Assembly: GCF_000188155.2 (NCBI RefSeq)
Contig: NZ_KE124774.1
Span: 3,860,934-3,924,933, forward strand
DNA: 64,000 bases
Origin: Methylocystis sp. ATCC 49242
Lineage (GTDB): Bacteria > Pseudomonadota > Alphaproteobacteria > Rhizobiales > Beijerinckiaceae
Direction of reading: 5' to 3'
Made by a program: the position numbers and the translations under genes. Positions 1 to 64,000 of the stretch are shown in pieces. The stretch's first letter is position 1. Each line of letters begins with the position of its first letter. The notes under the pieces were generated by a model that saw only the letters and a program-made list of their open reading frames with translations, was not told the DNA's origin and searched no databases.

Positions 1-1797
1 GCCCACGTCGACCACGGCAAGACCACGCTCGTCGACAGGCTCCTCCAGCAGTCGGGCGCCTTCCGCGAAAACCAGCGCGTCGCCGAACGCGTCATGGATT
101 CGAACGATCTCGAAAAGGAACGCGGCATCACCATCATGGCTAAGGCGACCTCGATCGCCTGGAAGGATGTCCGCATCAACATCGTCGACACGCCCGGCCA
201 CGCCGATTTCGGCGGCGAGGTGGAGCGCATCCTCTCCATGGTCGACGGCGCCATCGTGCTCGTCGACGCCGCCGAAGGCCCGATGCCGCAGACGAAATTC
301 GTCGTCGGCAAGGCGCTGAAGATCGGCCTCAAGCCCATCGTCTGCGTCAACAAGGTCGACAAGCCGGACGCCCGCGTTTCCGAGGTCGTCAACGAGGTCT
401 TCGACCTCTTCGCCGCGCTCGACGCGACCGACGAGCAACTCGATTTCCCGATCATCTACGGCTCCGCCAAGCAGGGCTGGATGGCCGAGGAGCCGGAGGG
501 GCCGCAGGACGGCATGGCGCCTCTGTTCGATCTCGTCGTGAGGCATGTGCCGCCGCCGAAGGTCGAGGAGGGCGGGTTCCGCATGCTCGGCACGCTGCTC
601 GAAGCGAATCCCTATCTCGGCCGCATCATCACCGGCCGCGTTTTCTCCGGCTCGGTGAAGCCGAACCAGCCGGTGAAGGTGCTGGACCGCACGGGCAAGG
701 TGGTCGAGCAGGGCCGCGTCTCCAAGATTCTCGCCTTCCGCGGCATCGAGCGTCAGCCGATCGAGGAGGCGGAGGCCGGCGACATCGTCGCCATTGCGGG
801 CCTCGAAAAATTCAACGTCGCCGACACGCTCGCCGCGCTCGACGTGAACGAGCCGCTGCAGGCGCAGCCGATCGATCCGCCGACCCTGTCCATGACCTTC
901 CTCGTCAACGACAGCCCGCTCGCGGGCACGGAGGGCGACAAGGTGACGAGCCGCATGATCCGCGCGCGGCTCTATAAGGAAGCCGAGGGCAATGTCGCGC
1001 TGCGCGTCGAGGACTCGCCTCAGGGCGACGCCTACATCGTCTCGGGTCGCGGCGAGTTGCAGCTCGGCATCCTGATCGAAAACATGCGCCGCGAGGGCTT
1101 CGAGCTCGGCGTCTCGCGTCCGCAGGTGGTGTTCAAGAAGGGCGAGGACGGCGAAATTCTCGAACCGATCGAGGAAGTCGTCATCGACGTCGACGAGGAG
1201 CATTCGGGCGTCGTCGTGCAGAAGATGGCCGAGCGCAAAGCCGAGATGATCGAGATGCGCCCCTCCGGCGGCGGGCGCCTGCGCCTCGTTTTCTACGCCC
1301 CGACCCGCGGCCTCATCGGCTATCAGGGCGAGCTTCTGACCGACACGCGCGGCACGGCGATCATGAACCGGCTGTTCCACGAATATGCCCCGCATCGCGG
1401 CGAGATTCAGGGTCGCCGCAACGGCGTGCTGATCTCCAACGATCAGGGCGAGGCGGTCGCCTACGCCATGTGGAAGCTCGAGGATCGCGGCCCGATGATG
1501 ATCGAGCCGGGCTGGAAGGTCTATCGCGGCATGATCGTCGGCGAGCACACGCGCGACAATGATCTCGAAATCAACGTGTTGAAGGGCAAGCAGCTCACCA
1601 ACATCCGCACGCAGTCGAAGGACGAGGCCGTGCGCCTGACGCCGCCGATCCAGATGACGCTCGAAAAGGCGCTGGCCTATATCGAGGATGACGAGCGCGT
1701 GGAAGTGACGCCGAAATCGATCCGCCTGCGCAAGGTCTATCTGGACCCCAACGACCGCAAGAAGTTCGGCAAAAAGGCCGGCGCGCTGGTGGAGTAA
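1..1797 (+). CDS. typA: Translational GTPase TypA/BipA (5' end outside window)
   Basis: Ribosome-associated translational GTPase of the EF-G/LepA superfamily, involved in ribosome assembly and stress adaptation. The reading frame is open from base 1, where the window already reads the G1 P-loop AHVDHGKTT, so only the first few codons are missing and an internal ATG at 94 is not the start. G3 (DTPGHADF) and G4 (NKVDK) follow, then domain II, the EF-G-like domain with [17 protein letters not shown], and the BipA-specific C-terminal domain ending in the basic stretch [13 protein letters not shown]. Length and order match full-length BipA (about 600 residues). The stop is followed by a perfect hairpin and then by a convergent pseudogene. 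Confidence 0.97.
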
Positions 1798-1827
1798 GCG
1801 GGGACCCGGCGCGGGCCGCCACCTTTT

Positions 1828-1848
1828 CCCTCCCCCTCGCGGGGAGGG
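1828..1848. repeat. Perfect 8-bp inverted repeat between convergent genes
   Basis: CCCTCCCC and GGGGAGGG flank a 5-base loop in the 93-bp gap between the typA stop and the end of the methyltransferase pseudogene. Neither strand has a T-run after the stem, so it is not a textbook intrinsic terminator. Such G/C-rich palindromes are common between genes in Hyphomicrobiales and may act as transcript 3'-end stabilisers or weak terminators. Confidence 0.45.
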
Positions 1849-1890
1849 CGGGGGCGGCGCTTCAGCAGCGCCGTCGACGATGGCGGCGGC

Positions 1891-4800
1891 TCATTCTGCC
1901 GCTCGTTGCAGATTCAGCTCCAGCAATTTCGCCAGCGCGTCCTCGGTCGAAATATCCTCCGGCCAGCCATAGGCGGCCGCGACGGCCTTATCGAGTTCGG
2001 CGTGGGCGTTGACGAGCCATTGGGGGCGCTCGTTGTAGAGATTGGTGAGCGTGCGCGTCTTCAGGATCGCCGCCGCCTGCGCGTCTTTCGGCAATATGCG
2101 GTCCGGGTAGCCGGGAACGACCTCGGGTTCGATCACGACGAGATCGAGCGGGTTGAGCCAGTTGCGGCGCAACTCGTCGAGCTTCTTCGCGGCCTGCGCG
2201 ATACGTTTCGCGCGGGGGTCGCCGGCGTATTTCTCCGCGGGGATGTCTGGCGTGAGTCCTTCCGGGAAGGGGAAGGTCTCGAAAGTGGTGGTGGGCGTGT
2301 AGCGGGGGCGGTCTTCGAGCGAGGTGCCGAGGCGCAGCGACCAGGCTTCGTGAAAGCGCGAGTGGAGAATGCCGAAGGTCGTGTCGTCGTCGCGCGCGAT
2401 GGCATCAAGAAGATTTGCGATCAAGCAACGACTATCCAACCAGATGAAAGTGCGATGCTTGGCCACAACAGGCGTTGCGATGAAGCGTTGCATAGTGCGA
2501 AGCTTTTTGCGCAACGCGGGGCGGTCTCGTTCAAAGAGCCACCAATTTTCTCTCGTTCTTTTTGCACGATCATATGCGCGGATAGGAAAAACATTGGCTT
2601 GCGCATATTTGAATGGCTCTTGAAAGAACGCCGCCTCTTTTTCTGAAAGCCCAGAGAAATCTATAACCCAAGTGTCGGAGTTATTGCGCATCACGTCCAT
2701 GGCGTTTAGCCACGGCTTGATCACGTCCGAGTTTGGCCGCGTGTTCGCATTTTGCGGCTCACGTAGCCATGCTCGCGCGACACCACCGGAAACATCGAAC
2801 GGCCCGTACTTCTTGAAGCCTTCGAAGCAAATATCTTCATTTTCCGAAAGTCGCTTCGCTTCGATTATGTTGAGCCCTACGCTCAGATCCGCATTGATCC
2901 TCGCAACCGCAACGCCGTCGAGCCGACAAGCAACCTCATCCTGAGGAGGCTCCGAAGGAGCCGTCTCGAAGGACGAGGTTGCGGCGCCGACCCTCGTGCT
3001 TCGAGACGGGCGCTGCGCGCCCTCCTCAGCATGAGGGTCGGTGGAGGATGTTGCGGCCCTCGTGCTTCGAGACGGGCGCTGCGCGCCCTCCTCGGCATGA
3101 GGGTCGGTGGAGGAGGTTGCCGCCCCCGTGCTTCGAGACGGGCGCTGCGCGCCCTCCTCGGCATGAGGGTCGGTGGAGGAGGTTGCGGCCCTCGTGCTTC
3201 GAGACGGCTGCTCCGCAGCCTCCTCAGCATGAGGGTCTTGTGGAGCGGCTCGCGCGCTTTCTTGGGGCGCATGGAAACACACAATGCTCACCCGCACCGC
3301 CGCGCCGTCGAGAATCCAGGGCTCGTCGCTCCACGCCTCGAAAATCGCGCCCGCCTGCGCGATGGGCTCCAGCAGGCGCCGGTTGGCGCCGCCGCGAATG
3401 GAATTGGTGGAGACGAGCCCGACGCGCCGCGCCTTTCCGCTCACAACCGCGCGCCATGCTTTCGAAAACCAGTAACAGACGAGATCGGCCTCGGCGGGAA
3501 CGGCGCCGTCATAGGCCTTGAAAAGCATATCGACGTAAGCGTCGCCCAGGCCCTTGCGCTGCAGCTTGCCGCCAAGAAACGGCGGATTGCCGACGATGAA
3601 ATCCGCGTCCGGCCATTCGGCTTCTTTCCCCTCCGGCGTCAGCACCGCGTCGCGGCACTCGATCGAATCGAGCTTGCGCAAGATCGGCGAGGGGCGCGAA
3701 TAGATCGCGTTCTTGATCCCCCACTGAATGTCGCCGATCCAGATCGTCGTGCGGGCAAGTTCGGCCGCGAAGGGGTTGATCTCGATTCCGTGCAAAATCT
3801 CCGGCCCGACGCGCATCATGGCGGGGCGGTCGAGGCCCAAAGTCTCGCATTCATTGACGACGCGATATTCGAGGTCCTTGACCCCCTGCAGCGCGAGATA
3901 AAGAAAATTGCCCGAGCCGCAGGCGGGATCGAGAATGCGCAGATTCGCGAGCCGCTCGATAAAGTCGTCGCGCAGCCGCGCGGCCTTCGCGCGCGCCTCG
4001 GCGATTTTCTTGCCCTGCTGCGCCTGCCCCTTGCGTCCCGCCAGCCCCGCCTCGCGCGCGGGCGCCATGACCGCTTCGATTTCCGCCCGCAACGCCTCCC
4101 ATTCGCGCCGCAGCGGGCGCAGAACGACCGGCTCGACGTCAGCATGATCTTGTCGGGGTCGGTGTAATGGGCGCCGATCTGCGCGCGCTTGTCGGGATCG
4201 AGAAAGCGTTCGAACAGCGTGCCGAAAATGGTGGGGTCGATGAGGCTCCAGTCGAGGCCCGTCGCCGCGAAGAGAAGCTGGATTTCCCCATGTTGCAGCG
4301 GCAGCGCGCGCCGCCCGTCGAAAAGGCCGCCGTTGAACCACGCAATGTCGGTCAGGTCGAACTCGCCGCCCTTCTCCATCTGCTCGAAGAGCTTGTCGAA
4401 ATAATCCTTCGACTTCGCCGGGCGCCGCTCGGCCGTGTTCAGCAGCTACTTGAGCAACCCCTCGGGCAAAAGCTTCACGCTGTCGGCGAAAAAGCAGAAG
4501 ACGAGCTGGTTGACGAAATGCGCCACAGCCTCGCGGTCGGGATGGCGCTGTTGCAGCGCGTCGGAGATCGTCTGGAACTTGCTCGCCGCGTCCGCGGTGA
4601 TCATCGCGCGGGTGCGCTTGGGCTTCAGCGCCTCCGGGTCGTGGAAGACGGCGCGCAGGAGCCTGAATTTCTCCGGCTCCGCGAGGTCCTCTAACTCGAA
4701 CTCGTATTTCTTGGTTTCGAGATTCGTCCAGGTCGTGAGGATCTGGAAGCGGATCGTGTCGCAGGCGACGAGCAGCGGCGGATGCTCCAGCGCCGCCGCA

Positions 4801-5075
4801 TAGCGCGCAAGCTGCGCCATCGCCTCGTCGAGATTGCGCCGGCGCTTCTTGTATTCCCAGGCGAAATGGCCCTTCTTCCAGACGTCGGCCCAGCCGTCGC
4901 CGCCCCCCGTGATGGCGGCGCCTTTCTCGAAGGCGAATTCCTTGCCTTCCGGGTCCGCTTCCGCGGGCGTCGGGTGCGAGAAGAGCCGGCAGAGATCGAT
5001 GAAATGCTCCTGCGCCGACGCCCGTTCGGTCAGCGCGTGGTTCTTCCATTTCCTGATGAAATCCTGCGGCGTCAT
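1891..5075 (-). pseudogene. MmeI-like type IIG restriction-methylation enzyme, broken
   Basis: Encodes, in pieces, a single-chain restriction/DNA-methyltransferase of the MmeI-like family. The N-terminal part (start 5075) has the nuclease motif D64-X9-E74-X-K76 within DVWKKGHFAWEYK. A TAG codon at 4446-4448 interrupts a frame that otherwise continues with family-like sequence (DYFDKLFEQMEKGGEFDLTDIAWFNGG read in short segments). Near 4134-4141 the frame shifts by one base: upstream DPDKIML lies in one frame, downstream EPVVLRPLRREW in another, consistent with loss of one G. The adenine-methyltransferase core then reads through with DPACGSGNFLY (motif I) and NPPFLGG (motif IV), followed by the target-recognition region. 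A repeat array (2934-3234) adds roughly 100 residues between the two. Restored length would be about 1,060 codons. Assembly error could mimic either lesion, but two independent ones argue for real decay. The methyltransferase half could still be made if a start downstream of 4130 is used. Confidence 0.85.
2934..3234. repeat. Five palindromic REP-like units, four in 66-bp tandem, inside a coding frame
   Basis: Five 45-bp imperfect palindromes lie at 2934-2978, 2992-3036, 3058-3102, 3124-3168 and 3190-3234. The last four share one orientation and start exactly 66 bp apart; the first is inverted. Each has ends of the CCTC..GAGG type and the arms CTTCGAGACGG and CCTCCTCAGCATGAGG. Sixty-six is divisible by three, so on the minus strand the array is read as a 22-residue repeat containing DPHAEEGAQRPSRS within the methyltransferase frame without a stop. 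It lies between the catalytic core (VSIVCFHAP) and the target-recognition part (CRLDGVAVARI). The units resemble palindromes dispersed between genes in Hyphomicrobiales genomes. Confidence 0.9.
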
Positions 5076-5103
5076 GGCCGTTTTGTTACCATGATTCGGC
5101 GGA

Positions 5104-6123
5104 CTACCCTTCCAGCGCCGCCATCAGCGCGGCCAGATCGTCCGGCAGCTCGCTCGTAAACATCATCTCCTCGCCGGTGATCGGATGCTCGAATCCGAGC
5201 GTCGCGGCATGGAGCGCCTGCCGGCCGAGCTTCTCCACAGCCGCGCGCGCCGCCTCCGGCAGTTTGGCGACCTTGGTCTTGAACCCGGCGCCATAGGTCG
5301 AGTCCCCGATCAGCGGATGGCCGATATGGGCCATGTGCACGCGGATCTGATGCGTGCGGCCGGTCTCGAGCTGGCAGCGCACAAGAGAGGCCACGCCGTA
5401 ATCGGCGACCTTCTCCCAATGGGTGATCGCCTCGCGCCCGCGCGCTTCCGGCACCACCGCCATCTTCTCGCGCTGGATCGAATGACGACCGAGCGAGGTT
5501 TCGATCGTCCCATGCGCGCGGTCGGGAACGCCCCAGACGAAAGCGAGATACTCGCGCGTCAGCGATAGCGTGCGGCCATGGTCGGCGAAGAGGCGCGACA
5601 GGCCGTGGTGCGCCGCGTCGGTCTTGGCGACGACGAGCAGCCCCGTCGTATCCTTGTCGATGCGATGCACGATGCCGGGCTTCTTCACGCCGCCGACGCC
5701 GGAAAGGCTCTCGCCGCAATGGGCGATCAGCGCATTGACCAGCGTGCCGCTCTCATGTCCGCTCGCCGGATGGACGACGAGACCCGCCGGCTTGTCGATG
5801 ACAATGAGATGCGCGTCCTCGTAAACGATGTCGAGCGCGATTTCCTCGGCCTGCGGTTCGGCGGGCTCGGGGGGCGGCACGTCCAGCGACACCGCGTCGC
5901 CCGCCGCAAGTTTCTTCGCCGGGTCGCGTATTGCGGCGCCGCGAAGGCTGACGCGGCCCGATTCGATCAGCGCCTTGATGCGGCTGCGCGAAAGATGCGC
6001 GTCCACGATTTCCGGACGCTCGGCTAGGAAGCGGTCGAGCCGGGCGCCGGCCGCCTCTGGCGCCACGAGAAAATCGAAGCGCGCGCCGGCTGCGTCAATT
6101 TGCTGCACGTCATTGCTGGTCAT
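5104..6123 (-). CDS. rluD: RluA-family 23S rRNA pseudouridine synthase (RluD-like)
   Basis: Cytoplasmic enzyme that isomerises uridines to pseudouridine in large-subunit rRNA; RluD targets the helix 69 loop. The 339-residue protein starts with an S4-type RNA-binding domain (about residues 25-80, GARLDRFLAE..SRSRIKALIESGRV) and continues with the catalytic domain. The signature HRIDKDTTG contains the catalytic aspartate, D156. The conserved RVHMAHIGHPLIGD element follows. The exact rRNA target cannot be read from sequence; RluD is favoured over RluC by the S4 domain and overall form. It is transcribed away from the divergent flavoprotein gene at 6202. Confidence 0.9.
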   Translation of the reverse strand: MTSNDVQQIDAAGARFDFLVAPEAAGARLDRFLAERPEIVDAHLSRSRIKALIESGRVSLRGAAIRDPAKKLAAGDAVSLDVPPPEPAEPQAEEIALDIVYEDAHLIVIDKPAGLVVHPASGHESGTLVNALIAHCGESLSGVGGVKKPGIVHRIDKDTTGLLVVAKTDAAHHGLSRLFADHGRTLSLTREYLAFVWGVPDRAHGTIETSLGRHSIQREKMAVVPEARGREAITHWEKVADYGVASLVRCQLETGRTHQIRVHMAHIGHPLIGDSTYGAGFKTKVAKLPEAARAAVEKLGRQALHAATLGFEHPITGEEMMFTSELPDDLAALMAALEG

Positions 6124-6201
6124 TCAAGATTTCTTCCGCCTTTGGGAGCGCCATGCTAACTGAAGTGGGAGACCAACGCCGGCGAACAGGCGCTAGAAGA
6201 G

Positions 6202-7584
6202 ATGGGCGAACGCCATCCGCCATTGAACCGTTTGACCGCCGCCGCTCCAGTGGAGGCCGCTCTCATTAAGGACGCCGTCGCTCCGTTCTGCGCCGTGATC
6301 GGCGCGGGGCCCGCCGGGCTTTTCGCGGCCGAGGCGCTCGCCCGCGCTGGCGCCCGCGTGACCATCTATGAGCACAAGGCGAGCCCCGCGCGCAAATTTC
6401 TCATGGCCGGCCGCGGCGGTCTGAACATCACCCACAGCGAAAATCTCGACCGCTTCATCTCACGCTATGGCGCGGGAGCAAAGCGCGTCGCGCCCTTCAT
6501 CCGCGCCTGGCCGCCGCAGGCCCTGCGCGACTTTTGCGCGGAGCTGGGGGAGGCCACTTTCGTGGGCACCAGCGGCCGCGTCTTCCCCGCAAGCTTCAAG
6601 GCGTCCCCCCTCCTGCGCGCCTGGCTCTTGCGGCTGCAGAGCCTCGGGGTGACGATCGCGACGCGCCACGCCTTCCGGGGTTTCGCAGGCGAGAGGGTTT
6701 TGCGGCTGCAGGGGCCGGACGGCGACGAAATCATCCGCCGCGTCGACGCGGTCGTGCTGGCGCTCGGGGGCGCTTCCTGGCCCAAGCTCGGCTCCGACGG
6801 CGTCTGGGCCGGGCGGCTCCGTTCCGTGGGCGTCGCGGTGACGCCGCTGTCGGCCGCCAACAGCGGGGCGCTGGTGGAATGGAGTTCGCTGTTTCGCAGT
6901 GATTTCGAGGGCCAACCGATCAAGACCGTCATGCTGCGCCACGGCGGCGCGGGCGCGCGCGGCGACATGGTCGTCACGCGCACGGGTCTCGAGGGCGGAC
7001 CGGTCTACGCCCTGTCGTCCCGCCTTCGAGAGGCGGTCGAGCGCGAGGGCAGGGCGACGCTTTTCGTCGATCTGCGGCCCGACACCTCGCCCGCCTGTCT
7101 GACCCGCAAGCTCTCGCGCCGGCCGCCGAAACAGTCGCATGCGACTTTTCTGCGCCGCGCCGGCTTCTCGAAGGCAGAGATTGGCCTCCTGCGCGAAGCG
7201 CGACCCGAGGGTCTGCCGCGCGACGCGGAGGCGATGGCCGAGCTGATCAAGAACGCGCCGCTGACCGTGACGGGCGTCGCCGGGCTGGAGCGCGCCATTT
7301 CTTCGGCCGGCGGCGTCTGCTTCGACGAGGTCGACTCCGATCTGATGCTGAAGAGGCTGCCGGGCGTTTTCGTTGCGGGCGAAATGCTCGACTTCGACGC
7401 GCCGACCGGCGGCTATCTGCTGCAGGCGGCTTTCGCCACCGGATTCGCGGCGGGCAGGGGCGCCGCCCGCTATCTGGGGCTGAACCTGGCGGACGATCAG
7501 GCTGGCGGGACTCAGGCCGGCTTGTCGCCCACCCATTTGCCGAATTCACGCGCGCCGGCGGCGTCGAACAAATACAGCGTATAA
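6202..7584 (+). CDS. HI0933/BaiN-like flavoprotein (TIGR03862-type)
   Basis: Probable FAD-dependent oxidoreductase of the HI0933/BaiN group, the subfamily named after Pseudomonas PP_4765. The dinucleotide-binding motif GAGPAGLFAAEAL lies near residue 34, after about 30 poorly conserved N-terminal residues, so a later start is possible. The family hallmark GRGGLNITHSE follows, then SGRVFPASFKASPLL and the C-terminal FAD-contacting segment GEMLDFDAPTGGYLLQAAF. The substrate is unknown. The last 24 codons run into the convergent DUF411 gene (7512-7584 overlap) and do not look conserved, which suggests that a lost stop extended the protein. Confidence 0.85.
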   Translation: MGERHPPLNRLTAAAPVEAALIKDAVAPFCAVIGAGPAGLFAAEALARAGARVTIYEHKASPARKFLMAGRGGLNITHSENLDRFISRYGAGAKRVAPFIRAWPPQALRDFCAELGEATFVGTSGRVFPASFKASPLLRAWLLRLQSLGVTIATRHAFRGFAGERVLRLQGPDGDEIIRRVDAVVLALGGASWPKLGSDGVWAGRLRSVGVAVTPLSAANSGALVEWSSLFRSDFEGQPIKTVMLRHGGAGARGDMVVTRTGLEGGPVYALSSRLREAVEREGRATLFVDLRPDTSPACLTRKLSRRPPKQSHATFLRRAGFSKAEIGLLREARPEGLPRDAEAMAELIKNAPLTVTGVAGLERAISSAGGVCFDEVDSDLMLKRLPGVFVAGEMLDFDAPTGGYLLQAAFATGFAAGRGAARYLGLNLADDQAGGTQAGLSPTHLPNSRAPAASNKYSV

Positions 7585-7997
7585 ACCTCCGCTTCGCCCA
7601 TCTCCATGCCGGGCGAGCCCGCGGGCATGCCGGGCGCGGCGATCCCGACGACCTTCGGGCGATCCTTCAGCAATTGCGCGATGGCCTGCGCCGGCACATG
7701 GCCTTCGACGATGTAGCCGTCGATTTCCGCCGTGTGGCAGGAGGCCATTTTCTCAGGAACCCCGAGTTTGGCCTTCACCGCCTTCATGTCGGTCTCGATG
7801 ATTTCCTCGACGACATAGCCGGCCTCGCGCATCCTCGCCGCCCATTTGCCGCAACAGCCGCAGGTCGCGCTCTTGTGAACGACCATTTTTTTCGCGTCGT
7901 CAGCGCGCGCGGCGCCGATGCAGAGCGCGCAGGCCGCTGCGCCGAGGAAACGCACGCTCTCGCGACGGGAGAAGTTTTTCGACATGATCCTGTCCAT
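7512..7997 (-). CDS. DUF411 metal-binding protein, exported by Tat
   Basis: Periplasmic DUF411 protein, a family linked by context to copper and other heavy-metal handling. The N-terminus has a twin-arginine motif (SRRESVRFLG) and a hydrophobic stretch ending ARADD, so export of a folded protein is likely. The mature part carries the family cysteines CGCCGKW near the start and the conserved MASCHTAEIDGYIVEGHVPA segment, followed by a methionine-rich GMPAGSPGMEMG loop typical of copper-binding relatives. Start 7997 gives 161 residues; an in-frame ATG at 7985 is an equal candidate. No copper-resistance genes adjoin it. The 3' end overlaps the convergent flavoprotein gene. Confidence 0.88.
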   Translation of the reverse strand: MDRIMSKNFSRRESVRFLGAAACALCIGAARADDAKKMVVHKSATCGCCGKWAARMREAGYVVEEIIETDMKAVKAKLGVPEKMASCHTAEIDGYIVEGHVPAQAIAQLLKDRPKVVGIAAPGMPAGSPGMEMGEAEVYTLYLFDAAGAREFGKWVGDKPA

Positions 7998-8112
7998 TAT
8001 CTCTTGGGCGCTGCGGCGCCTGCCCTAGATATAGCGAGCGATCGCAGAAGTTTAAATTGCCCGCCGCCAGAGGACGAAATTTTGGCGCGCGCGAAAGGGA
8101 GACAGAGCCATC

Positions 8113-8619
8113 ATGAGAAAATTCATATTCGTCGCAGCCGCCGCCATTTCAGTCGTTTGTTTTTCTCCGGCGCTTGCGGCGCCCGCCGAGCCATTTTCGA
8201 GCCGGCGGCATTTTTCGTCCGAGGACATGTCCGCCTTCGCCGACGCGCGCATCGCCGCCCTGAAGGCGGGGCTGAAGCTCACCCCCGAGCAGGAAAAGAA
8301 TTGGCCGGCGCTGGAGACCGCGATGCGCGACATAGCCAAGGCGCGGATCGCCCGAGTGGAGGAAATGCGCGAAACGGGTCCCGGCCTGTTCGACACGGAC
8401 CCGATCGGCGCGCTGCAGCGGCGCGCGCGAAACCTCGCCGCGCGCTCCGGCGAAATGGAGAAGCTCTCGACCGCCGCCAAGCCGCTCTATGACAGTCTCG
8501 ACGACGCGCAGAAGCGCCGTTTCGGAGCCCTTCTGAGATCGGCGATTCGGGAACGCATGGGCCGGGGGCATGGTCGCGGCCCGATGGGCGGCGGCATGGG
8601 CGGGCCGGGCATGGAGTGA
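8113..8619 (+). CDS. Spy/CpxP-like LTXXQ-motif periplasmic protein
   Basis: A 168-residue exported protein. The first 23 residues form a Sec signal peptide (basic MRKF, hydrophobic core, cleavage near ALAAPA). The mature part contains LTPEQEKNWPALETAMRDIA, an LTXXQ repeat as in Spy/CpxP periplasmic chaperones, a second helical segment DDAQKRRFGALLRS, and a Gly/Met/Arg-rich tail (GRGHGRGPMGGGMGG) that could bind metal. It is divergent from the DUF411 gene with a 115-bp spacer, so both may respond to envelope or metal stress; that link is inference. AGGGAGA about 10 bases upstream is the ribosome-binding site. Confidence 0.85.
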   Translation: MRKFIFVAAAAISVVCFSPALAAPAEPFSSRRHFSSEDMSAFADARIAALKAGLKLTPEQEKNWPALETAMRDIAKARIARVEEMRETGPGLFDTDPIGALQRRARNLAARSGEMEKLSTAAKPLYDSLDDAQKRRFGALLRSAIRERMGRGHGRGPMGGGMGGPGME

Positions 8620-8641
8620 GCGCGGGCCCGATCGCGCTTTT
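8619..8641 (+). terminator. Candidate intrinsic terminator after the LTXXQ gene
   Basis: AGCGCG and CGCGCT form a 6-bp stem with an 8-base loop immediately after the stop codon, followed by TTTT. It is short but correctly placed between the LTXXQ gene and creatininase. Confidence 0.5.
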
Positions 8642-8676
8642 GACCTTTCGGGCGCGATGGGGCTTATGATCGCGGC

Positions 8677-9468
8677 ATGCTTGCGTCGCCTTACTGGTCC
8701 GAACTCTCCTTGCGCGACATGCGCGCGCACGACATGGCGAACGTCATCGCCGTGCTCCCGATCGCGGCCGTCGAGCAGCATGGGCCCCATCTGCCCCTCG
8801 GCGTCGACGCCATGATCATGGAAGGCTGCATCGAGCGCGTATCGATGCGGCTGCCCGAAGATCTGGAAGCGGTCTTCCTGCCGGTCCAGAGCGTCGGCGT
8901 CTCGATCGAGCATCGCGATTTTCCCGGCACCTTGTCGCTGTCACAGGAGACGGCGGCGCGAATGCTGGGCGAGATCGCCGAAGGCGTCGTTCGCGCGGGC
9001 GTGAAAAAGCTCGTGCTGATGAATTCGCATGGCGGCAATTCGGCGCTCATTTCGCAGGTCGCGCTCGACCTGCGCGCTCGCTTCGGCGTCCTCGCCGTCA
9101 CCTGCTCATGGGCGCGCTTCGGCTATCCGGACGGGCTTTTCCCGGCGCAGGAGCAGCGCCACGGCATCCATGGCGGCGAGATCGAGACGTCGCTGATGCT
9201 CGCTTTCCGCCCCGAACTGGTCGACATGGCGCGAGCGAAGAACTTCCCGCCCGCGACGCTCGATTTCGAGCGCGATTTCGCCTGGCTGCGCGCGGACAGA
9301 CCCGCGGGCTTCGGCTGGATGGCGCAGGATCTGTCGCCCGCCGGCGCCATGGGCGACGCCACGAAAGCCACGGCCGGTAAGGGCGAGGCGGTCGCTGACT
9401 ATTGGGCGACCGCCTTCATAGAGTTGCTGCGCGACATCGAGAGCTTCGACCTGGAGCGGTTTCGTTGA
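8677..9468 (+). CDS. Creatininase-family amidohydrolase
   Basis: Metal-dependent amidohydrolase of the creatininase/MftE fold, 263 residues. The metal-ligand block EQHGPHLPLGVDAMI lies near residue 30, followed by HRDFPGTLSLS, NSHGGNSALI and the glutamate-bearing HGGEIETSLML. Family members cleave linear or cyclic amides (creatinine, formamides, mycofactocin precursor). No mycofactocin or creatine genes are nearby, so the substrate is unknown. A 47-codon membrane-protein gene begins 18 bp after the stop and is probably cotranscribed. Confidence 0.88.
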   Translation: MLASPYWSELSLRDMRAHDMANVIAVLPIAAVEQHGPHLPLGVDAMIMEGCIERVSMRLPEDLEAVFLPVQSVGVSIEHRDFPGTLSLSQETAARMLGEIAEGVVRAGVKKLVLMNSHGGNSALISQVALDLRARFGVLAVTCSWARFGYPDGLFPAQEQRHGIHGGEIETSLMLAFRPELVDMARAKNFPPATLDFERDFAWLRADRPAGFGWMAQDLSPAGAMGDATKATAGKGEAVADYWATAFIELLRDIESFDLERFR

Positions 9469-9486
9469 TGACAAAGCGAGAAGACA

Positions 9487-9630
9487 GTGACGCCTGAACA
9501 GCAAACCGACCCCGCGCTCATGGCCATGATGCGCTGCTACATGTCGAGGCCGAGGATCGCCTGGCCCTATCTGGCGCTTCTCTTCGTCGCCATGGCCGTT
9601 CTCGTCGGCGGGCTGTTCCTGCCCGCCTGA
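9487..9630 (+). CDS. Small single-pass membrane protein
   Basis: A 47-codon frame with GTG start at 9487 preceded by GAGAAG. It encodes a short polar N-terminus (TPEQQTDPALMAMMRCYMSR) and one hydrophobic helix (LALLFVAMAVLVGGLFLP) that reaches the C-terminus. Spacing of 18 bp from creatininase and only one base from the convergent OpgG stop fits tight genome packing. No family is recognised; existence as a gene is inferred from position, start context and amphiphilic layout. Confidence 0.5.
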   Translation: MTPEQQTDPALMAMMRCYMSRPRIAWPYLALLFVAMAVLVGGLFLPA

Positions 9631-9631
9631 C

Positions 9632-11191
9632 TCACGCCGCCGGCGCCGTCCAGGGATAGGTCCAGGTCTCCGTGAGCGTGCGGCCGTTCGCGCGCAGGAA
9701 AACACGGATGTCCGTCGTTTCTCCCGGCTTGCAGCCGATGTCGATCATGGCGCGCACGCCGCCGATATTCACGTTCGGCGCAATGCCCGTTCGAAGCACG
9801 CGTCCGCAGGTCGTCGTGGCGACGACCTCGATCTGGCCGGGGTCCGAAACGTAATAGGAGAGATCGCCGCCGGCGAAATCGACGAGGAAGCGATTCGCGG
9901 TCGGATTGTCCGGCTCGGCCGAGCCGAGCGCGCGGGCAGGCGCCTCGAAGGTGTTCACGACATGGCCGTTCGGCGTAAGGCGCGGCATGTCGAGCCCCGC
10001 TGTAATCCGATAGCTGAACGTATAGGGCTTGCCCGGCTCCAGCGGATTTGCCGGAGTCCATGCAGCGACGACATTGTCGTTCGTTTCGTCCGTCGTCGGC
10101 AGCTCGATCAGCTCCACGCGGCCGGCGCCCCAGTCGCCCGCCGGTTCGACGAAATAGGTGGGACGGTTCTGATAGGCGAGATCGAGATCCTGATAGGATT
10201 CGAAGGTCCGGTCGCGCTGCAGCAGGCCGAATCCGCGAATGTTGGAGTCGAAGAAGGACGTCGAGCGCACGCGCGTCGGATTGGCGAGCGGCCGCCAGAG
10301 CCATTCGCCCGAGGCGTTGTGAACAAGAAGCCCGTCCGAATCATGCAGCTCGTTGCGATAGCCGTCGTGCACGTGACGGTCGTTCTCGCCGGTGAGATAC
10401 ATCGACGTCAGCGGCGCCAGGCCGAACTTCACGCCGGCGCGGCGCGCAAACAGCGTCGCCTGCACGTCCATCGTGCTTTCCTGGCCGACAGTGAGATCGA
10501 ACTTGTAGGCTCCGGTCGCCGCCTCGCCGTCGAGCAGCGCGTAGATCGTGACGTGATTGCTTCCCGCCGTCGGCGTCTCGACCCAGAATTCGCGGAAGAA
10601 GGGGAAGGTCTCCTTCGGGGTGCCCGCCTCGACGCAGAGTCCACGCGCCGACAGGCCATATTGCTGGTCGCGGCCGAGGAAGCGAAAATAGCTCGCGCCG
10701 AGAAAGGAGATCGCCTCGTCATGGGCGTGGGGGTCGTTCACCGGAAAGTTCAGGCGGAAGCCGGCGAAACCCATGTTGACCGGCGGCGCCTTTTCAACCT
10801 TCAGCTTGCCGTAGTCAAACAACGACGGCGAATAGGGGATCGGCGAGGCAATGCCGTCGCGAATCACATTGATGGTGACGCCGCGCCGGTACAGGAAGCC
10901 GCGGTGAAAGGTATGGAGACGGAAACCGCCCGCGACATTGGAGAAGATCGCGTGGTCTTCCTTGAAACGCAGGTCGCGCCAGGTGTCGAAATCCAGCGAA
11001 TCGAAGGGATCGGGCAGTTTCGCGTCGGCGTCCTCGAAGGGCGCTTTCACGAGATCCTGAGCGCGCCGAAGGACGTCGTCGAAGCCAAACTGCGGAGCAG
11101 GATTGGCGGGTTGAGCCTGGGATGGCAGCGTCATCTGTAAGCCGGCTGCCGCGGCGGCGCCGATGAAATGGCGCCGGGTAAATTCGGTCAT
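9632..11191 (-). CDS. Glucan biosynthesis protein OpgG/OpgD (MdoG family), Tat-exported
   Basis: Periplasmic protein for branching or size control of osmoregulated periplasmic glucans. The 519-residue start MTEFTRRHFIGAAAA is chosen because it opens with a twin-arginine signal (RRHFIG, cleavage after QA near residue 27); the frame stays open far upstream but without conservation. Typical MdoG blocks follow: FGFDDVLRRAQDLV, LDFDTWRDLRF, AISFLGASYFRFLG, YGLSARGL, FREFWVE and the C-terminal Ig-like domain. The Tat signal favours an OpgD-like protein, whereas E. coli OpgG uses Sec. The glucosyltransferase OpgH is not in the window; a candidate succinyltransferase OpgC lies at 56152. The 5' region is divergent from ornithine decarboxylase. 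Confidence 0.9.
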   Translation of the reverse strand: MTEFTRRHFIGAAAAAGLQMTLPSQAQPANPAPQFGFDDVLRRAQDLVKAPFEDADAKLPDPFDSLDFDTWRDLRFKEDHAIFSNVAGGFRLHTFHRGFLYRRGVTINVIRDGIASPIPYSPSLFDYGKLKVEKAPPVNMGFAGFRLNFPVNDPHAHDEAISFLGASYFRFLGRDQQYGLSARGLCVEAGTPKETFPFFREFWVETPTAGSNHVTIYALLDGEAATGAYKFDLTVGQESTMDVQATLFARRAGVKFGLAPLTSMYLTGENDRHVHDGYRNELHDSDGLLVHNASGEWLWRPLANPTRVRSTSFFDSNIRGFGLLQRDRTFESYQDLDLAYQNRPTYFVEPAGDWGAGRVELIELPTTDETNDNVVAAWTPANPLEPGKPYTFSYRITAGLDMPRLTPNGHVVNTFEAPARALGSAEPDNPTANRFLVDFAGGDLSYYVSDPGQIEVVATTTCGRVLRTGIAPNVNIGGVRAMIDIGCKPGETTDIRVFLRANGRTLTETWTYPWTAPAA

Positions 11192-11439
11192 TTTCGTTTC
11201 CGGAAGGTGGCGCCCCGCCGCGCGGGGCGCAATGCGCGGAAGTCGCTGCTGTAACGACATCGCTGAAGCTGCGCAAGCACTTGTAAGTTTATGTAACTCC
11301 GCCCGGGATCGCGCGACTGCGGAGTAATGCGGCGCATTCCGCCGCCGATCCCGCAGCGCACTTGGGCTTGGCGGCTGTTGCAGTTCTGCGCCCCTCGCGA
11401 ATTTATTGCGGCGCACGGTCAAAAAGCTCTTGTGTTCGC

Positions 11440-11640
11440 TGCAAAAGCGCGTATCTACCGACTTGCCCAAATCGCACGTGCCTGTGGTCGTGTGTCGGTC
11501 GGCGGGGATCCGGACAAGAGGCCGGTCAACCGTCGGAATAAAACCGGCAGCCGGAGGCGAACCGGCGAACTCCGCCCTCAACGGAGGATCGCGACTTAAA
11601 GCAACGACGGACCGGGCTTTTTTGGTCTCTGTCGGCCCTC
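11440..11640 (+). ncRNA. Candidate structured leader of ornithine decarboxylase (speF-type)
   Basis: The 750 bp between 11192 and 11941 hold no convincing gene. Within it, about 300-500 bases upstream of the ornithine decarboxylase start, is a stretch dense in complementary segments: repeated CCGG blocks in CCGGCAGCCGGAGGCGAACC, a hairpin ACTCCG-CCCTCAA-CGGAGG (about 11568-11587), and GGACCGGGC followed by six T residues (near 11605-11620). Alphaproteobacterial ornithine decarboxylase genes are known to carry the structured speF leader RNA, which this matches in position and length. Boundaries and class are inferred, not computed. The rest of the gap shows only short chance frames. Confidence 0.45.
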
Positions 11641-11941
11641 CAAAGGTCGACGCACCGAAGAGGCTTGTCTTTCTTGCCGGGCGTGCGGAAAGGGAACTTC
11701 CCCTTCCAATCGATGGCTGTTCGGATCGAAACGCATGCGCTGACGCGCGTGATTTTCGTCGTCTGACCGGCCTACGGCGCATCACCGGATCGTTTGCGCG
11801 CAAGCGTGACGCGGTCCTGGATTGCTGGCGCATCAGCGTTCGTCGCGTCTCCACCACGCGCGAACGAAGGACGTCGTGCATCCGCCGAAGCAACTGGTTC
11901 CTGGCGCGCCTCGCATCGCGCCCTTCGAAGGGGATGCCGCA

Positions 11942-13087
11942 ATGACCGACCGTATCCACGAATTCCTCGCCGACCGTCGCCGCGCAGGCCGCGACACGGG
12001 CCCCTGCCTCGTCGTCGATCTCGACGTCGTGCGCGAAAACTATCTCGGCTTCGCGAAGGCGTTGCCCGACACGCGCGTCTTTTACGCGGTGAAGGCCAAT
12101 CCGGCGCCGGAAGTGCTGTCGCTGCTCGCTTCGCTGGGCTCCTGCTTCGACACGGCCTCCGTCGTCGAGATCGAGCAGACGCTGGCCGCCGGCGCGACGC
12201 CCGACCGCATCTCCTTCGGCAACACGATCAAGAAGGAGCGCGACATCGCGCGCGCCTATGAACTCGGCATTCGCCTCTTCGCTGTCGACAGCGAAGCGGA
12301 AGTCGAGAAGATCGCGCGCGCCGCGCCGGGCTCGAAGGTCTTCTGCCGCATTCTCTGCGACGGAGCCGGCGCCGAATGGCCGCTGTCGCGCAAGTTCGGC
12401 TGCGTCCCGGAGATGGCGACCGGCGTGCTGGAGCATGCGCATCGTCTCGGCCTCAACGCCTATGGCGTGTCCTTCCATGTAGGCTCGCAGCAGACCAACC
12501 CGCGTATGTGGGACGGCGCGCTGAAGTCGGCGGCGGATATTTTCCGCGATCTCGCGGAGCGCGGAATCACGCTGCAGATGGTCAATCTCGGCGGCGGCTT
12601 CCCGACGAAATATCTGAAGAACGTGCCGGCGGTGAAGCAGTACGGCAACGCCATCTTCCGCGCGCTCTCGAAGCATTTCGGCAACCGCATTCCGGAAACG
12701 ATCATCGAGCCGGGCCGCGGCATGGTCGGCAACGCCGGGATCATCGAGGCGGAAGTCGTGCTGATCTCGAAGAAGTCGGAAGCCGAGGGCGAATTGCGCT
12801 GGGTCTATCTCGACATCGGCAAGTTCAGCGGCCTTGCGGAGACGATCGACGAGATGATTCGTTATCCCATCCGCACGCCCGCCGATGGCGCGCCCACGTC
12901 GCCTTGCGTGATCGCGGGTCCGAGCTGCGATTCGGTCGACGTGCTTTACGAGAAGCATCCCTATGATCTGCCGATCTCGCTTGAAATCGGCGCCAAGGTG
13001 CTGATCGAGGGAACGGGCGCCTATACGACCACCTATTCGGCGGTCGGCTTCAACGGCTTCCCGCCGCTGGAGACGTTCATCATCTGA
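11942..13087 (+). CDS. Ornithine decarboxylase (group IV, PLP)
   Basis: Converts L-ornithine to putrescine, the entry to polyamine synthesis; some relatives also accept lysine. The 381-residue start MTDRIHEFLADRR is preceded by GAAGGGG; an upstream in-frame extension is unconserved. The PLP lysine is K51 in YAVKANP. The phosphate-binding glycine region NLGGGFP, the EPGRG segment and the C-terminal active-site block CDSVDVLYE with YTTTYSAVGFNG are all present, defining the fold III alanine-racemase-like decarboxylases. It sits alone behind a long leader and ahead of a GNAT gene, an arrangement common in rhizobial relatives. Regulation through the leader is likely. Confidence 0.95.
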   Translation: MTDRIHEFLADRRRAGRDTGPCLVVDLDVVRENYLGFAKALPDTRVFYAVKANPAPEVLSLLASLGSCFDTASVVEIEQTLAAGATPDRISFGNTIKKERDIARAYELGIRLFAVDSEAEVEKIARAAPGSKVFCRILCDGAGAEWPLSRKFGCVPEMATGVLEHAHRLGLNAYGVSFHVGSQQTNPRMWDGALKSAADIFRDLAERGITLQMVNLGGGFPTKYLKNVPAVKQYGNAIFRALSKHFGNRIPETIIEPGRGMVGNAGIIEAEVVLISKKSEAEGELRWVYLDIGKFSGLAETIDEMIRYPIRTPADGAPTSPCVIAGPSCDSVDVLYEKHPYDLPISLEIGAKVLIEGTGAYTTTYSAVGFNGFPPLETFII

Positions 13088-13249
13088 GCGCGCCGCCGCT
13101 CTCCGACAAGCGTGATGGCCGGGCCTGTCCCGGCCGTGCGTCCGCGCAAGCGCGAGCGCGATAGCGATCACCCAAGTAACCAGTCCCGTACGGCGGGCGC
13201 GTAACCGCGCCAGGCGCGAGGGTCGCTTGTCCTCTTGAAGGAGGAACAG

Positions 13250-13843
13250 ATGACCTTTGATCTTCACCCTCACATCCTCGCGCCCGTCGCCGCTCCCGCG
13301 CCGCTGCCGCGTCCACCTTTCGCGATTCTCGATGAGACGCAGGCCGATGCGCCCGCGCGCGAGGCGCTGCTCGACGCCGCTTTCGGTCCCGCGCGCTTTC
13401 TCAAGACCTGCGAGCGTCTGCGTGAAGGGCGCAGGCCCGCGCCGGGTCTCGCGCTCATGGCAAAGGATGACGAGGGCGAGCTGATCGCGACGATTCGCCT
13501 GTGGCCGATCTTCGCGGGCGGTCGCCGCCCCGCGTTGCTGCTGGGCCCGCTTGCTGTTGCCGAGCATGCTCGCTCGCTGGGTTTGGGCGGGGAAATGATT
13601 CGCGCCTCGCTCGCCCGCGCCGAGGCGCTCGGCCATCGCGCGGTGCTGCTCGTGGGCGACGAGCCCTATTATCGCCGCTTCGGCTTCGAGCGGCGCTTCA
13701 CCGAGAAGCTCGCCTTGCCGGGGCCGGTGGAGCGCGCGCGCTTTCTGGGTCTGGAGCTTGCGCCGGGCGCGCTCGAGGGCGCGCGCGGGCGCGTGACGGC
13801 GGCGCCGGACCTTGCGCCGGTCGGCCTGCCATTCGCAGCCTGA
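13250..13843 (+). CDS. GNAT-family N-acetyltransferase
   Basis: A 197-residue acetyl-CoA-dependent acetyltransferase. ATG at 13250 is preceded by a strong AAGGAGG site, whereas the upstream TTG lies inside that site. The GNAT acetyl-CoA loop appears as HARSLGLGGEMIRASL, preceded by the strand LLLGPLAV and followed by VLLVGDEPYYRRFGFER, the YYxRFGF signature of the YhbS-like subgroup. It follows ornithine decarboxylase by 162 bp, so a role with polyamines or their derivatives is possible but unproven. Confidence 0.87.
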   Translation: MTFDLHPHILAPVAAPAPLPRPPFAILDETQADAPAREALLDAAFGPARFLKTCERLREGRRPAPGLALMAKDDEGELIATIRLWPIFAGGRRPALLLGPLAVAEHARSLGLGGEMIRASLARAEALGHRAVLLVGDEPYYRRFGFERRFTEKLALPGPVERARFLGLELAPGALEGARGRVTAAPDLAPVGLPFAA

Positions 13844-13849
13844 GGATTC

Positions 13850-14656
13850 TCAGGCCGCGGTCGCGTCGGCGCGTGGTTCGAGCGCGGTGACGCCTTCGAT
13901 GAAGGCTCGGTCGCGGCCCGCGCGCTTCGCCGCATAGAGCAGCATGTCGGCCGCCTTGATCGCGTCGTCGAGCGAGCGGCCGGGGCGACGCTCGGCGGCG
14001 CCTATGCTCACCGTGAGGCCGATCGCGCGCCCATCGATGACGGCGCCGCTGGCGCGCACCGTCGTCCTGATCGTTTGCGCCATCAGCAGGGCGAGCGCGC
14101 TCGTGGCGCGCGGCAGGAAGACGCCGAACTCTTCGCCCCCCAGCCGCCCGACAAATCCCGAATCGCCGACGCTCGCAGTCAGAGAGGACGCCAGAGTCTT
14201 GAGCGCCGAGTCTCCGAGGTCGTGGCCGTAGGTGTCGTTGATTTTCTTGAAATGGTCGGCGTCGACCATCATGAACACGCCGCCCTGAGAAAAAGCCCTT
14301 TGCGTCTCGCCGAGGAAATGCGCGCGCGTCAAAACGCCGGTGAGCGGATCGAACTGTATGAGCGCCCCGACACGGTCGATCGTCCGGGTGATCAGCAGCA
14401 GCATATAGAACACGACGAATGCGAGCGGGACGGTGATGAAGATTGGAATAAAGGCCGCGATGCCGACGCCGAAGTAAAAGACGACATCGGGCATGGGCCA
14501 AAGCGCGCCGCCCACGACGCAGACTGCGACCAGGGTCGTGAAAATGGTGCAGACGATCGTATAGCCGACGACCTGTCGGAACGACTCCATCCGCAGCCAG
14601 CGTGAAATAATCCGGTCAAACGCTTCGAGCATCCCCCCATCCTGGGCGCGATGCAT
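13850..14656 (-). CDS. Membrane-anchored GGDEF diguanylate cyclase
   Basis: Makes cyclic di-GMP from two GTP. The 268-residue protein has two N-terminal hydrophobic segments (about residues 27-48 and 54-92) with almost no periplasmic sensor, then a GGDEF domain beginning DPLTGVLTRAHFL, with DADHFKKINDTYGHDLGD and the active-site GRLGGEEFGVFLP. The usual allosteric I-site RxxD five residues before GGEEF is absent (GDSG there), so product inhibition through that site is not expected. It is convergent with the GNAT gene, 6 bp apart. Input signal unknown. Confidence 0.9.
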   Translation of the reverse strand: MHRAQDGGMLEAFDRIISRWLRMESFRQVVGYTIVCTIFTTLVAVCVVGGALWPMPDVVFYFGVGIAAFIPIFITVPLAFVVFYMLLLITRTIDRVGALIQFDPLTGVLTRAHFLGETQRAFSQGGVFMMVDADHFKKINDTYGHDLGDSALKTLASSLTASVGDSGFVGRLGGEEFGVFLPRATSALALLMAQTIRTTVRASGAVIDGRAIGLTVSIGAAERRPGRSLDDAIKAADMLLYAAKRAGRDRAFIEGVTALEPRADATAA

Positions 14657-14747
14657 TAAAGCCGTCTGATGGAAGACGGTTAATGATCGTCTTCCGGTTC
14701 AGAAGAGCGCAACTTGCGCGCTGAGATTCGCGCGCCATGTTTGGCTC

Positions 14748-14939
14748 ATGTCCAAGCCTCGACAGAGTCCTGCACGCAGCAAGACGGATTTGCCCGAGAA
14801 AATCTGCCTTGCCTGTGGAAGGCCATTCGCCTGGCGCAAGAAATGGCGCGAGTGCTGGGAAGAGGTGAAAACCTGCTCCGAGCGCTGCAAGGGCGATTTG
14901 CGTCGCGCGCGCCGCGCTCAGAAAAAGGAGAGCGCGTAG
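14748..14939 (+). CDS. DUF2256 small zinc-ribbon-like protein
   Basis: A 63-residue protein matching the DUF2256 pattern: CLACGRPFAWRKKW followed by WEEVKTCSERC. Four cysteines (two CxxC-like pairs) suggest a treble-clef or zinc-ribbon site; the family's function is unknown. The N-terminus and the C-terminal RRARRAQKK are basic. Its last 22 bases overlap the convergent PAP2 gene. Confidence 0.85.
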   Translation: MSKPRQSPARSKTDLPEKICLACGRPFAWRKKWRECWEEVKTCSERCKGDLRRARRAQKKESA

Positions 14940-15523
14940 CTCGACAGCGGAAAGGCAATCACGACGGCGAGCGCAACGCCGGCAATGACGTCGGTGGGAT
15001 AATGATGCGCCGTGGCGATGCGCGACCATGCCATGGAAAGGACGATGATCCCCGACGAGACCGTCATCGCCGGCCAGGCCAGCACGATCGGCGCAAGCAC
15101 GCCGGTGATGGTCATGGCGTGGCCGCTCGGGAATGAGTGCTCGTCGAGCGTCTTCAAGAGCGACGGCAGCCGCGCGTCGACATGACAGGGGCGCTTGCGC
15201 CGGAAGCGGCGCTTGATGATCGGATAGAGAATGTGCAGCAGCGCGGCGTTGAGGCCCGCGAGCAGGACCACATGCCAGCCGTTCCAGCCGAGGCCCCAGA
15301 ATACGAGCGGCAGCAGAATGAGATAGATCCAGCCATTTCCAAGCTTGCTCACGCCGATGGCGAGATATCGGATCGCCCTGGGCTGCGCCATGCGGGAGAA
15401 GAGGTGAACGACGGCGAGATCAGCGTCGGCAAGACGTTGCAGCCAGGAAGCCTGAAGGCCATTTTGCGGAATGGATGACGCGTCGCGCGTCAGCTTCGTC
15501 GCGAGGTCTGTTGTAAACGCCAT
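14918..15523 (-). CDS. PAP2-family membrane phosphatase
   Basis: Integral inner-membrane phosphatase of the PAP2 superfamily (phosphatidate, undecaprenyl pyrophosphate or lipid A phosphate substrates). The 201-residue protein shows about five hydrophobic helices and the three acid-phosphatase motifs: KRRFRRKRP, FPSGHAMT and SRIATAHHYPTDVIAG, so the catalytic histidines are present. The 50-residue N-terminal part is amphipathic. Specific substrate not deducible; neighbours give no clue. Confidence 0.88.
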   Translation of the reverse strand: MAFTTDLATKLTRDASSIPQNGLQASWLQRLADADLAVVHLFSRMAQPRAIRYLAIGVSKLGNGWIYLILLPLVFWGLGWNGWHVVLLAGLNAALLHILYPIIKRRFRRKRPCHVDARLPSLLKTLDEHSFPSGHAMTITGVLAPIVLAWPAMTVSSGIIVLSMAWSRIATAHHYPTDVIAGVALAVVIAFPLSSYALSFF

Positions 15524-15650
15524 GATGCAAGGCTAGGCGCGCTGCGCTGCATTTTCACGACGTTGCGACTGCGTTTCGGTGACAGTTGGATTGAGGATGT
15601 GTGACGGGTGGATGATGGTTTGGTGACAATAGCGATCCTCAAATATCCAC

Positions 15651-15656
15651 TATAAT
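15651..15656 (+). promoter_or_regulatory. Candidate -10 box for the small gene at 15716
   Basis: A consensus TATAAT lies in an unusually AT-rich 190-bp spacer, about 60 bases before the ATG at 15716. No good -35 hexamer stands at 17 bp (AATAGC there; ACAATA at 19), so assignment rests on the -10 alone. Confidence 0.35.
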
Positions 15657-15715
15657 CCATTCGACTAACCAATCGTTCAAAGGTATCGCATGCGGTCTCT
15701 GAGAGAGGAATCGGC

Positions 15716-16003
15716 ATGAGCGATTATGGACACTCTGTAGGATTCAGAAACGAAATTTGGGCTGAGATTTCGCGTGGCGCGGCGAAGGGCGGCATCTTGG
15801 TCCCCCATCGGAATCAGCGTGGGCGCTTCGCTGGGCTTTACATTGCCAGCAGGTCCAGATTCCAGCGAGACTACATAGGCGTTGGAAGCATTGAAGAACT
15901 CAAAGAGTACATCAAAAAAGGTTATTCGATCAGGATGTCGCCGCGCGATTGCGGAGGAGCGCCCAGCCTTGTTGCGCCCGAATCTATCAAGGGGTGGCGT
16001 TAG
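15716..16003 (+). CDS. Hypothetical protein, 95 residues
   Basis: No family recognised. The soluble protein has a GRFAGLYIASRSRFQRDYIGVG core followed by a helix (SIEELKEYIKKGYSIRM). ATG at 15716 has AGAGAGGAA upstream and a TATAAT box about 60 bp before it, both better than typical here. Base composition is lower in GC than the flanking genes, which hints at acquisition. It is convergent with pepP, 27 bp apart. A real gene is likely from the start signals; function unknown. Confidence 0.6.
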   Translation: MSDYGHSVGFRNEIWAEISRGAAKGGILVPHRNQRGRFAGLYIASRSRFQRDYIGVGSIEELKEYIKKGYSIRMSPRDCGGAPSLVAPESIKGWR

Positions 16004-16030
16004 GAGGGCGGGCGCTATGCGTCCGCCAAT

Positions 16031-17845
16031 TCAAATCGCCCGTGTCGCCTCCCGCAGCCACTTCCGCGTCGTCGCATCCACTAGCGGCGCGAGCGTCTTG
16101 CGCACATGGGCGTGATAGGTGTTGAGCCAGCCGATCTCCTCCGGCGTCATTAGTTTCGGCTCGACGCAATTGAGGTCGAAGGGCGCGAGCGTGATGGTCT
16201 CGAAACCATACATCTCGCGCTCGCCGCCCTTGATCTCGCGTTTTTCGACAATGACGAGATTTTCGAGGCGAATTCCATATTCGCCTGCGCGGTAATATCC
16301 GGGTTCGTTCGACAGGATCATGCCGGGAACGAGCGGCGTCGTTCCGAGTTTGGAGATGCGCTGCGGGCCTTCGTGCACGGAGAGATAGGCGCCGACGCCA
16401 TGTCCTGTCCCGTGATCGAAATCGAGTCCCGCCTCCCACAGATAGCGGCGCGCGAAGGCGTCGAGCTGCGCGCCCGACACGCCTTTCGGAAACACCGCGC
16501 GCGCAATCGCGATATGGCCCTTCAGCACGCGCGTGAAATGTTCGCGCAACTGTTTCGACGCGCGGCCCACGCAGACGGTGCGCGTCACATCGGTCGTGCC
16601 GTCGAGATATTGCGCGCCGCTGTCGACGAGATAAACGCCCCTGCCGATTTTCAGATTGCTCTTTTCGGTCACGCGATAATGCGGGATCGCGGCGTGCGCG
16701 CCGAAGGCGGAAATCGTCGGGAAGGAAATGTCGCGCAGATCGCCGTTCTCGCGGCGGAACGTCTCCAGCGCTTCGGCCGCGGAAATCTCCGTCAGCCTGC
16801 CCTTGGGCGCAGCCTCCGCGAACCATGCGAGAAAGCGCGTCAGCGCCGCGCCGTCGCGAATATGCGCCTCGCGTGCGCCGGCGAGTTCGGCCTTGTTCTT
16901 GATCGCTTTCGGGAGCGACGCCGGGTCGTCGGCGAGGCGCGGCTTTCCGCCCGCCGCGCGTAGCGTCTCGACGAGTTTCGCGGGCGCGGTGACAGTGTCG
17001 AACATGACCGTCTCGCCGCGCCGACCCGCTTCCGTCAGATCATCGATGAGCGTGGAAGGCTCGCGCAGTGTGAGAAATTTCTCCAGCGCCGCGCGCGTCT
17101 TCGCGTCGAGTTTGGCGCCGTCGATATAGAGCCTCGGCGCGCCGTCCTTTGGCAGCAGCGCGAAGGCGAGCGCAATCGGCGTATGCGCGACGTCCGAGCC
17201 GCGAATGTTGAAGGCCCAGCAGATCGCGTGCGGATCGGACATCAGCGCCGCGTCGGCGCCCTTGAGGCCGTCGCGCAGCTTCCTGATCTTCGCGGCCGCG
17301 CTTTCACCCGCATAGCGCGGCGGATGGATGACGACGGCGCCGACCGGCTCGCCGGGGCGCTCGGACCACAGCGCGTCGATCGGATTGGCGTCGAGCGGAA
17401 CGAGCGTGACTTCCTTGCCTTCCAGCGCCTTTGCGAAGCGCTCGATCTGGGCGCTGGTGTGCACCCACGGATCGTAGCCGATTCGGGCGCCGTGATGCGC
17501 GTGATCGGCGAGCCAGTTTGCGGGCGAGGTCTCGGAGATGTCGAGCGGCCTGAACAGTTTCTCGTCGATTTCCTGACGGACCTGAATCACGTAGCGGCCG
17601 TCGACGAAGATCGCGGCCTGTTTCTCCAGCACGACGGCGAAGCCGGCCGAGCCGGTGAAGCCCGTGAGCCACGCGAGGCGCTCGGCGCATTTGGGCACAT
17701 ATTCGTTCTGATGCGCGTCGGCGCGCGGAACGAGGAAACCGTCGAGCCCCTGTCGTTTGAGTTCCTGACGCAGGGAGGCGAGCCGCGCGGCGCTGTCGCT
17801 GGAGGAGGAGGCGTCGGCGAAGGTCTGGAATTTTGCTTCGAACAT
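16031..17845 (-). CDS. pepP: Xaa-Pro aminopeptidase, M24B family
   Basis: Removes N-terminal residues that precede proline. The 604-residue protein has the three-part layout of long APP1-type aminopeptidases: two creatinase-like N-terminal domains (residues about 15-310) and a pita-bread M24 catalytic domain. Metal ligands are seen in DGTTDVTRTV (Asp), DHGTGHGVGAYL (His), NEPGYYRAGEYG (Glu) and IRLENLV (Glu). The length and extra C-terminal segment with WLNTYHAHVRKTLAP match eukaryote-like APP1 enzymes common in Alphaproteobacteria. No signal peptide; cytoplasmic. Upstream 91 bp separates it from prmA on the same strand. Confidence 0.93.
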   Translation of the reverse strand: MFEAKFQTFADASSSSDSAARLASLRQELKRQGLDGFLVPRADAHQNEYVPKCAERLAWLTGFTGSAGFAVVLEKQAAIFVDGRYVIQVRQEIDEKLFRPLDISETSPANWLADHAHHGARIGYDPWVHTSAQIERFAKALEGKEVTLVPLDANPIDALWSERPGEPVGAVVIHPPRYAGESAAAKIRKLRDGLKGADAALMSDPHAICWAFNIRGSDVAHTPIALAFALLPKDGAPRLYIDGAKLDAKTRAALEKFLTLREPSTLIDDLTEAGRRGETVMFDTVTAPAKLVETLRAAGGKPRLADDPASLPKAIKNKAELAGAREAHIRDGAALTRFLAWFAEAAPKGRLTEISAAEALETFRRENGDLRDISFPTISAFGAHAAIPHYRVTEKSNLKIGRGVYLVDSGAQYLDGTTDVTRTVCVGRASKQLREHFTRVLKGHIAIARAVFPKGVSGAQLDAFARRYLWEAGLDFDHGTGHGVGAYLSVHEGPQRISKLGTTPLVPGMILSNEPGYYRAGEYGIRLENLVIVEKREIKGGEREMYGFETITLAPFDLNCVEPKLMTPEEIGWLNTYHAHVRKTLAPLVDATTRKWLREATRAI

Positions 17846-17936
17846 AGCGCAAAGCTAGTCGCGCGAGCGGCCGTCGGCAATGGTCTCACGCCTTGATCCG
17901 CGGCCTTTCTGCCCGTCCCCGCCAGGCGCGAGAGCG

Positions 17937-18836
17937 TTACGCGCCGCCCCGTCGCAGCACCAGCGTTGCCCAGCCGTCGATGTCGCGGCGCCCGGCGAGC
18001 GAGAAGCCTTGCGCCCGGTATGCGGAAAGCACGCCCGCGACGTCGCGCGCGAGAAGGCCCGAGAGCACCAGCTCGGCGTCTGGCTTCGCCGCGCGGGCGA
18101 TGGCCGGCGCCATGAGCCGCAGGGGCTTCGCCAGAATATTCGCGAATATTAGGTCGTATCTGCCCGAGAGCGCCGTATGGCGCAGGCCGACGGCGGTAAC
18201 GGGCCGCACGAAGGCGCGGGCGGCGTTGGCGACGGCGTTGGCGCGGGCGGTATCGACCGCCACGGGGTCGATGTCGCCGCAGGCGACCTTCTGGCGCAGC
18301 AGCCTGGCGGCGGCGATGGCGAGCACGCCCGTGCCCGTGCCGACGTCGAGAATGCGGCGCGGACGGCGCCGCTTCGTGATGCGGTCCAGCGCGCGCAGGC
18401 AGCCGAGCGTCGTGCCGTGATGGCCGGTGCCGAAGGCGAGCGCGGCCTCTATCTCGACGCCGATGTCGTTCGGCTTCAACCGGTCGCGGTCGTGCGAGCC
18501 ATGCACCAGAACGCGGCCGGCGCGCACGGGCTCCAGGCCCGAGAGCGATTTCTGCACCCAGTCTTCCTTGGCGATCTGGGAAAATTCGGCGCGCGCGGCG
18601 GTTTCCGCGTCGCTCACGGCCTCGATCAGCCCGCGGATTTCGTCCTCGTCGGGTTCGTCCGCGAAATAGACCTCGACCGCCCAGACTGGCCCGTCGTCCA
18701 CCTCGAAGGCGGCGGCGGCGGTTTCGGTCGGGTCGAATGTCTCGACGATGATGTCGGCGACGGCGCGCGCGCGCCGCTCGTCGCAGGAGAGGCGCAGCAC
18801 ATGGCTGGCGCCGTTGGGGGGCAGGCCTTCTAGCAT
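17937..18836 (-). CDS. prmA: Ribosomal protein L11 methyltransferase
   Basis: SAM-dependent methyltransferase that trimethylates ribosomal protein L11. Residues about 1-110 form the L11-binding domain; the C-terminal Rossmann domain has the family block ALAFGTGHHGTTLGCL, motif I ILDVGTGTGVLAIAA, DIDPVAVDTARANA and the catalytic-site motif FANILAKPL. At 299 residues it has family length. The stop lies 91 bp upstream of pepP. Confidence 0.95.
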   Translation of the reverse strand: MLEGLPPNGASHVLRLSCDERRARAVADIIVETFDPTETAAAAFEVDDGPVWAVEVYFADEPDEDEIRGLIEAVSDAETAARAEFSQIAKEDWVQKSLSGLEPVRAGRVLVHGSHDRDRLKPNDIGVEIEAALAFGTGHHGTTLGCLRALDRITKRRRPRRILDVGTGTGVLAIAAARLLRQKVACGDIDPVAVDTARANAVANAARAFVRPVTAVGLRHTALSGRYDLIFANILAKPLRLMAPAIARAAKPDAELVLSGLLARDVAGVLSAYRAQGFSLAGRRDIDGWATLVLRRGGA

Positions 18837-18929
18837 GGGACCGCGCTTATCACGGCGGACGCCGCCCCGTCACCTTTCCCGCGCCGCGCCCGCCCTGTAT
18901 GGTCGGCGGCGGATTTCCGGGAAGAGGAT

Positions 18930-19925
18930 ATGACGGAGAGAGTCGCGATTTGTCTCGTCGGGCCGAAGAAGGGCGGCAAGACCTCCCTGCTGGCGTCGTT
19001 GACGGATTGCGTCGCGCAAAGCGCCTTCGGCTACTCGCCGCGCCTGCGGCCGACGCTGCAGCCGATCACGCAGGCCGAGTTCCGCGCCGAGACGGTCGAG
19101 TCGCGCAAGGCGGATTTTCTCACGATCGAGCAGGGCGACTACGAAAGGCTCAAGCGCGATTTCGCCGATGGCGGCGTCGCCACAGACACGCTCGACACCT
19201 ACGAATATTATTTCCGGCTCTCGGTGAATGGCGAGGCGCCGCCGGCGGTCGTGACGCGCGGCCCCTGGCTCCTCGAAATCGTCGATTCGGCCGGCGAGAT
19301 CGCCGTGCCGCCGGATGGCGCCGAGGTCGCGATCCTCAATGACGTGAAGGCCAAGCTCGCCGGGCAGATGCTCATGTCGGAGGCCATCGTGATGGTGCTG
19401 CCGATGGTGCGGCTGGAGGATTCCGCCTGGACGGGCACGCTTGCGCGGCTCATCGACCGGCTGGCGCTGGCGCAGGACAGGAAGCTCAGGCGGCTCGTCG
19501 TCGTCTTTTCGCAATATGAGCGGCTGTTCACGCGGCTCGGCCCAAGCGCCTTCACCTACGCCTGCGATCCCGACGTGGCGCTGCATGTGCTGCGCAAGAC
19601 GCTGCGCGCCGCGCAGTGGATGGACCGGCTTCGCGCGCTGGAGGCGCCGCGGGGCAATGTCTCGGTGCGTTTCACCGTCTGCTCCGCCTATGGCTTCACC
19701 AAGCGCTTCCAGAACCCCAACATCGACCCGCATCAGCTGGGCGAGCGGCGCTTTCGCCGCGCGGGGCTCGAGGGCGCGCGCGCCTATGCGGAATATTGGC
19801 GCCCTTTTCTCACCGCCGAACCAGTTCTTTATGCGGCGCTCGGCCTCGACAGCGCCTTTACCTTTTCCTACGAACAGCTCGACGCGCTCGCCGAAGAAAA
19901 TGCGTTAACGTCAATTCTTGCTTAA
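18930..19925 (+). CDS. Atypical P-loop GTPase-like protein, possible conflict-system GTPase
   Basis: A 331-residue NTPase of unassigned role. Walker A is G11PKKGGKT18. The G3-like motif is D119SAG122 within WLLEIVDSAGE, and the strand LVVVFSQYER stands where a GTPase would have NKxD, so base recognition differs from classical Ras-like GTPases. Such substitution and the compact C-terminal helical part resemble the TRAFAC-type GTPases found with GAP1 proteins in bacterial conflict-type systems; this is inference from form and neighbourhood. The next gene begins 55 bp downstream on the same strand and is a GAP1-N-like candidate. GAAGAGG precedes the start. Confidence 0.65.
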   Translation: MTERVAICLVGPKKGGKTSLLASLTDCVAQSAFGYSPRLRPTLQPITQAEFRAETVESRKADFLTIEQGDYERLKRDFADGGVATDTLDTYEYYFRLSVNGEAPPAVVTRGPWLLEIVDSAGEIAVPPDGAEVAILNDVKAKLAGQMLMSEAIVMVLPMVRLEDSAWTGTLARLIDRLALAQDRKLRRLVVVFSQYERLFTRLGPSAFTYACDPDVALHVLRKTLRAAQWMDRLRALEAPRGNVSVRFTVCSAYGFTKRFQNPNIDPHQLGERRFRRAGLEGARAYAEYWRPFLTAEPVLYAALGLDSAFTFSYEQLDALAEENALTSILA

Positions 19926-19980
19926 GCAGCCGCACGTAACCTCGCAGGCGTGTGAGTAAGCTTAAGCGAGGGTTCCGCCG

Positions 19981-20775
19981 ATGCGCACGGGCTCGACGGT
20001 CGGCGACGCCGAAACAGCTGTGATTTCCTTTTACCGCCTGCATTACGGCAAGCTCGCCGAAGGACACGCGCTGAGCGTTCCCGCGACGGCGGGCTATGGC
20101 GTCACGCGGCGTTCGCGCGAACTCGATCCCGCATATGATCGGCGGCTTTCGCCGTCGCTTCTGATGGGCCTGCGGCGTTTCGAGCCCGACTTCGTCGACG
20201 AGGCGGCGCGGCGCGCGGGCTGTTTCCTGGCGCGCGCGGGCGCTGGCGGGAGCGCGGTGATGATGCGCGCGCGCTTTCGTCCCGAGGACGGCGAGGACGG
20301 CCACGGGCGGCTGCATCAGCAGTCCGCGATCTGGGTCGCGGCCTTCGACGACTGGCGGCAAAATCCGGCGGCTTGCCTCGCGGTCGCGGCGGGAGAGCTG
20401 AAGGCGACGCCCGACCTGGTGAGCGAAGACGAATCCGCGCGCTTCGGCGAAGGACCGCTGCGCTGGCGCGTCGCGCGGCCCGATCCCGTCGCCGTGCGTC
20501 GTGTGCTGGAGCGCGCGCGCTGGGGCGCCGCCATGCTGGAGGTTTTCGCCAGAGGCGTCGAGACGGGCGGCGATCTCACACTGGATTTCGACGCGGCGGA
20601 TTTTGCCGGAGAAAGCGATTTCCTCGCCGCTGTCGGCTTCGCGTTGCAGTTTCTGCCGGGCGATTATCCGCGCTGGCGCGAGATCAGCATTGTTTCGGGC
20701 CTGCGTCACGCGCCGACGGGATTGTGTCTGCGCTACCTTCCCTCGGGCCGTCAGGCGACGCCTGTCGCGGCGTAG
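19981..20775 (+). CDS. GAP1-N-like partner protein (tentative)
   Basis: A 264-residue protein without catalytic motifs I can name. The N-terminal half reads FYRLHYGKLAEGHALSVPAT, then GRLHQQSAIWVAAFDDW; the pattern of an aromatic strand, a Gly-His turn and a later histidine strand recalls the N-terminal domain of GTPase-associated protein 1 (GAP1-N). The C-terminal half holds alternating strands and helices (FDAADFAGESDFLAAVGFALQ) and may bind the GTPase. The start at 19981 has GCGAGGG upstream. The gene follows the GTPase gene by 55 bp in the same direction, so an operon is probable. Family membership is a guess that profile search can settle. Confidence 0.5.
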   Translation: MRTGSTVGDAETAVISFYRLHYGKLAEGHALSVPATAGYGVTRRSRELDPAYDRRLSPSLLMGLRRFEPDFVDEAARRAGCFLARAGAGGSAVMMRARFRPEDGEDGHGRLHQQSAIWVAAFDDWRQNPAACLAVAAGELKATPDLVSEDESARFGEGPLRWRVARPDPVAVRRVLERARWGAAMLEVFARGVETGGDLTLDFDAADFAGESDFLAAVGFALQFLPGDYPRWREISIVSGLRHAPTGLCLRYLPSGRQATPVAA

Positions 20776-20825
20776 AGCGCGCTCACGACATGCATGGCTT
20801 TTTCGCCGAACGCGCGCCATGAGGT

Positions 20826-20848
20826 GAATCCGGAGCGAAGCCGGATTC
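20826..20848. terminator. Candidate bidirectional hairpin between convergent genes
   Basis: GAATCCGG and CCGGATTC form a perfect 8-bp stem with a 7-base loop in the 85-bp gap between the convergent GAP1-like and membrane-protein genes. The plus strand continues GCTGAATTT, a weak T-rich tail. Confidence 0.45.
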
Positions 20849-20860
20849 GCTGAATTTCCC

Positions 20861-23071
20861 TCAGGACGTCGGCCCCACGCCCGGCGCCGAAGCCGTATTG
20901 TCCGGCGTGAGATAGCGCTCGAGCGCCGTCGGGCGTCGCCGGCGCGCGCCGGCCATGGCGGGGTCGGCGTAATAGGCCCGCGGCCCGCCGCCGGGTCCGC
21001 CTTCCGCAGCGAAGCGCAAGGCGCGGGCGGCGCGCGGCTTCATCGCCGCATAGAGCCTCGAATCGATCTGCGAGACGGTGACGTTGTCGACGATGTAATT
21101 GCCCTTGCGATCGACATGGGCGATCTCGTCGCGCACCAGACGGTTGAGAATCGCAACGAGATTTTCGCGCACGCTGGGCGCCATGGCGGAAAGCGCGGGC
21201 GATTTCGGGTCGATCTCGCTCATGTCGCCCGGCGCCGGCTTCGCCACGCGCAGCATGGCCTTCATCGCGCGCATTTCGACGGGCTCTTCCTCGTCGTCGG
21301 TGAGATCGAAGGGCGCGGAGAACTGCCGTCGCTCGCGCGCCTCGTAACTGCGTTTGAAGATCTCCGACAGGAATTTCATGATGAAGAGGAAGGCGTCCTG
21401 CGCCATGGCGACGCCGATCGCCATCGTCGAATCCGGCGTGAAGCTCCAGAAGGCCTCGCGCGCGAGTTCGAACTTGTTGCGCTCCGTGGAGTGGGCGCGC
21501 AGAAAGGCGTCGCTCTTCTTCAAAAGCTCGCGCACATCGTCTTCGGACAGTCCCGCGGCCTTGCCGGAGACGACGCAGGCGTCGATCAGCCCTTTCGCCG
21601 CGTTGAAGCCATTGGCTGCGGCGGCCTTGTCCGATGCGGGAGCGGCGCGGATCTTCGCGACGATCGCCGAAAGCTCGTCGCGCAGGCCAGTCTCCAGACC
21701 GCATTTGGCGTCGAAGGCGGCGCGGGCGGCGATGACCTCGTCGCGGGCGGAAAGCAGATCGCGCGCTTCCCCCTGCGGCTCGCAGGCGAAGTCGCGCGGA
21801 ACGATGGATGGCGTCGCATTCGACTGGCGCGCGGCGGTCAGGATCGGTTCGCAGAGCGGCTTCGCCTCGCGCGCTTTCGCCCATGTCGGATCGACGCGCA
21901 GCTGGTCGCGCAGCGCGGTGAGATCGCGCAGGGTCGCGTCGAGATCGAGCGCGGCTTCGCCCTTCGGCGCGGGGCGGCCGGCGGCTGCGGCGAAGGCTTC
22001 GGCCTTCTGTTTCAGCGCGATCGACTGCGCGGCGAGCGCGTCGCGTTTTTTCAAGGCGGCCGCGCGTTCGGTCGTCGGCCCGGCGAGCGTCTGGCGAATG
22101 GTCGCCGCGCGCCGCATCGCTTCTTCGGCCTTCGCGCGATGCGACCTGCAATTGGGTCCGCAGGTCGCGCCCCGGTTGTCGAGGCCGTGCTCGGCGTCGA
22201 TGGCGAGCTGCTCCTCCCGCCGCGCCGTCGCCGAGAGCGCGTTGATCTCCTCCTGCTTGGATTTGATGATGGCGTCGAGATCGGCGACGCTATGCTCGAG
22301 CGTCGCGATCTCGGCGAGGGCGTCTTCGAGCTGGCGGGTCGCGGCGCGGGCGCTTTCGATCTCGGCGGCGGCCTGTCTCGCGGCCTGCGCCAGAACCGCC
22401 TGCTGCGCCTCCTGGCTCTTGCGGATGGCCTCGCGCAGCGCCGGACCGGCGGTCCGCGCGGCGTCGATCAGCCCGTCGAGCGAATCGAGATAGGCCTTGA
22501 ACGATGCGTTCGCGACGATCTTCGCGGAGGCCGCGTCATAGGCGGCGCCGATCTGCTTGGTCGCCGGGAGCACGACTTCCGCCGCAAGCTCCATCGGCTG
22601 CAGCTCGGCGACGATCTTGCGGGAGGAGAGCTTGAAGATGTTGTTGTAATAATAGGTGAAGGAAAAGAAGGCCGAGATCGAGAAGACGAAAGCGAAGACG
22701 ACCGCCGTCACGATCGTCTTGATGATCACGCGTTCACGCGCCATGCGGCGGCGGGCGATCAGCGCGGCGAGATCGGCGCCGAGCGACCAGGAGGTCGCGG
22801 CCAGCATGACCAGCACGGCGGTGGTCGCGACGAAGGTGCCGCCGAGGCCGACGAGGTCGCCGGGCTCCTTCTGCATGATGTCGATCATGCCCGACGAGGT
22901 CGTGTAGAACACCCAGGCCAGCACCGGCAGGGCCACGGCCATTCCGACGCGCCCCAGATCCAGTTCGCCGGCCCAAAGCCGCCTCAGCGGCGCGAAAAGC
23001 GCCCGCAGCCATCCGAATCGGCGCGGCGGCTGCGCCTCCGGCCGCGCGGAAGGGGAGGCTGGGGCGTTCAA
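20861..23071 (-). CDS. Large coiled-coil membrane protein, function unknown
   Basis: A 736-residue protein with no family I recognise. After a proline-rich cytoplasmic start come three hydrophobic segments (about residues 42-60, 77-99 and 117-139, the last ending SISAFFSFTYYYNN). A long alpha-helical, Ala/Glu/Arg-rich region follows (about 150-560), with coiled-coil stretches around LEDALAEIATLEHSVADLDAI and the pairs CGPNC and CGLETG. A moderately hydrophobic segment (TMAIGVAMAQDAFLFIMKFL) precedes an acidic linker and a winged-helix-sized C-terminal part. It may scaffold or sense at the inner membrane. It converges on the GTPase/GAP1-like pair, so a functional link is possible but not shown. 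Confidence 0.65.
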   Translation of the reverse strand: MNAPASPSARPEAQPPRRFGWLRALFAPLRRLWAGELDLGRVGMAVALPVLAWVFYTTSSGMIDIMQKEPGDLVGLGGTFVATTAVLVMLAATSWSLGADLAALIARRRMARERVIIKTIVTAVVFAFVFSISAFFSFTYYYNNIFKLSSRKIVAELQPMELAAEVVLPATKQIGAAYDAASAKIVANASFKAYLDSLDGLIDAARTAGPALREAIRKSQEAQQAVLAQAARQAAAEIESARAATRQLEDALAEIATLEHSVADLDAIIKSKQEEINALSATARREEQLAIDAEHGLDNRGATCGPNCRSHRAKAEEAMRRAATIRQTLAGPTTERAAALKKRDALAAQSIALKQKAEAFAAAAGRPAPKGEAALDLDATLRDLTALRDQLRVDPTWAKAREAKPLCEPILTAARQSNATPSIVPRDFACEPQGEARDLLSARDEVIAARAAFDAKCGLETGLRDELSAIVAKIRAAPASDKAAAANGFNAAKGLIDACVVSGKAAGLSEDDVRELLKKSDAFLRAHSTERNKFELAREAFWSFTPDSTMAIGVAMAQDAFLFIMKFLSEIFKRSYEARERRQFSAPFDLTDDEEEPVEMRAMKAMLRVAKPAPGDMSEIDPKSPALSAMAPSVRENLVAILNRLVRDEIAHVDRKGNYIVDNVTVSQIDSRLYAAMKPRAARALRFAAEGGPGGGPRAYYADPAMAGARRRRPTALERYLTPDNTASAPGVGPTS

Positions 23072-23248
23072 TGCGCGGCTCCGCGGAGGGCGCAGGGGCG
23101 CGGGATGGAAACAGGCTGCGTCATTGCAAAGTCACCTCGAACCGCCCCCGATCTTTCTGGGACAGAAATGAGACCGATTTGCGCTCGCGCGCAAGCGGGG
23201 CGGGCGCCGTTCCGAGACGACTTTGGTTGAGCGCTTACAGGGTCGCTT

Positions 23249-24913
23249 TCATGGAACCGTGTAATGGACGGTTCGCGTCGCGACATTCCCCGCGAGATCG
23301 GCGGCGTTGACGGTGAAGCCGTGAACGCCGCTCGCCGAAGTGTCGATCGGCGCGCCGTTCGGCACGGTTCCCACACAGCTCCTGATCCCCGGACCGCCCG
23401 GGTCTGCACAGGAATAGCTTGCGGCTATCCTGCTGCCCCTCGCATAGTTGGCGCCGTCTGCCGGCGTCGTAATGGTGATCGTCGGCGCCGAATTGGGCGA
23501 GACGGCGGCCTTGATGTAGGTGCTCAGCTCGGGGTTCGGATAGGGACCGAGCCAGGCCGCGAGCGCTGTTCCCACGGGATTGACCCCGACCACGGGGTTC
23601 AATTCCTCCGCCGCGGGCGGCGACAAGTTCTGTACTATCGCCCACGAGCCGTTGACGAGGCGCACCCTGGCGAAAACGCCGCCGCAGTTACAAGATGCTC
23701 TGCGCATGTGCCATACGACGACGGTATAGGCCGATGGATTCATGGCGAGACGCAGGCCAAGGAAATCGGGCGACGCGGTGGGGTCGCCGACCGGCGAGAG
23801 ATTCTGGATCGGGCCCAGCGCGCCCGAGAGTCCGCGCGCCCGCGCCTGGACCTGCGCGGTGGCGGGGAATACATTCGTGTCATGGCGGCCCCAGACGACG
23901 AGCGCGCCGCCGTTGCGGTCGACGCCGACACGCGGCGACCGGATATGCATACCGGCGCCGGGCGCGGCCGATAGTCTTTGGACGGGCGCGAAGCCGCCCC
24001 CGAAGGGTCGGAACCGGCCAAGCACGGTCGAGGCGTTGGTGGGGAGTGGCCCGCCGTAACTGCCGGCGAAATGTCGCCACGCCACGAGCGCGTCGCCCCT
24101 TGCGTTGATTGCGGCCTCCGGGGCCTCGTTCCAGTCTCCGCAACTATTCGGCGGGCAGTCCGTCGCCGGCGTAAGTTGCTGGATTGGTCCCCATGATCCG
24201 TTTGTCGCCCGCAGTCGCGCCTGTATCTCCTTGTCGTAGGAATTGTATCCAATCTCCCAAACCACCAGTCCGGCGCCGTTGGGGGCAACCGTGACATGCG
24301 GGTTTCCGGCGTTCGCCGGCGTTCGGAGGCCCCCGAGATTCGACAGATGGGCGATGGAGCCCAGCGCGCCGTCGAGCGCGATGGTGCGGGTCATGATCCT
24401 GATCTGGACTGGATCGGGAATGCGCCCCTGCCATACGACGACGGCCGGACCCGAGTCGCCGACCGCCACGTCCGGATTGGCGCGCTCCGGCATTACGCCC
24501 GGAGCGTAAAGCAATTTGAACGCGCCTGCCGCGCCGTTTGCGGGCCAGACGCGCGCATAGACGCGCCAATTACCCGAAACGTTGGCGGACCAGACCACGA
24601 ACACGTCTCCGGCCCTGTTGATCGCGACCCGGGGCTGACTGGTGTCGGGCAGGGCGGGAGACAGGGTCGTGACGGGTCCGTAAACGCCCGCCGCGCTTCG
24701 TCGCCGAGCTTGAATGACGGGATAGGTTCCCCCATGTCGCCGCCAGACGATAACCGCCGCGCCTTGGGCGTTTATCGCGACCTGTTGTTGAGTGGCGCCG
24801 GGAGCTGAAACAGTGGTCGGGGGCTGAAACCCGGCCGCGGATGCGGGCGCCGCCGAAATTAATGTCAATGAGAGCGCAAGCGCGGCGGAAAAATGAATGA
24901 TAATGCGCGGCAT
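23249..24913 (-). CDS. Secreted repeat protein, possible beta-propeller plus Ig-like end
   Basis: A 554-residue exported protein. The signal peptide is clear (IIIHFSAALALSLTLISAAPASA). The mature part contains about seven imperfect repeats of 50-60 residues, each with a core like GAAVIVWRR, GDVFVVWSA, GPAVVVWQG, GAGLVVWEI and GDALVAWRH followed by a strand with VQARxR. Such WD-like repeats suggest a six- or seven-bladed propeller. The C-terminal 90 residues (TITITTPADGANYARGS..AADLAGNVATRTVHYTVP) look like an Ig-like or PKD/HYR domain with two cysteines. Ligand unknown; an environmental adhesion or glycan-binding role is conceivable. Confidence 0.7.
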   Translation of the reverse strand: MPRIIIHFSAALALSLTLISAAPASAAGFQPPTTVSAPGATQQQVAINAQGAAVIVWRRHGGTYPVIQARRRSAAGVYGPVTTLSPALPDTSQPRVAINRAGDVFVVWSANVSGNWRVYARVWPANGAAGAFKLLYAPGVMPERANPDVAVGDSGPAVVVWQGRIPDPVQIRIMTRTIALDGALGSIAHLSNLGGLRTPANAGNPHVTVAPNGAGLVVWEIGYNSYDKEIQARLRATNGSWGPIQQLTPATDCPPNSCGDWNEAPEAAINARGDALVAWRHFAGSYGGPLPTNASTVLGRFRPFGGGFAPVQRLSAAPGAGMHIRSPRVGVDRNGGALVVWGRHDTNVFPATAQVQARARGLSGALGPIQNLSPVGDPTASPDFLGLRLAMNPSAYTVVVWHMRRASCNCGGVFARVRLVNGSWAIVQNLSPPAAEELNPVVGVNPVGTALAAWLGPYPNPELSTYIKAAVSPNSAPTITITTPADGANYARGSRIAASYSCADPGGPGIRSCVGTVPNGAPIDTSASGVHGFTVNAADLAGNVATRTVHYTVP

Positions 24914-25288
24914 GACTTTTCGTCCTTATGGAAAAGCTTTGCGCGGATCGGGCGATGTCGGTTGAATTTGTAAACGTTATCAGTCGGTAAACGTTCCCCG
25001 ACCACTGCTCGCGATTGTCGTGCGGCCCCAAAAACGATCGTTGGGCGTTCCGGCGGTGGGCCTCGAGCGAATTCAGCAGCCCAGGCGGTCGTTCCATTCG
25101 CCGATTACCGAAATTTTGGCGACGAGTTCGTCGTTTCCCCATTCGCCGCCTGCGCCCCGCCCGGGTTTCCCTTGCGGGGCAATCATGATAGAGGCGCAGG
25201 GTCGGCGCGACGCTCGCGGCGTGATCCGCGCGGACGCCTTTTGTCTCGCGGCCCCTTGAAGGTTCGCGCAACACAACAGGAATTTGCC
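24914..25288. other. Intergenic region between secreted protein and hpnH
   Basis: 375 bp between divergent genes with no plausible coding frame. It is AT-richer than its surroundings near 24960-25000 and holds two identical GTAAACGTT elements. The hpnH ribosome-binding site AACAGGA lies just before the GTG at 25289. No hairpin or riboswitch-like block was recognised. Confidence 0.6.
24970..24995. promoter_or_regulatory. Direct repeat of GTAAACGTT, 17 bp apart
   Basis: GTAAACGTT occurs at 24970-24978 and again at 24987-24995. Both copies include the palindrome AACGTT. They lie 57-82 bp upstream of the secreted protein gene (minus strand) and about 300 bp upstream of hpnH. Spacing near one and a half helical turns suggests an operator pair; the binding protein is unknown. 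Confidence 0.35.
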
Positions 25289-26440
25289 GTGTCCATACCC
25301 TTCCGTTACGTCGCGAAGATCGGCGCCTATATCGTCAAGCAGCATCTCATGGGCGTGAAGCGCTACCCGCTCGTTCTCATGATGGAGCCGCTGTTTCGCT
25401 GCAATCTCGCCTGCTCCGGCTGCGGCAAGATCGATTACCCCGACCATATTCTGAACAAGCGGCTCTCGGTCGAGGACGCGCTGGCGTCCGTGGACGAGTG
25501 CGGCGCGCCGGTCGTCGTGATCGCAGGCGGCGAGCCGCTGCTGCACAAGGACCTGCCGCAGATCGTCGAGGGCGTCATCGCGCGCGGCAAATTCGCGATC
25601 GTCTGCACCAATGCGCTTCTGCTTGCCAAGAAGATCGACCAGTTCAAGCCCAGCCCCTATTTCACCTGGTCGATCCATCTCGACGGCGACAAGGAGATGC
25701 ACGACCACGCCGTGAGCCAGGAAGGCGTCTACGAACGCGCGATCGAGGCGATCAAGCTCGCCAAGTCCAAGGGCTTCCGCGTCACGACGAACAGCACCTT
25801 CTTCTCCGACGCCGATCCGGCGCGGGTCGCCAAATTCCTCGACGACACGACAGCGCTCGGCGTGGACGGCATGACGGTGTCGCCGGGCTACGCCTATGAG
25901 CGCGCGCCGGACCAGACCCACTTCCTCAACCGCCAGAAAACCAAGGAGCTGTTCCGCGCCATTCTCGCACGCGGCCGCGGCGGCAGGAACTGGGCCTTCG
26001 AACAGTCCGGCCTGTTCATGAATTTCCTCGCCGGCAACGAGTCATACGCCTGCACGCCCTGGGGCAATCCGCTGCGCACGGTCTTCGGCTGGCAGCGCCC
26101 CTGCTATCTCCTCGGCGAAGGCTATGTGCCGACGTTCAAGCAGCTCATGGAAGAAACCAACTGGGATTCCTATGGCGTCGGCAATTACGAGAAATGCGCC
26201 GACTGCATGGTCCATTGCGGGTTCGAGGCCAGCGCCGTGAAGGACACGGTGCAGCGCCCCTGGAAGGCGGCGATGGTGGCGCTCTTCGGGGTGCGCACGA
26301 CCGGCCCGATGGCGCCCGACATCCCGCTCGATAATCAGCGCCCGGCCGAATATGTCTTCGACGAGAATGTCGCGAAGCTCTCAGAGATCCGCGAGCACGA
26401 GGCGAAGCAGCGGGCCGAGGAGCGGCCCACAGCGGCCTAG
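25289..26440 (+). CDS. hpnH: Adenosylhopane synthase HpnH (radical SAM)
   Basis: Adds the 5'-deoxyadenosyl group of SAM to diploptene to give adenosylhopane, the first step toward C35 extended hopanoids. The 383-residue protein uses GTG at 25289 (preceded by AACAGGA; typical family start SIPFRYVAKIGAYIVKQHLM follows). The radical-SAM cluster motif CNLACSGCGK lies near residue 36, with the SAM-binding GGEPLLH segment. A C-terminal cysteine set (CADCMVHCGFEASA) is typical of HpnH. It runs opposite to the rest of the hopanoid genes and its last 60 bases overlap hpnG. Confidence 0.96.
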   Translation: MSIPFRYVAKIGAYIVKQHLMGVKRYPLVLMMEPLFRCNLACSGCGKIDYPDHILNKRLSVEDALASVDECGAPVVVIAGGEPLLHKDLPQIVEGVIARGKFAIVCTNALLLAKKIDQFKPSPYFTWSIHLDGDKEMHDHAVSQEGVYERAIEAIKLAKSKGFRVTTNSTFFSDADPARVAKFLDDTTALGVDGMTVSPGYAYERAPDQTHFLNRQKTKELFRAILARGRGGRNWAFEQSGLFMNFLAGNESYACTPWGNPLRTVFGWQRPCYLLGEGYVPTFKQLMEETNWDSYGVGNYEKCADCMVHCGFEASAVKDTVQRPWKAAMVALFGVRTTGPMAPDIPLDNQRPAEYVFDENVAKLSEIREHEAKQRAEERPTAA

Positions 26441-27112
26441 GGAGCCGAAGGCCGCGCGGGAATCGAGGCCCGCGAGGATCAGTCCCCCGATCTGGCCGGG
26501 CGCGCGGAACAGTTCGCGCGCCACGGTCGCATTATCGATGTCGCCGGAGGGCGTTAGAGCCTTGGCGGCAAGCGGCGGCAGGGCGCGCGCGGCGGGATCG
26601 CTGATCGCGCGCATGACGCCGAGGGGAATTTTGCGCGCCTGCGCGAACTCCAGCGCGACATGCGACTCCATATCCACGGCGACGGCGCGATTCGCCTCCC
26701 GGAGAACGGTCTTTGCGCCGGTGTCCATGGCCGGCTGATCGACGCCGACGACAGCGCCGGGGATCGGCTTGCAGCCGCCGGCGACGACGGCCTCCGTCAG
26801 CACGTCGGAAAGGCGCAGATGCGTCGGATGCCGCCGCTCGCCCGCGACCACCGTATCGGCGATCACCACATCGCCGGGGCGCAGCGAATAATCGAGCCCG
26901 CCGGCGAGGCCGAAGCTGACCACGGCGGAAAACTCCATCCCGCGCAGCTCGTCGAGCGCCTTGCGCAGCCGCGCGACATTGGCGCCGCTGCATAGCGGCA
27001 CGACACCGTCGCCCGCAACGCAGGCGGCCTCCCGCTTCATGCCCGTGACAACGAGAATCGGCGCGGCGGCGCTCGCCCGCGCCGCCTCTCTTCTGCGGTT
27101 GAATACGCGCAT
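26381..27112 (-). CDS. hpnG: Adenosylhopane nucleosidase HpnG (phosphorylase family)
   Basis: Removes adenine from adenosylhopane to yield ribosylhopane. The 243-residue protein belongs to the purine nucleoside phosphorylase/MTA nucleosidase fold: VVSFGLAGGLD, GDVVIADTV, and VDMESHVALEFA carrying the family glutamate, then MRAISDPA with the conserved SD pair. The start MRVFNRRREAARAS at 27112 is chosen because upstream residues are unconserved; a shorter start at MKREAACVAG is possible. It lies 25 bp after shc on the same strand and ends inside the convergent hpnH. Confidence 0.88.
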   Translation of the reverse strand: MRVFNRRREAARASAAAPILVVTGMKREAACVAGDGVVPLCSGANVARLRKALDELRGMEFSAVVSFGLAGGLDYSLRPGDVVIADTVVAGERRHPTHLRLSDVLTEAVVAGGCKPIPGAVVGVDQPAMDTGAKTVLREANRAVAVDMESHVALEFAQARKIPLGVMRAISDPAARALPPLAAKALTPSGDIDNATVARELFRAPGQIGGLILAGLDSRAAFGSLGRCGPLLGPLLRLVLADL

Positions 27113-27137
27113 ATTCGCCCCTCCGGGGGCTCTTTCG

Positions 27138-29111
27138 TTAGAGGCCGACCTGCACGAGCTTGCTGTTCGCCCGCCGGAGATTGCGATAGCGCGCCAGCGC
27201 CCAGAGCGGGAAGAATTTCGCATAACCATGGTAGCGCAGGTAGAACACGCGCGGGAAACCCGTCGCGGTGAAACGCGCCTCGTTCCACAGCCCATGCTCC
27301 GCCTGCGTCGCCTGAAGATAGGCGATCCCGCGCGCCACGGCCGGATGATCGACGTCGCCGGCGGCCATCATCGCCAGCAGCGCCCAGGCGGTCTGCGAGG
27401 CGGTCGAGGGGGCCTGCTCATAGCCCTTGTAGTCCATCTTGTAGCTCGAAAGGTCTTCGCCCCAGCCTCCGTCGGGATTCTGGATCGAGACGAGCCAGTT
27501 CACCGCGAGGCGATAGGCTTCGTGCTCATGGGGCAGGCCGGCGGCGTTGAGCGCGCAGAGCGACGACCAAGCGCCATAGATGTAATTGGCTCCCCAGCGG
27601 CCGAACCAGGAACCGTCCTTCTCCTGCTCCTTGATGAGATATTCGACGCCGCGGCGCAGGCATTCGCTGGATTCCACCGTGTCGCCGAGCTGCGCCAGCA
27701 TGGAGACGCAGCGCGCCGAAACGTCCACCGTCGGCGGGTCGAGCAGCGCGCCGTGGTCCGCGAAGGGGATGTGGTTCAGATAGTGACAGACGTTGTCGGC
27801 GTCGAAGGCGCCCCAGCCGCCGTTCTTCGACTGCATGCCGACGATCCATTCCTTCGCGCGGGCGATGCGTTCGGCGTAGGGCTTCTTCTCCTCTCCGCTG
27901 GTCAGGCGATCCATGGCGGTCGCCACAACGGCGGTGTCGTCGACGTCGGGATAATACGCGTTGGCGTATTGGAACGCCCAGCCGCCGGGGCGGAGGTCCG
28001 GGCGCTGCGCGGCCCAGTCGCCCTTCACGTCGAGCACCTGCAGCGGCGCGAGCCACTCGCAGGCTTCGCGGGCGCGTTCGCGCGCGTCCTCGTCGCCGGT
28101 TTCGAGGAGCGCGTGGGCGACGAGCGACGTGTCCCACACCGGCGAGACACAGGGCTGACAATAGGCCTCGGTTTCATTGACGACCAGCAGGCGCTCGATC
28201 GACTCACGCGCATCCTTCACGCGCTGGTCGGTTTCCGGCACGCCGAGCACGTCGTACATGAGCAGACTATTGACCATTGCCGGGAAGATGGCGCCGAGAC
28301 CGTCGACGCCGTTGAGGCGCTCCGTCGTCCAGCGTTCCGCGAGCTCGATCGAATATTTGCGCGAGCGCTTCGGCATATAGGGCTCGATGAGGCGCAGCAG
28401 CTTGTCGATCTCGCCGAAGACATGCGCCCATGGCCATGTCTGATGTTCGCCCTTCGGCCAGACTTTCACATCTTCGGGCGGCGTCGTGAAGAGTTCCTGG
28501 ATGCGCACGCCTTTGGGGTTCTTGGCGCGCGGCTTGTATGTCATCAGCACGAGCAGCGGCACGAGAACGGTGCGGCCCCAATAGGAGATCTTGTCGAGGT
28601 GGAAGGGAAACCACTTCGGCAGCAGCATGATTTCGACGGGCATCACCGGCACGCCGCGCCAGGGGATTTCGCCATAGAGCGCGAGCAGCGAGCGCGTGAA
28701 GACATTGCTCGTCGCCGCGCCGCCATGGGCGAGAATCGCCTCTCTCGCCCGCGCCATATGCGGCGCGTCGACATCGTCGCCAATCATCTTGAGCGCATAA
28801 TAAGCCTTCACGCTCGCGCTGATGTTGAAGGCGCCGTCCTGAAACAGCGGCCAGCCGCCGTGCGCGCCCTGCGTGCGGCGCAGATAGACGGCGATCTTGC
28901 GTTCGAGTTCGGCGTCGACAGGTTCGGCGCGATAATGGCGCATCAGCACATATTCGGCCGGGATCGTGCAGTCGGCCTCCAGCTCGAAACACCAGTGGCC
29001 ATCGCCCTTGCCGAGATTCAGCAGCGCCTTTTTTGCGTTCTGAATGCTGCTTTCCAGCGCCTCGGGGCCCAGCGGAGTGAAATTGTGGTCAACGCGCGCG
29101 GCTGCGGTCAT
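27138..29111 (-). CDS. shc: Squalene-hopene cyclase (HpnF)
   Basis: Membrane-associated class II terpene cyclase that converts squalene to hopene and diplopterol. The 657-residue length is typical. The catalytic DXDD appears as YPDVDDTAVV, followed by the conserved GWGAFDADN and WFGRWGANYIYGAW segments. Several QW motifs are visible (GGWPLFQDG, NGGWGAFD, GSWFGRWG, DGGWGED, and HGLWNEARFTATGFPRVFYLRYH). Same-strand hpnG follows after 25 bp; an HTH gene lies 34 bp upstream, also on the same strand, so transcription may start before that gene. Confidence 0.97.
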   Translation of the reverse strand: MTAAARVDHNFTPLGPEALESSIQNAKKALLNLGKGDGHWCFELEADCTIPAEYVLMRHYRAEPVDAELERKIAVYLRRTQGAHGGWPLFQDGAFNISASVKAYYALKMIGDDVDAPHMARAREAILAHGGAATSNVFTRSLLALYGEIPWRGVPVMPVEIMLLPKWFPFHLDKISYWGRTVLVPLLVLMTYKPRAKNPKGVRIQELFTTPPEDVKVWPKGEHQTWPWAHVFGEIDKLLRLIEPYMPKRSRKYSIELAERWTTERLNGVDGLGAIFPAMVNSLLMYDVLGVPETDQRVKDARESIERLLVVNETEAYCQPCVSPVWDTSLVAHALLETGDEDARERAREACEWLAPLQVLDVKGDWAAQRPDLRPGGWAFQYANAYYPDVDDTAVVATAMDRLTSGEEKKPYAERIARAKEWIVGMQSKNGGWGAFDADNVCHYLNHIPFADHGALLDPPTVDVSARCVSMLAQLGDTVESSECLRRGVEYLIKEQEKDGSWFGRWGANYIYGAWSSLCALNAAGLPHEHEAYRLAVNWLVSIQNPDGGWGEDLSSYKMDYKGYEQAPSTASQTAWALLAMMAAGDVDHPAVARGIAYLQATQAEHGLWNEARFTATGFPRVFYLRYHGYAKFFPLWALARYRNLRRANSKLVQVGL

Positions 29112-29145
29112 CGTGAATCCTTTTTCGTGAATCTGCGTGTGTGGC

Positions 29146-29466
29146 TCAGGCGATGCGTAGCGATGCGGCTTCGGCGGCGTCGCGTCGCGGCTTCACGACA
29201 ATTTCCACGTCCTGTCCGAGCGCGACGAGGAAACGCAGCAGCCTCTCGACCGAAAACTGCCTGAAGTCGCCATGCAGCATCTTCGAGACGTCCGGTTGCT
29301 TCACGCCGAAAAGCCGGGCGGCCTCCACCTGTTTCAGGCCGCGCTCCTTCAGCAGCGCATCGATCATGCGAACGAGCTTCGCCTTGAGGAGATGGTCCTC
29401 CGCGTTTGGCGCTCTCGAATTGGAAAAATCGCCGTCCGTCGCGACGGGGCCGGATCTGAGGGTCAT
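29146..29466 (-). CDS. HTH (XRE/HigA-like) regulator, antitoxin-type without partner
   Basis: A 106-residue DNA-binding protein. The helix-turn-helix GLKQVEAARLFGVKQPDVSKMLHGDFRQFSV, here quoted in parts GLKQVEAARLFGV and QPDVSKMLHG, and the ending RFLVALGQDVEIVVKPR are characteristic of the HTH_37 antitoxins paired with RelE/HigB-like toxins. Usually the toxin gene lies directly upstream, but the 187 bp upstream contain no toxin frame, so it is an orphan. It sits 34 bp before shc on the same strand. An inverted repeat in its promoter (29507-29524) suggests autoregulation, which could influence shc-hpnG. Confidence 0.8.
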   Translation of the reverse strand: MTLRSGPVATDGDFSNSRAPNAEDHLLKAKLVRMIDALLKERGLKQVEAARLFGVKQPDVSKMLHGDFRQFSVERLLRFLVALGQDVEIVVKPRRDAAEAASLRIA

Positions 29467-29504
29467 CGTCTTCCTGCTCGACGCTGATCGCCGACTGGCA
29501 CCCG

Positions 29505-29531
29505 AATATAGTGATCTGGCTATAACGTCAA
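29505..29531 (-). promoter_or_regulatory. Promoter with inverted-repeat operator for the HTH gene
   Basis: On the minus strand TTGACG (29526-29531) and TATATT (29505-29510) form a promoter-like pair with a short 15-bp spacer. Between and over them lies TATAG-N8-CTATA (29507-29524), a perfect 5-bp inverted repeat. It ends 41 bp upstream of the HTH start. Antitoxin-type regulators commonly bind such repeats; assignment is inferred. Confidence 0.45.
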
Positions 29532-29653
29532 GGAAGGCCGTCGTCTGGCTCGTCGATTGCTAAATCAGTCCCGCGCCCGCCTCCTCGCGCTCGGCGAGGG
29601 GCCTTTTGTGATTTGTCGGACAAGCGGGATCAGAGCCGGACGGAGAGGCTTTC

Positions 29654-30406
29654 ATGACGGACATGGCGGAACTGCAAAGGCGAAAGCAGCCTCTCAATCT
29701 GGCAATCGTCCATGTCGATCCGGAAGCCTTCATCGCCAATTATCTCGGCTGGCTGGAGATCACCGCCTTCATCACGGCGCTGCGAGCCTCAGACGCGCAG
29801 GCTCCCGTCAACGGAGCGACGCCGAAACTGACGCCGCAGCAGCTCAAGGGCGGCGTCGCGGCCAAATACGGCAATGACGCGGTCTTCTCTTTCTGCATGA
29901 CGGCGGCGCTGAAAGGCGACAAGGCGGCGGTGGACCGGGTCGACGCGGCGCTGACGGAGAACCTCGGCAAGGACTATCCCGGCTCGGTCGCCTTCTGGAG
30001 CTTCCGGTCGGCGATGGATTCGCCTGTGAGCCTCGAGGATCACGTCGGTCAGGCGGCGAGGAAAATGCTCGCGGGCGATATCCCGCCGCCGCCCATGCGC
30101 GCGCGGGAGAACTGGAACGCTGGCCTGCGCTTCTTCGAGAAGGCGCGCCAGTCCAATTTCGTTCACGAGATCACATATCCGCTGGCGCTCTGGAGCCGCG
30201 CGCGCTGGACCGAGACACTGGAGAAGGGCGTCGCCTTTCTCGCCCACATCGAGGACAGCGTGCCGGCCCTGCAGGACGCTCTCGCGGAGCCGCGCAACGA
30301 TCAGGCTTTCATCGCCAATCTGCTGCTGAAGACGGCCCCCGCGATCGAGCAGGATCTAAGCGACGACGCGCAGGGTTTCCTGCGGTCTCTGGCGCGACGG
30401 GCGTAG
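29654..30406 (+). CDS. Hypothetical protein, 250 residues
   Basis: No family recognised. Predicted soluble and mostly helical: two similar parts with FIANYLGWLEITAFITALR near the start and FIANLLLKTAPAIEQDL near the end share the FIAN segment. A central region includes YGNDAVFSFCMTAALKGDKAAVDRVDAAL. There is no signal peptide. Composition matches neighbouring genes, and the ATG at 29654 has GGAGAGG upstream. It lies on the strand opposite to hopanoid genes, between the HTH gene and hpnE, and stops 7 bp before the convergent hpnE end. A hopanoid role is unproven. Confidence 0.7.
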   Translation: MTDMAELQRRKQPLNLAIVHVDPEAFIANYLGWLEITAFITALRASDAQAPVNGATPKLTPQQLKGGVAAKYGNDAVFSFCMTAALKGDKAAVDRVDAALTENLGKDYPGSVAFWSFRSAMDSPVSLEDHVGQAARKMLAGDIPPPPMRARENWNAGLRFFEKARQSNFVHEITYPLALWSRARWTETLEKGVAFLAHIEDSVPALQDALAEPRNDQAFIANLLLKTAPAIEQDLSDDAQGFLRSLARRA

Positions 30407-30413
30407 TGCCCGC

Positions 30414-31661
30414 TCAGGGTCTCCGCGACGTCAGCCCCGCGGCCTTATAGCCGGAGCGGATGGAGCCCTCGATCGTCGCGGGCAGTCCCGTCGCCGTCCA
30501 GTCGCCGGCGAGGAAAAGATTGGTCCAGGCCGTCGCCGCGCCGGGGCGGCGCGCTTCCTGAGTGGGCGTGGCGGCGAAGGTCGCGCGCTTCTCCTTCACG
30601 ATCTGCCACGGCGGCGACTCCGGCGGCAGGCCGGATGCGGCGGCGACCTCGCGCCAGATTTGCCCGGCCAGCTCCTCACGCGGCTCGTCCATCAGGCGGT
30701 CGGCGCCGCTGATCGTCACGGAAAGGCGGTCGTCGAAGGCGAAGAGCCATTCCGTCAGCGAGCCGATCATGCCGAGCAGCAACGGCTGGCCGGGCGGGGG
30801 CGCAATCTTGAAATGGACATTGAGGATCGCGCGAAACTCGTCGGGCGCGACGAGATCGGGAACCAGCTCCTGCGCGATCCATGGGGGGACGGCGAGGACG
30901 ACGCTGTCGTCTTCCCGCAGCGGAATCTCCACGTCTCCAAAGCGCAGGCCGCGCGCGCGCCAGTCGTCGAAGGTGATTTCGCGCAGGCGCGCCCCGAAAT
31001 GCGGTTCGACGCCCTTCGCCGCGAGCGTGCGCAGCGCCGGCTCGATGAAGGCGTGGCCGAGCCCGCCCTTGGCGACGAGCGGCCGGCAGGCGGCGCCGCC
31101 GGCGGCCAGCGTCTCGCGCAACACGGCGCCGGCGAGGACGGCGGATGCGTCGCGCGGCTCGGTGTTGAGCGCGGAAAGCATCACCGGGCGCCAGAGCTTT
31201 TCATAAAGCGCGCCGTCGCAATTCATGATCTCGCCGATGGTCGCGTCGCCCGTGGCGAAGAGGAGCTTCGCGGCGTCGAGATAGTCGAGCGGCCCCGTGC
31301 CGGGCACGCGGCGGTCCTTGACGAAAATCCACCATGGGAGGCGGGAGGCGTTGGGCCGAAGCCGCCAGCGCTCGCCGCTTCGCGCGTCGAGAAAGTCGAA
31401 TTCGCATTCGTCGGGACCGACGAGCGTGCCGCCGGCGCCGATGCGCCGCGCATAATCGCGCGCGGCCGTGTTGCCCGACAGGAGCAGATGATTGCCGTTG
31501 TCGATCGTGAGGCCGAGCGTCGCGTCGAAATAGGAGCGGCAACGGCCGCCAGCCATGCGCGCGGCCTCATAAAGCGCGATGTCGCGGCCTTCGTCCGCAA
31601 GGCGCACGGCGCAGGCGAGGCCGGCGAGCCCCGCGCCGACGATGTGGATCGTTCCGCTCAC
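30414..31661 (-). CDS. hpnE: Hydroxysqualene dehydroxylase HpnE
   Basis: FAD-dependent enzyme that reduces hydroxysqualene to squalene, third step of the HpnCDE route. GTG at 31661 begins SGTIHIVGAGLAGLACAVRLAD, with the FAD-binding GAGLAGLA at the expected N-terminal place; the frame runs further upstream but that part is unconserved and lies inside hpnD. GGRCRSYFD follows and the C-terminal LFLAGDWTATGLPATIEGSIRSG (quoted in parts: FLAGDWTATG, ATIEGSI) closes the amine-oxidase fold. 415 residues. Start overlaps the hpnD stop by 4 bp, indicating translational coupling. Confidence 0.94.
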   Translation of the reverse strand: MSGTIHIVGAGLAGLACAVRLADEGRDIALYEAARMAGGRCRSYFDATLGLTIDNGNHLLLSGNTAARDYARRIGAGGTLVGPDECEFDFLDARSGERWRLRPNASRLPWWIFVKDRRVPGTGPLDYLDAAKLLFATGDATIGEIMNCDGALYEKLWRPVMLSALNTEPRDASAVLAGAVLRETLAAGGAACRPLVAKGGLGHAFIEPALRTLAAKGVEPHFGARLREITFDDWRARGLRFGDVEIPLREDDSVVLAVPPWIAQELVPDLVAPDEFRAILNVHFKIAPPPGQPLLLGMIGSLTEWLFAFDDRLSVTISGADRLMDEPREELAGQIWREVAAASGLPPESPPWQIVKEKRATFAATPTQEARRPGAATAWTNLFLAGDWTATGLPATIEGSIRSGYKAAGLTSRRP

Positions 31662-32521
31662 GTGAGGGCGTGACGGAAATAGGCGCCGATGAGCTTCATC
31701 CGCGACATGTGCACAGGCGCGCGCGGCGGCGCGAATCCGCGCGTGGCGAGCCTGTCCAGAATGGAGCGATAGCCGGCGGACATGAGATAGGGCGCCTTCA
31801 CGGCGGCCTTGGGCATTCCCGCCATGACGAGGTCGGCCTGTTCGTAATGTTCGCGGGCGCGATGCAGGACCGGCGCGCAGACGTCGCCGAGCGCGGGATG
31901 GGACAGCGCGGCGTGGGGCGCGAGGTTTTCCACGCCCGCTTCCGCAAGCGCCTCGCGCGGCAGATAAAGGCGCCCGCGGGCGGCGTCCTCGTCGAGATCG
32001 CGCAGGATGTTGGTGAGTTGCAGGGCGCGGCCGAGGTGATGGGCGAGGAGCTTCGGCCCCGTGGGCAATTCGCTTTCGCCATCGTCGACAAGCCCGAAGG
32101 CGCGAACGGAAAGGCGGCCGACGGCGCTCGCCACCCGGTCGCAATAGATTTCGAGCTTCTCCCACTCGGGCGCGCGAATGTCTTCCTCGACGTCCATCAG
32201 CATGCCGTCGATGATGGCCTCGAAATCGGAGCGGTCGAGACTGAACCGGCGCACCGGCTCGGCAAGAAAGGCGGCGGCCGGACGAATGCGGCCGGCGTAG
32301 AGTTCGTCGAGTTCGTAACGCCACTTGTCGAGCGCGGCGCGGCGCATGGCGCGATCGCCCTCGTCGTCGGCGATGTCGTCGACCTCGCGGCAGAAGGCGT
32401 AGATTGCGAACATCGCGTCGCGGCGCGCGGGCTCGAGAATGCGCATCGCGAGATAGAAAGAGCTCTTCGTCGCGATCGCGCGGGTCTTCAATGGGGCGGT
32501 GTCGGTCAGGTCCATGGTCAT
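31658..32521 (-). CDS. hpnD: Presqualene diphosphate synthase HpnD
   Basis: Condenses two farnesyl diphosphates into presqualene diphosphate. The 287-residue protein has the squalene/phytoene synthase fold: YAFCREVDDIADDEGD holds the first aspartate-rich motif, ILRDLDEDAARGRLYLP the second, and the YCDRVASAVGRLSVRAFG helix lies between. HpnC and HpnD are paralogues; the DxxDD arrangement and the position next to hpnE assign this as HpnD. It overlaps hpnE and hpnC by 4 bp each, so the three genes form one operon. Confidence 0.95.
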   Translation of the reverse strand: MTMDLTDTAPLKTRAIATKSSFYLAMRILEPARRDAMFAIYAFCREVDDIADDEGDRAMRRAALDKWRYELDELYAGRIRPAAAFLAEPVRRFSLDRSDFEAIIDGMLMDVEEDIRAPEWEKLEIYCDRVASAVGRLSVRAFGLVDDGESELPTGPKLLAHHLGRALQLTNILRDLDEDAARGRLYLPREALAEAGVENLAPHAALSHPALGDVCAPVLHRAREHYEQADLVMAGMPKAAVKAPYLMSAGYRSILDRLATRGFAPPRAPVHMSRMKLIGAYFRHALT

Positions 32522-33396
32522 GAGGCGGCGTCCGCCGTTGCCCGGCGCGGGCGCGAGAAGCGACGAATCAGCGCCGCGACGGCGCCCTGCGTTCCGGCGA
32601 GGGCGAAGCCGAATTTATCGGCATGCACATTCTCGCTCAGCGGATCGGCGACGCGCAGCCGCGCGACGAGCTTTTCGGCGAGCGCCTGAATGGCGCCGAC
32701 TTCCATCGCAAGCCGGACGTCGTCGATGAGATCGGCGAAGGGGCGCGACTGGTCGAGTAGTCCGGCGGTCTTTTCGTTGAGGTCCCGGATCGTCGCAAGC
32801 AGGGGCGCGGGCGCGCGGGCTTCGCCCAGCATCTCCACTTCCGCGCCATGGGCCGCGAGCGACTCCTGCGTGAGATAGACGCGATCGAGGTCGCGATAGT
32901 CCTTGCCGCAGTCCTGAAGATGATTGATCACCTGCAACGCCGCGCAGAGCGCGTCATTCGCCGCCCAGGTGCGGCCGGCGTTCTCCCCATGGACGTCGAG
33001 CACGAAACGCCCGACCGGCATGGCCGAATAGCGGCAGTAGAAGATGAGGTCGTCCCAGTCGCGGTAGCGGAGATAGTCGACGTCGCGCTTGAAGGCGATG
33101 ATGAGGTCGCGGGCGTGCTGGCGGTCGAGGCGGCGCTCGACGCAGGTTTCGCGGAGGCGCGCCGCGACGGGTTCGTCCGGGCCGGATCCCATCAGCGCCG
33201 CGTCGAGGCGATCGAGCAGGTCCAGCTTTTCCTGCGGCGTGAGCGTGGGATGATCCGAGATGTCGTCGGCCGCGCGCACGAAGTTATAGAAGGCCATGAT
33301 CGGGGCGCGAAAGCGCGGCGCGATAAGGACCGACGCGACGGGGAAATTCTCGTCGCGGTGGGTCTTGCCCGAGCCTGTGTCGGCGATGTCGATCAT
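32518..33396 (-). CDS. hpnC: Hydroxysqualene synthase HpnC
   Basis: Converts presqualene diphosphate to hydroxysqualene. Start MIDIADTGSGKTHRDENFPVAS at 33396 (292 residues) is chosen because the family-typical ENFPVAS and YNFVRAADDISDHP follow, whereas upstream sequence is unconserved. The second motif reads QVINHLQDCGKDYRDLDRVYLP-like (here VYLTQESL). Stop overlaps the hpnD start (ATGA). hpnB lies 83 bp upstream on the same strand. Confidence 0.94.
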   Translation of the reverse strand: MIDIADTGSGKTHRDENFPVASVLIAPRFRAPIMAFYNFVRAADDISDHPTLTPQEKLDLLDRLDAALMGSGPDEPVAARLRETCVERRLDRQHARDLIIAFKRDVDYLRYRDWDDLIFYCRYSAMPVGRFVLDVHGENAGRTWAANDALCAALQVINHLQDCGKDYRDLDRVYLTQESLAAHGAEVEMLGEARAPAPLLATIRDLNEKTAGLLDQSRPFADLIDDVRLAMEVGAIQALAEKLVARLRVADPLSENVHADKFGFALAGTQGAVAALIRRFSRPRRATADAAS

Positions 33397-33479
33397 GACG
33401 CCGTTGATGCCTCGATATGGCGGAGACGCAAAAAGCGCTTTCCGTCTTTGCTTCAATGTCTGCGCCGGACCGGGCCCCG

Positions 33480-34652
33480 CTAGGGGGTGGGCTGCTCCTG
33501 GCGCGCCTGGTACCGGCCTTTCCATTCGCCGCCGCGGCCCCGGAGGTGCCGCCAGGCCGACAGGGCGGTAAACCACGTATAGCACGCCGCGACCGCAGGC
33601 AAAGCAAAGGCGTGCATTCGCGACAGGCCATAAAACCGCAGGGAGGGCATATAGGCCTGCGCCATGATGAGCCAGGCGACGAGCGTCATCTCCCGGGCCG
33701 GGGACTCGCCGAAGATCGTCAGCACCGGCGGGGCGAGATAGACGACGCTCATTCCCGCCATGGCGCCAAGGAGTTGAAACGGCGAATAGTCGAGCTGCGC
33801 ATAGGCCGAGCGCGTCACCATCCGCTCGATATCGGCAAAGCTGGGATAGGCGCGCAGACTGAACACGTCGTCGGTGAGTCCGAGCCAGATCGGGCCCTGC
33901 GTCTTCATCAGCGCGCCGAGCGCGCAGTCGTCGATCAGCGCATCGCGGATGGCGGCGAGGCCGCCGGCGCGGGCGAGAGCCTCGGGCCGCACCAGCATGA
34001 CGCCGCCGGCGGCGCCGGCGACCTTGCTTCTCGGGTCGTTCACCCGGGTGAAGGGATAGAGCTTCTGGAAGAAGAAGATGAAGGCGGGGACGAACCAGCG
34101 TTCGACGCGACTCTCGCAGCGGAGCTTGACCATGAGCGAGGAGAGCACGGTTCCCCGCGCCATGGCGCCGGCGACGAGACGGGCGAGCACAGGCGGCTCG
34201 AATGCGATGTCGGCGTCGCAGAACAATACGAAATCGGGCTGCTCGGGCAAAGCGAGGACGTGATCGAAACCGCGATGCATCGCGGCGAGCTTGCCGGTCC
34301 AGCCTCTGTCGGGGCCGCGCGACGACAGAACCGTCAGACGGTCGGCGCCGCCCTCGGCCGCCGCGCAGGCGCGCGCGACGTCGGCGGTGCCGTCGGCGCT
34401 CTCGTCGTCGACGAGGACGATGTCGAAACGGCCGGGAAAGTCCTGGCGCAGCAGCGAACGCAGGCTCGTCGCGATGACGTCGGCCTCGTCGCGCGCGGGG
34501 ACGATGGCGACGACGCGGGTTCCAGGCGGAATCGTCGCATCCGCGGGGGCGAAGCGTCGGTCATGTTCCGTCAGCCGCCAGAAACCGCCGTGGAAGGCGA
34601 TGAGGTAAAGTCCGGCGGCGAGCGCGGCGAGGGCGATCAGCGTTGAAATCAT
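33480..34652 (-). CDS. hpnB: Hopanoid-associated glycosyltransferase HpnB
   Basis: Membrane glycosyltransferase, family 2, found with hopanoid genes; its acceptor is uncertain. The chosen ATG at 34652 begins with a transmembrane helix (STLIALAALAAGLYLIAF). The GT-A domain has VVAIVPARDEADVI, IVLVDDESADGT, FVLFCDADIAF (DxD-type) and the IDDCALG segment with acid residues. Three or four hydrophobic helices follow (PFQLLGAMAGMSVVYLAPP, MTLVAWLIMAQAYM, AFALPAVAACYTWF). 390 residues matches HpnB length. It leads the hpnB-C-D-E run. Confidence 0.9.
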   Translation of the reverse strand: MISTLIALAALAAGLYLIAFHGGFWRLTEHDRRFAPADATIPPGTRVVAIVPARDEADVIATSLRSLLRQDFPGRFDIVLVDDESADGTADVARACAAAEGGADRLTVLSSRGPDRGWTGKLAAMHRGFDHVLALPEQPDFVLFCDADIAFEPPVLARLVAGAMARGTVLSSLMVKLRCESRVERWFVPAFIFFFQKLYPFTRVNDPRSKVAGAAGGVMLVRPEALARAGGLAAIRDALIDDCALGALMKTQGPIWLGLTDDVFSLRAYPSFADIERMVTRSAYAQLDYSPFQLLGAMAGMSVVYLAPPVLTIFGESPAREMTLVAWLIMAQAYMPSLRFYGLSRMHAFALPAVAACYTWFTALSAWRHLRGRGGEWKGRYQARQEQPTP

Positions 34653-34750
34653 GGGCGTTCGGTCGGTCGAGCGGCGCACGAATCGCATTACGGCGACCGT
34701 CGGCTTTTACCATCCGGCGCGGTCGCTTGGCCAGAGCGCGACAGCCACGT

Positions 34751-34969
34751 TCACGCCGGCTCATCCCGACGACGCCAGCCGCCGGCAGTCTTCGCATAGC
34801 TCCGCTTCACCGCCGCCCAGGCGATGCGATGCGCTGCCTCCTCCCGCCTGGGATCGCCTTCATGCGCCGCATAGGCGTGGTTGAAGGCCTCGCGAAAAAT
34901 GTCCTGCGCATGCTCGGGTAGAAGCCGCTGGAGATTCTCGGGGAGATCGGCGTTGCTGGCGTAGGGCAT
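34751..34969 (-). CDS. ChaB-family protein
   Basis: A 72-residue protein close in size to E. coli ChaB, a small protein named for calcium/proton antiport regulation but of unclear activity. It starts MPYASNADLPENLQRLLPEHAQ, with the family block LPEHAQDIFREAFNHA and the later AWAAVKRSYAK. The start at 34969 is chosen by homology; an extension to 35041 is open but proline-rich and unconserved. No chaA lies nearby. Confidence 0.85.
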   Translation of the reverse strand: MPYASNADLPENLQRLLPEHAQDIFREAFNHAYAAHEGDPRREEAAHRIAWAAVKRSYAKTAGGWRRRDEPA

Positions 34970-35104
34970 GGCTTTGCTCGTGGGTCGGCTCGTCGTTGTG
35001 GCGCCCGCCGGCGGCAAGTATGATGGGTCGTTGATCGTCATTTGCCCAGAACGATTTTTATCGGCGACGAAGGCCGGGCCAGCCGTGAAATGCGGAGGAT
35101 CGCC

Positions 35105-35602
35105 ATGATCTATTGGACAATTTTCTTCGGCGCCGCCGCCTCTCTCGTCAGTTTTCTCCCCGGCATGTTCGCCAAAGGCTCGACTGAGGTCGAGCTCCGG
35201 TTTCTCGAGCGCGGCAACGCATTTTCCGCCGAGACGCTCGCGTCATGGATCAGCGCCAATCCGGAGGCCGCAAGGGCTTACGCCTTCCCGATCCTGCTCG
35301 GATTCGATCTCCTCTTTCTGCTGTGTCTCGGTTGCTTTCTCTCGCTCGGGTCGCTGCTGGCCGCAGGGGCGGCGCAATGGCCGGGCGCGCTGCAGTGTGC
35401 GGTCGTTATTCTGCCCATCGTCTTCATGATGGCCGACGCGACGGAGGATTTGACGCTTGCGCGCTTTCTGCTGACGCCGGAGAAGATCGACGCCGCCGCC
35501 GTCGCCTTCGTTCAAAAGGTCACGCAGGTGAAGATATACGCCTGCGGGGCGGCGATGGCGCAGACGGCGGCGCTGTCGTTCTATGCGGCGCTTTTCAAAT
35601 GA
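35105..35602 (+). CDS. Integral membrane protein, unknown function
   Basis: A 165-residue protein with four predicted helices: [60 protein letters not shown] and [21 protein letters not shown]. The conserved-looking [13 protein letters not shown] loop lies between helices three and four. GGAGGATC precedes the ATG at 35105. It overlaps the end of the convergent pyrF by 8 bp. No family assigned. Confidence 0.7.
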
Positions 35603-36299
35603 CGCGGGATTGCGCGCCCGCAATCTCCGCCACGATCGCCTGCGCGGCCGCGCGCGGGTCGGCGGCGCGGGTGATCGGGCGGCCGACGACGAGATGGTTC
35701 GCCGACGCGGCGATCGCCTGCGCCGGGGTGAGGATGCGCTTCTGGTCGCCGGCGTCGGCGCCCGCCGGGCGCACGCCGGGTGTGACGAGCAGCATCTGCG
35801 GCCCGACGATGGGGCGGATCGACGAAAGCTCCAGCGGCGAAAGAATGAGGCCGTCGATTCCCGCAGCCTTCGCCTGCGCCGCCCGGCGCGCCACGAGCTC
35901 CGCGACGCCAAGGGCGTAACCCGCCTCCTTCAGATCGGCGTCGTCATAGGAAGTCATCACGGTCACGGCGAGGAGCCTGAGGTCGCCGGCGCCGGCGCGG
36001 GCCGCAGCCATGGTCTGCGGATAGGCGTGGATCGTGAGGAAATCCATCCCCATGCGGGCGATCTGCCGCGTCGCGCGCTCCACCGTCGCGCCGATGTCGT
36101 GGAGTTTCAGGTCGATGAAGACGCGCTTGCCCGCGTCCTTCAGCTCACGCGCGAGGTCGAGCCCGCCGCCATAGGCCAGCTCCATGCCGATCTTGTAGAA
36201 GGAGACCGCATCGCCGAGTTGCGCGATGAGCGCGCGCGCCGCCTCGACGCTTTCGACGTCGAGGGCGACGATGAGGCGGTCGCGTGCGTCCGCCGTCAC
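35595..36299 (-). CDS. pyrF: Orotidine 5'-phosphate decarboxylase
   Basis: Final step of de novo UMP synthesis. The 234-residue TIM barrel has the catalytic segment [16 protein letters not shown], with the DxKxxD array, plus LIVALDV at the start and [15 protein letters not shown]-type phosphate-binding loop near the end (VTPGVRP). The start overlaps the upstream pmtA stop by 4 bp, so both are probably cotranscribed. Confidence 0.95.
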
Positions 36300-36913
36300 G
36301 GCCGGCCGCCGTGGCCGGCCTTGCGGTAACGCCAGACACGCGCCGGCGGGACGTTGAGCAGGATCGGCGCCGAGCCCTTGCCGACATAGGAGCCCTTGAC
36401 GCTGTGGGCGTGGAGCGGCATCGGCGATTTGGTCAGGCCGTAGGTGAACTGGATGAAGAGGCCGTCGTCGCCCATCAGCTCGAAGGCCTGGTGCAGCAGC
36501 TCGACGCGGTCGCGCTCCGGCCGCACGAGCAGCGGGAGGCTGGAGACGACGGTCGCAACCCGGCCGTCGATCTTGCCGTCGAGCGTGGCTTTCAGGCCAT
36601 AGGCGTCGCCCTGGATGATCTTCACGCCGGGGTAACGCTCCTCCAGCATGTGGCAGAAACGCCCTTCATATTCGACGAGCACCAGCCGCTCCGGCTCGAT
36701 GCCGCGCGCGAGGAGCGCTTTGGTCACGGGGCCGGTGCCGGGTCCGAGCTCCACGATCGGCCCCTCGCGGTCGAGATCGACAAAGCTCGCCATGGTCCTG
36801 GCCAAGGCGGGTCCCGAGGGCGAAACAGCCCCGATCAGGCGCGGATTCTCGATCCACTGCTTGATGAAGCGGGCATTGTCGGCGAGCGAGCTTTTCTGCT
36901 GTTTGTTCGGCAC
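36296..36913 (-). CDS. pmtA: Phospholipid N-methyltransferase, rhizobial PmtA type
   Basis: SAM-dependent enzyme predicted to methylate phosphatidylethanolamine toward phosphatidylcholine, as PmtA of Agrobacterium and Sinorhizobium. The 205-residue protein carries [22 protein letters not shown] at its start, motif [13 protein letters not shown], the acidic LVEYEGRF and VVSSLPLLV. Both the early [10 protein letters not shown] block and size are typical of this clade. Membrane attachment is probably through the N-terminal amphipathic region. It overlaps pyrF by 4 bp; dnaJ lies 79 bp upstream on the same strand. Confidence 0.85.
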
Positions 36914-36992
36914 GGCGAAGAGAGCCCTTTTTCTGCGAGGTTACTGTCGCGGCGCCGGCGGCCCGCCCGGCGCCGTATAAGCGGAAAGCCGG

Positions 36993-38111
36993 TCAGCCGC
37001 CAAACAAATCTTTCATGCGCGCGAAGAAGCCATGCTCCTCGGGGTGAGTCTCCTGCGAGGACTCCTTCTCGAATTCCTGCAGAAGCTCCTTCTGGCGTTT
37101 GGTGAGCTTTTGCGGCGTTTCGACGTTGATCTGCACGTGCAGGTCGCCATGGTCGCGTCCGCGCAGGACGGGCATGCCCTTACCCTTGGCCTTGATCTGC
37201 CTGCCGGACTGCGTGCCCTCGGGCACCTTGAGTTTCACCTCGGACCCGTCCAGCGCATGGACGGCGATTTCGCCGCCCAGCGCCGCGCGCACCATGGAGA
37301 TCGGCACGCGGCAATAGAGGTCGGCCCCGTCGCGCTGAAAGAAGGGGTGGGGTTTCACCGAGAGGAAAATGTAAAGGTCGCCGGGCGGCCCGCCGCGCAG
37401 GCCGGCCTCGCCCTCGCCGGCGAGACGGATGCGCGTGCCGTCCTCGACGCCGGGCGGCACATTGACGGAAAGCGACCGCTCCACAGTCTTGCGGCCCGTG
37501 CCGGCGCAACCCGGGCAGGGGTTGTCGATGGTCTCGCCGCGGCCATGGCAGGACGGGCAGGTGCGCTCGATGGAGAAGAAGCCCTGCTGCGCGCGCACGC
37601 GGCCATGGCCGGCGCAGGTCATGCAGGTCTTGGGCTTGGAGCCCTTTTTGGCGCCCGTGCCGGTGCAGGCGTCGCAGGTGACGGAGGTCGGGATCTTGAG
37701 CGAGGCGGCCTTGCCCTGATAGGCCTCGTCCAGAGTGATTTCCATGTTGTAGCGCAGGTCCGAGCCGCGCTCGCGCCCGCCGGAGCGGCCGCGCCGACCC
37801 ATCACGTCGCCGAACAGATCCTCGAAAATATCAGCCATGGATGCGCCGAAGCCCTCGGCCCCAAATCCGCCCATGCCGCCGCCCTGTTCGAAGGCCGCAT
37901 GGCCGAAGCGGTCATAGGCGGCGCGCTTCTGCGGATCGCAGAGGCATTGATAGGCCTCGTTCAGTTCCTTGAACCGCGCCTCCGCCTCCTGATCGCCGGG
38001 GTGACGGTCGGGATGGCACTGCATCGCCGCCTTGCGGAAGGCGATCTTCATCTCGACTTCGGTGGCTGTCTTCGAGACGCCGAGGATCTCGTAATAGTCG
38101 CGCTTTGACAT
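36993..38111 (-). CDS. dnaJ: Chaperone DnaJ
   Basis: Hsp40 co-chaperone that delivers clients to DnaK and triggers its ATPase. The J domain (residues 1-70) has HPD in [10 protein letters not shown]; a glycine-rich linker with GGMGGFG follows. Four zinc-binding repeats CxxCxGxG are intact: [24 protein letters not shown] and CPGCAGTG. Two C-terminal beta domains close the 372-residue protein. A HepT toxin gene lies 18 bp upstream on the same strand, separating dnaJ from dnaK. No clear Shine-Dalgarno is visible (the 18-bp gap is pyrimidine-rich), so readthrough and coupling with hepT are plausible. Confidence 0.97.
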
Positions 38112-38129
38112 CAGGAAGGAAGTCGCTCG

Positions 38130-38507
38130 TCAGGAATGTTGTTGGTCGTCCGCGCCCACCGTGGCGGCCCGGACAGAAGGAAGCCGGGAAACGAGTTCGG
38201 GAACGCAGGCGCGCGTTGTTTCCCAGACAACTCGCATGTTCGGATCGAAATAGCCATGTGCGATCCTGTTCCGCATTCCCGTCATCTGTCTCCAGGGAAG
38301 ATCAGGATGGGCCTCCGCGAATGTCGGGTCGTCCTTCAGGAGCCTCGCAACGGCCTCGCCAATTATGATCAGGTTCATGGCGTCCGCTTGCTGCGTTCTC
38401 GTGTCCGTCAGAAAATCGCGTTCGTCCATGCCCTCGACATAGGACGCCGCCAGGCGGGCGGCTTCCAGCATCCGGTCGATGTGCAGAAGATTCCTGTCGC
38501 GTCTCAT
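38130..38507 (-). CDS. hepT: HepT-like toxin (HEPN RNase, DUF86)
   Basis: Putative type VII toxin, a HEPN-domain RNase. The 125-residue protein has the catalytic motif R-X4-H-X-Y in MRNRIAHGYF near residue 85, and the helix AMNLIIIGEAVARLL typical of DUF86. Its start overlaps the upstream mntA stop by 4 bp. In the known pair, MntA inactivates HepT by adding AMP to the tyrosine of this motif. It precedes dnaJ by 18 bp. Confidence 0.9.
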   Translation of the reverse strand: MRRDRNLLHIDRMLEAARLAASYVEGMDERDFLTDTRTQQADAMNLIIIGEAVARLLKDDPTFAEAHPDLPWRQMTGMRNRIAHGYFDPNMRVVWETTRACVPELVSRLPSVRAATVGADDQQHS

Positions 38508-38794
38508 ATCGGGACCGCCTCGGAGACCACCTTGGCGCGGATCTGGCGCGGTATTTCTTCCGGGGTGAGAAGGTCCACCCGAACTCCGAGGATGTCCTGC
38601 AGGTCCATCTGCAGGCCGCCGAGATCGAGCAGTGTCGCTCCCGGCAGCGCGTCGACAAGGATGTCGATGTCGCTTCCTTCACGATCTTCGCCCCTCGAGA
38701 CCGACCCAAAGACACGCGGGTTGGCCGCCCGGCAACGGCTCACGGCCGCGCGTATGGCTTCCCGGTTTCTTTCAAGGGCCGCGGAGGGTTTCAT
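38504..38794 (-). CDS. mntA: MntA-like antitoxin (minimal nucleotidyltransferase)
   Basis: Antitoxin of the HepT/MntA pair, a minimal polymerase-beta-like nucleotidyltransferase. The 96-residue protein begins MKPSAALERN at 38794 (GGAAAGG upstream). The active-site block GSVSRGEDREGSDIDILVD has the GS-X10-DxD pattern. The end VDLLTPEEIPRQIR is typical of the family. Located directly after the dnaK terminator and before hepT. Confidence 0.9.
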   Translation of the reverse strand: MKPSAALERNREAIRAAVSRCRAANPRVFGSVSRGEDREGSDIDILVDALPGATLLDLGGLQMDLQDILGVRVDLLTPEEIPRQIRAKVVSEAVPI

Positions 38795-38842
38795 CTGAGG
38801 GCCTTTCCGTGACTTGAAACAAAGCCGTCGAAAACGCAAGGA

Positions 38843-38866
38843 AACCCGGCGCTCTCACGCCGGGTT
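38843..38866 (-). terminator. Intrinsic terminator of dnaK
   Basis: AACCCGGCG and CGCCGGGTT form a perfect 9-bp stem with a 6-base loop; on the minus strand it is followed by TTCCTTGCGTTTT. It lies about 50 bp after the dnaK stop and before mntA, so it separates dnaK transcription from the TA-dnaJ genes. Confidence 0.75.
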
Positions 38867-38915
38867 CCCGTTTCGCTAGCGCATCGGGACAGTCAAATCC
38901 ATCCCCGAGCGCCGC

Positions 38916-40811
<1,896 letters not shown>

Positions 40812-41052
40812 ATTGTCTTCCTTTCGCTCGCGAATTTTGGACCCCGAAGCGGTCCCTTGAAACGCCGAAGACAGCGGCTCGCCATGAGCCCGCCGCGCGA
40901 TCCTCGACGCTTTGCTGTTCCCAAGATTGTGTGCGCCCCAGCCAGCCGCAAGGGCAAGCCGCATATAGAAGACAGATTCCTTCACGACAAGCGCCCGGGG
41001 TCGACGAAGCCGACCGAAAGGCCCGGCGGGGCGGAATGATTCCTCCGGGGGC

Positions 41053-41105
41053 TTGACCCTGCGTGACGAGTGATAAATATTGAATTTCGTCAGACGATAT
41101 ACGTC
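41053..41105 (+). promoter_or_regulatory. Candidate promoter and operator of the RND efflux operon
   Basis: TTGACC (41053-41058) and AATATT (41076-41081) are spaced by 17 bp, in the 353-bp divergent gap between dnaK and the adaptor gene. Just downstream, GACG-ATATA-CGTC (41093-41105) is an inverted repeat placed over the probable start of transcription, where a TetR repressor would block it. The operon encodes a TetR protein. Inferred only. No confident heat-shock promoter was identified for dnaK in the rest of the gap. Confidence 0.4.
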
Positions 41106-41164
41106 ATTACAACGGCGCTGTCACGCTCCAGCCGTGAAGATGGCGCTACTCAGGCGGCGGCAAT

Positions 41165-42262
41165 ATGGCACTCAGCTTTTCTCGATCCCTGACTGTGGTT
41201 GCGTGCGTCACCGCCGCGCTGCTGCTCGCCGGCTGCGACAGGCGTCCGGCGCAATCGGCCGAGGCGCCGCCGGAGCGGCCTGTGCTCGTCGCGCCGGCGC
41301 GCTTCGCTGCGCAGTCCCAAGTGCGCGACTTCGTTGCGACGATCCGGCCGCGGGTCGAATCGGACCTCGGCTTTCGTGTCACCGGCAAGGTGGTGAAACG
41401 CCTCGTTCAGGTCGGCCAGCGGGTGAAGGCGGGCGATCCGCTCGCGCTGCTCGACGAGAAGGATCTCCGGCTGCAGAAAGAACAGTCCGAAGCTGAATTT
41501 TCATCGGCGAAAATGGCGCTGACGCAGGCGGAGGGCGACGAAAAGCGCACGCTCGCCCTGCGAAAGAACGGCTGGACGGCGCAAGCCGCTGTCGACCGCG
41601 TTCGCGCGGCGGCCGAGGAAGCGCGCGGCCGCTTCCAGCGCGCGCAGCGCGCCGTCGAACTCTCGCGCAATTCGCTGGACTACGCGACGCTGCGCGCCGA
41701 CGGCGACGGCGTCGTGACGCAGACCCTCATCGAGCCGGGCCAAGTCGTGTCCGCGGGCCAGACCGCGATTCGCGTCGCCCGCGCCGGCGAACTGGAGGCG
41801 GCCGTTTCGCTGCCGGAGGATTTCACGTCCTTTGCAGACAAGGGCGCGGCGACGCTGACGCTCTGGTCCAACAAGGGCAAGACCTACAAGGCGAGGCTGC
41901 GTGAGTTGAGCCCCTCCGCGGATGCGGCCACGCGCACCTTCGCCGCGCGCTACTCGATCCTCGATCCCGATCCGGCGATCTCCATTGGAATGAGCGCGAC
42001 GCTCGCCATCGCCGCGCCGGGCGCGGAGCCGATGCTGAGCGTGCCGCTCGCGGCGCTCTTCAATCAGGGCGACGGTCCGGCCCTGTGGCGGGTCGACGCC
42101 GACGACCGCCTGCAACTCGTCCCCGTGAAGCTCGTGCGCTACGAGGCCGATGCGGCTCTCGTCACCGGCCCCGTCAACGAGGGCGACCAGATCGTCATTC
42201 TCGGCGTCCACAAGCTCGAGGCCGGCCGCAAGGTCCGCGTCATGGCTGCGAAAGCGCACTAG
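41165..42262 (+). CDS. RND efflux periplasmic adaptor (HlyD family lipoprotein)
   Basis: Membrane-fusion adaptor that links an RND pump to an outer-membrane channel. The 365-residue protein begins with a lipoprotein signal ending LLLAGC (Cys about residue 25). The barrel-sandwich half-motif FRVTGKVVKRLVQVGQRVKAGDPLALLD is seen in parts (GQRVKAGDPLALLD), followed by a coiled-coil hairpin (QKEQSEAEFSSAKMAL) and the second lipoyl half LIEPGQVVSAGQ. The pump gene starts 13 bp downstream. No outer-membrane factor is adjacent. Confidence 0.92.
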   Translation: MALSFSRSLTVVACVTAALLLAGCDRRPAQSAEAPPERPVLVAPARFAAQSQVRDFVATIRPRVESDLGFRVTGKVVKRLVQVGQRVKAGDPLALLDEKDLRLQKEQSEAEFSSAKMALTQAEGDEKRTLALRKNGWTAQAAVDRVRAAAEEARGRFQRAQRAVELSRNSLDYATLRADGDGVVTQTLIEPGQVVSAGQTAIRVARAGELEAAVSLPEDFTSFADKGAATLTLWSNKGKTYKARLRELSPSADAATRTFAARYSILDPDPAISIGMSATLAIAAPGAEPMLSVPLAALFNQGDGPALWRVDADDRLQLVPVKLVRYEADAALVTGPVNEGDQIVILGVHKLEAGRKVRVMAAKAH

Positions 42263-42275
42263 GGAGGCCTTGCGG

Positions 42276-45200
42276 ATGGGCGGCTTCAACCTGTCGAAAT
42301 GGGCCGTAGCGCGGCCGACGCTCATGCTCTTCCTGATGCTGGCGATCAGCGCGGCGGGGGCGGTTTCCTATTGGCGCCTCGGGCGTGCGGAAGACCCGTC
42401 CTTCACCATCAAGGTCGCCAATATTACCGCGACCTGGCCCGGCGCGACGGCGGAGGAGGTGCGCGACCAGGTCGCGGACCTGATGGAAAAGAAAATCCAG
42501 AGCCTCCCCTATCTCGACAAGATCGAGACCTATACGAAGCCCGGCTTTCTGGCGATGCAGGTGACGTTGAAGGATTTCACGCCGCCCAGGGAAGTACCCC
42601 AGCTCTTTTATCAGCTGCGCAAGAAGCTTAGTGACATCCAGCCTTATCTGCCGGCGGGCGTGCATGGCCCGGCGGTCAATGACGAATATGGCGACGTCGA
42701 CACCGTCATGTATGCGGTGAGCGGCGACGGCGCGGACTATCACCAGCTCGATCAGGTCGTCGAAGTTCTTCGCCAGCGGCTGCTCGAGGTGCCGGACGCC
42801 GTGAAGGTCGATATCGTCGGCGAGCAGATGCGCCGAATCTACGTCGAGTTCAGCGAGGCGAAGATCGCCAATCTCGGCGTCGAGCCGCAGGCGATCTTCG
42901 ATTCCCTTTCCAAGCAGAACGCGATCAACGACGCCGGCGTTTTCGAAACCTCCGCCAATCGCGTGCGCGTGCTGGTGACGGAGGAGCTCAAAGGCGCGAA
43001 TGCGATCGCCGCAATTCCGATCCCCGCGAACGGCAAGGTGATCCGGCTCGGCGACATTGCCCGGGTTTACGCCGGTTTCGAGGATCCGCCGACGATGCTC
43101 GCCCGATACAAGGGGCGGCCCGCGATGGTGGTTGGCGCCGTCATGGCCAAGGGCGGCAATGTCCTGAACTTCGGAAAAAACGTCGACGCGGCGGTCGAGG
43201 AAATCCGCGCCAAGGTTCCGATCGGCATCGATATTGAACAGATCGCCGATCAGCCGAAGGTCGTCGACGAGGCGATCAGCGAATTCACGCGCTCCTTCAT
43301 CGAGGCGCTGGTCATCGTGCTCGGCGTCAGTTTCGTGTCGCTGGGTTTTCGCACCGGAATCGTCGTCGCCCTTTCCGTGCCCGTGGTGCTCGCCATCGTC
43401 TTCATCGCAATGAACATGATGGGCATCGATCTGCAGCGCATTTCGCTCGGCGCGCTGATCATTGCGCTCGGCCTTCTCGTCGACGACGCCATCATCGCCG
43501 TCGAAATGATGATGGTGAAGATGGAGCAGGGGTTCAACCGCATAAAGGCGGCGACCTTCGCCTGGGAGTCGACGGCATTTCCGATGCTCACCGGCACGCT
43601 CATCACGGCGGCCGGCTTTCTGCCGGTGGGCTTCGCGAACTCGGCGGTGGGCGAATATACGGGCTCTATGTTCTGGGTGCTGCTGATCGCGCTCATCGCC
43701 TCCTGGTTCGTCGCGGTGACATTCACGCCCTATCTCGGCGTGAAGCTTTTGCCCGATTTCGGCAAGCTGCATCCGCACCACGACCCCGACGAGATATATC
43801 AGACGCCCTTCTATCGGCGGCTGCGCGCGGTTATCACATGGGCCGTCGACAACCGCCTGCAGGTCATCGGCGGAACGATCGGCGTTTTTGCGCTCGCGAT
43901 CGTCGGCTTCTTCTTCGTGCAGAAGCAGTTCTTCCCTTACGCCGAACGCCTCGAACTCTTCTTCCAGCTGCGCCTGCCCGAAGGCTCGTCGATCGGCGCC
44001 TCGCTCGAGGCGGCGAAACAGGCCGAGGCGCTCATCAAGGACGACCCGGACGCCGCGCTTTATACGACCTATGTGGGTCAGGGGCCGCCGCGCTTCTGGC
44101 TCGGCCTCAATCCGCAATTGCCGAACGAGGCCTATTCGGAAATCGTCATCGTCGCGAAGGACATTGAAGCGCGCGAGAGGCTGAAGAAAAAACTCGAAAC
44201 GGCCATTGCAAATGGCGCCGTGCCGCAGGCGCGCGCCCGCGTCGACCGTTTCACCTACGGCCCGCCGGTCGGATTCGCCGTGCAGTTTCGCGTCGTCGGC
44301 GACGATCCGCAGAAAGTGCGCGCCATCGCCTATCAGGTGCGCGACGTGATGCGTGAGGACGAAGGCGTCGACGATCCGCATCTTTCCTGGAACGAGCAGA
44401 CGCCGAGCGTGCGGCTCGTGATCGATCAGGATCGCGCGCGACTCCTCGGCGTGACTCCGCAGGATGTGTCGAACCGGCTGCGCATGGCGATTTCGGGCGT
44501 GACCGTCACGACGTTGCGCGACGGCATCGACCAGATCGACGTGGTCGCCCGTTCGGTTCCGGAGGAGCGCGGCGACCTCGGCCGGCTCGGCGACATCGTC
44601 GTCTATTCGCGCGACGGCAAGCCTGTCACCGTCTCGCAGGTCGCGAAGATCTCCTATGAGCACGAGGAGCCGATCATCTGGCGACGCAATCGCAACATGA
44701 TGATCACCGTGCGCGCCGGCGTGAAGGACGGCGTGCAGGCGCCGGACGTCTCGAATCGCATCTGGCCGAAGCTCGCCGAAATTCGCGACCATCTTCCGCA
44801 AGGCTACCGGATCGAGATGGGCGGCGGCGTCGAGGAGTCTGCGAAGGGCAACACTTCTATCTTCGCCGTCTTCCCGCTCGTCGGCCTGGCCATGCTGACG
44901 ATCGTGATGTTCCAGTTGCAGAACTTCACGCGTGTTGCGCTCGTCATGATGAGCGCGCCGCTCGGAATCATCGGCGCGTCGCTCGCGCTCAATGTCGCGC
45001 ATGCGCCCTTCGGTTTCGTCGCGCTGCTCGGGCTGTTCGCGCTTTCCGGCATGGACATGCGCAATTCGATCATTCTCGTCGATCAGGTCCGTCAGGATCT
45101 CGAGCGCGGCGACAGTTACCGCGAAGCGATCATCGGCGCGACGGTGCGGCGCGCGCGTCCTGTCGCGCTAACCGCGCTCGCAGCGATTCTCGCCATGATT

Positions 45201-45404
45201 CCGCTGTCGCGTTCCGCCTTCTGGGGGCCGATGGCGCTGACGATCATGGGCGGACTCTTCGTCGCGACTTTCCTCACCGTGCTTTTTCTGCCCGCGCTTT
45301 ACGCGACATGGTTCCGGCGGCATCTTAATGAGGGCATCGCCGTTTCGCCGTCGCGCACTGTCGCGCTCTCGGCGTCGAGGCTTGCGGGGGAGGCGGCGGA
45401 ATGA
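42276..45404 (+). CDS. RND efflux pump, inner-membrane permease
   Basis: Proton-driven exporter of the hydrophobe/amphiphile RND family (AcrB-like superfamily). The 1,042-residue protein begins MGGFNLSKWAVARPTLMLFLM at 42276 after GGGAGG. It has twelve expected helices in two repeats with large periplasmic loops. Helix 4 region includes the proton-relay aspartates in LIIALGLLVDDAIIAVEMMM, family-typical for RND pumps. Sequence such as GRAEDPSFTIKVANITATWPGAT, quoted in part as GRAEDPSFTIK, and FDVQ-lacking form suggest the acriflavin-resistance subgroup distinct from AcrB. Substrates unknown. The TetR gene overlaps its stop. Confidence 0.94.
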   Translation: MGGFNLSKWAVARPTLMLFLMLAISAAGAVSYWRLGRAEDPSFTIKVANITATWPGATAEEVRDQVADLMEKKIQSLPYLDKIETYTKPGFLAMQVTLKDFTPPREVPQLFYQLRKKLSDIQPYLPAGVHGPAVNDEYGDVDTVMYAVSGDGADYHQLDQVVEVLRQRLLEVPDAVKVDIVGEQMRRIYVEFSEAKIANLGVEPQAIFDSLSKQNAINDAGVFETSANRVRVLVTEELKGANAIAAIPIPANGKVIRLGDIARVYAGFEDPPTMLARYKGRPAMVVGAVMAKGGNVLNFGKNVDAAVEEIRAKVPIGIDIEQIADQPKVVDEAISEFTRSFIEALVIVLGVSFVSLGFRTGIVVALSVPVVLAIVFIAMNMMGIDLQRISLGALIIALGLLVDDAIIAVEMMMVKMEQGFNRIKAATFAWESTAFPMLTGTLITAAGFLPVGFANSAVGEYTGSMFWVLLIALIASWFVAVTFTPYLGVKLLPDFGKLHPHHDPDEIYQTPFYRRLRAVITWAVDNRLQVIGGTIGVFALAIVGFFFVQKQFFPYAERLELFFQLRLPEGSSIGASLEAAKQAEALIKDDPDAALYTTYVGQGPPRFWLGLNPQLPNEAYSEIVIVAKDIEARERLKKKLETAIANGAVPQARARVDRFTYGPPVGFAVQFRVVGDDPQKVRAIAYQVRDVMREDEGVDDPHLSWNEQTPSVRLVIDQDRARLLGVTPQDVSNRLRMAISGVTVTTLRDGIDQIDVVARSVPEERGDLGRLGDIVVYSRDGKPVTVSQVAKISYEHEEPIIWRRNRNMMITVRAGVKDGVQAPDVSNRIWPKLAEIRDHLPQGYRIEMGGGVEESAKGNTSIFAVFPLVGLAMLTIVMFQLQNFTRVALVMMSAPLGIIGASLALNVAHAPFGFVALLGLFALSGMDMRNSIILVDQVRQDLERGDSYREAIIGATVRRARPVALTALAAILAMIPLSRSAFWGPMALTIMGGLFVATFLTVLFLPALYATWFRRHLNEGIAVSPSRTVALSASRLAGEAAE

Positions 45405-46030
45405 CATTGGTTGCAGATGCGTCGAACGCCCGCGAAGCCGAGCAGCGCGCAAGGATTATCGCCACGGCCGAGCGCCTTTTTCGCGAGATCGGCTTCCAGA
45501 AAACGACGGTCGCCGACATTGCGCGCGATTTGCGCATGTCGCCGGCGAACGTCTATCGCTTCTTCAGCGCCAAGTCCGAGATCAACGCCGCCGTCGCGAG
45601 CCATCTGATGGGCGAGGTGGAGGCGGCGGCGGAGCGGATCGCGAAGGGACCGGGTTCGGCCGCCGAGCGGCTGCGCGCGCTCATCGTCGCCAATGAGTCG
45701 ATGAACGCCGAGCGCTATGTCGCCGACCGCAAGATTCACGACATGGTCGAGGCGGCGCTCATCGAAAACTGGCCGATCATCTCGGACCATATCGAGCGGA
45801 TCGATTCGATCATCGAATCCGTGGTCGCCTCCGGCATGGCGAGCGGGGAGTTCGCGGCCGGCGACGCGCATCTCGCAGCGCGCCTCGTGCATGTAGCCTG
45901 CATCCGCTTCTGCCACCCGCGCCTGATGGTGGAATGCGCCGACCGCCCCGAGCCGACGAGCGCGCAGATGATCGATTTCTGCATTGCAGCATTGCGCGCG
46001 GGATGGGCCGCTCCCTCCCCCGGCAAATAG
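45401..46030 (+). CDS. TetR-family regulator of the efflux operon
   Basis: DNA-binding repressor, 209 residues. The N-terminal helix-turn-helix is IIATAERLFREIGFQKTTVADIARDL (in parts FREIGFQKTTVADIA and MSPANVYRFFSAKSEI), the standard TetR signature. The C-terminal ligand domain has a TetR_C_7-like helix bundle. The start overlaps the pump stop (ATGA), so it is made from the same transcript and likely represses the operon. Confidence 0.93.
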   Translation: MTLVADASNAREAEQRARIIATAERLFREIGFQKTTVADIARDLRMSPANVYRFFSAKSEINAAVASHLMGEVEAAAERIAKGPGSAAERLRALIVANESMNAERYVADRKIHDMVEAALIENWPIISDHIERIDSIIESVVASGMASGEFAAGDAHLAARLVHVACIRFCHPRLMVECADRPEPTSAQMIDFCIAALRAGWAAPSPGK

Positions 46031-46121
46031 CCGCCCGGAGGATTGGGCTATACGCCGACCGCCTCGCTTGTGTAGTATGACAGGCCGATGAACGGCGGAA
46101 GGTAAGGAAGCAGAGCGGTCA

Positions 46122-46946
46122 ATGAAGGTCACACTGGTTCAGATGAATTCGATCGGCGACAAGGCCGTCAATCTCGCCAACGCCAGCAAGCTCATCGAGC
46201 AGGCCGTCGCGCAGGAGAAGCCGGACTGGATCTGTCTGCCGGAGGTCTTCGACTTCATCGGCGGCTCGCGGGCCGAGAAAATGGCGGCGGCCGAGGAGTT
46301 GCCGGGCGGGCCGGCCTACGAGATGTGCAGCAAGCTTGCGCGCGAGCACAAGGTGTTCATCCACGCAGGCTCCATCCTCGAGAAGATCCCGGGCGAGGAG
46401 CGCCTGCACAACACCAGCGTCGCCTTCAACCGGGAGGGCAAGGAGGTCGCGCGCTACCGCAAGATCCATATGTTCGACATCACTGCGCCCGATGGCGCGA
46501 AGTATCACGAGAGCGCCGCCTTCAAGGCTGGCGACGAGGTCGTGACCTATGACGTCGAGGGGGTCACGGTCGGCTGCGCCATCTGCTACGATCTGCGCTT
46601 CTCCTATCTTTTCCAGGCGCTCGCGGATAAGGGCGCGGACATTGTCGCGCTGCCGGCGGCCTTCACGCTCGTCACCGGCAAGGATCACTGGGAAGTTCTG
46701 TGCCGCGCCCGCGCCATCGAGATGCAGGCCTATCTCTGCGCGCCCGCGCAGACCGGCGCTCACAGGGCGGGGCACGAAACACGGTTCACCTACGGCAATT
46801 CCCTGATCGCCGACCCTTGGGGCCATGTCGTCGCTAAGGCGTCGGAGGGGCCGGGCCTCGTCTCCTCATATGTTGACATAGAACGTATCAGGAAAGTCCG
46901 CGCGATGATCCCTGTCGCGCAACACAAGGTAAAACTTGCGGTTTGA
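46122..46946 (+). CDS. Carbon-nitrogen hydrolase (Nit1-like amidase)
   Basis: Nitrilase-superfamily amidase, probably cytoplasmic; closest in form to Nit1, which hydrolyses deaminated glutathione. The catalytic triad is visible as Glu in CLPEVFDF, Lys in YRKIHMFD and Cys in GCAICYDLRF. Second conserved Glu occurs in HWEVLCRARAIE. 274 residues. The start at 46122 has AAGGAAG upstream. A strong intrinsic terminator follows the stop. Confidence 0.9.
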   Translation: MKVTLVQMNSIGDKAVNLANASKLIEQAVAQEKPDWICLPEVFDFIGGSRAEKMAAAEELPGGPAYEMCSKLAREHKVFIHAGSILEKIPGEERLHNTSVAFNREGKEVARYRKIHMFDITAPDGAKYHESAAFKAGDEVVTYDVEGVTVGCAICYDLRFSYLFQALADKGADIVALPAAFTLVTGKDHWEVLCRARAIEMQAYLCAPAQTGAHRAGHETRFTYGNSLIADPWGHVVAKASEGPGLVSSYVDIERIRKVRAMIPVAQHKVKLAV

Positions 46947-46953
46947 GCCGCCG

Positions 46954-47001
46954 CCCGGCCGCGCCGCCGCGACATCGCTTCGCGGCGGGGCCGGGTGTTT
47001 T
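46954..47001 (+). terminator. Strong intrinsic terminator
   Basis: A long hairpin 7 bp after the amidase stop: outer stem CCCGGCC (46954-46960) with GGCCGGG (46989-46995), inner stem CCGCCGCGA (46964-46972) with TCGCGGCGG (46980-46988), loop CATCGCT, then TGTTTT. Correctly placed before the IHF gene. Confidence 0.78.
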
Positions 47002-47050
47002 CCGCGGCGAATTATAAGCCCGCGCTCGCCGCGAGCGGACCGGCTTGGCC

Positions 47051-47078
47051 TTGCATCTCTATGAATTATGGATACTAT
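47051..47078 (+). promoter_or_regulatory. Candidate promoter of the IHF-like gene
   Basis: TTGCAT (47051-47056) and TACTAT (47073-47078) with a 16-bp spacer lie after the amidase terminator and about 125 bp before the IHF-like start, in an AT-richer segment. Confidence 0.4.
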
Positions 47079-47204
47079 GTGGTGCCCAAGCATTTGCTTG
47101 TGCAGTTTTTTCACGTTGTCGTCATCGTTCGGGAGCTTGGGGGCGCGAGTGCACGAGCCATTCAGTCGACCGGCGACGAGTCCAGCATGTTGCGTCCGTC
47201 AGGC

Positions 47205-47534
47205 ATGGTAAGAAAGAACGCTCCCGGAAGCACGTTGACACGCGCCGCGTTGCGGGAAGCCGTCTATGGCTGCTGCCCCTCGCTGTCCCGCGCCGAGGCG
47301 CGCAAGATCCTCGACGCGACTTTCGAGGAAATCAGCGACGCCCTCTTGCGCGGCGAATCCGTAAAATTGCGATCCTTCGGCACTTTCAACGTCCGGTCCA
47401 AGCGCGAGCGCGTTGGCCGCAACCCCAAGACAGGCGTGGAGGCGACCATCACGCCCCGTCGCGTATTGACCTTCAAGGCGTCGCCAGTACTCGTCGCGCA
47501 TGTCAACGGCGACCCCATTCCCGAGGAAGATTGA
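47205..47534 (+). CDS. HU/IHF-family DNA-bending protein (IHF-alpha-like)
   Basis: Nucleoid protein of the HU/IHF fold, 109 residues from MVRKNAPGS. The conserved core is complete: TRAALREAVYGCCPSLSRAE (start), GESVKLRSFGTFNVRSKRERVGRNPKTG in parts (LRSFGTFNVR, GRNPKTG), then ITPRRVLTFKASP. The RVGRNPKTG arm and Pro in ITPRRV resemble IHF-alpha more than HU. The start 47187 (MLRPSG) is a possible alternative; neither has a strong ribosome-binding site. Two cysteines (GCCPSL) are unusual for IHF. Whether this is the main IHF-alpha or a paralogue cannot be told here. Confidence 0.85.
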   Translation: MVRKNAPGSTLTRAALREAVYGCCPSLSRAEARKILDATFEEISDALLRGESVKLRSFGTFNVRSKRERVGRNPKTGVEATITPRRVLTFKASPVLVAHVNGDPIPEED

Positions 47535-47621
47535 GTCCTCTTACGCCGTCACGCGCGGTCCTGGCCGTCGCGGCTCCCGTGTCGCGCGCGATGACGGTGT
47601 CCGTCCCTCAAAGGAATTCAA

Positions 47622-49721
47622 ATGCATAGATTGAGCGTGGCTGTCGCCGCCTTCGCCGCCCTTGCTGCGATGGTCGGCGCGCACAAGGCCGACTCCGACC
47701 TCTTCGTGCTCGCCGTAGCCGCGGCGCTCTGCGCCTATACGACCTGGCGCGGCGTCGGCATGTCGAGCTTCATGAAAATCTTCGCCGGCATCTTCTCCAC
47801 CGAGACCGTGGTCTTCGGACTCGTGCGGCTGCTGCAGGGGGAAGGTCTGTGGCCCGCCGCGCTCGCGAGTTACGCGCCCCCGGAAAGCATGGCGCTTACC
47901 GTCGCCATCTTCTCGGTTGTCGTCTACGCCGTCTCGAACATCCCAGTCGTGCGCGAGATGACGCGCATCGCCGACCTCTATTTCGACTCGCACAATCGCG
48001 GCGAAGGCCGCATCTGGCCGTTCCCCCGCTTCGCGGCGCGGGAAAGCTCCATCGCCATTGCGATGATCGTGTTTCTCGTCCTGATCAACCAGGCCCAGGT
48101 CGGCATTTCCGTGCGCCTGTCCTTCTTCAACCGGGACTGGTTCAACGCGATCCAGGAGAAAAACGGGCCCGAATTCTGGCGTCAGCTGCTTTACGTCTTC
48201 ACGCCCTGGGCCTTCACCTATGTCGCGAGCGCCGTCATCGAATTCGTCGTGCAGTCGCTGCTCGTCATCCGCTGGCGCCGCTGGCTGACGGAGCATTATG
48301 TCGAGCGCTGGCTGGGAAGGCATACGCATTACGGCATGGCGCTTGCGGGCGGCGAGGCCGACAACCCCGACCAGCGCATCGCCGAGGACGTCAACCGTTT
48401 CATCAGCGGCGGCGAGGAGGGATACGGCATCTACTCCTATTCGATCCTGCTGATCTCAACCATCAGCTCGCTCGTGTCCTTCTCCTATGTGCTGTGGGAT
48501 CTCTCGGGCAACTATCCTTTGCCGGGAACGGATATCCATGTTCCGGGATTTCTGTTCTGGGTCGTCTTTCTTTATGCGGCGCTCGGCACGCTCATCACGC
48601 ATCTCATCGGCCGTTCGCTGACAGTTCTTTACTTCGACCGTCAGCGTCGCGAAGCTGATTTCCGCTTCTCGCTCGCCCGCCTGCGCGAGTATAGCGAGCA
48701 GATCGCCCTGCTTTCGGGCGAGACTGCAGAGCGCGGCACGCTCCTGCAGCGCTTCGGCGGCATCGTGTTCAACTATCTGGCGATCGTGCGCAAGCGCAAG
48801 GAGCTGATGGCCTTCACCGCCGCCTATGGCCAGCTTTCGCCGATCATCCCTTATGTCATCACCGCGCCCTTCTATTTCGCGGGCCGCATCCAGCTCGGCG
48901 TCATGACGCAGACGGCGAGCACATTCGGCCATGTGCAGGGCGCGCTGACCTTCTTCATCAGCTATTACACCTCGCTGGCGAATTTCAAATCCGTGCTCGA
49001 CCGTCTGTCTTCGTTCGACAGCGCGATCGACGCCGCGCAGGCGCAGGCCAACCGGACGAAGGTTCTTTCGCGCGGCGCCGCGCCGCAGCTCGAACTGAAG
49101 GATCTGACGCTGTCGCTTCCGGACGGGCGCAGGATCGTCCGCGCCGAGGAGCTGGCCTTCGCGCGCGGGCAATCCGTGCTGCTCACGGGCCCGTCAGGCT
49201 CCGGCAAGTCGACGCTGTTTCGCTCTATCGCCGGCATATGGCCGCATGCCGCGGGCCATATCATCCTGCCTCAGGGCGCGAGCGTGATGCTTGCGCCGCA
49301 GCGTCCCTACATTCCGATGGGCGCGCTCGCGCAGGCGATCGTCTATCCGGGGGAAAAGGCGGAATATTCGCGAGCCGACATCGAGGAAGCGTTGCGCGCG
49401 GCGCGTCTTGCGCCCTTCATCGACCGGCTCGACGAGGACAACAATTGGGGTCAGCGCCTGTCGGGCGGCGAGCAGCAGCGCGTCGCCATCGCGCGCGCGC
49501 TTCTCGCGAAGCCGGACTGGCTGTTCCTCGACGAAGCGACATCCGCGCTGGATGAAAAGCTCGAGGGCGATATTTACCGGATGCTTCGCGAGCGCGTGCC
49601 GAACACGACGATCATCTCGATCGGCCATCGTTCGACGCTGCTCGATTACCACGAGAGGCATATCGCCATGGAGCCCGGCGCCGACGGCGTGTTCGCGCCA
49701 AGCGACAAGGTTCTCGCGTGA
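47622..49721 (+). CDS. SbmA/BacA-related ABC transporter, fused permease and ATPase
   Basis: ABC transporter of 699 residues with permease and ATPase in one chain; the permease is of the type related to SbmA/BacA and mammalian ABCD proteins (peptide, cobalamin or very-long-chain acyl transport). Six to eight helices occupy residues about 1-420, with [18 protein letters not shown]-like blocks ([13 protein letters not shown]) and EHYVERWL. The ATPase half has Walker [10 protein letters not shown], signature [15 protein letters not shown] and Walker [14 protein letters not shown]. Start at 47622 follows AAAGGA. The rlmE start overlaps its stop. Confidence 0.92.
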
Positions 49722-50446
49722 GCGGCGGCGACAAGATCTCCGGGCGAGAGGGCGGCCGCTCGCTCAAGACGCGCGTGAAGACTGCGCGCAAGCGTTCACT
49801 GTCCTCGACGCTGTGGCTCGAGCGGCAGCTCAACGATCCATATGTCGCGCGCGCGAAGCGCGAGGGTTACCGCTCGCGCGCGGCGTACAAGCTGATCGAG
49901 ATGGACGACCGCTATCACCTGTTCAAACCGGGCGGCCGCATCGTTGATCTCGGCGCCGCTCCGGGCGGCTGGTCGCAGGTCGCCGCCGACCGTGTGAAGG
50001 CGAAGGACGGCAGGGGAAAAGTCGTCGGGGTCGATCTTCTCGACATGGAGCCGATCACGGGCGTCACATTCGCTGTGAAGGATTTCAACGACGACGATGC
50101 GCCCGATTTCGTCAAGGCGATGCTGGGCGGCGAGGCGGACGGCGTGATGTCGGACATGGCGGCCAACGCCACGGGACACAAGCAGACCGACCATCTGCGC
50201 ATCGTCGCGCTGGCGGAGCTTGCCGCCGAGTTCGCCATGGACGTGCTCGCGGCCGGCGGCTTCTTCGTCGCCAAGGTCTTGCAGGGCGGAACGGAAGGTC
50301 AGCTGCTGACGCGGCTGAAACGCGATTTCGCAACCGTGCGTCATGTGAAGCCGGCGGCAAGCCGAGCGGACTCGGCCGAGCTTTACGTGCTGGCGACGGG
50401 ATTTCGCGGGCGGCGGGACGTGAGCGAACGATCCGGACGGGAATAA
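49718..50446 (+). CDS. rlmE: 23S rRNA (uridine2552-2'-O)-methyltransferase
   Basis: SAM-dependent 2'-O-methylation of 23S rRNA U2552 late in large-subunit assembly. The K-D-K-E tetrad is intact: [31 protein letters not shown] and [10 protein letters not shown]. Motif I is [16 protein letters not shown] basic N-terminal stretch ([11 protein letters not shown]) is usual in alphaproteobacterial RlmE. GTG at 49718 overlaps the transporter stop (GTGA), indicating translational coupling. 242 residues. Confidence 0.95.
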
Positions 50447-50557
50447 ATCGAGCCGTCAGGAATCTTGACGCGCTATCGCCACGCGATATTTCCATAACTG
50501 GATGCAGCTATTTTCTTATGAGAGACGCCGTTCGCCGCTCGGCGAGGGAGGCGTTCG

Positions 50558-52909
50558 ATGCCGAATTTTGCAAGTTATATTTTTTGTTTTCGTCGATCGC
50601 GTCGGCCCGTTCTGATCACGGCGCTGTTTTTGCTCGCATGCGACATGCTGACTCCCGTGAAATCAGCGGTCGTCAGCCCGCGTGACAGCGGCTCTGCTTC
50701 CGTACAGGAGCAGCCTGTCCCGGTAAAAACCAAATATTGTTCCGACCGCGGCAAAGGCTTGGTCCAGGTAGATTTCACCGAAAGCTACGGAGAAGTGTGC
50801 GAGGCGCCGGGCGAGACCATGCTGGCGCGCGTCGCCGTCTGTATGGCGCGCGGAATGGAGGCGGTGCTCGTTCCGGATCTCAATGGCGTCGTCTGCGCCG
50901 CCGCGTCGCGGGGCGGCTTCTTTCTCGAATCGACAGTTGCAGGGAAACCGCGTTACGAAGCGCCAAAATATGTGAAGGCCGCACAGATTTGCGCCGATGC
51001 CCAAACATCCGACAGGCGGGTTCTGCCCAGGGGGTTCGTCAAGGATCTGGTCCGCGAGACGAAAGACAAGGTCGATCCCAAAGGAATAAGGCTGATCGGC
51101 GCGATTTTTTGTGAAGGCCTAGATTTGTCTGGCCTGGATATTCCATACACGCTCGCCTTGGACCGTTCGACTTTCAGATGCGGCAAATCCACCGAGTGCA
51201 GGCGCTCGCCCGTCGAGGTCAGAAATTTTCGTACGAAAGGCGACTTTTCTCTCGATACCGTTCTCTCCTATGAAAGAATTCTGATTACCAGAGCCGAAAT
51301 TTCGGGTTCATTGTGGATGGAATTTGCCTATGCGCAGAAACTTGTCATTTCAGATACGACGGTAAAGGGCTCGCTCAGACTGAAAGGCTCTCTCTATCGT
51401 GAAGAACTGAACATCGAGAACGTGGCCATATCAGGCGACGTCGATTTGTCTGCAAGCTTCTTTTCCAACGTGTCGCTGCTGAAGAACCAAATTGATGGCG
51501 CGCTGGACCTGACCCAAAGCCAGGCGCGCTGCAGCTTCGATATTCGAAAGAACGAAATTGCCGATATTGTCGGAGTGGAATTTGGTTTCGGCAGCGTAAA
51601 ATCCCCTTCTTCATTTCAAAAAAAGGACGATGCGGTTTACGGCTTCAAGGACCATGAAACAGAGCCCATCGGCGCCGCCGGCGACGAGAACGCTTTTGAA
51701 AGATACGCCAATTCCGGAGAGGTCATCAGCAAGAATGAAATGCGCCACACGCCCTGCAAGGCGTATCGGGCTATCGTTCCCGGCGTCCTCGTTTTCATAA
51801 ATAATCATGTGAAATATTCGATGTGTCTGAGGGATTTCAGATGGCTCTCCGACTATGCCGGTCGTCCGCGAGACAGCATCATTTATCTGAACGAGGATGT
51901 CGTCGACGGAGCCGCCTGGCTGGATCTCGACAAGACGCTGGAGGCTTCGACAGGCGCGGGCGTTGCCGACGAGGGCAAGCCAATATTGAGCATCTTCAAT
52001 TTTCGGACCGGAACGCTGGTTCTGGATTTTGGAGTCGCAACCAGGAATGTCGTGGTCAAGGTCAATGGTCTGCACTTTCAGCGCGTTTACAGCGCGAAAG
52101 ATCGTTGCGAGACGGCCTTGTCGCCGCGCTCGAGCGCTCGTCAATCCCTGACGACGCCGACTGCCGGCGGCAAACCGCTTTTCCCGCCCGATCTGCATCT
52201 TCCCGACGCCGAAGATGTGACAGCCTGGGTGACAAAGAACGAGTTCATCGGCACCCAGCCGTTTCAGGAATTCGTGGCCGTTTTTGAAAAAGCCGGCGAT
52301 CTCAACGGCGCCCGCGACCTCAAGATCAAAGGTGAGACCGCAGCGGTGAAAGCCAATCTTTGCATGAGCTGGGGCGTTCATTGTGATGGGGTTGGACGAC
52401 AAGTCGGCGATGCGACGCAAAACGCCGAAACCAACATCCTGCGTCGTATCGAAGGGAGGTTTGTCTCGATCGTGCAATACGCCCTCTGGTGGCTGGCGGA
52501 TCACGGCTATAGACCAGAGAGGGTCATCTGGTTCGTTGCGCTCGCGCTCCTCCTCTTCTGGCTTTTCATTCAGACCGTGCTTGGAATTGTGGGCTACAGC
52601 GTCGATGGCGAAACGGACCCTGCCGCGCCACGCCGGATCAAGGCGATCAGCTTCATCTTTCTTTTCGACAAGCTCGTGCCCGCATACAGGATCAGGGAGG
52701 AGCACTCGAAGCCGCTAATATTTTATGTTCTTCCCACCAGCGAGTACGAAAAGACATATCCCTTCCGCAGATTTTTGAGGGAATGGAGCGTCACGGAAGC
52801 CAGCGAGAAACAGCGGCGCCAGATCGAACTTTCTTTTGACTGGCTCAGATTCCTCGGCCTTATCTTCGCGATCTTCCTCGTTGCTGCGATAAGCAGGCTG
52901 GTGCGGTGA
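50558..52909 (+). CDS. Envelope protein with beta-solenoid-like middle and C-terminal helices
   Basis: A 783-residue protein of unknown family. The start has a basic hydrophobic signal (RRSRRPVLITALFLLAC) with a lipobox-like LLAC followed by Asp, so lipidation is possible. The central region (about residues 190-350) is a repeat of short beta strands such as KGDFSLDTVLSYERILI, ISGSLWMEFAYA, VKGSLRLKGSLY, ISGDVDLSASFF, which suggests a right-handed beta-helix of pentapeptide or similar type. Residues near 660-690 (VIWFVALALLLFWLFIQTV) and the last 20 (LGLIFAIFLVAAIS) are membrane helices. GC is below its neighbours. It may be a membrane-tethered scaffold or a horizontally acquired element; function unknown. 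Confidence 0.7.
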   Translation: MPNFASYIFCFRRSRRPVLITALFLLACDMLTPVKSAVVSPRDSGSASVQEQPVPVKTKYCSDRGKGLVQVDFTESYGEVCEAPGETMLARVAVCMARGMEAVLVPDLNGVVCAAASRGGFFLESTVAGKPRYEAPKYVKAAQICADAQTSDRRVLPRGFVKDLVRETKDKVDPKGIRLIGAIFCEGLDLSGLDIPYTLALDRSTFRCGKSTECRRSPVEVRNFRTKGDFSLDTVLSYERILITRAEISGSLWMEFAYAQKLVISDTTVKGSLRLKGSLYREELNIENVAISGDVDLSASFFSNVSLLKNQIDGALDLTQSQARCSFDIRKNEIADIVGVEFGFGSVKSPSSFQKKDDAVYGFKDHETEPIGAAGDENAFERYANSGEVISKNEMRHTPCKAYRAIVPGVLVFINNHVKYSMCLRDFRWLSDYAGRPRDSIIYLNEDVVDGAAWLDLDKTLEASTGAGVADEGKPILSIFNFRTGTLVLDFGVATRNVVVKVNGLHFQRVYSAKDRCETALSPRSSARQSLTTPTAGGKPLFPPDLHLPDAEDVTAWVTKNEFIGTQPFQEFVAVFEKAGDLNGARDLKIKGETAAVKANLCMSWGVHCDGVGRQVGDATQNAETNILRRIEGRFVSIVQYALWWLADHGYRPERVIWFVALALLLFWLFIQTVLGIVGYSVDGETDPAAPRRIKAISFIFLFDKLVPAYRIREEHSKPLIFYVLPTSEYEKTYPFRRFLREWSVTEASEKQRRQIELSFDWLRFLGLIFAIFLVAAISRLVR

Positions 52910-52923
52910 GGGTTCACAGACGT

Positions 52924-54330
52924 TCATGATCGCGGGGGCGCGAGAGGCCGAGTGCGCCCCACCAGCTCGTCGCCTGCATCGGGCGCGAGGCGCCAGAAAA
53001 GGGCCGCCGATAGCGCGGAAATTGTCGCGACTACGTAAAACGCCGGCGCGAAATCTTCCGCGCGCAATGCGCCGCCGCCATCCAGCGCGCGAGACGCTTC
53101 AAGGGCGGCGGCGCCGATCGCGACGCCGGTGGAGAGCGACAATTGCTGGCCGACCGCGGTGAAGCTCGTCGCATTGCTCATCGATTCCTGGCTGATGTCC
53201 GCATAGCCGATGGCGTTGAGCGCAGTGAATTGCAGCGAACGATAGAAGCCGCCGACGAGCAGCACGGACATGATGAGCCAATGCGGCGTCGCCGCCGTGA
53301 AACAGGCGTTGACGACGAGAAAGGTCGACGAGATCACCGCATTGACGATCAATACGCGGCGAAACCCGAAACGCTTCAGTATCGGCTGCGCCGTCGTCTT
53401 CATCGCCATGGCGCCCGCCGCCGCAACAAAGGTCAGCAGGCCGGACTGATAGGCGGAGAGATTGAAGCCGGCCTGCAGCATCAGCGGCAGCAGGAAGGGC
53501 AGGGCGCCGAGTCCGATGCGAAACAGAAACCCGCCATAGATCGCCGCCGCAAATGTGGGGATGCGAAGGAGCCGCAAATCGATGATCGGATGCTCGGCGC
53601 GCCGGGCATGCCGGACATAGGCGAGCAGGGCGGTTGCGCCGATGGCGATGACCAGCGCCGCGACGGGCGCCGGCGCGAAGCCGCGTCCCGCGATGGTGAA
53701 TCCGAACACGAGACACGACAGGCCGACGCCCGACAGCACCGCGCCTTCCAGATCGAGCGGGCGCACGTTCTCCTCAAAAAGATCGGGTATGAAACGCGTC
53801 ACGAGCGCCACGCCGAGAAGGCCGATCGGCACATTGATCCAGAAGATGTAGCGCCAGTGCAGATAGGTCGCGATGAAGCCGCCGAACGGCGGGCCGATCA
53901 GCGGCCCGATGAGCGCGGGGATGGTGAGCCAGGCCATGGCGCGCACGAGCTCATGACGCGGCGCCGTTCGCAGCAGCACGAGTCGTCCCACCGGCACCAT
54001 CATCGCGCCGCCAAGCCCCTGCACGACGCGCGCAGCGACAATCGTCGCGAGCGAACCGGAGAAGCCGCAAAGGATCGAACCCAGTGTGAAGACGACGATC
54101 GCCGCGCGAAAAATGCGGCGTGCGCCGAACTTGTCCGCGGCCCAGCCCGAGAGGGGGATGAAGACCGCGAGCGAGAGCAGATAGGAGGTCAGCGCGAGTT
54201 TAAGCGCAACCGGGTCTTCATGGAGGTCCGCCGCCATCGCGGGCAACGCCGTCGCCAGCACGGAGCCGTCGAGCTGCTCCATGAACAGCGCGGTGGCGAC
54301 GATGAGCGGCGTGACGAGGAAGGAAGACAA
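52924..54330 (-). CDS. MFS drug exporter, DHA2 family
   Basis: Major-facilitator proton antiporter of the EmrB/QacA (DHA2) type, 468 residues with about 14 hydrophobic segments. Features include LDGSVLATALPAM near helix 1 (motif D1-like), GWAADKFGARRIFRAA (motif A) and RVVQGLGGAMMVPVGRL (motif B/C region). Substrate unknown. It converges on the 783-residue protein gene, 14 bp apart. radC lies 50 bp upstream on the same strand. Confidence 0.9.
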   Translation of the reverse strand: MSSFLVTPLIVATALFMEQLDGSVLATALPAMAADLHEDPVALKLALTSYLLSLAVFIPLSGWAADKFGARRIFRAAIVVFTLGSILCGFSGSLATIVAARVVQGLGGAMMVPVGRLVLLRTAPRHELVRAMAWLTIPALIGPLIGPPFGGFIATYLHWRYIFWINVPIGLLGVALVTRFIPDLFEENVRPLDLEGAVLSGVGLSCLVFGFTIAGRGFAPAPVAALVIAIGATALLAYVRHARRAEHPIIDLRLLRIPTFAAAIYGGFLFRIGLGALPFLLPLMLQAGFNLSAYQSGLLTFVAAAGAMAMKTTAQPILKRFGFRRVLIVNAVISSTFLVVNACFTAATPHWLIMSVLLVGGFYRSLQFTALNAIGYADISQESMSNATSFTAVGQQLSLSTGVAIGAAALEASRALDGGGALRAEDFAPAFYVVATISALSAALFWRLAPDAGDELVGRTRPLAPPRS

Positions 54331-54379
54331 GGGCGCTGTTTCGCGATCGGACAGTGAAGACGACGCCCGTCTTACCGCA

Positions 54380-55114
54380 TCAGATGAGCTTCAGCCCGCG
54401 AAAACTGGCCTGCCCGTTCCGGCCGACGATGAGATGATCATGGACGGCGATGCCGAAAGGCTGGGCGATCGCGATGATGTCCTTGGTCATGCGGATGTCG
54501 GCGGCCGAGGGCGTCGGGTCGCCCGAGGGGTGGTTGTGCGCGAGGATCAGCGCGCTCGCGCCGAGCTCCAGGGCGCGGCGAACCACCTCGCGCGGGTAGA
54601 CGGGGGTGTGGTCGATCGTGCCGACGCCCTGAACCTCGTCGGCGATGAGCGCGTTGCGCTTGTCGAGAAAAAGGATGCGAAATTCCTCGCGCTCCGCATA
54701 GGCCATCGCCGTGCGGCAATAGTCCATCACATCCATGAAGGATGAGAGCACGGTGCGTTTTTCCAGCTTGCCGCGCGCAAGCCGCCTCGCGGCGGCCTCG
54801 ACTAGCTTGAGCTCCACGATCGCAGCCTCGCCCAGCCCGTCGATCTCCCGCAGGCGCTCGGGCCGCGCGGCGACCGCCTCCGCGAAGGAGCCGAAGCGGT
54901 CGATCAGCGCCTTGGCGAGCGGCTTGACGTCGCGCCGCAGGATGGCGCGAAACAGCAGCAGCTCCATCAGCTCGTAGTCGGCGAGCGCGTTTTCGCCGGC
55001 CGCCATGAAGCGGTCGCGCAGCCGTTGCCGATGGCCATGATAGTGGATCGACTCTTCGCGCAGCCCGCTCGGCGTAGGGCCGTTCCGCTTTCTTGTCCGT
55101 CCCTCCGACGTCAT
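54380..55114 (-). CDS. radC: RadC-family JAB-domain protein
   Basis: DUF2466/RadC protein, 244 residues, role in repair uncertain. N-terminal helix-hairpin-helix-like part has [12 protein letters not shown]; the C-terminal JAB metalloprotease-like domain has [12 protein letters not shown] and the metal motif [16 protein letters not shown] (HxHPSGDP..S..D). The start overlaps the map stop by 4 bp, so the two are coupled, a common order in Alphaproteobacteria. Confidence 0.94.
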
Positions 55115-55950
55115 GCGTCCGTGCGCGGCGCGCCGGCGGGATTGTCCAGCCCCAGCGGGGAGAGCGTGAAGATTTCCGCGCCGGTCTCGGTGACGCCGAT
55201 CGAATGCTCGAACTGGGCCGACAGCGAGCGGTCGCGGGTCACGGCGGTCCAGCCGTCGGAGAGAATTTTCACCTGCGGGCGGCCGAGGTTGATCATCGGC
55301 TCGATGGTGAAGAACATGCCGGGCCGCAGCTCCACGCCCTGACCCTTCACCCCGTAATGCAGGATGTTGGGCTCGTCGTGGAAGACGCGGCCGAGACCGT
55401 GGCCGCAGAAGTCCCGAACGACCGAACAGCGTTCGGCCTCCGCATATTGCTGGATGGCCGCGCCGATGTCGCCGGTGGTCGCGCCGGGCTTCACCGCGGC
55501 GATGCCGCGCAAAAGCGATTCATAGGTCACGTCGATCAGCCGCTGCGCCTTGCGGGGTATTTCCCCGACCGCGAACATGCGGCTCGCGTCGCCATGCCAT
55601 TCGTCGAGAATGAAGGTCACGTCGATATTGACGATGTCCCCCTCGCGCAGCGCCTTGTTGTCCGGCACGCCGTGGCAGACGACGTGATTGATCGAGGTGC
55701 AGATCGACTTGCGATAGCCGCGATAGTCGAGGGGGGCCGGATAGGCGCCGTGAGACAAGGCGAAGTCGAAGACGAGGTCGTCGAGCGCCTGCGTCGTCAC
55801 GCCGGGCTTCACATGCGGGACGAGCATGTCGAGCGCCTCGGCCGTCAGGCGGCCGACCCGGCGCATGCCCTCGAAATCCTCCGGGCCGTGCAGCTTGATC
55901 TGCCCGCTCTTGCGGCCGGCGGGGGCGAGGTGTGACTCGATAAAGGTCAT
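55111..55950 (-). CDS. map: Methionine aminopeptidase, type I
   Basis: Removes the initiator methionine. 279 residues in the M24A pita-bread fold: [19 protein letters not shown] holds the two metal-binding aspartates (D in NIDVT and D in GDASR), [13 protein letters not shown] the histidine, TIEPMINLG the first glutamate. [11 protein letters not shown] carries the conserved substrate histidine. Overlaps radC by 4 bp. Confidence 0.96.
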
Positions 55951-56151
55951 GAGGGCGTCTGTGGTTCCGTCGAGAGTGCTGATTTAATCAACAAGGTAAT
56001 GGTTCGGCCGGCCAAAGCAAGCCGGGGGCGGGGCCTCGCGCGACTTTCGCACATCCCGCGGCAACACGCGCCATGGCGCGACTGGCGCGACTCTTGTATA
56101 TGAAATGGGCGGAGCCTGGCGCCGCCGGATTCGGCGCGCCTTCAAAATTCG

Positions 56152-57267
56152 ATGAAAGCCGACGTGCAGAAGAAGCGCATCGACTCGATAGATTTCTGGC
56201 GCGGCGTCGTCCTCGCCGTAATCCTGGTCAATCACATCCCCGGAAATGTGCTGGGCGCCTTCACGCCGCGCAATTTCAATTTTTCCGACGCGGCGGAGGT
56301 TTTCGTCTTCCTCTCCGGCGTTTCGGTCCAGCTCGCCTATGGCGAAAAGTTCAGGCGCAGTCCCGGCGTCGCCGCGGCGGCGTCGCTCGTGCGCCGCGCC
56401 GCGCGGCTCTATGGAGCGCATCTGATGCTGACCGCGGCGGCGCTGGCCCTCTTCTGGGTGGCGAAGGATTACACGCCATACGACCTGTTGCTCAGCGAGC
56501 GGGGCCGCGCTACGCCGTTCCTCGATCCGGCCCGCGGCGTCGTTGGCATTCTCGCGCTCAGCCATCAGGTCGCCTATTTCAATATCCTCCCGCTCTACAT
56601 CGTCCTCATGGCGGCGGCGCCGCTGCTGCTCGCCCTGACGCTGCGCGGCCGTTTCGCCATGCTGGCGGCGTCTGTGGCGCTTTACGCCGGCGCACGCATG
56701 GCGGGCGTAAATCTGCCCTCATGGCCGGAGCCGGGCGGCTGGTATTTCAATCCGTTCACCTGGCAGCTGATGTTCGCTCTGGGGATTTTCTGCGGGGGCG
56801 CGCTGCAAGATAAAGGCGTGCCCTATCACCCCGTCGCCTATCATTTTTCGGTGGCTTTCACTTTCATCGGCGCCATGGTCGTTTCCAATGTTCTCGGCCT
56901 CGCGCCGGGCCTCGTTGAAGAGGCGGGCCTTTATCTGGACTGGGACAAGACCGACCTCGGCGTCGTGCGAATCATCGATTTTCTGACGCTCGCCTACATG
57001 ATCCACTTCTCGAACCTGACGGCGCGCATCAGGGCGACGCGAGCCTTCAGCTTCTTCAGCCTGATGGGGAGAAACGCGCTGCCGATCTTCTGCGTCGGCA
57101 GTCTGATGAGCGCTGTGGGGCAGATGCTTCGTGATTCGAGCTTGGCGTCGCCGGTTCTCGACGTCCTTTATGTCGGCGCCTCGCTTGCGCTGCTGCACCG
57201 CCTCGCCGGTCACATCGACCGTGATCGGCCTGTGCTCCTCCTTCCCTATAGCCAGCCCGCCGAGTGA
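56152..57267 (+). CDS. opgC: OpgC-like glucan succinyltransferase (membrane acyltransferase)
   Basis: Ten-helix membrane protein of the OpgC family, which adds succinyl groups to periplasmic glucans. The 371-residue protein starts with a cytoplasmic KKRIDSIDFWRGVVLAVILVNH, with the acyltransferase-like DFWRG and H, then NFNFSDAAEVFVFLSGVS, typical of OpgC. Helices recur through to the C-terminus. It is divergent from map with a 200-bp spacer. Connects by function to the OpgG/OpgD at 9632, far away. Confidence 0.85.
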   Translation: MKADVQKKRIDSIDFWRGVVLAVILVNHIPGNVLGAFTPRNFNFSDAAEVFVFLSGVSVQLAYGEKFRRSPGVAAAASLVRRAARLYGAHLMLTAAALALFWVAKDYTPYDLLLSERGRATPFLDPARGVVGILALSHQVAYFNILPLYIVLMAAAPLLLALTLRGRFAMLAASVALYAGARMAGVNLPSWPEPGGWYFNPFTWQLMFALGIFCGGALQDKGVPYHPVAYHFSVAFTFIGAMVVSNVLGLAPGLVEEAGLYLDWDKTDLGVVRIIDFLTLAYMIHFSNLTARIRATRAFSFFSLMGRNALPIFCVGSLMSAVGQMLRDSSLASPVLDVLYVGASLALLHRLAGHIDRDRPVLLLPYSQPAE

Positions 57268-57371
57268 GGCTCCGGGGCCGGGCCTGCGCTGGCCCATGCC
57301 GGAAGATGTCCTGTGAGGCTTGGCGTTCGTCCGCGCGCCCGCCATAATTGACTCTCCAGGGAGGCGGGCGA

Positions 57372-58136
57372 ATGGAAGACCCCAAAAAGGGCGAGGCGCC
57401 GGCGACGGCGGCGGTTCTTGTCATCGGCGACGAGATTCTGTCGGGCCGCACACAGGATGTAAACACTCGCTATATCGCCAATTATCTCGGCGAGATCGGC
57501 GTCGATCTGAAAGAAGCGCGCATCGTGCCGGACGACGAGGCGGCGATCGTCGCCGCGGTCAATGAACTGCGCGCGCGCTACACTTACCTGCTCACCACTG
57601 GCGGCATCGGCCCGACGCATGACGACATCACCGCGGATGCGGTGGCGAAGGCCTTCGGGGTCGAGATCGGCGAAGATCCCCGCGCCATTTCACTGTTGCG
57701 GGAGCGCTTTTCGGAGGAAGAGCTCAATCCCGCCCGCCGGCGCATGGCGCGGATACCAAAGGGGGCGGAACTCGTCCTCAACGCCATCTCCAAGGCGCCC
57801 GGCTTCTGGATCGGCAATGTGATCGTCATGGCCGGCGTGCCGGTCATCATGCAGGCGATGATGGACACGGTCGGGCCGCAGCTCAAATCCGGCGCGCGCA
57901 TATTGGTCGAGACGGTCGCGGCGGGCGCGATTCCGGAGGGCAGCTACGCTGCGCGACTGGAGGAAATCGCCCGCGGGCGTCAGGGTGTCAGCGTCGGCTC
58001 CTATCCGTCCTTCACCAGCGCCGGCGTCCGCAACCAGATCGTGCTGCGCAGCCGCGACAAGGACGCGCTGGCCCAGGCCACCGAGGATGTGCGCAGGCTC
58101 CTGGCCGAATTGGCCGACCAGGACGGGCGGCGTTGA
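57372..58136 (+). CDS. Molybdopterin-binding-domain protein, CinA N-terminal type
   Basis: A 254-residue protein with a single MoaB/Mog-like domain, as the N-terminal half of Cin[45 protein letters not shown] (parts: [22 protein letters not shown]) are diagnostic. The C-terminal amidase of full CinA is absent. The ATG at 57372 is preceded by AGGGAGG; an upstream TTG at 57348 lies inside the site. Role (nucleotide-pool cleaning or cofactor processing) is uncertain. gpt follows 26 bp downstream. Confidence 0.9.
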
Positions 58137-58162
58137 CGACGACTGAAAGGAGCGAGGCTCAC

Positions 58163-58672
58163 ATGCATGGCGCCGGCAAGTCTTTCCCCGTCTCCTGGGA
58201 CATGTTTCATCGCGACGCTCGCGCGCTCGCCTGGCGACTCGCCTCGATCGGCGGCTTTTCGGCGATCGTCGCGGTGACGCGCGGCGGGCTCGTCCCGGCT
58301 GGCATCGTCGCGCGCGAACTCGGGATCCGCGTCATCGAGACCGTGTGCGTCGCGAGTTATCACGAGGAGACGGAGCGGGACACGATAGAGGTGCTCAAGC
58401 CCCTGACGGAAACGATTCTCGAGCGCCCGAGCGCGGAAGTGCTGATCATCGACGATCTCGTCGACACCGGCGCCACGGCCAGGGCCGTGCGTAACATGCT
58501 TCCCAGGGCGCATTTCGCCACCGTCTACGCCAAACCGCAGGGCCTGCCGATGGTCGACACGTTCGTCACCGAGGTCTCGCAGGACACCTGGATCTATTTC
58601 CCGTGGGACACGGGGCTCAGCTTTCAGGCTCCGATTCAGAAAACGCAGGGGAGACCGACGCGGCGAGGGTAA
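58163..58672 (+). CDS. gpt: Xanthine(-guanine) phosphoribosyltransferase
   Basis: Salvages xanthine and guanine with PRPP. 169 residues; the PRPP-binding loop [14 protein letters not shown] is clear, preceded by [17 protein letters not shown] and the SYHEET loop. [10 protein letters not shown] at the end is typical of Gpt. ATG at 58163 has AAAGGAGCGAGG upstream; the TTG at 58133 overlaps the previous stop and is not favoured. Confidence 0.95.
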
Positions 58673-58754
58673 AAACCCGCTTGTCGCGGCCGCGGAGCGC
58701 GCCCTATAACGGGCCGCGGCGTGATCCCGGAAATCGGATCATGCGTCATGCCGT

Positions 58755-59059
58755 GCGGGCGTGGCGAAACTGGTAGACGCAACGGACTTGAAGCAATTTG
58801 AGTGCTCCAGACGGGAAACCGAGGGAGTAGAACCGCTCAAAGTCGGGGAAACCTCCAAAAGTGGCGATCCCGAGCCAAGCCCGCCGGGCGGCGGGAAGGT
58901 GTAGAGACTAGACGGGCGGCGCCTAAGGCGTTTCACGCTAGGGCGAAGGTATAGTCCAGACCCCAAACCCGCGCGAGCGGGGCGGCGAAAGCCGTAGCGG
59001 GTACGAAAATCCGTAGGGCCGCAAGGCCTGTGCCGGTTCGATTCCGGCCGCCCGCACCA
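58755..59059 (+). tRNA. tRNA-Leu(UAA) gene with intron
   Basis: Exon 1 is 58755-58789 and exon 2 is 59006-59059, giving an 89-nt spliced tRNA with encoded CCA. Acceptor GCGGGCG pairs with CGCCCGC; D-stem GCG/CGC; anticodon arm ACGGA-CTTAAAA-TCCGT gives anticodon UAA; a long variable arm GGCC-GCAA-GGCC (class II, Leu); T-arm GCCGG-TTCGATT-CCGGC. All stems are perfect. Without removing the intron the anticodon loop cannot form. Confidence 0.95.
58790..59005 (+). ncRNA. Group I self-splicing intron in tRNA-Leu(UAA)
   Basis: The 216-nt insert lies between anticodon positions 34 and 35, the same point as in cyanobacterial and plastid tRNA-Leu(UAA). Helix P1 can be drawn as ACUUGAA-GCAA-UUUGAGU, putting the last exon U in a U-G pair; the intron ends with G (59005). 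Core elements are visible: GCGATCCCGAGCCAAGCC (Q-like, about 58864-58881), GAGACTAGACGGG with P7 5' strand GACTA (58906-58910), and AAGGTATAGTCC with P7 3' strand TAGTC (58952-58956). There is no endonuclease gene. Subclass IC3 is likely by comparison with known tRNA introns. Confidence 0.9.
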
Positions 59060-59272
59060 AATCTCCGCCGAATTGAAAAAGAAGACTCAGCGGACATCCG
59101 GGACTCGCCGGACGCCTCACGGCGCGCGACAATCCGCGTTTCCCGCAACAGGCCAAATTCGGCCGATGTCAGATTTCTTTGCGCGCTCTCGCGAATTCCC
59201 GGCGAAGGACCGTCCATTCGCTGGCGGAGACGGTCGCGATTCCCCGATTATGACTTCTTCAAGCAAATCGCC

Positions 59273-59635
59273 TTAATCGCCGCATGGCTCAAATCTGCGT
59301 CCGTCGACCCGATACTCGACAAATTCATCTTCGACGCATGTGACGATGACGATCGTGAGCGCCTCCAGATAATAGGGACTGGCGGCCGACAGGTCGCTTT
59401 GGTCGAAAACGGGCGTGGTCAATACAGCCGTCACGATCGCGGGTTCGCCATAGTTAGGGTAATGCCTGTTCTTGAGGCCGGCTTTCCATTGGACGAATTG
59501 GCCCTTCACGAATTCGTGAGGCCGATCCAGCCGATCGGAGAGTTCTCTGAGCTTGTCTTGCAGCTGGCGTGCGCCATGACCCTGCAATTTACTGACCGCT
59601 CGAATTGCAGGGGAGCTTCTCTCAACTTCAGCCAT
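59273..59635 (-). CDS. Hypothetical protein, 120 residues, accessory
   Basis: Soluble protein without an assigned family. The middle reads FVKGQFVQWKAGLKNRHYPNYGEPAIV, i.e. a beta-rich core with QWKAGLKN and GEPAIV, followed by TIVIVTCVEDEFVEYRVDGRRFEP. This pattern is familiar from small accessory proteins of plasmids and islands in Alphaproteobacteria. N-terminal helices (LQDKLRELSDRL) may form a coil. AT-rich upstream DNA includes TATAATAATTA near 59691. It lies about 210 bp after the tRNA-Leu gene, on the opposite strand. Confidence 0.65.
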   Translation of the reverse strand: MAEVERSSPAIRAVSKLQGHGARQLQDKLRELSDRLDRPHEFVKGQFVQWKAGLKNRHYPNYGEPAIVTAVLTTPVFDQSDLSAASPYYLEALTIVIVTCVEDEFVEYRVDGRRFEPCGD

Positions 59636-60298
59636 GACGCCGTCGCCCTTTCTGTGACTATATCACCCAGCCAGCCCGATTACACACGAAATATAATAAT
59701 TACACGCGTACATTTCTCTAACTCAACTGGCAAACATGTCCGAATACTGTCTTCAAACCATGGAAATCTCAAGCGTTAATTTGTTCGCAGACGGTCCCGC
59801 GCGTTGATTTCAATCCTATTCTCTACGCCGAAGCTTGCGGCAAGGTGACGTCGTCAGCGGCCGTGCTGCCGAAGCGCCCAGGAGGGCTCTTTAAAACCAG
59901 ATACTTATGCTTCTGCGCCGCTGTAACGGAACGGGTAATGCGCGATCATAAATCGCGGCCGCGCCCGGGCGCCGATGTCGCGAACGGTCTTGCGCTGTTG
60001 CGGATAGTTCAATTGCGGCGAGGCAGGCGAATTGAAATAAACAAGTGTAATCCAATCAAGTTCCTGAAGCAGCTTTTCCGAGAATATCATGACGCTTCGC
60101 AAATCGAGGTGATCGCTTGCCGTGTAGACACCGGCGTCGGCGCCATATGATTTTCATGCTGTGGTCCCTTGGGACCCCACATACGCCGTCATATTTCGAT
60201 GAAAACCGGTTTCCGAAACGCTGAGGTGCGTCAGGAAATCCATCGATACATCAATAACCGGGCCGTTCGACGCAGGATGGCCTGGCTTGGCGGAGTTA
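59636..60298. other. Sparse accessory stretch without a confident gene
   Basis: About 660 bp, AT-richer than the flanks. Two overlapping short frames exist, 59845-60150 (+, 101 codons) and 59905-60102 (-, 65 codons); neither resembles a known protein, so they are not called. A perfect palindrome GGTCCCTTGGGACC lies at 60163-60176. The AT-rich segment 59680-59720 probably promotes the gene at 59273-59635. No transposase or integrase remnant was recognised. Confidence 0.5.
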
Positions 60299-60301
60299 AT
60301 G

Positions 60302-60628
60302 ATGCGGAATAATCGTAATACGCTCCTGATCATATCGGCTGTCGCTGCTCTTTCAGGATTTACTGCGCTGGCTGACAGTCCGAATGCGCTGGCGGGCGAG
60401 CGCCAGCAGTTAGCGTTTCTTCATGAGCAGCATCATGGACGTTCAGATGAGCACGCCCATCACAGCAAGGGCTGCTTCGTCACGACATCGCCCCAGCATC
60501 ATGCGAGAGGCATACGCCATTGGCGCAATCCCTGTCCGCATCATGATCCCAAACACCTGAATCCCTATCATCCGGGCCATCGTCGCCATAGCCCGCATTC
60601 GCAGCATCATTCGGAACACCATCAGTGA
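60302..60628 (+). CDS. Histidine-rich secreted protein
   Basis: A 108-residue exported protein. Signal peptide MRNNRNTLLIISAVAALSGFTALA, cleaved near ALADS or NALAG. The mature part of roughly 75 residues holds about 20 histidines, often paired (HEQHHGRSDEHAHH, SQHHSEHHQ), with two cysteines (KGCFV, NPCPHH), suggesting binding of Zn, Ni or Cu in the periplasm or outside. GGAG lies at 60291-60295; ATG at 60299 is one codon earlier and equally usable. No metal transporter adjoins it. Confidence 0.7.
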   Translation: MRNNRNTLLIISAVAALSGFTALADSPNALAGERQQLAFLHEQHHGRSDEHAHHSKGCFVTTSPQHHARGIRHWRNPCPHHDPKHLNPYHPGHRRHSPHSQHHSEHHQ

Positions 60629-60826
60629 TCCGGCCGGCCTTGCGGGCGGCGCGCCCCGCCGCTCGCGCCGACGTGGGTCGAACTCGGCCGCGCGCGCTTC
60701 GTCTCCGTCACGACGCCGTTTCGTCGCAAGGCTCGAAGCGTCACCTTCACCGTTAATTATTGCTTAGCTTTCGCCGACAAGAGTGGTCGCGCGCGATGAA
60801 CGCGCGTGATTCGGCGACGAGCGGTG

Positions 60827-62404
60827 ATGACGGACGCAGCGAAGCGATATTCGGACGATGTTGATGGCGCCGTGGCGCCGACGCCGGATCAAACCACGAA
60901 CCGTCAGGCCGGGCCGGCGCGGGCGCGTCTCGATCTCATGCTGACCTCCGGCGGCGACGAGCGCATCTGGCCGGATCCGGTGACGCGCCGAAACCGCTAT
61001 GGCGCGCCGACGCAGCCGGCGACCGACGAAATCTGGTTCTCCTCCTCCACCGCCGCGGCCATCACAGAGCGAGGCTACGCCGCCGCCCGCGACGCCCTGG
61101 CGGCGCTGTCGCAGGACGGCGCCGATCTCCCCGGCTGGTTCGATGCGTTACGGGCGCGGATTCGCGCGCAGCTCGGCGCGCCCGGCGTGGAGGTCGTCCT
61201 CACGGCCTCCGGCACCGAAGCTGAATTCGCCGCGCTCGCCGTCGCCAGGGCGCTTCTGCGACGGCCCATCGCCAATATCGTCGTCGCGCCGGAGGAAACC
61301 GGCAGCGGCGTCGCGCTGGCCGCGACGGGCGCGCATTTCGCCGCGACGGCGGCTTTCGAGCCGCAGGTCGAAAAAGGCGCGCCGCTTGCCGGCTGGGCAA
61401 GGGACGACGCCGTCATGCGCGCGATAAACATACGCGACGCAAACGGCCGTCCGCGATCCGCGCAGGAGCTCGACCGCGCCGCCTGTCTCGCCGTCGCCGA
61501 CGCGCTGCGCGTGGGACGCGGGGCGCTGTTGCACGTGCTCGACTGCTCAAAGACCGGCCGCAGCGGGCCGAGCCGCGCCGTGGCGCGCGAGATGGCGGCG
61601 AGCGCGGGCGAGCGCGCGCTGATCCTCGTCGACGCCTGCCAGCTGCGATGCTCCTTCGACGAGATAAGAGCCGATCTCGACGCCGGCTTTCTCGTCATGG
61701 TGACGGGCTCGAAATTCGCGGGTGGGCCGCCCTTTTGCGGCGCGCTGCTGATCCCCCCGGACAAGGCCGCGCGGCTTGGCGATCTGCGCCTGCCCGAGGG
61801 CTTCGCGGCGTATGCCGCGCGCTTCGACTGGCCGCGGCGTTTCGAGAGCGCTTTCGAGGCGGCGAGTTTTGCGCCGGCCAATCTCGGGATGGGGCTGCGC
61901 TGGGAGGCGGCGCTCGCCGAGATCGAGGCTTACGCCGCGATTCCCGCTGCGCTGCGTGAAAATATCATCGCGCTCTTTACGGAATCGGCGCGCCGCTGCG
62001 TCGCCGGCAACCCCGATCTTGATTTTCTCGACGCGGAGAATTGGCGTCTCGGCGGCAAGCCGGCGACGATTTTTCCGATCATCACGCATCACGGCGACGT
62101 TGCGCAGGCGCGGTTGATCTATGAATCATTACGCGCGCCCGACGGCGATTTCGAAAAGCCGGAGCTTTCGCGCGTGTGTCATGTCGGTCAGCCGGTCCTG
62201 CTCGGCGGCCGCGCCGCGCTGCGCCTGTGCTTCGGCATGCCGCAGGCCAATGCGGTTGCGGAGCGCGTCGCGCAGGGCATGGATCCCGAGACCGCCTTCC
62301 GCCCGCTGCGCGAGGACATGGAACTGCTGTTCCGCAAATGGGGGGCGCTCGCCAGGCGCATCGGCGCCAATGGCGCTCTCTCACTCGCCGCATCCAGCAA
62401 TTAA
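60827..62404 (+). CDS. PLP-dependent class V aminotransferase-like enzyme
   Basis: A 525-residue fold-type I PLP enzyme of unknown reaction. The N-terminal 70 residues are non-conserved. IWFSSSTAAAITERGYAAAR introduces the core; LTASGTEAEFAALAVAR binds the phosphate; ILVDACQLRCSFDEI carries the cofactor aspartate; VTGSKFAGGPPFCGALLI holds the Schiff-base lysine. Its GSKFAGGPPF site resembles class V enzymes (cysteine desulfurase-like). ATG at 60827 is preferred over GTG at 60806. An ATP-grasp gene begins 42 bp downstream in the same direction, so the two probably act together. Confidence 0.75.
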   Translation: MTDAAKRYSDDVDGAVAPTPDQTTNRQAGPARARLDLMLTSGGDERIWPDPVTRRNRYGAPTQPATDEIWFSSSTAAAITERGYAAARDALAALSQDGADLPGWFDALRARIRAQLGAPGVEVVLTASGTEAEFAALAVARALLRRPIANIVVAPEETGSGVALAATGAHFAATAAFEPQVEKGAPLAGWARDDAVMRAINIRDANGRPRSAQELDRAACLAVADALRVGRGALLHVLDCSKTGRSGPSRAVAREMAASAGERALILVDACQLRCSFDEIRADLDAGFLVMVTGSKFAGGPPFCGALLIPPDKAARLGDLRLPEGFAAYAARFDWPRRFESAFEAASFAPANLGMGLRWEAALAEIEAYAAIPAALRENIIALFTESARRCVAGNPDLDFLDAENWRLGGKPATIFPIITHHGDVAQARLIYESLRAPDGDFEKPELSRVCHVGQPVLLGGRAALRLCFGMPQANAVAERVAQGMDPETAFRPLREDMELLFRKWGALARRIGANGALSLAASSN

Positions 62405-62446
62405 CGCCGCGCACAACGCGCTGCGCAACAGGACCGGAGGATTGCC

Positions 62447-63652
62447 GTGGCGTTTTCCTTTTTGAGTCGCAAACCAAAGACCGAGCAGCCCGCGCCGGCC
62501 GCGAGTTTCGACACCGCGCATGAGGGTGGACAGGCGTCCATGGCAGAGAGCATGCAGCGCGCGGCGGCGCAGACCGGGGCGCCGCCAATGCAATTGATGC
62601 GGGAATATTCGCGTCTCGCCTTTGGACCCGGCAAGCTCTCCTTCGAGGATTATATAAAATACCGTCTCTTCGACGACGCATGGCTTGCCGGCGCCGATAA
62701 GGGCGACTTCGTCGGCGCCCGTCGCAATCGAGATCTCGTGGTCGAGATCAATTATCGCCACGATTGGCATGGTCTGCTGACAAACAAACTCGCCTCGCAG
62801 AGCTATTTGGCGACCTATGGCCTGCCAACGATTCCACCGCTGGCGATCTATGCGCCGGGCCTGAGCGTCGCGTCGGACAGGCTGCTGCGCTCACGCGAGG
62901 AGCTTCGCGCCTTTCTGATGATTGAAGAAAATTACCCGCTCTTCGGCAAGCCGGTCGAAAGCTTCCAGAGCCTCGGCGCGCTGGCGCTGCTGGGTTGCGA
63001 CGCGGCGACCGGCGAGCTGATCGCCGTCGGCGGCAAACGTCTCGATGTCGATGCGACGATCGACGACATCGAGAAACATTACGCCGCCGGCTATCTGTTC
63101 CAGCGGATGCTGCGGCCGCATCGCGATCTCGTCGCGGCGATCGGCGAGCGGCTCGCGACCGTGCGCATTCTCACCATCGCGACGCCCGATGGTCCGAAAG
63201 CGTTTCGCGCAGGATGGAAGCTCCCCGCCGCCGGCAATATCGCCGACAATTTCTGGCGCGCTGGAAACATGCTTGCCGGTCTCGATTTCGCGACCGGCCG
63301 TATCCAGCGCGTCACGAGCGGCGTCGGCTTCGAGATGAAGGACGTGACGCATCATCCCGACACCGGCGCCCAACTGATCGGCCTTGCGGTTCCCGACTGG
63401 GAAAGGATGAAGGCGGTCGCGGTCGAAGGCGCGAAAGTGCTGCGCCACTTCGGCGTCATTGGCTGGGACATGGCGGCGACAGACGACGGCCCCGTTATCG
63501 TCGAAGCCAATGAGACACCGGATTTCGGCCTTGTTCAGATCGCGGATCGTCGAGGCGTGCTGTGCAGGGAGTTCGACGAACTTCTCTCTGCCCAGCAGGC
63601 GGCCGGAGCGGCGCATGTGAAGAGAATCAAGGAGTCGGTGGCGCGCCTTTGA
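62447..63652 (+). CDS. ATP-grasp protein, sugar-transfer-associated type
   Basis: A 401-residue ATP-grasp ligase like the ATPgrasp_ST family (found with sugar-transfer genes). Conserved parts include DNFWRAGNMLAGLDFATGRI, the ending GWDMAATDDGPVIVEANETPD with the metal-binding E and N, plus LFGKPVESFQSLGALAL with the ATP lysine. No sugar-transferase gene is near; instead a PLP enzyme precedes it. It may join an amino-acid-like product to an acceptor. GTG at 62447 follows CGGAGG. The stop overlaps the convergent permease by 26 bp. Confidence 0.78.
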   Translation: MAFSFLSRKPKTEQPAPAASFDTAHEGGQASMAESMQRAAAQTGAPPMQLMREYSRLAFGPGKLSFEDYIKYRLFDDAWLAGADKGDFVGARRNRDLVVEINYRHDWHGLLTNKLASQSYLATYGLPTIPPLAIYAPGLSVASDRLLRSREELRAFLMIEENYPLFGKPVESFQSLGALALLGCDAATGELIAVGGKRLDVDATIDDIEKHYAAGYLFQRMLRPHRDLVAAIGERLATVRILTIATPDGPKAFRAGWKLPAAGNIADNFWRAGNMLAGLDFATGRIQRVTSGVGFEMKDVTHHPDTGAQLIGLAVPDWERMKAVAVEGAKVLRHFGVIGWDMAATDDGPVIVEANETPDFGLVQIADRRGVLCREFDELLSAQQAAGAAHVKRIKESVARL

Positions 63653-64000
63653 TCTCTGCGGCGAGACGGCTGTGTCGTCGCCCGTAGAGAAAATAGATCG
63701 CGAGGCCGAGCAACATCCAGATGAGAAAGCGCTCCCAGGCGATGGCCGGGAGCCGAGACAGCAGCCATAATGAAAAGGCGACGCCGACAAGCGGAATGAA
63801 GGGAACGAGCGGCGTGCGGAATGTCCGCGGCGCGTCCGGCCGCGTGTGGCGCAGCACGATCACCGCAAGGCAGATCACCACGAAAGCGGAGAGCGTGCCG
63901 ATATTCACGAGCTCCGCCACCTCCTTGATCGGATAGAGGGCCGCGACGACAGCCGTCAGCCCGCCGGCGATAAGCGTCGGGCGATGCGGCGTGCGAAAGC
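63627..64000 (-). CDS. APC-family amino-acid permease (5' end outside window)
   Basis: C-terminal part of an amino-acid/polyamine permease of the APC superfamily. The frame is open to the window edge: FRTPHRPTLIAGGLTAVVAALYPIKEVAELVNIGTLSAFV is read there in pieces (RTPHRPTLIAG, LVNIGTLSAFV). Four helices remain, and the last (FLIWMLLGLAIYFLYG) is followed by a short basic tail. YfnA-like or cationic amino-acid transporter; substrate not deducible. Its end overlaps the ATP-grasp gene. Confidence 0.88.
   Translation of the reverse strand, partial: FRTPHRPTLIAGGLTAVVAALYPIKEVAELVNIGTLSAFVVICLAVIVLRHTRPDAPRTFRTPLVPFIPLVGVAFSLWLLSRLPAIAWERFLIWMLLGLAIYFLYGRRHSRLAAEIKGAPPTP

Follow-up and report, generated by a model that had tools for sequence, protein, structure and literature searches.

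A group I intron in the only tRNA-Leu(UAA) gene found in a Methylocystis genome, and its relatives on chromosomes, plasmids and phages

The tRNA-Leu(UAA) gene of Methylocystis sp. ATCC 49242 (58755-59059, with an encoded CCA) is split between the anticodon bases U34 and A35 by a group I intron of 216 nt (58790-59005), which raises the questions of whether the gene can supply the cell with its tRNA and from where the intron came. The positions refer to a stretch of 64,000 nt, here called the window, from a genome of 4.73 Mb that is rated 100% complete and has two PF02461 matches (methane/ammonia monooxygenase family). As judged from sequence comparison, this is almost certainly a functional and probably self-splicing intron in the only tRNA-Leu(UAA) of the methanotroph, and it belongs to a proteobacterial lineage of anticodon-loop introns and not to the cyanobacterial tRNA-Leu lineage.

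Anatomy of the intron and the need for splicing

The elements on which a sequence-only reading of the window had based its description, namely the coordinates, the split between U34 and A35, the length of 216 nt, P1, P7 and the terminal G, are all present in the sequence (Table 1). ARAGORN, when introns were allowed, reported tRNA-Leu(taa) i(36,216); once joined, the exons adopt the fold of a class II tRNA-Leu(UAA). The same structure places the intron, as had been claimed, at the insertion site known from cyanobacteria. In P1, the guide GAGU is paired with the exon ACUU, with a U34.G pair at the 5' splice site, and UUU could, by eye, form a candidate P10 with AAA of the 3' exon. L2 and L9 are GAAA, and P8 contains a near 11-nt receptor (CCUAAGG...UAGGG, which by eye we take to resemble the 11-nt tetraloop receptor); these features, which bear on a possible assignment to subgroup IC3, were read by eye. 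The intron is too short to hold an endonuclease gene.

Table 1. Coordinates of the gene, the intron and its helices in the window, and of further intron loci mentioned in the text
Feature	Position	Strand	Basis
5' exon, tRNA-Leu(UAA), ending at U34	58755..58789	+	sequence; ARAGORN intron mode
Group I intron, 216 nt, terminal G at 59005	58790..59005	+	RF00028 match 58785-58973; ARAGORN intron mode; R1 141.4 bits (R1 built from this intron and its relatives)
3' exon, tRNA-Leu(UAA), A35 first, encoded CCA	59006..59059	+	sequence; ARAGORN intron mode
P1: exon ACUU + GAA, GCAA loop, UUUGAGU	58786..58803	+	sequence
P3 5' strand CCGCUC	58833..58838	+	covariation
P3 3' strand GGGCGG	58914..58919	+	covariation
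P7 5' strand GACUA, guanosine-binding helix	58906..58910	+	covariation; function as established for group I introns
P7 3' strand UAGUC	58952..58956	+	covariation
P8 hairpin	58920..58945	+	proximal four pairs by covariation count
P9 + P9a, GAAA loop on P9a	58968..58994	+	sequence; RNAalifold
tRNA-Thr(GGU) intron loci	L043, L045, L048, L049, L053, L055, L056, L059, L062		
Plasmid copies	L224:3999-4315 (Klebsiella p6Inc); L221:3999-4312 (E. coli pB4-L)		

The assignment to group I, also made in the earlier reading, was borne out by a match to the full RF00028 model (1-253 of 253; 47.3 bits, E 4.1e-11, with 421 bases given) at a lowered threshold and by covariation in the core. The match lies 2.7 bits below the gathering score of 50, and therefore the default Rfam scan at gathering scores returned nothing at the intron locus. 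Default ARAGORN gave a spurious 'tRNA-???' on the 3' part. (Elsewhere in the window, at 11465-11765, an ar45 sRNA is followed by a speF leader, both above the Rfam cut-offs.) Minimum-energy folding was weak (z -1.8 and -1.5); the structural support consists of the model match and the covariation.

For the covariation analysis, 297 genomes from the order were scanned with Rfam, which yielded 36 group I matches in 35 genomes. Thirty-four were delimited (set A1), while the two matches of G168 (L033 and L090), which are without tRNA context, were left out. The core alignment comprised 31 introns, after omission of two aberrant rows (G029 and G257) and one near-copy (G146); because RNAalifold gave no P3, the core pairs were written by hand and then counted. 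Across these related introns, 99.5% of 930 cells were paired, both partners were changed in 10 of the 30 core pairs, and covariation scored 0.193, whereas slid partners scored 0.012-0.046. Of five covariation measures, four were reached by none of 500 shuffles; the fifth, which counts further pair types, was reached by 54 of them. Covariation was observed in P3, P5, P6a, P7 and P8, and P4 and P6 were paired in every row and invariant. Both helices of the pseudoknot covary: C-G is replaced by U-A in P3 of 11 of the 31 introns, and A-U by G-C in P7 of 4 of the 31.

The guide sequences follow the host gene. Among the 34 introns of set A1, UGAGU or UGGAGU was found in 20 of 21 Leu introns, UGGGC in all four Arg introns and UGCCU in all nine Thr introns; thus, the guide varies with the host tRNA, as splicing requires. 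GAGT likewise lies in the initial 40 nt in 60 of the 61 Leu introns found by the model. The terminal G in 61 of these 61 is no evidence, because it was imposed by the script that delimited them. One tRNA-Leu intron (L036, in G029) deviates in its guide and has C instead of G at its 3' end before the exon; either a shifted splice site or a decayed gene is possible there.

With these elements, splicing would take the course usual for group I introns, in which P7 is the guanosine-binding helix. The transcript would form the P3-P8 core, including the P3/P7 pseudoknot, a guanosine bound by P7 would attack the splice site that follows U34, where P1 has its U.G pair, and the freed U34 would attack after the terminal G (59005). 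The exons would be joined to a tRNA-Leu(UAA) that serves as the sole reader of UUA.

That the tRNA depends on splicing, a further claim of the sequence-only reading, agrees with the tRNA complement. The tRNA model matched 54 places in the genome, one of which is the window gene, and no second tRNA-Leu(UAA) was found among the other 53. The leucine anticodons assigned by ARAGORN at those loci were CAA, GAG, UAG and CAG, but not UAA; ARAGORN made no call at four loci (L080, L082-L084), and a class II pattern with a UAA arm was absent from all loci. As the sole tRNA-Leu(UAA) found in a complete genome, the gene must be spliced if UUA is to be read. In 31 long, uncurated open reading frames of the window, which comprise 16,042 codons, UUA occurs 16 times, spread over eight of the frames.

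Such rarity is what speaks for a broken tRNA with a retained insert, in a cell that manages without tRNA-Leu(UAA). We regard this as extremely improbable, since UUA is used nonetheless and no other UAA anticodon was found, since the catalytic core and the guide are conserved, and since the intron is kept in seven of the ten sampled genomes of the genus (R1 scan, the window's genome included). Moreover, the exons equal an uninterrupted gene: in two congeners without the intron, an uninterrupted tRNA-Leu(UAA) occupies the syntenic place, with identities of 100% over 89 nt (G475) and 99% (G400) and with upstream DNA about 78% identical to that of the window gene. In the third congener lacking the intron (G346), the tRNA-Leu(UAA) is 81% identical and the upstream DNA does not match. 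The single copy, the use of UUA and the uninterrupted alleles in congeners together make splicing of the window gene very likely.

Distribution and lineage of the Leu(UAA) introns

The sequence-only reading had seen in the intron an oddity that implied either transfer or a sparsely kept relic. Introns in tRNA-Leu(UAA) were found in 20 of the 35 genomes of the order that have a group I intron (297 scanned). The core model R1 was built from members of the order, which therefore match by construction. It matched 42 of the 199 family genomes, 49 of the 385 class genomes and 40 of the 398 phylum genomes. Leu(UAA) introns were present in 27, 18 and 17 of these genomes, respectively, where the count for the class includes the doubtful L130 of G622, with the guide absent from the first 40 nt. 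A pattern scan of named genomes yielded at least 119 stretches, of which 101 were verified as Leu(UAA) introns: at least 60 from Alphaproteobacteria, at least 31 from cyanobacteria, at least 3 from beta- and at least 2 from gammaproteobacteria, and at least 5 unplaced. By order, the verified records include at least 19 from Hyphomicrobiales, 13 from Caulobacterales, 11 from Rhodobacterales and 8 from Sphingomonadales (each a minimum), with hosts such as Bradyrhizobium lablabi, Reyranella soli, Paracoccus zeaxanthinifaciens, Sphingomonas yantingensis, Enterovirga aerilata, Caulobacter and Phenylobacterium. Eighteen of the stretches stand outside the verified set, among them L249, L251, L258, L262 and L279, which have core matches; a further five of the eighteen resemble uninterrupted genes (L278, L239, L308) or chance matches or fragments (L238, L250).

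Because Leu(UAA) introns recur so widely, across four alphaproteobacterial orders, the notion of an oddity had to be abandoned, and the window intron is ordinary within its class. What stands of it is that presence varies among close relatives (seven of ten genomes) and that transfer within the Proteobacteria is possible; what falls is the rarity. The introns also separate from the cyanobacterial Leu(UAA) introns (see below). No paper on alphaproteobacterial Leu(UAA) introns was found in the open-access subset searched. The closest named relative is Methylocystis sp. JZJ.7 (L277), with 87.9% identity over 323 aligned positions of tRNA and intron and 69.8% over 1025 positions of upstream DNA.

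Group I introns also occur in tRNA-Thr(GGU) genes, after position 36, in nine genomes from two genera of the order (Table 1). These counts were taken from the delimited order introns, as regular expressions missed most Thr rows. We know of no report of group I introns in tRNA-Thr hosts. In the family, ARAGORN indicated introns in tRNA-Thr(UGU) at three loci (L106, L169 and L171); its intron mode often misplaces splice sites and names, and the curated hosts are Leu, Arg and Thr.

The host tRNA and the insertion site of the window intron are identical to those of the cyanobacterial tRNA-Leu(UAA) introns, which favors a recent acquisition from a cyanobacterium, along with that well-known site. 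However, the window intron is 59-60% identical to the two cyanobacterial introns compared (59.5 and 59.0%), against 83.6-92.6% for five congeners and 82.1% for a Caulobacter. The median lengths, among the matches listed, differ as well (268 nt for cyanobacterial introns, n=29, versus 220.5 nt for alphaproteobacterial introns, n=60). In a core tree of 103 rows (138 columns; 55 of 99 inner branches unsupported, with a long-branch warning), the cyanobacterial Leu introns stand apart from all others whatever the host tRNA (SH-aLRT 99), and the window intron branches with proteobacterial Arg(CCU), Thr and Leu introns; the one exception is a gammaproteobacterial metagenome-assembled genome (MAG), L297, on the cyanobacterial side. 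The split recurred at SH-aLRT 100 in a tree built from 157 distinct, complete Leu introns (79 of its 154 inner forks unsupported), again with that MAG among the cyanobacterial introns and with a warning of long branches meeting at the split; this tree grouped the window intron with its own genus and a named Methylocystis.

Approximately unbiased (AU) tests were performed with 17 of the 103 rows, long-branch or odd, left out and with clades named after the first tree had been inspected. A clade of the own genus and the cyanobacteria was rejected (p 0.0057), and thereby the phylogeny that the earlier reading had proposed as a check separates the window intron from the cyanobacterial ones. A single clade of all Leu introns, the result most favorable to a cyanobacterial source, was not rejected (p 0.12), so that the window intron and the cyanobacterial ones may share a very old origin; neither was a clade of the proteobacterial Leu(UAA) introns plus the plasmid rows (p 0.092). 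Recent acquisition from a cyanobacterium thus appears very unlikely. L297 itself (Tatlockia sp., labelled Legionellaceae) contains a cyanobacterial-type tRNA-Leu(UAA) intron, by either transfer or a mis-binned contig.

The window intron instead has its place in a proteobacterial lineage whose tRNA introns are also found in tRNA-Arg(CCU) and tRNA-Thr(GGU), each with a guide that matches its exon. The Arg(CCU) introns of the sampled relatives share the anticodon-loop location, the core and the tree lineage with it, and the likeness to the alphaproteobacterial tRNA-Arg(CCU) introns of Agrobacterium and Bartonella bacilliformis (BbgpI) rests on these sampled introns. They differ in being inserted after position 36 with the guide GGGC, whereas the window intron follows position 34 of tRNA-Leu(UAA) with the guide GAGU. 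One publication identifies BbgpI as the tRNA-Arg(CCU) group I intron of Bartonella bacilliformis and reports self-splicing for an alphaproteobacterial tRNA-Arg(CCU) intron (PMC7717549). Two further systems were set beside the window intron by description alone. One is a tRNA-Leu(UAA) intron of a Pseudomonas isolate, reportedly described by Vepritskiy in 2002, which is gammaproteobacterial, unlike that of the window. The other is the Azoarcus tRNA-Ile(CAU) intron of subgroup IC3, which is likewise small and tRNA-borne but sits in a different tRNA.

Copies on phages, resistance plasmids and in E. coli

Relatives are also present on mobile elements. The record of a 595-kb phage (LR756511, L225:1368-2154) includes a tRNA-Leu(UAA) with a group I intron of 700 nt (core 59.7 bits) that holds an HNH endonuclease gene (PF01844 above the cut-off). 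In Gordonia phage Daredevil (L226:1879-2190), a tRNA-Lys(UUU) is split between positions 34 and 35 by a group I intron of 238 nt, in a region whose nine listed features are all CDS. From IMG/VR, at least 120 contigs were picked by a core motif, and all 80 of the 80 examined have core matches. Among these predicted viral contigs, L409 (281 kb) has three core matches in a span of 1.4 kb and L408 (315 kb) has two in 1.8 kb; both carry runs of intron-bearing tRNA genes. According to a 2014 review, all phage introns known at that time resided in protein-coding genes (PMC3984707).

With the window gene as query, a distant search of 72,556 plasmid records retrieved 1281. At a query cover of at least 80%, one tRNA-Leu(UAA) with its intron recurs in near-identical form in 1257 of the 72,556 records and in 624 of 5426 complete E. 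coli genomes. Table 1 gives two of the plasmid copies. Of three regions that were opened, two have tmrB and aac(3)-II adjoining the tRNA-intron copy; the third copy is adjoined by IS26 and a partial hypothetical gene, and the annotation of that stretch shows neither of the two resistance genes. No annotated feature lies under the match in any of the 20 E. coli rows (H26-H45) listed of the 624, and the single RefSeq region opened has no annotated tRNA at the copy. RNA genes are missing from the plasmid tables, which therefore cannot show whether a copy is annotated.

Over 305 bases, the E. coli and plasmid copy shares about 95% identity with the genes of Enterovirga aerilata (the same sequence as in G365), of G370 and of a Bradyrhizobiaceae MAG. 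AAC(3) matches were observed in nine of the 199 genomes of the family, one of them close (G455), and TmrB was sought in two of these nine. G455 (L478), as one of the 199, possesses an aac(3)-tmrB pair in the order and orientation of the plasmids, at 68% and 61% identity. An R1 core match was absent from G455, and neither AAC(3) nor TmrB was present in the stretches retrieved around the five closest tRNA copies examined. An alphaproteobacterial source of the aac(3)-II-tmrB segment is possible. No paper linking aac(3)-II to an intron-bearing tRNA was found in the open-access subset searched.

Related sequences are also carried by conjugative plasmids of Bradyrhizobium. That of Bradyrhizobium sp. 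ISRA443 has a tRNA-Leu(UAA) with an intron of 204 nt (L222:5001-5290) about 1 kb from trb genes, for which ARAGORN in intron mode gave no call, and the copy on pUSDA76 (L223) is without a recognisable 5' exon.

Inheritance, spread and implications

How did the intron come to be present in some genomes and absent from others? Without room for an endonuclease gene, the window intron is probably inherited passively, and it would be gained or lost by recombination across the tRNA locus. The scattered presence might mainly be a vertical remnant from an alphaproteobacterial ancestor, with many losses and no repeated gain by transfer. The trees are partly consistent with such a history: five of the six distinct introns of the own genus group with a named Methylocystis (SH-aLRT 92), and the taxon labels on the 157-intron tree are clustered (73 changes versus 112.9 in shuffles). 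Yet the minimum would be 14 changes (on a tree with 79 of 154 inner forks unsupported), relatives reside on conjugative plasmids and in phage tRNAs, and the intron of the congener G462 is placed apart, although a single clade of the own genus was not rejected (AU p 0.365). We hold predominantly vertical descent to be somewhat doubtful.

The mobile copies suggest a different history, to which we assign about an even chance. The introns would constitute a promiscuous proteobacterial lineage that passes from one anticodon loop to another, with a guide rewritten for each exon, and that phages and conjugative plasmids disperse; the HNH homing endonuclease gene, retained in at least one phage intron, would mostly have been lost from the chromosomal copies. 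A copy of an Enterovirga-like alphaproteobacterium would have entered the Enterobacterales together with aac(3)-II and tmrB, and about one ninth of complete E. coli genomes would carry it today.

The interest of the finding lies less in the window locus itself than in the size, the host range and the vehicles of the lineage, whose members are widespread, easily missed and present on phages and resistance plasmids. At the locus described here, a tRNA gene needed by the cell escapes default annotation, both by ARAGORN and at the Rfam gathering score. As guide and exon match in three host tRNAs, retargeting of group I introns can be tested directly. A related copy, the one adjoining aac(3)-II, may be a fingerprint of the origin of a common resistance segment. 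If an Enterovirga-like copy did travel in this way, the aac(3)-II/tmrB segment would have an alphaproteobacterial source, perhaps in the family to which this Methylocystis belongs.
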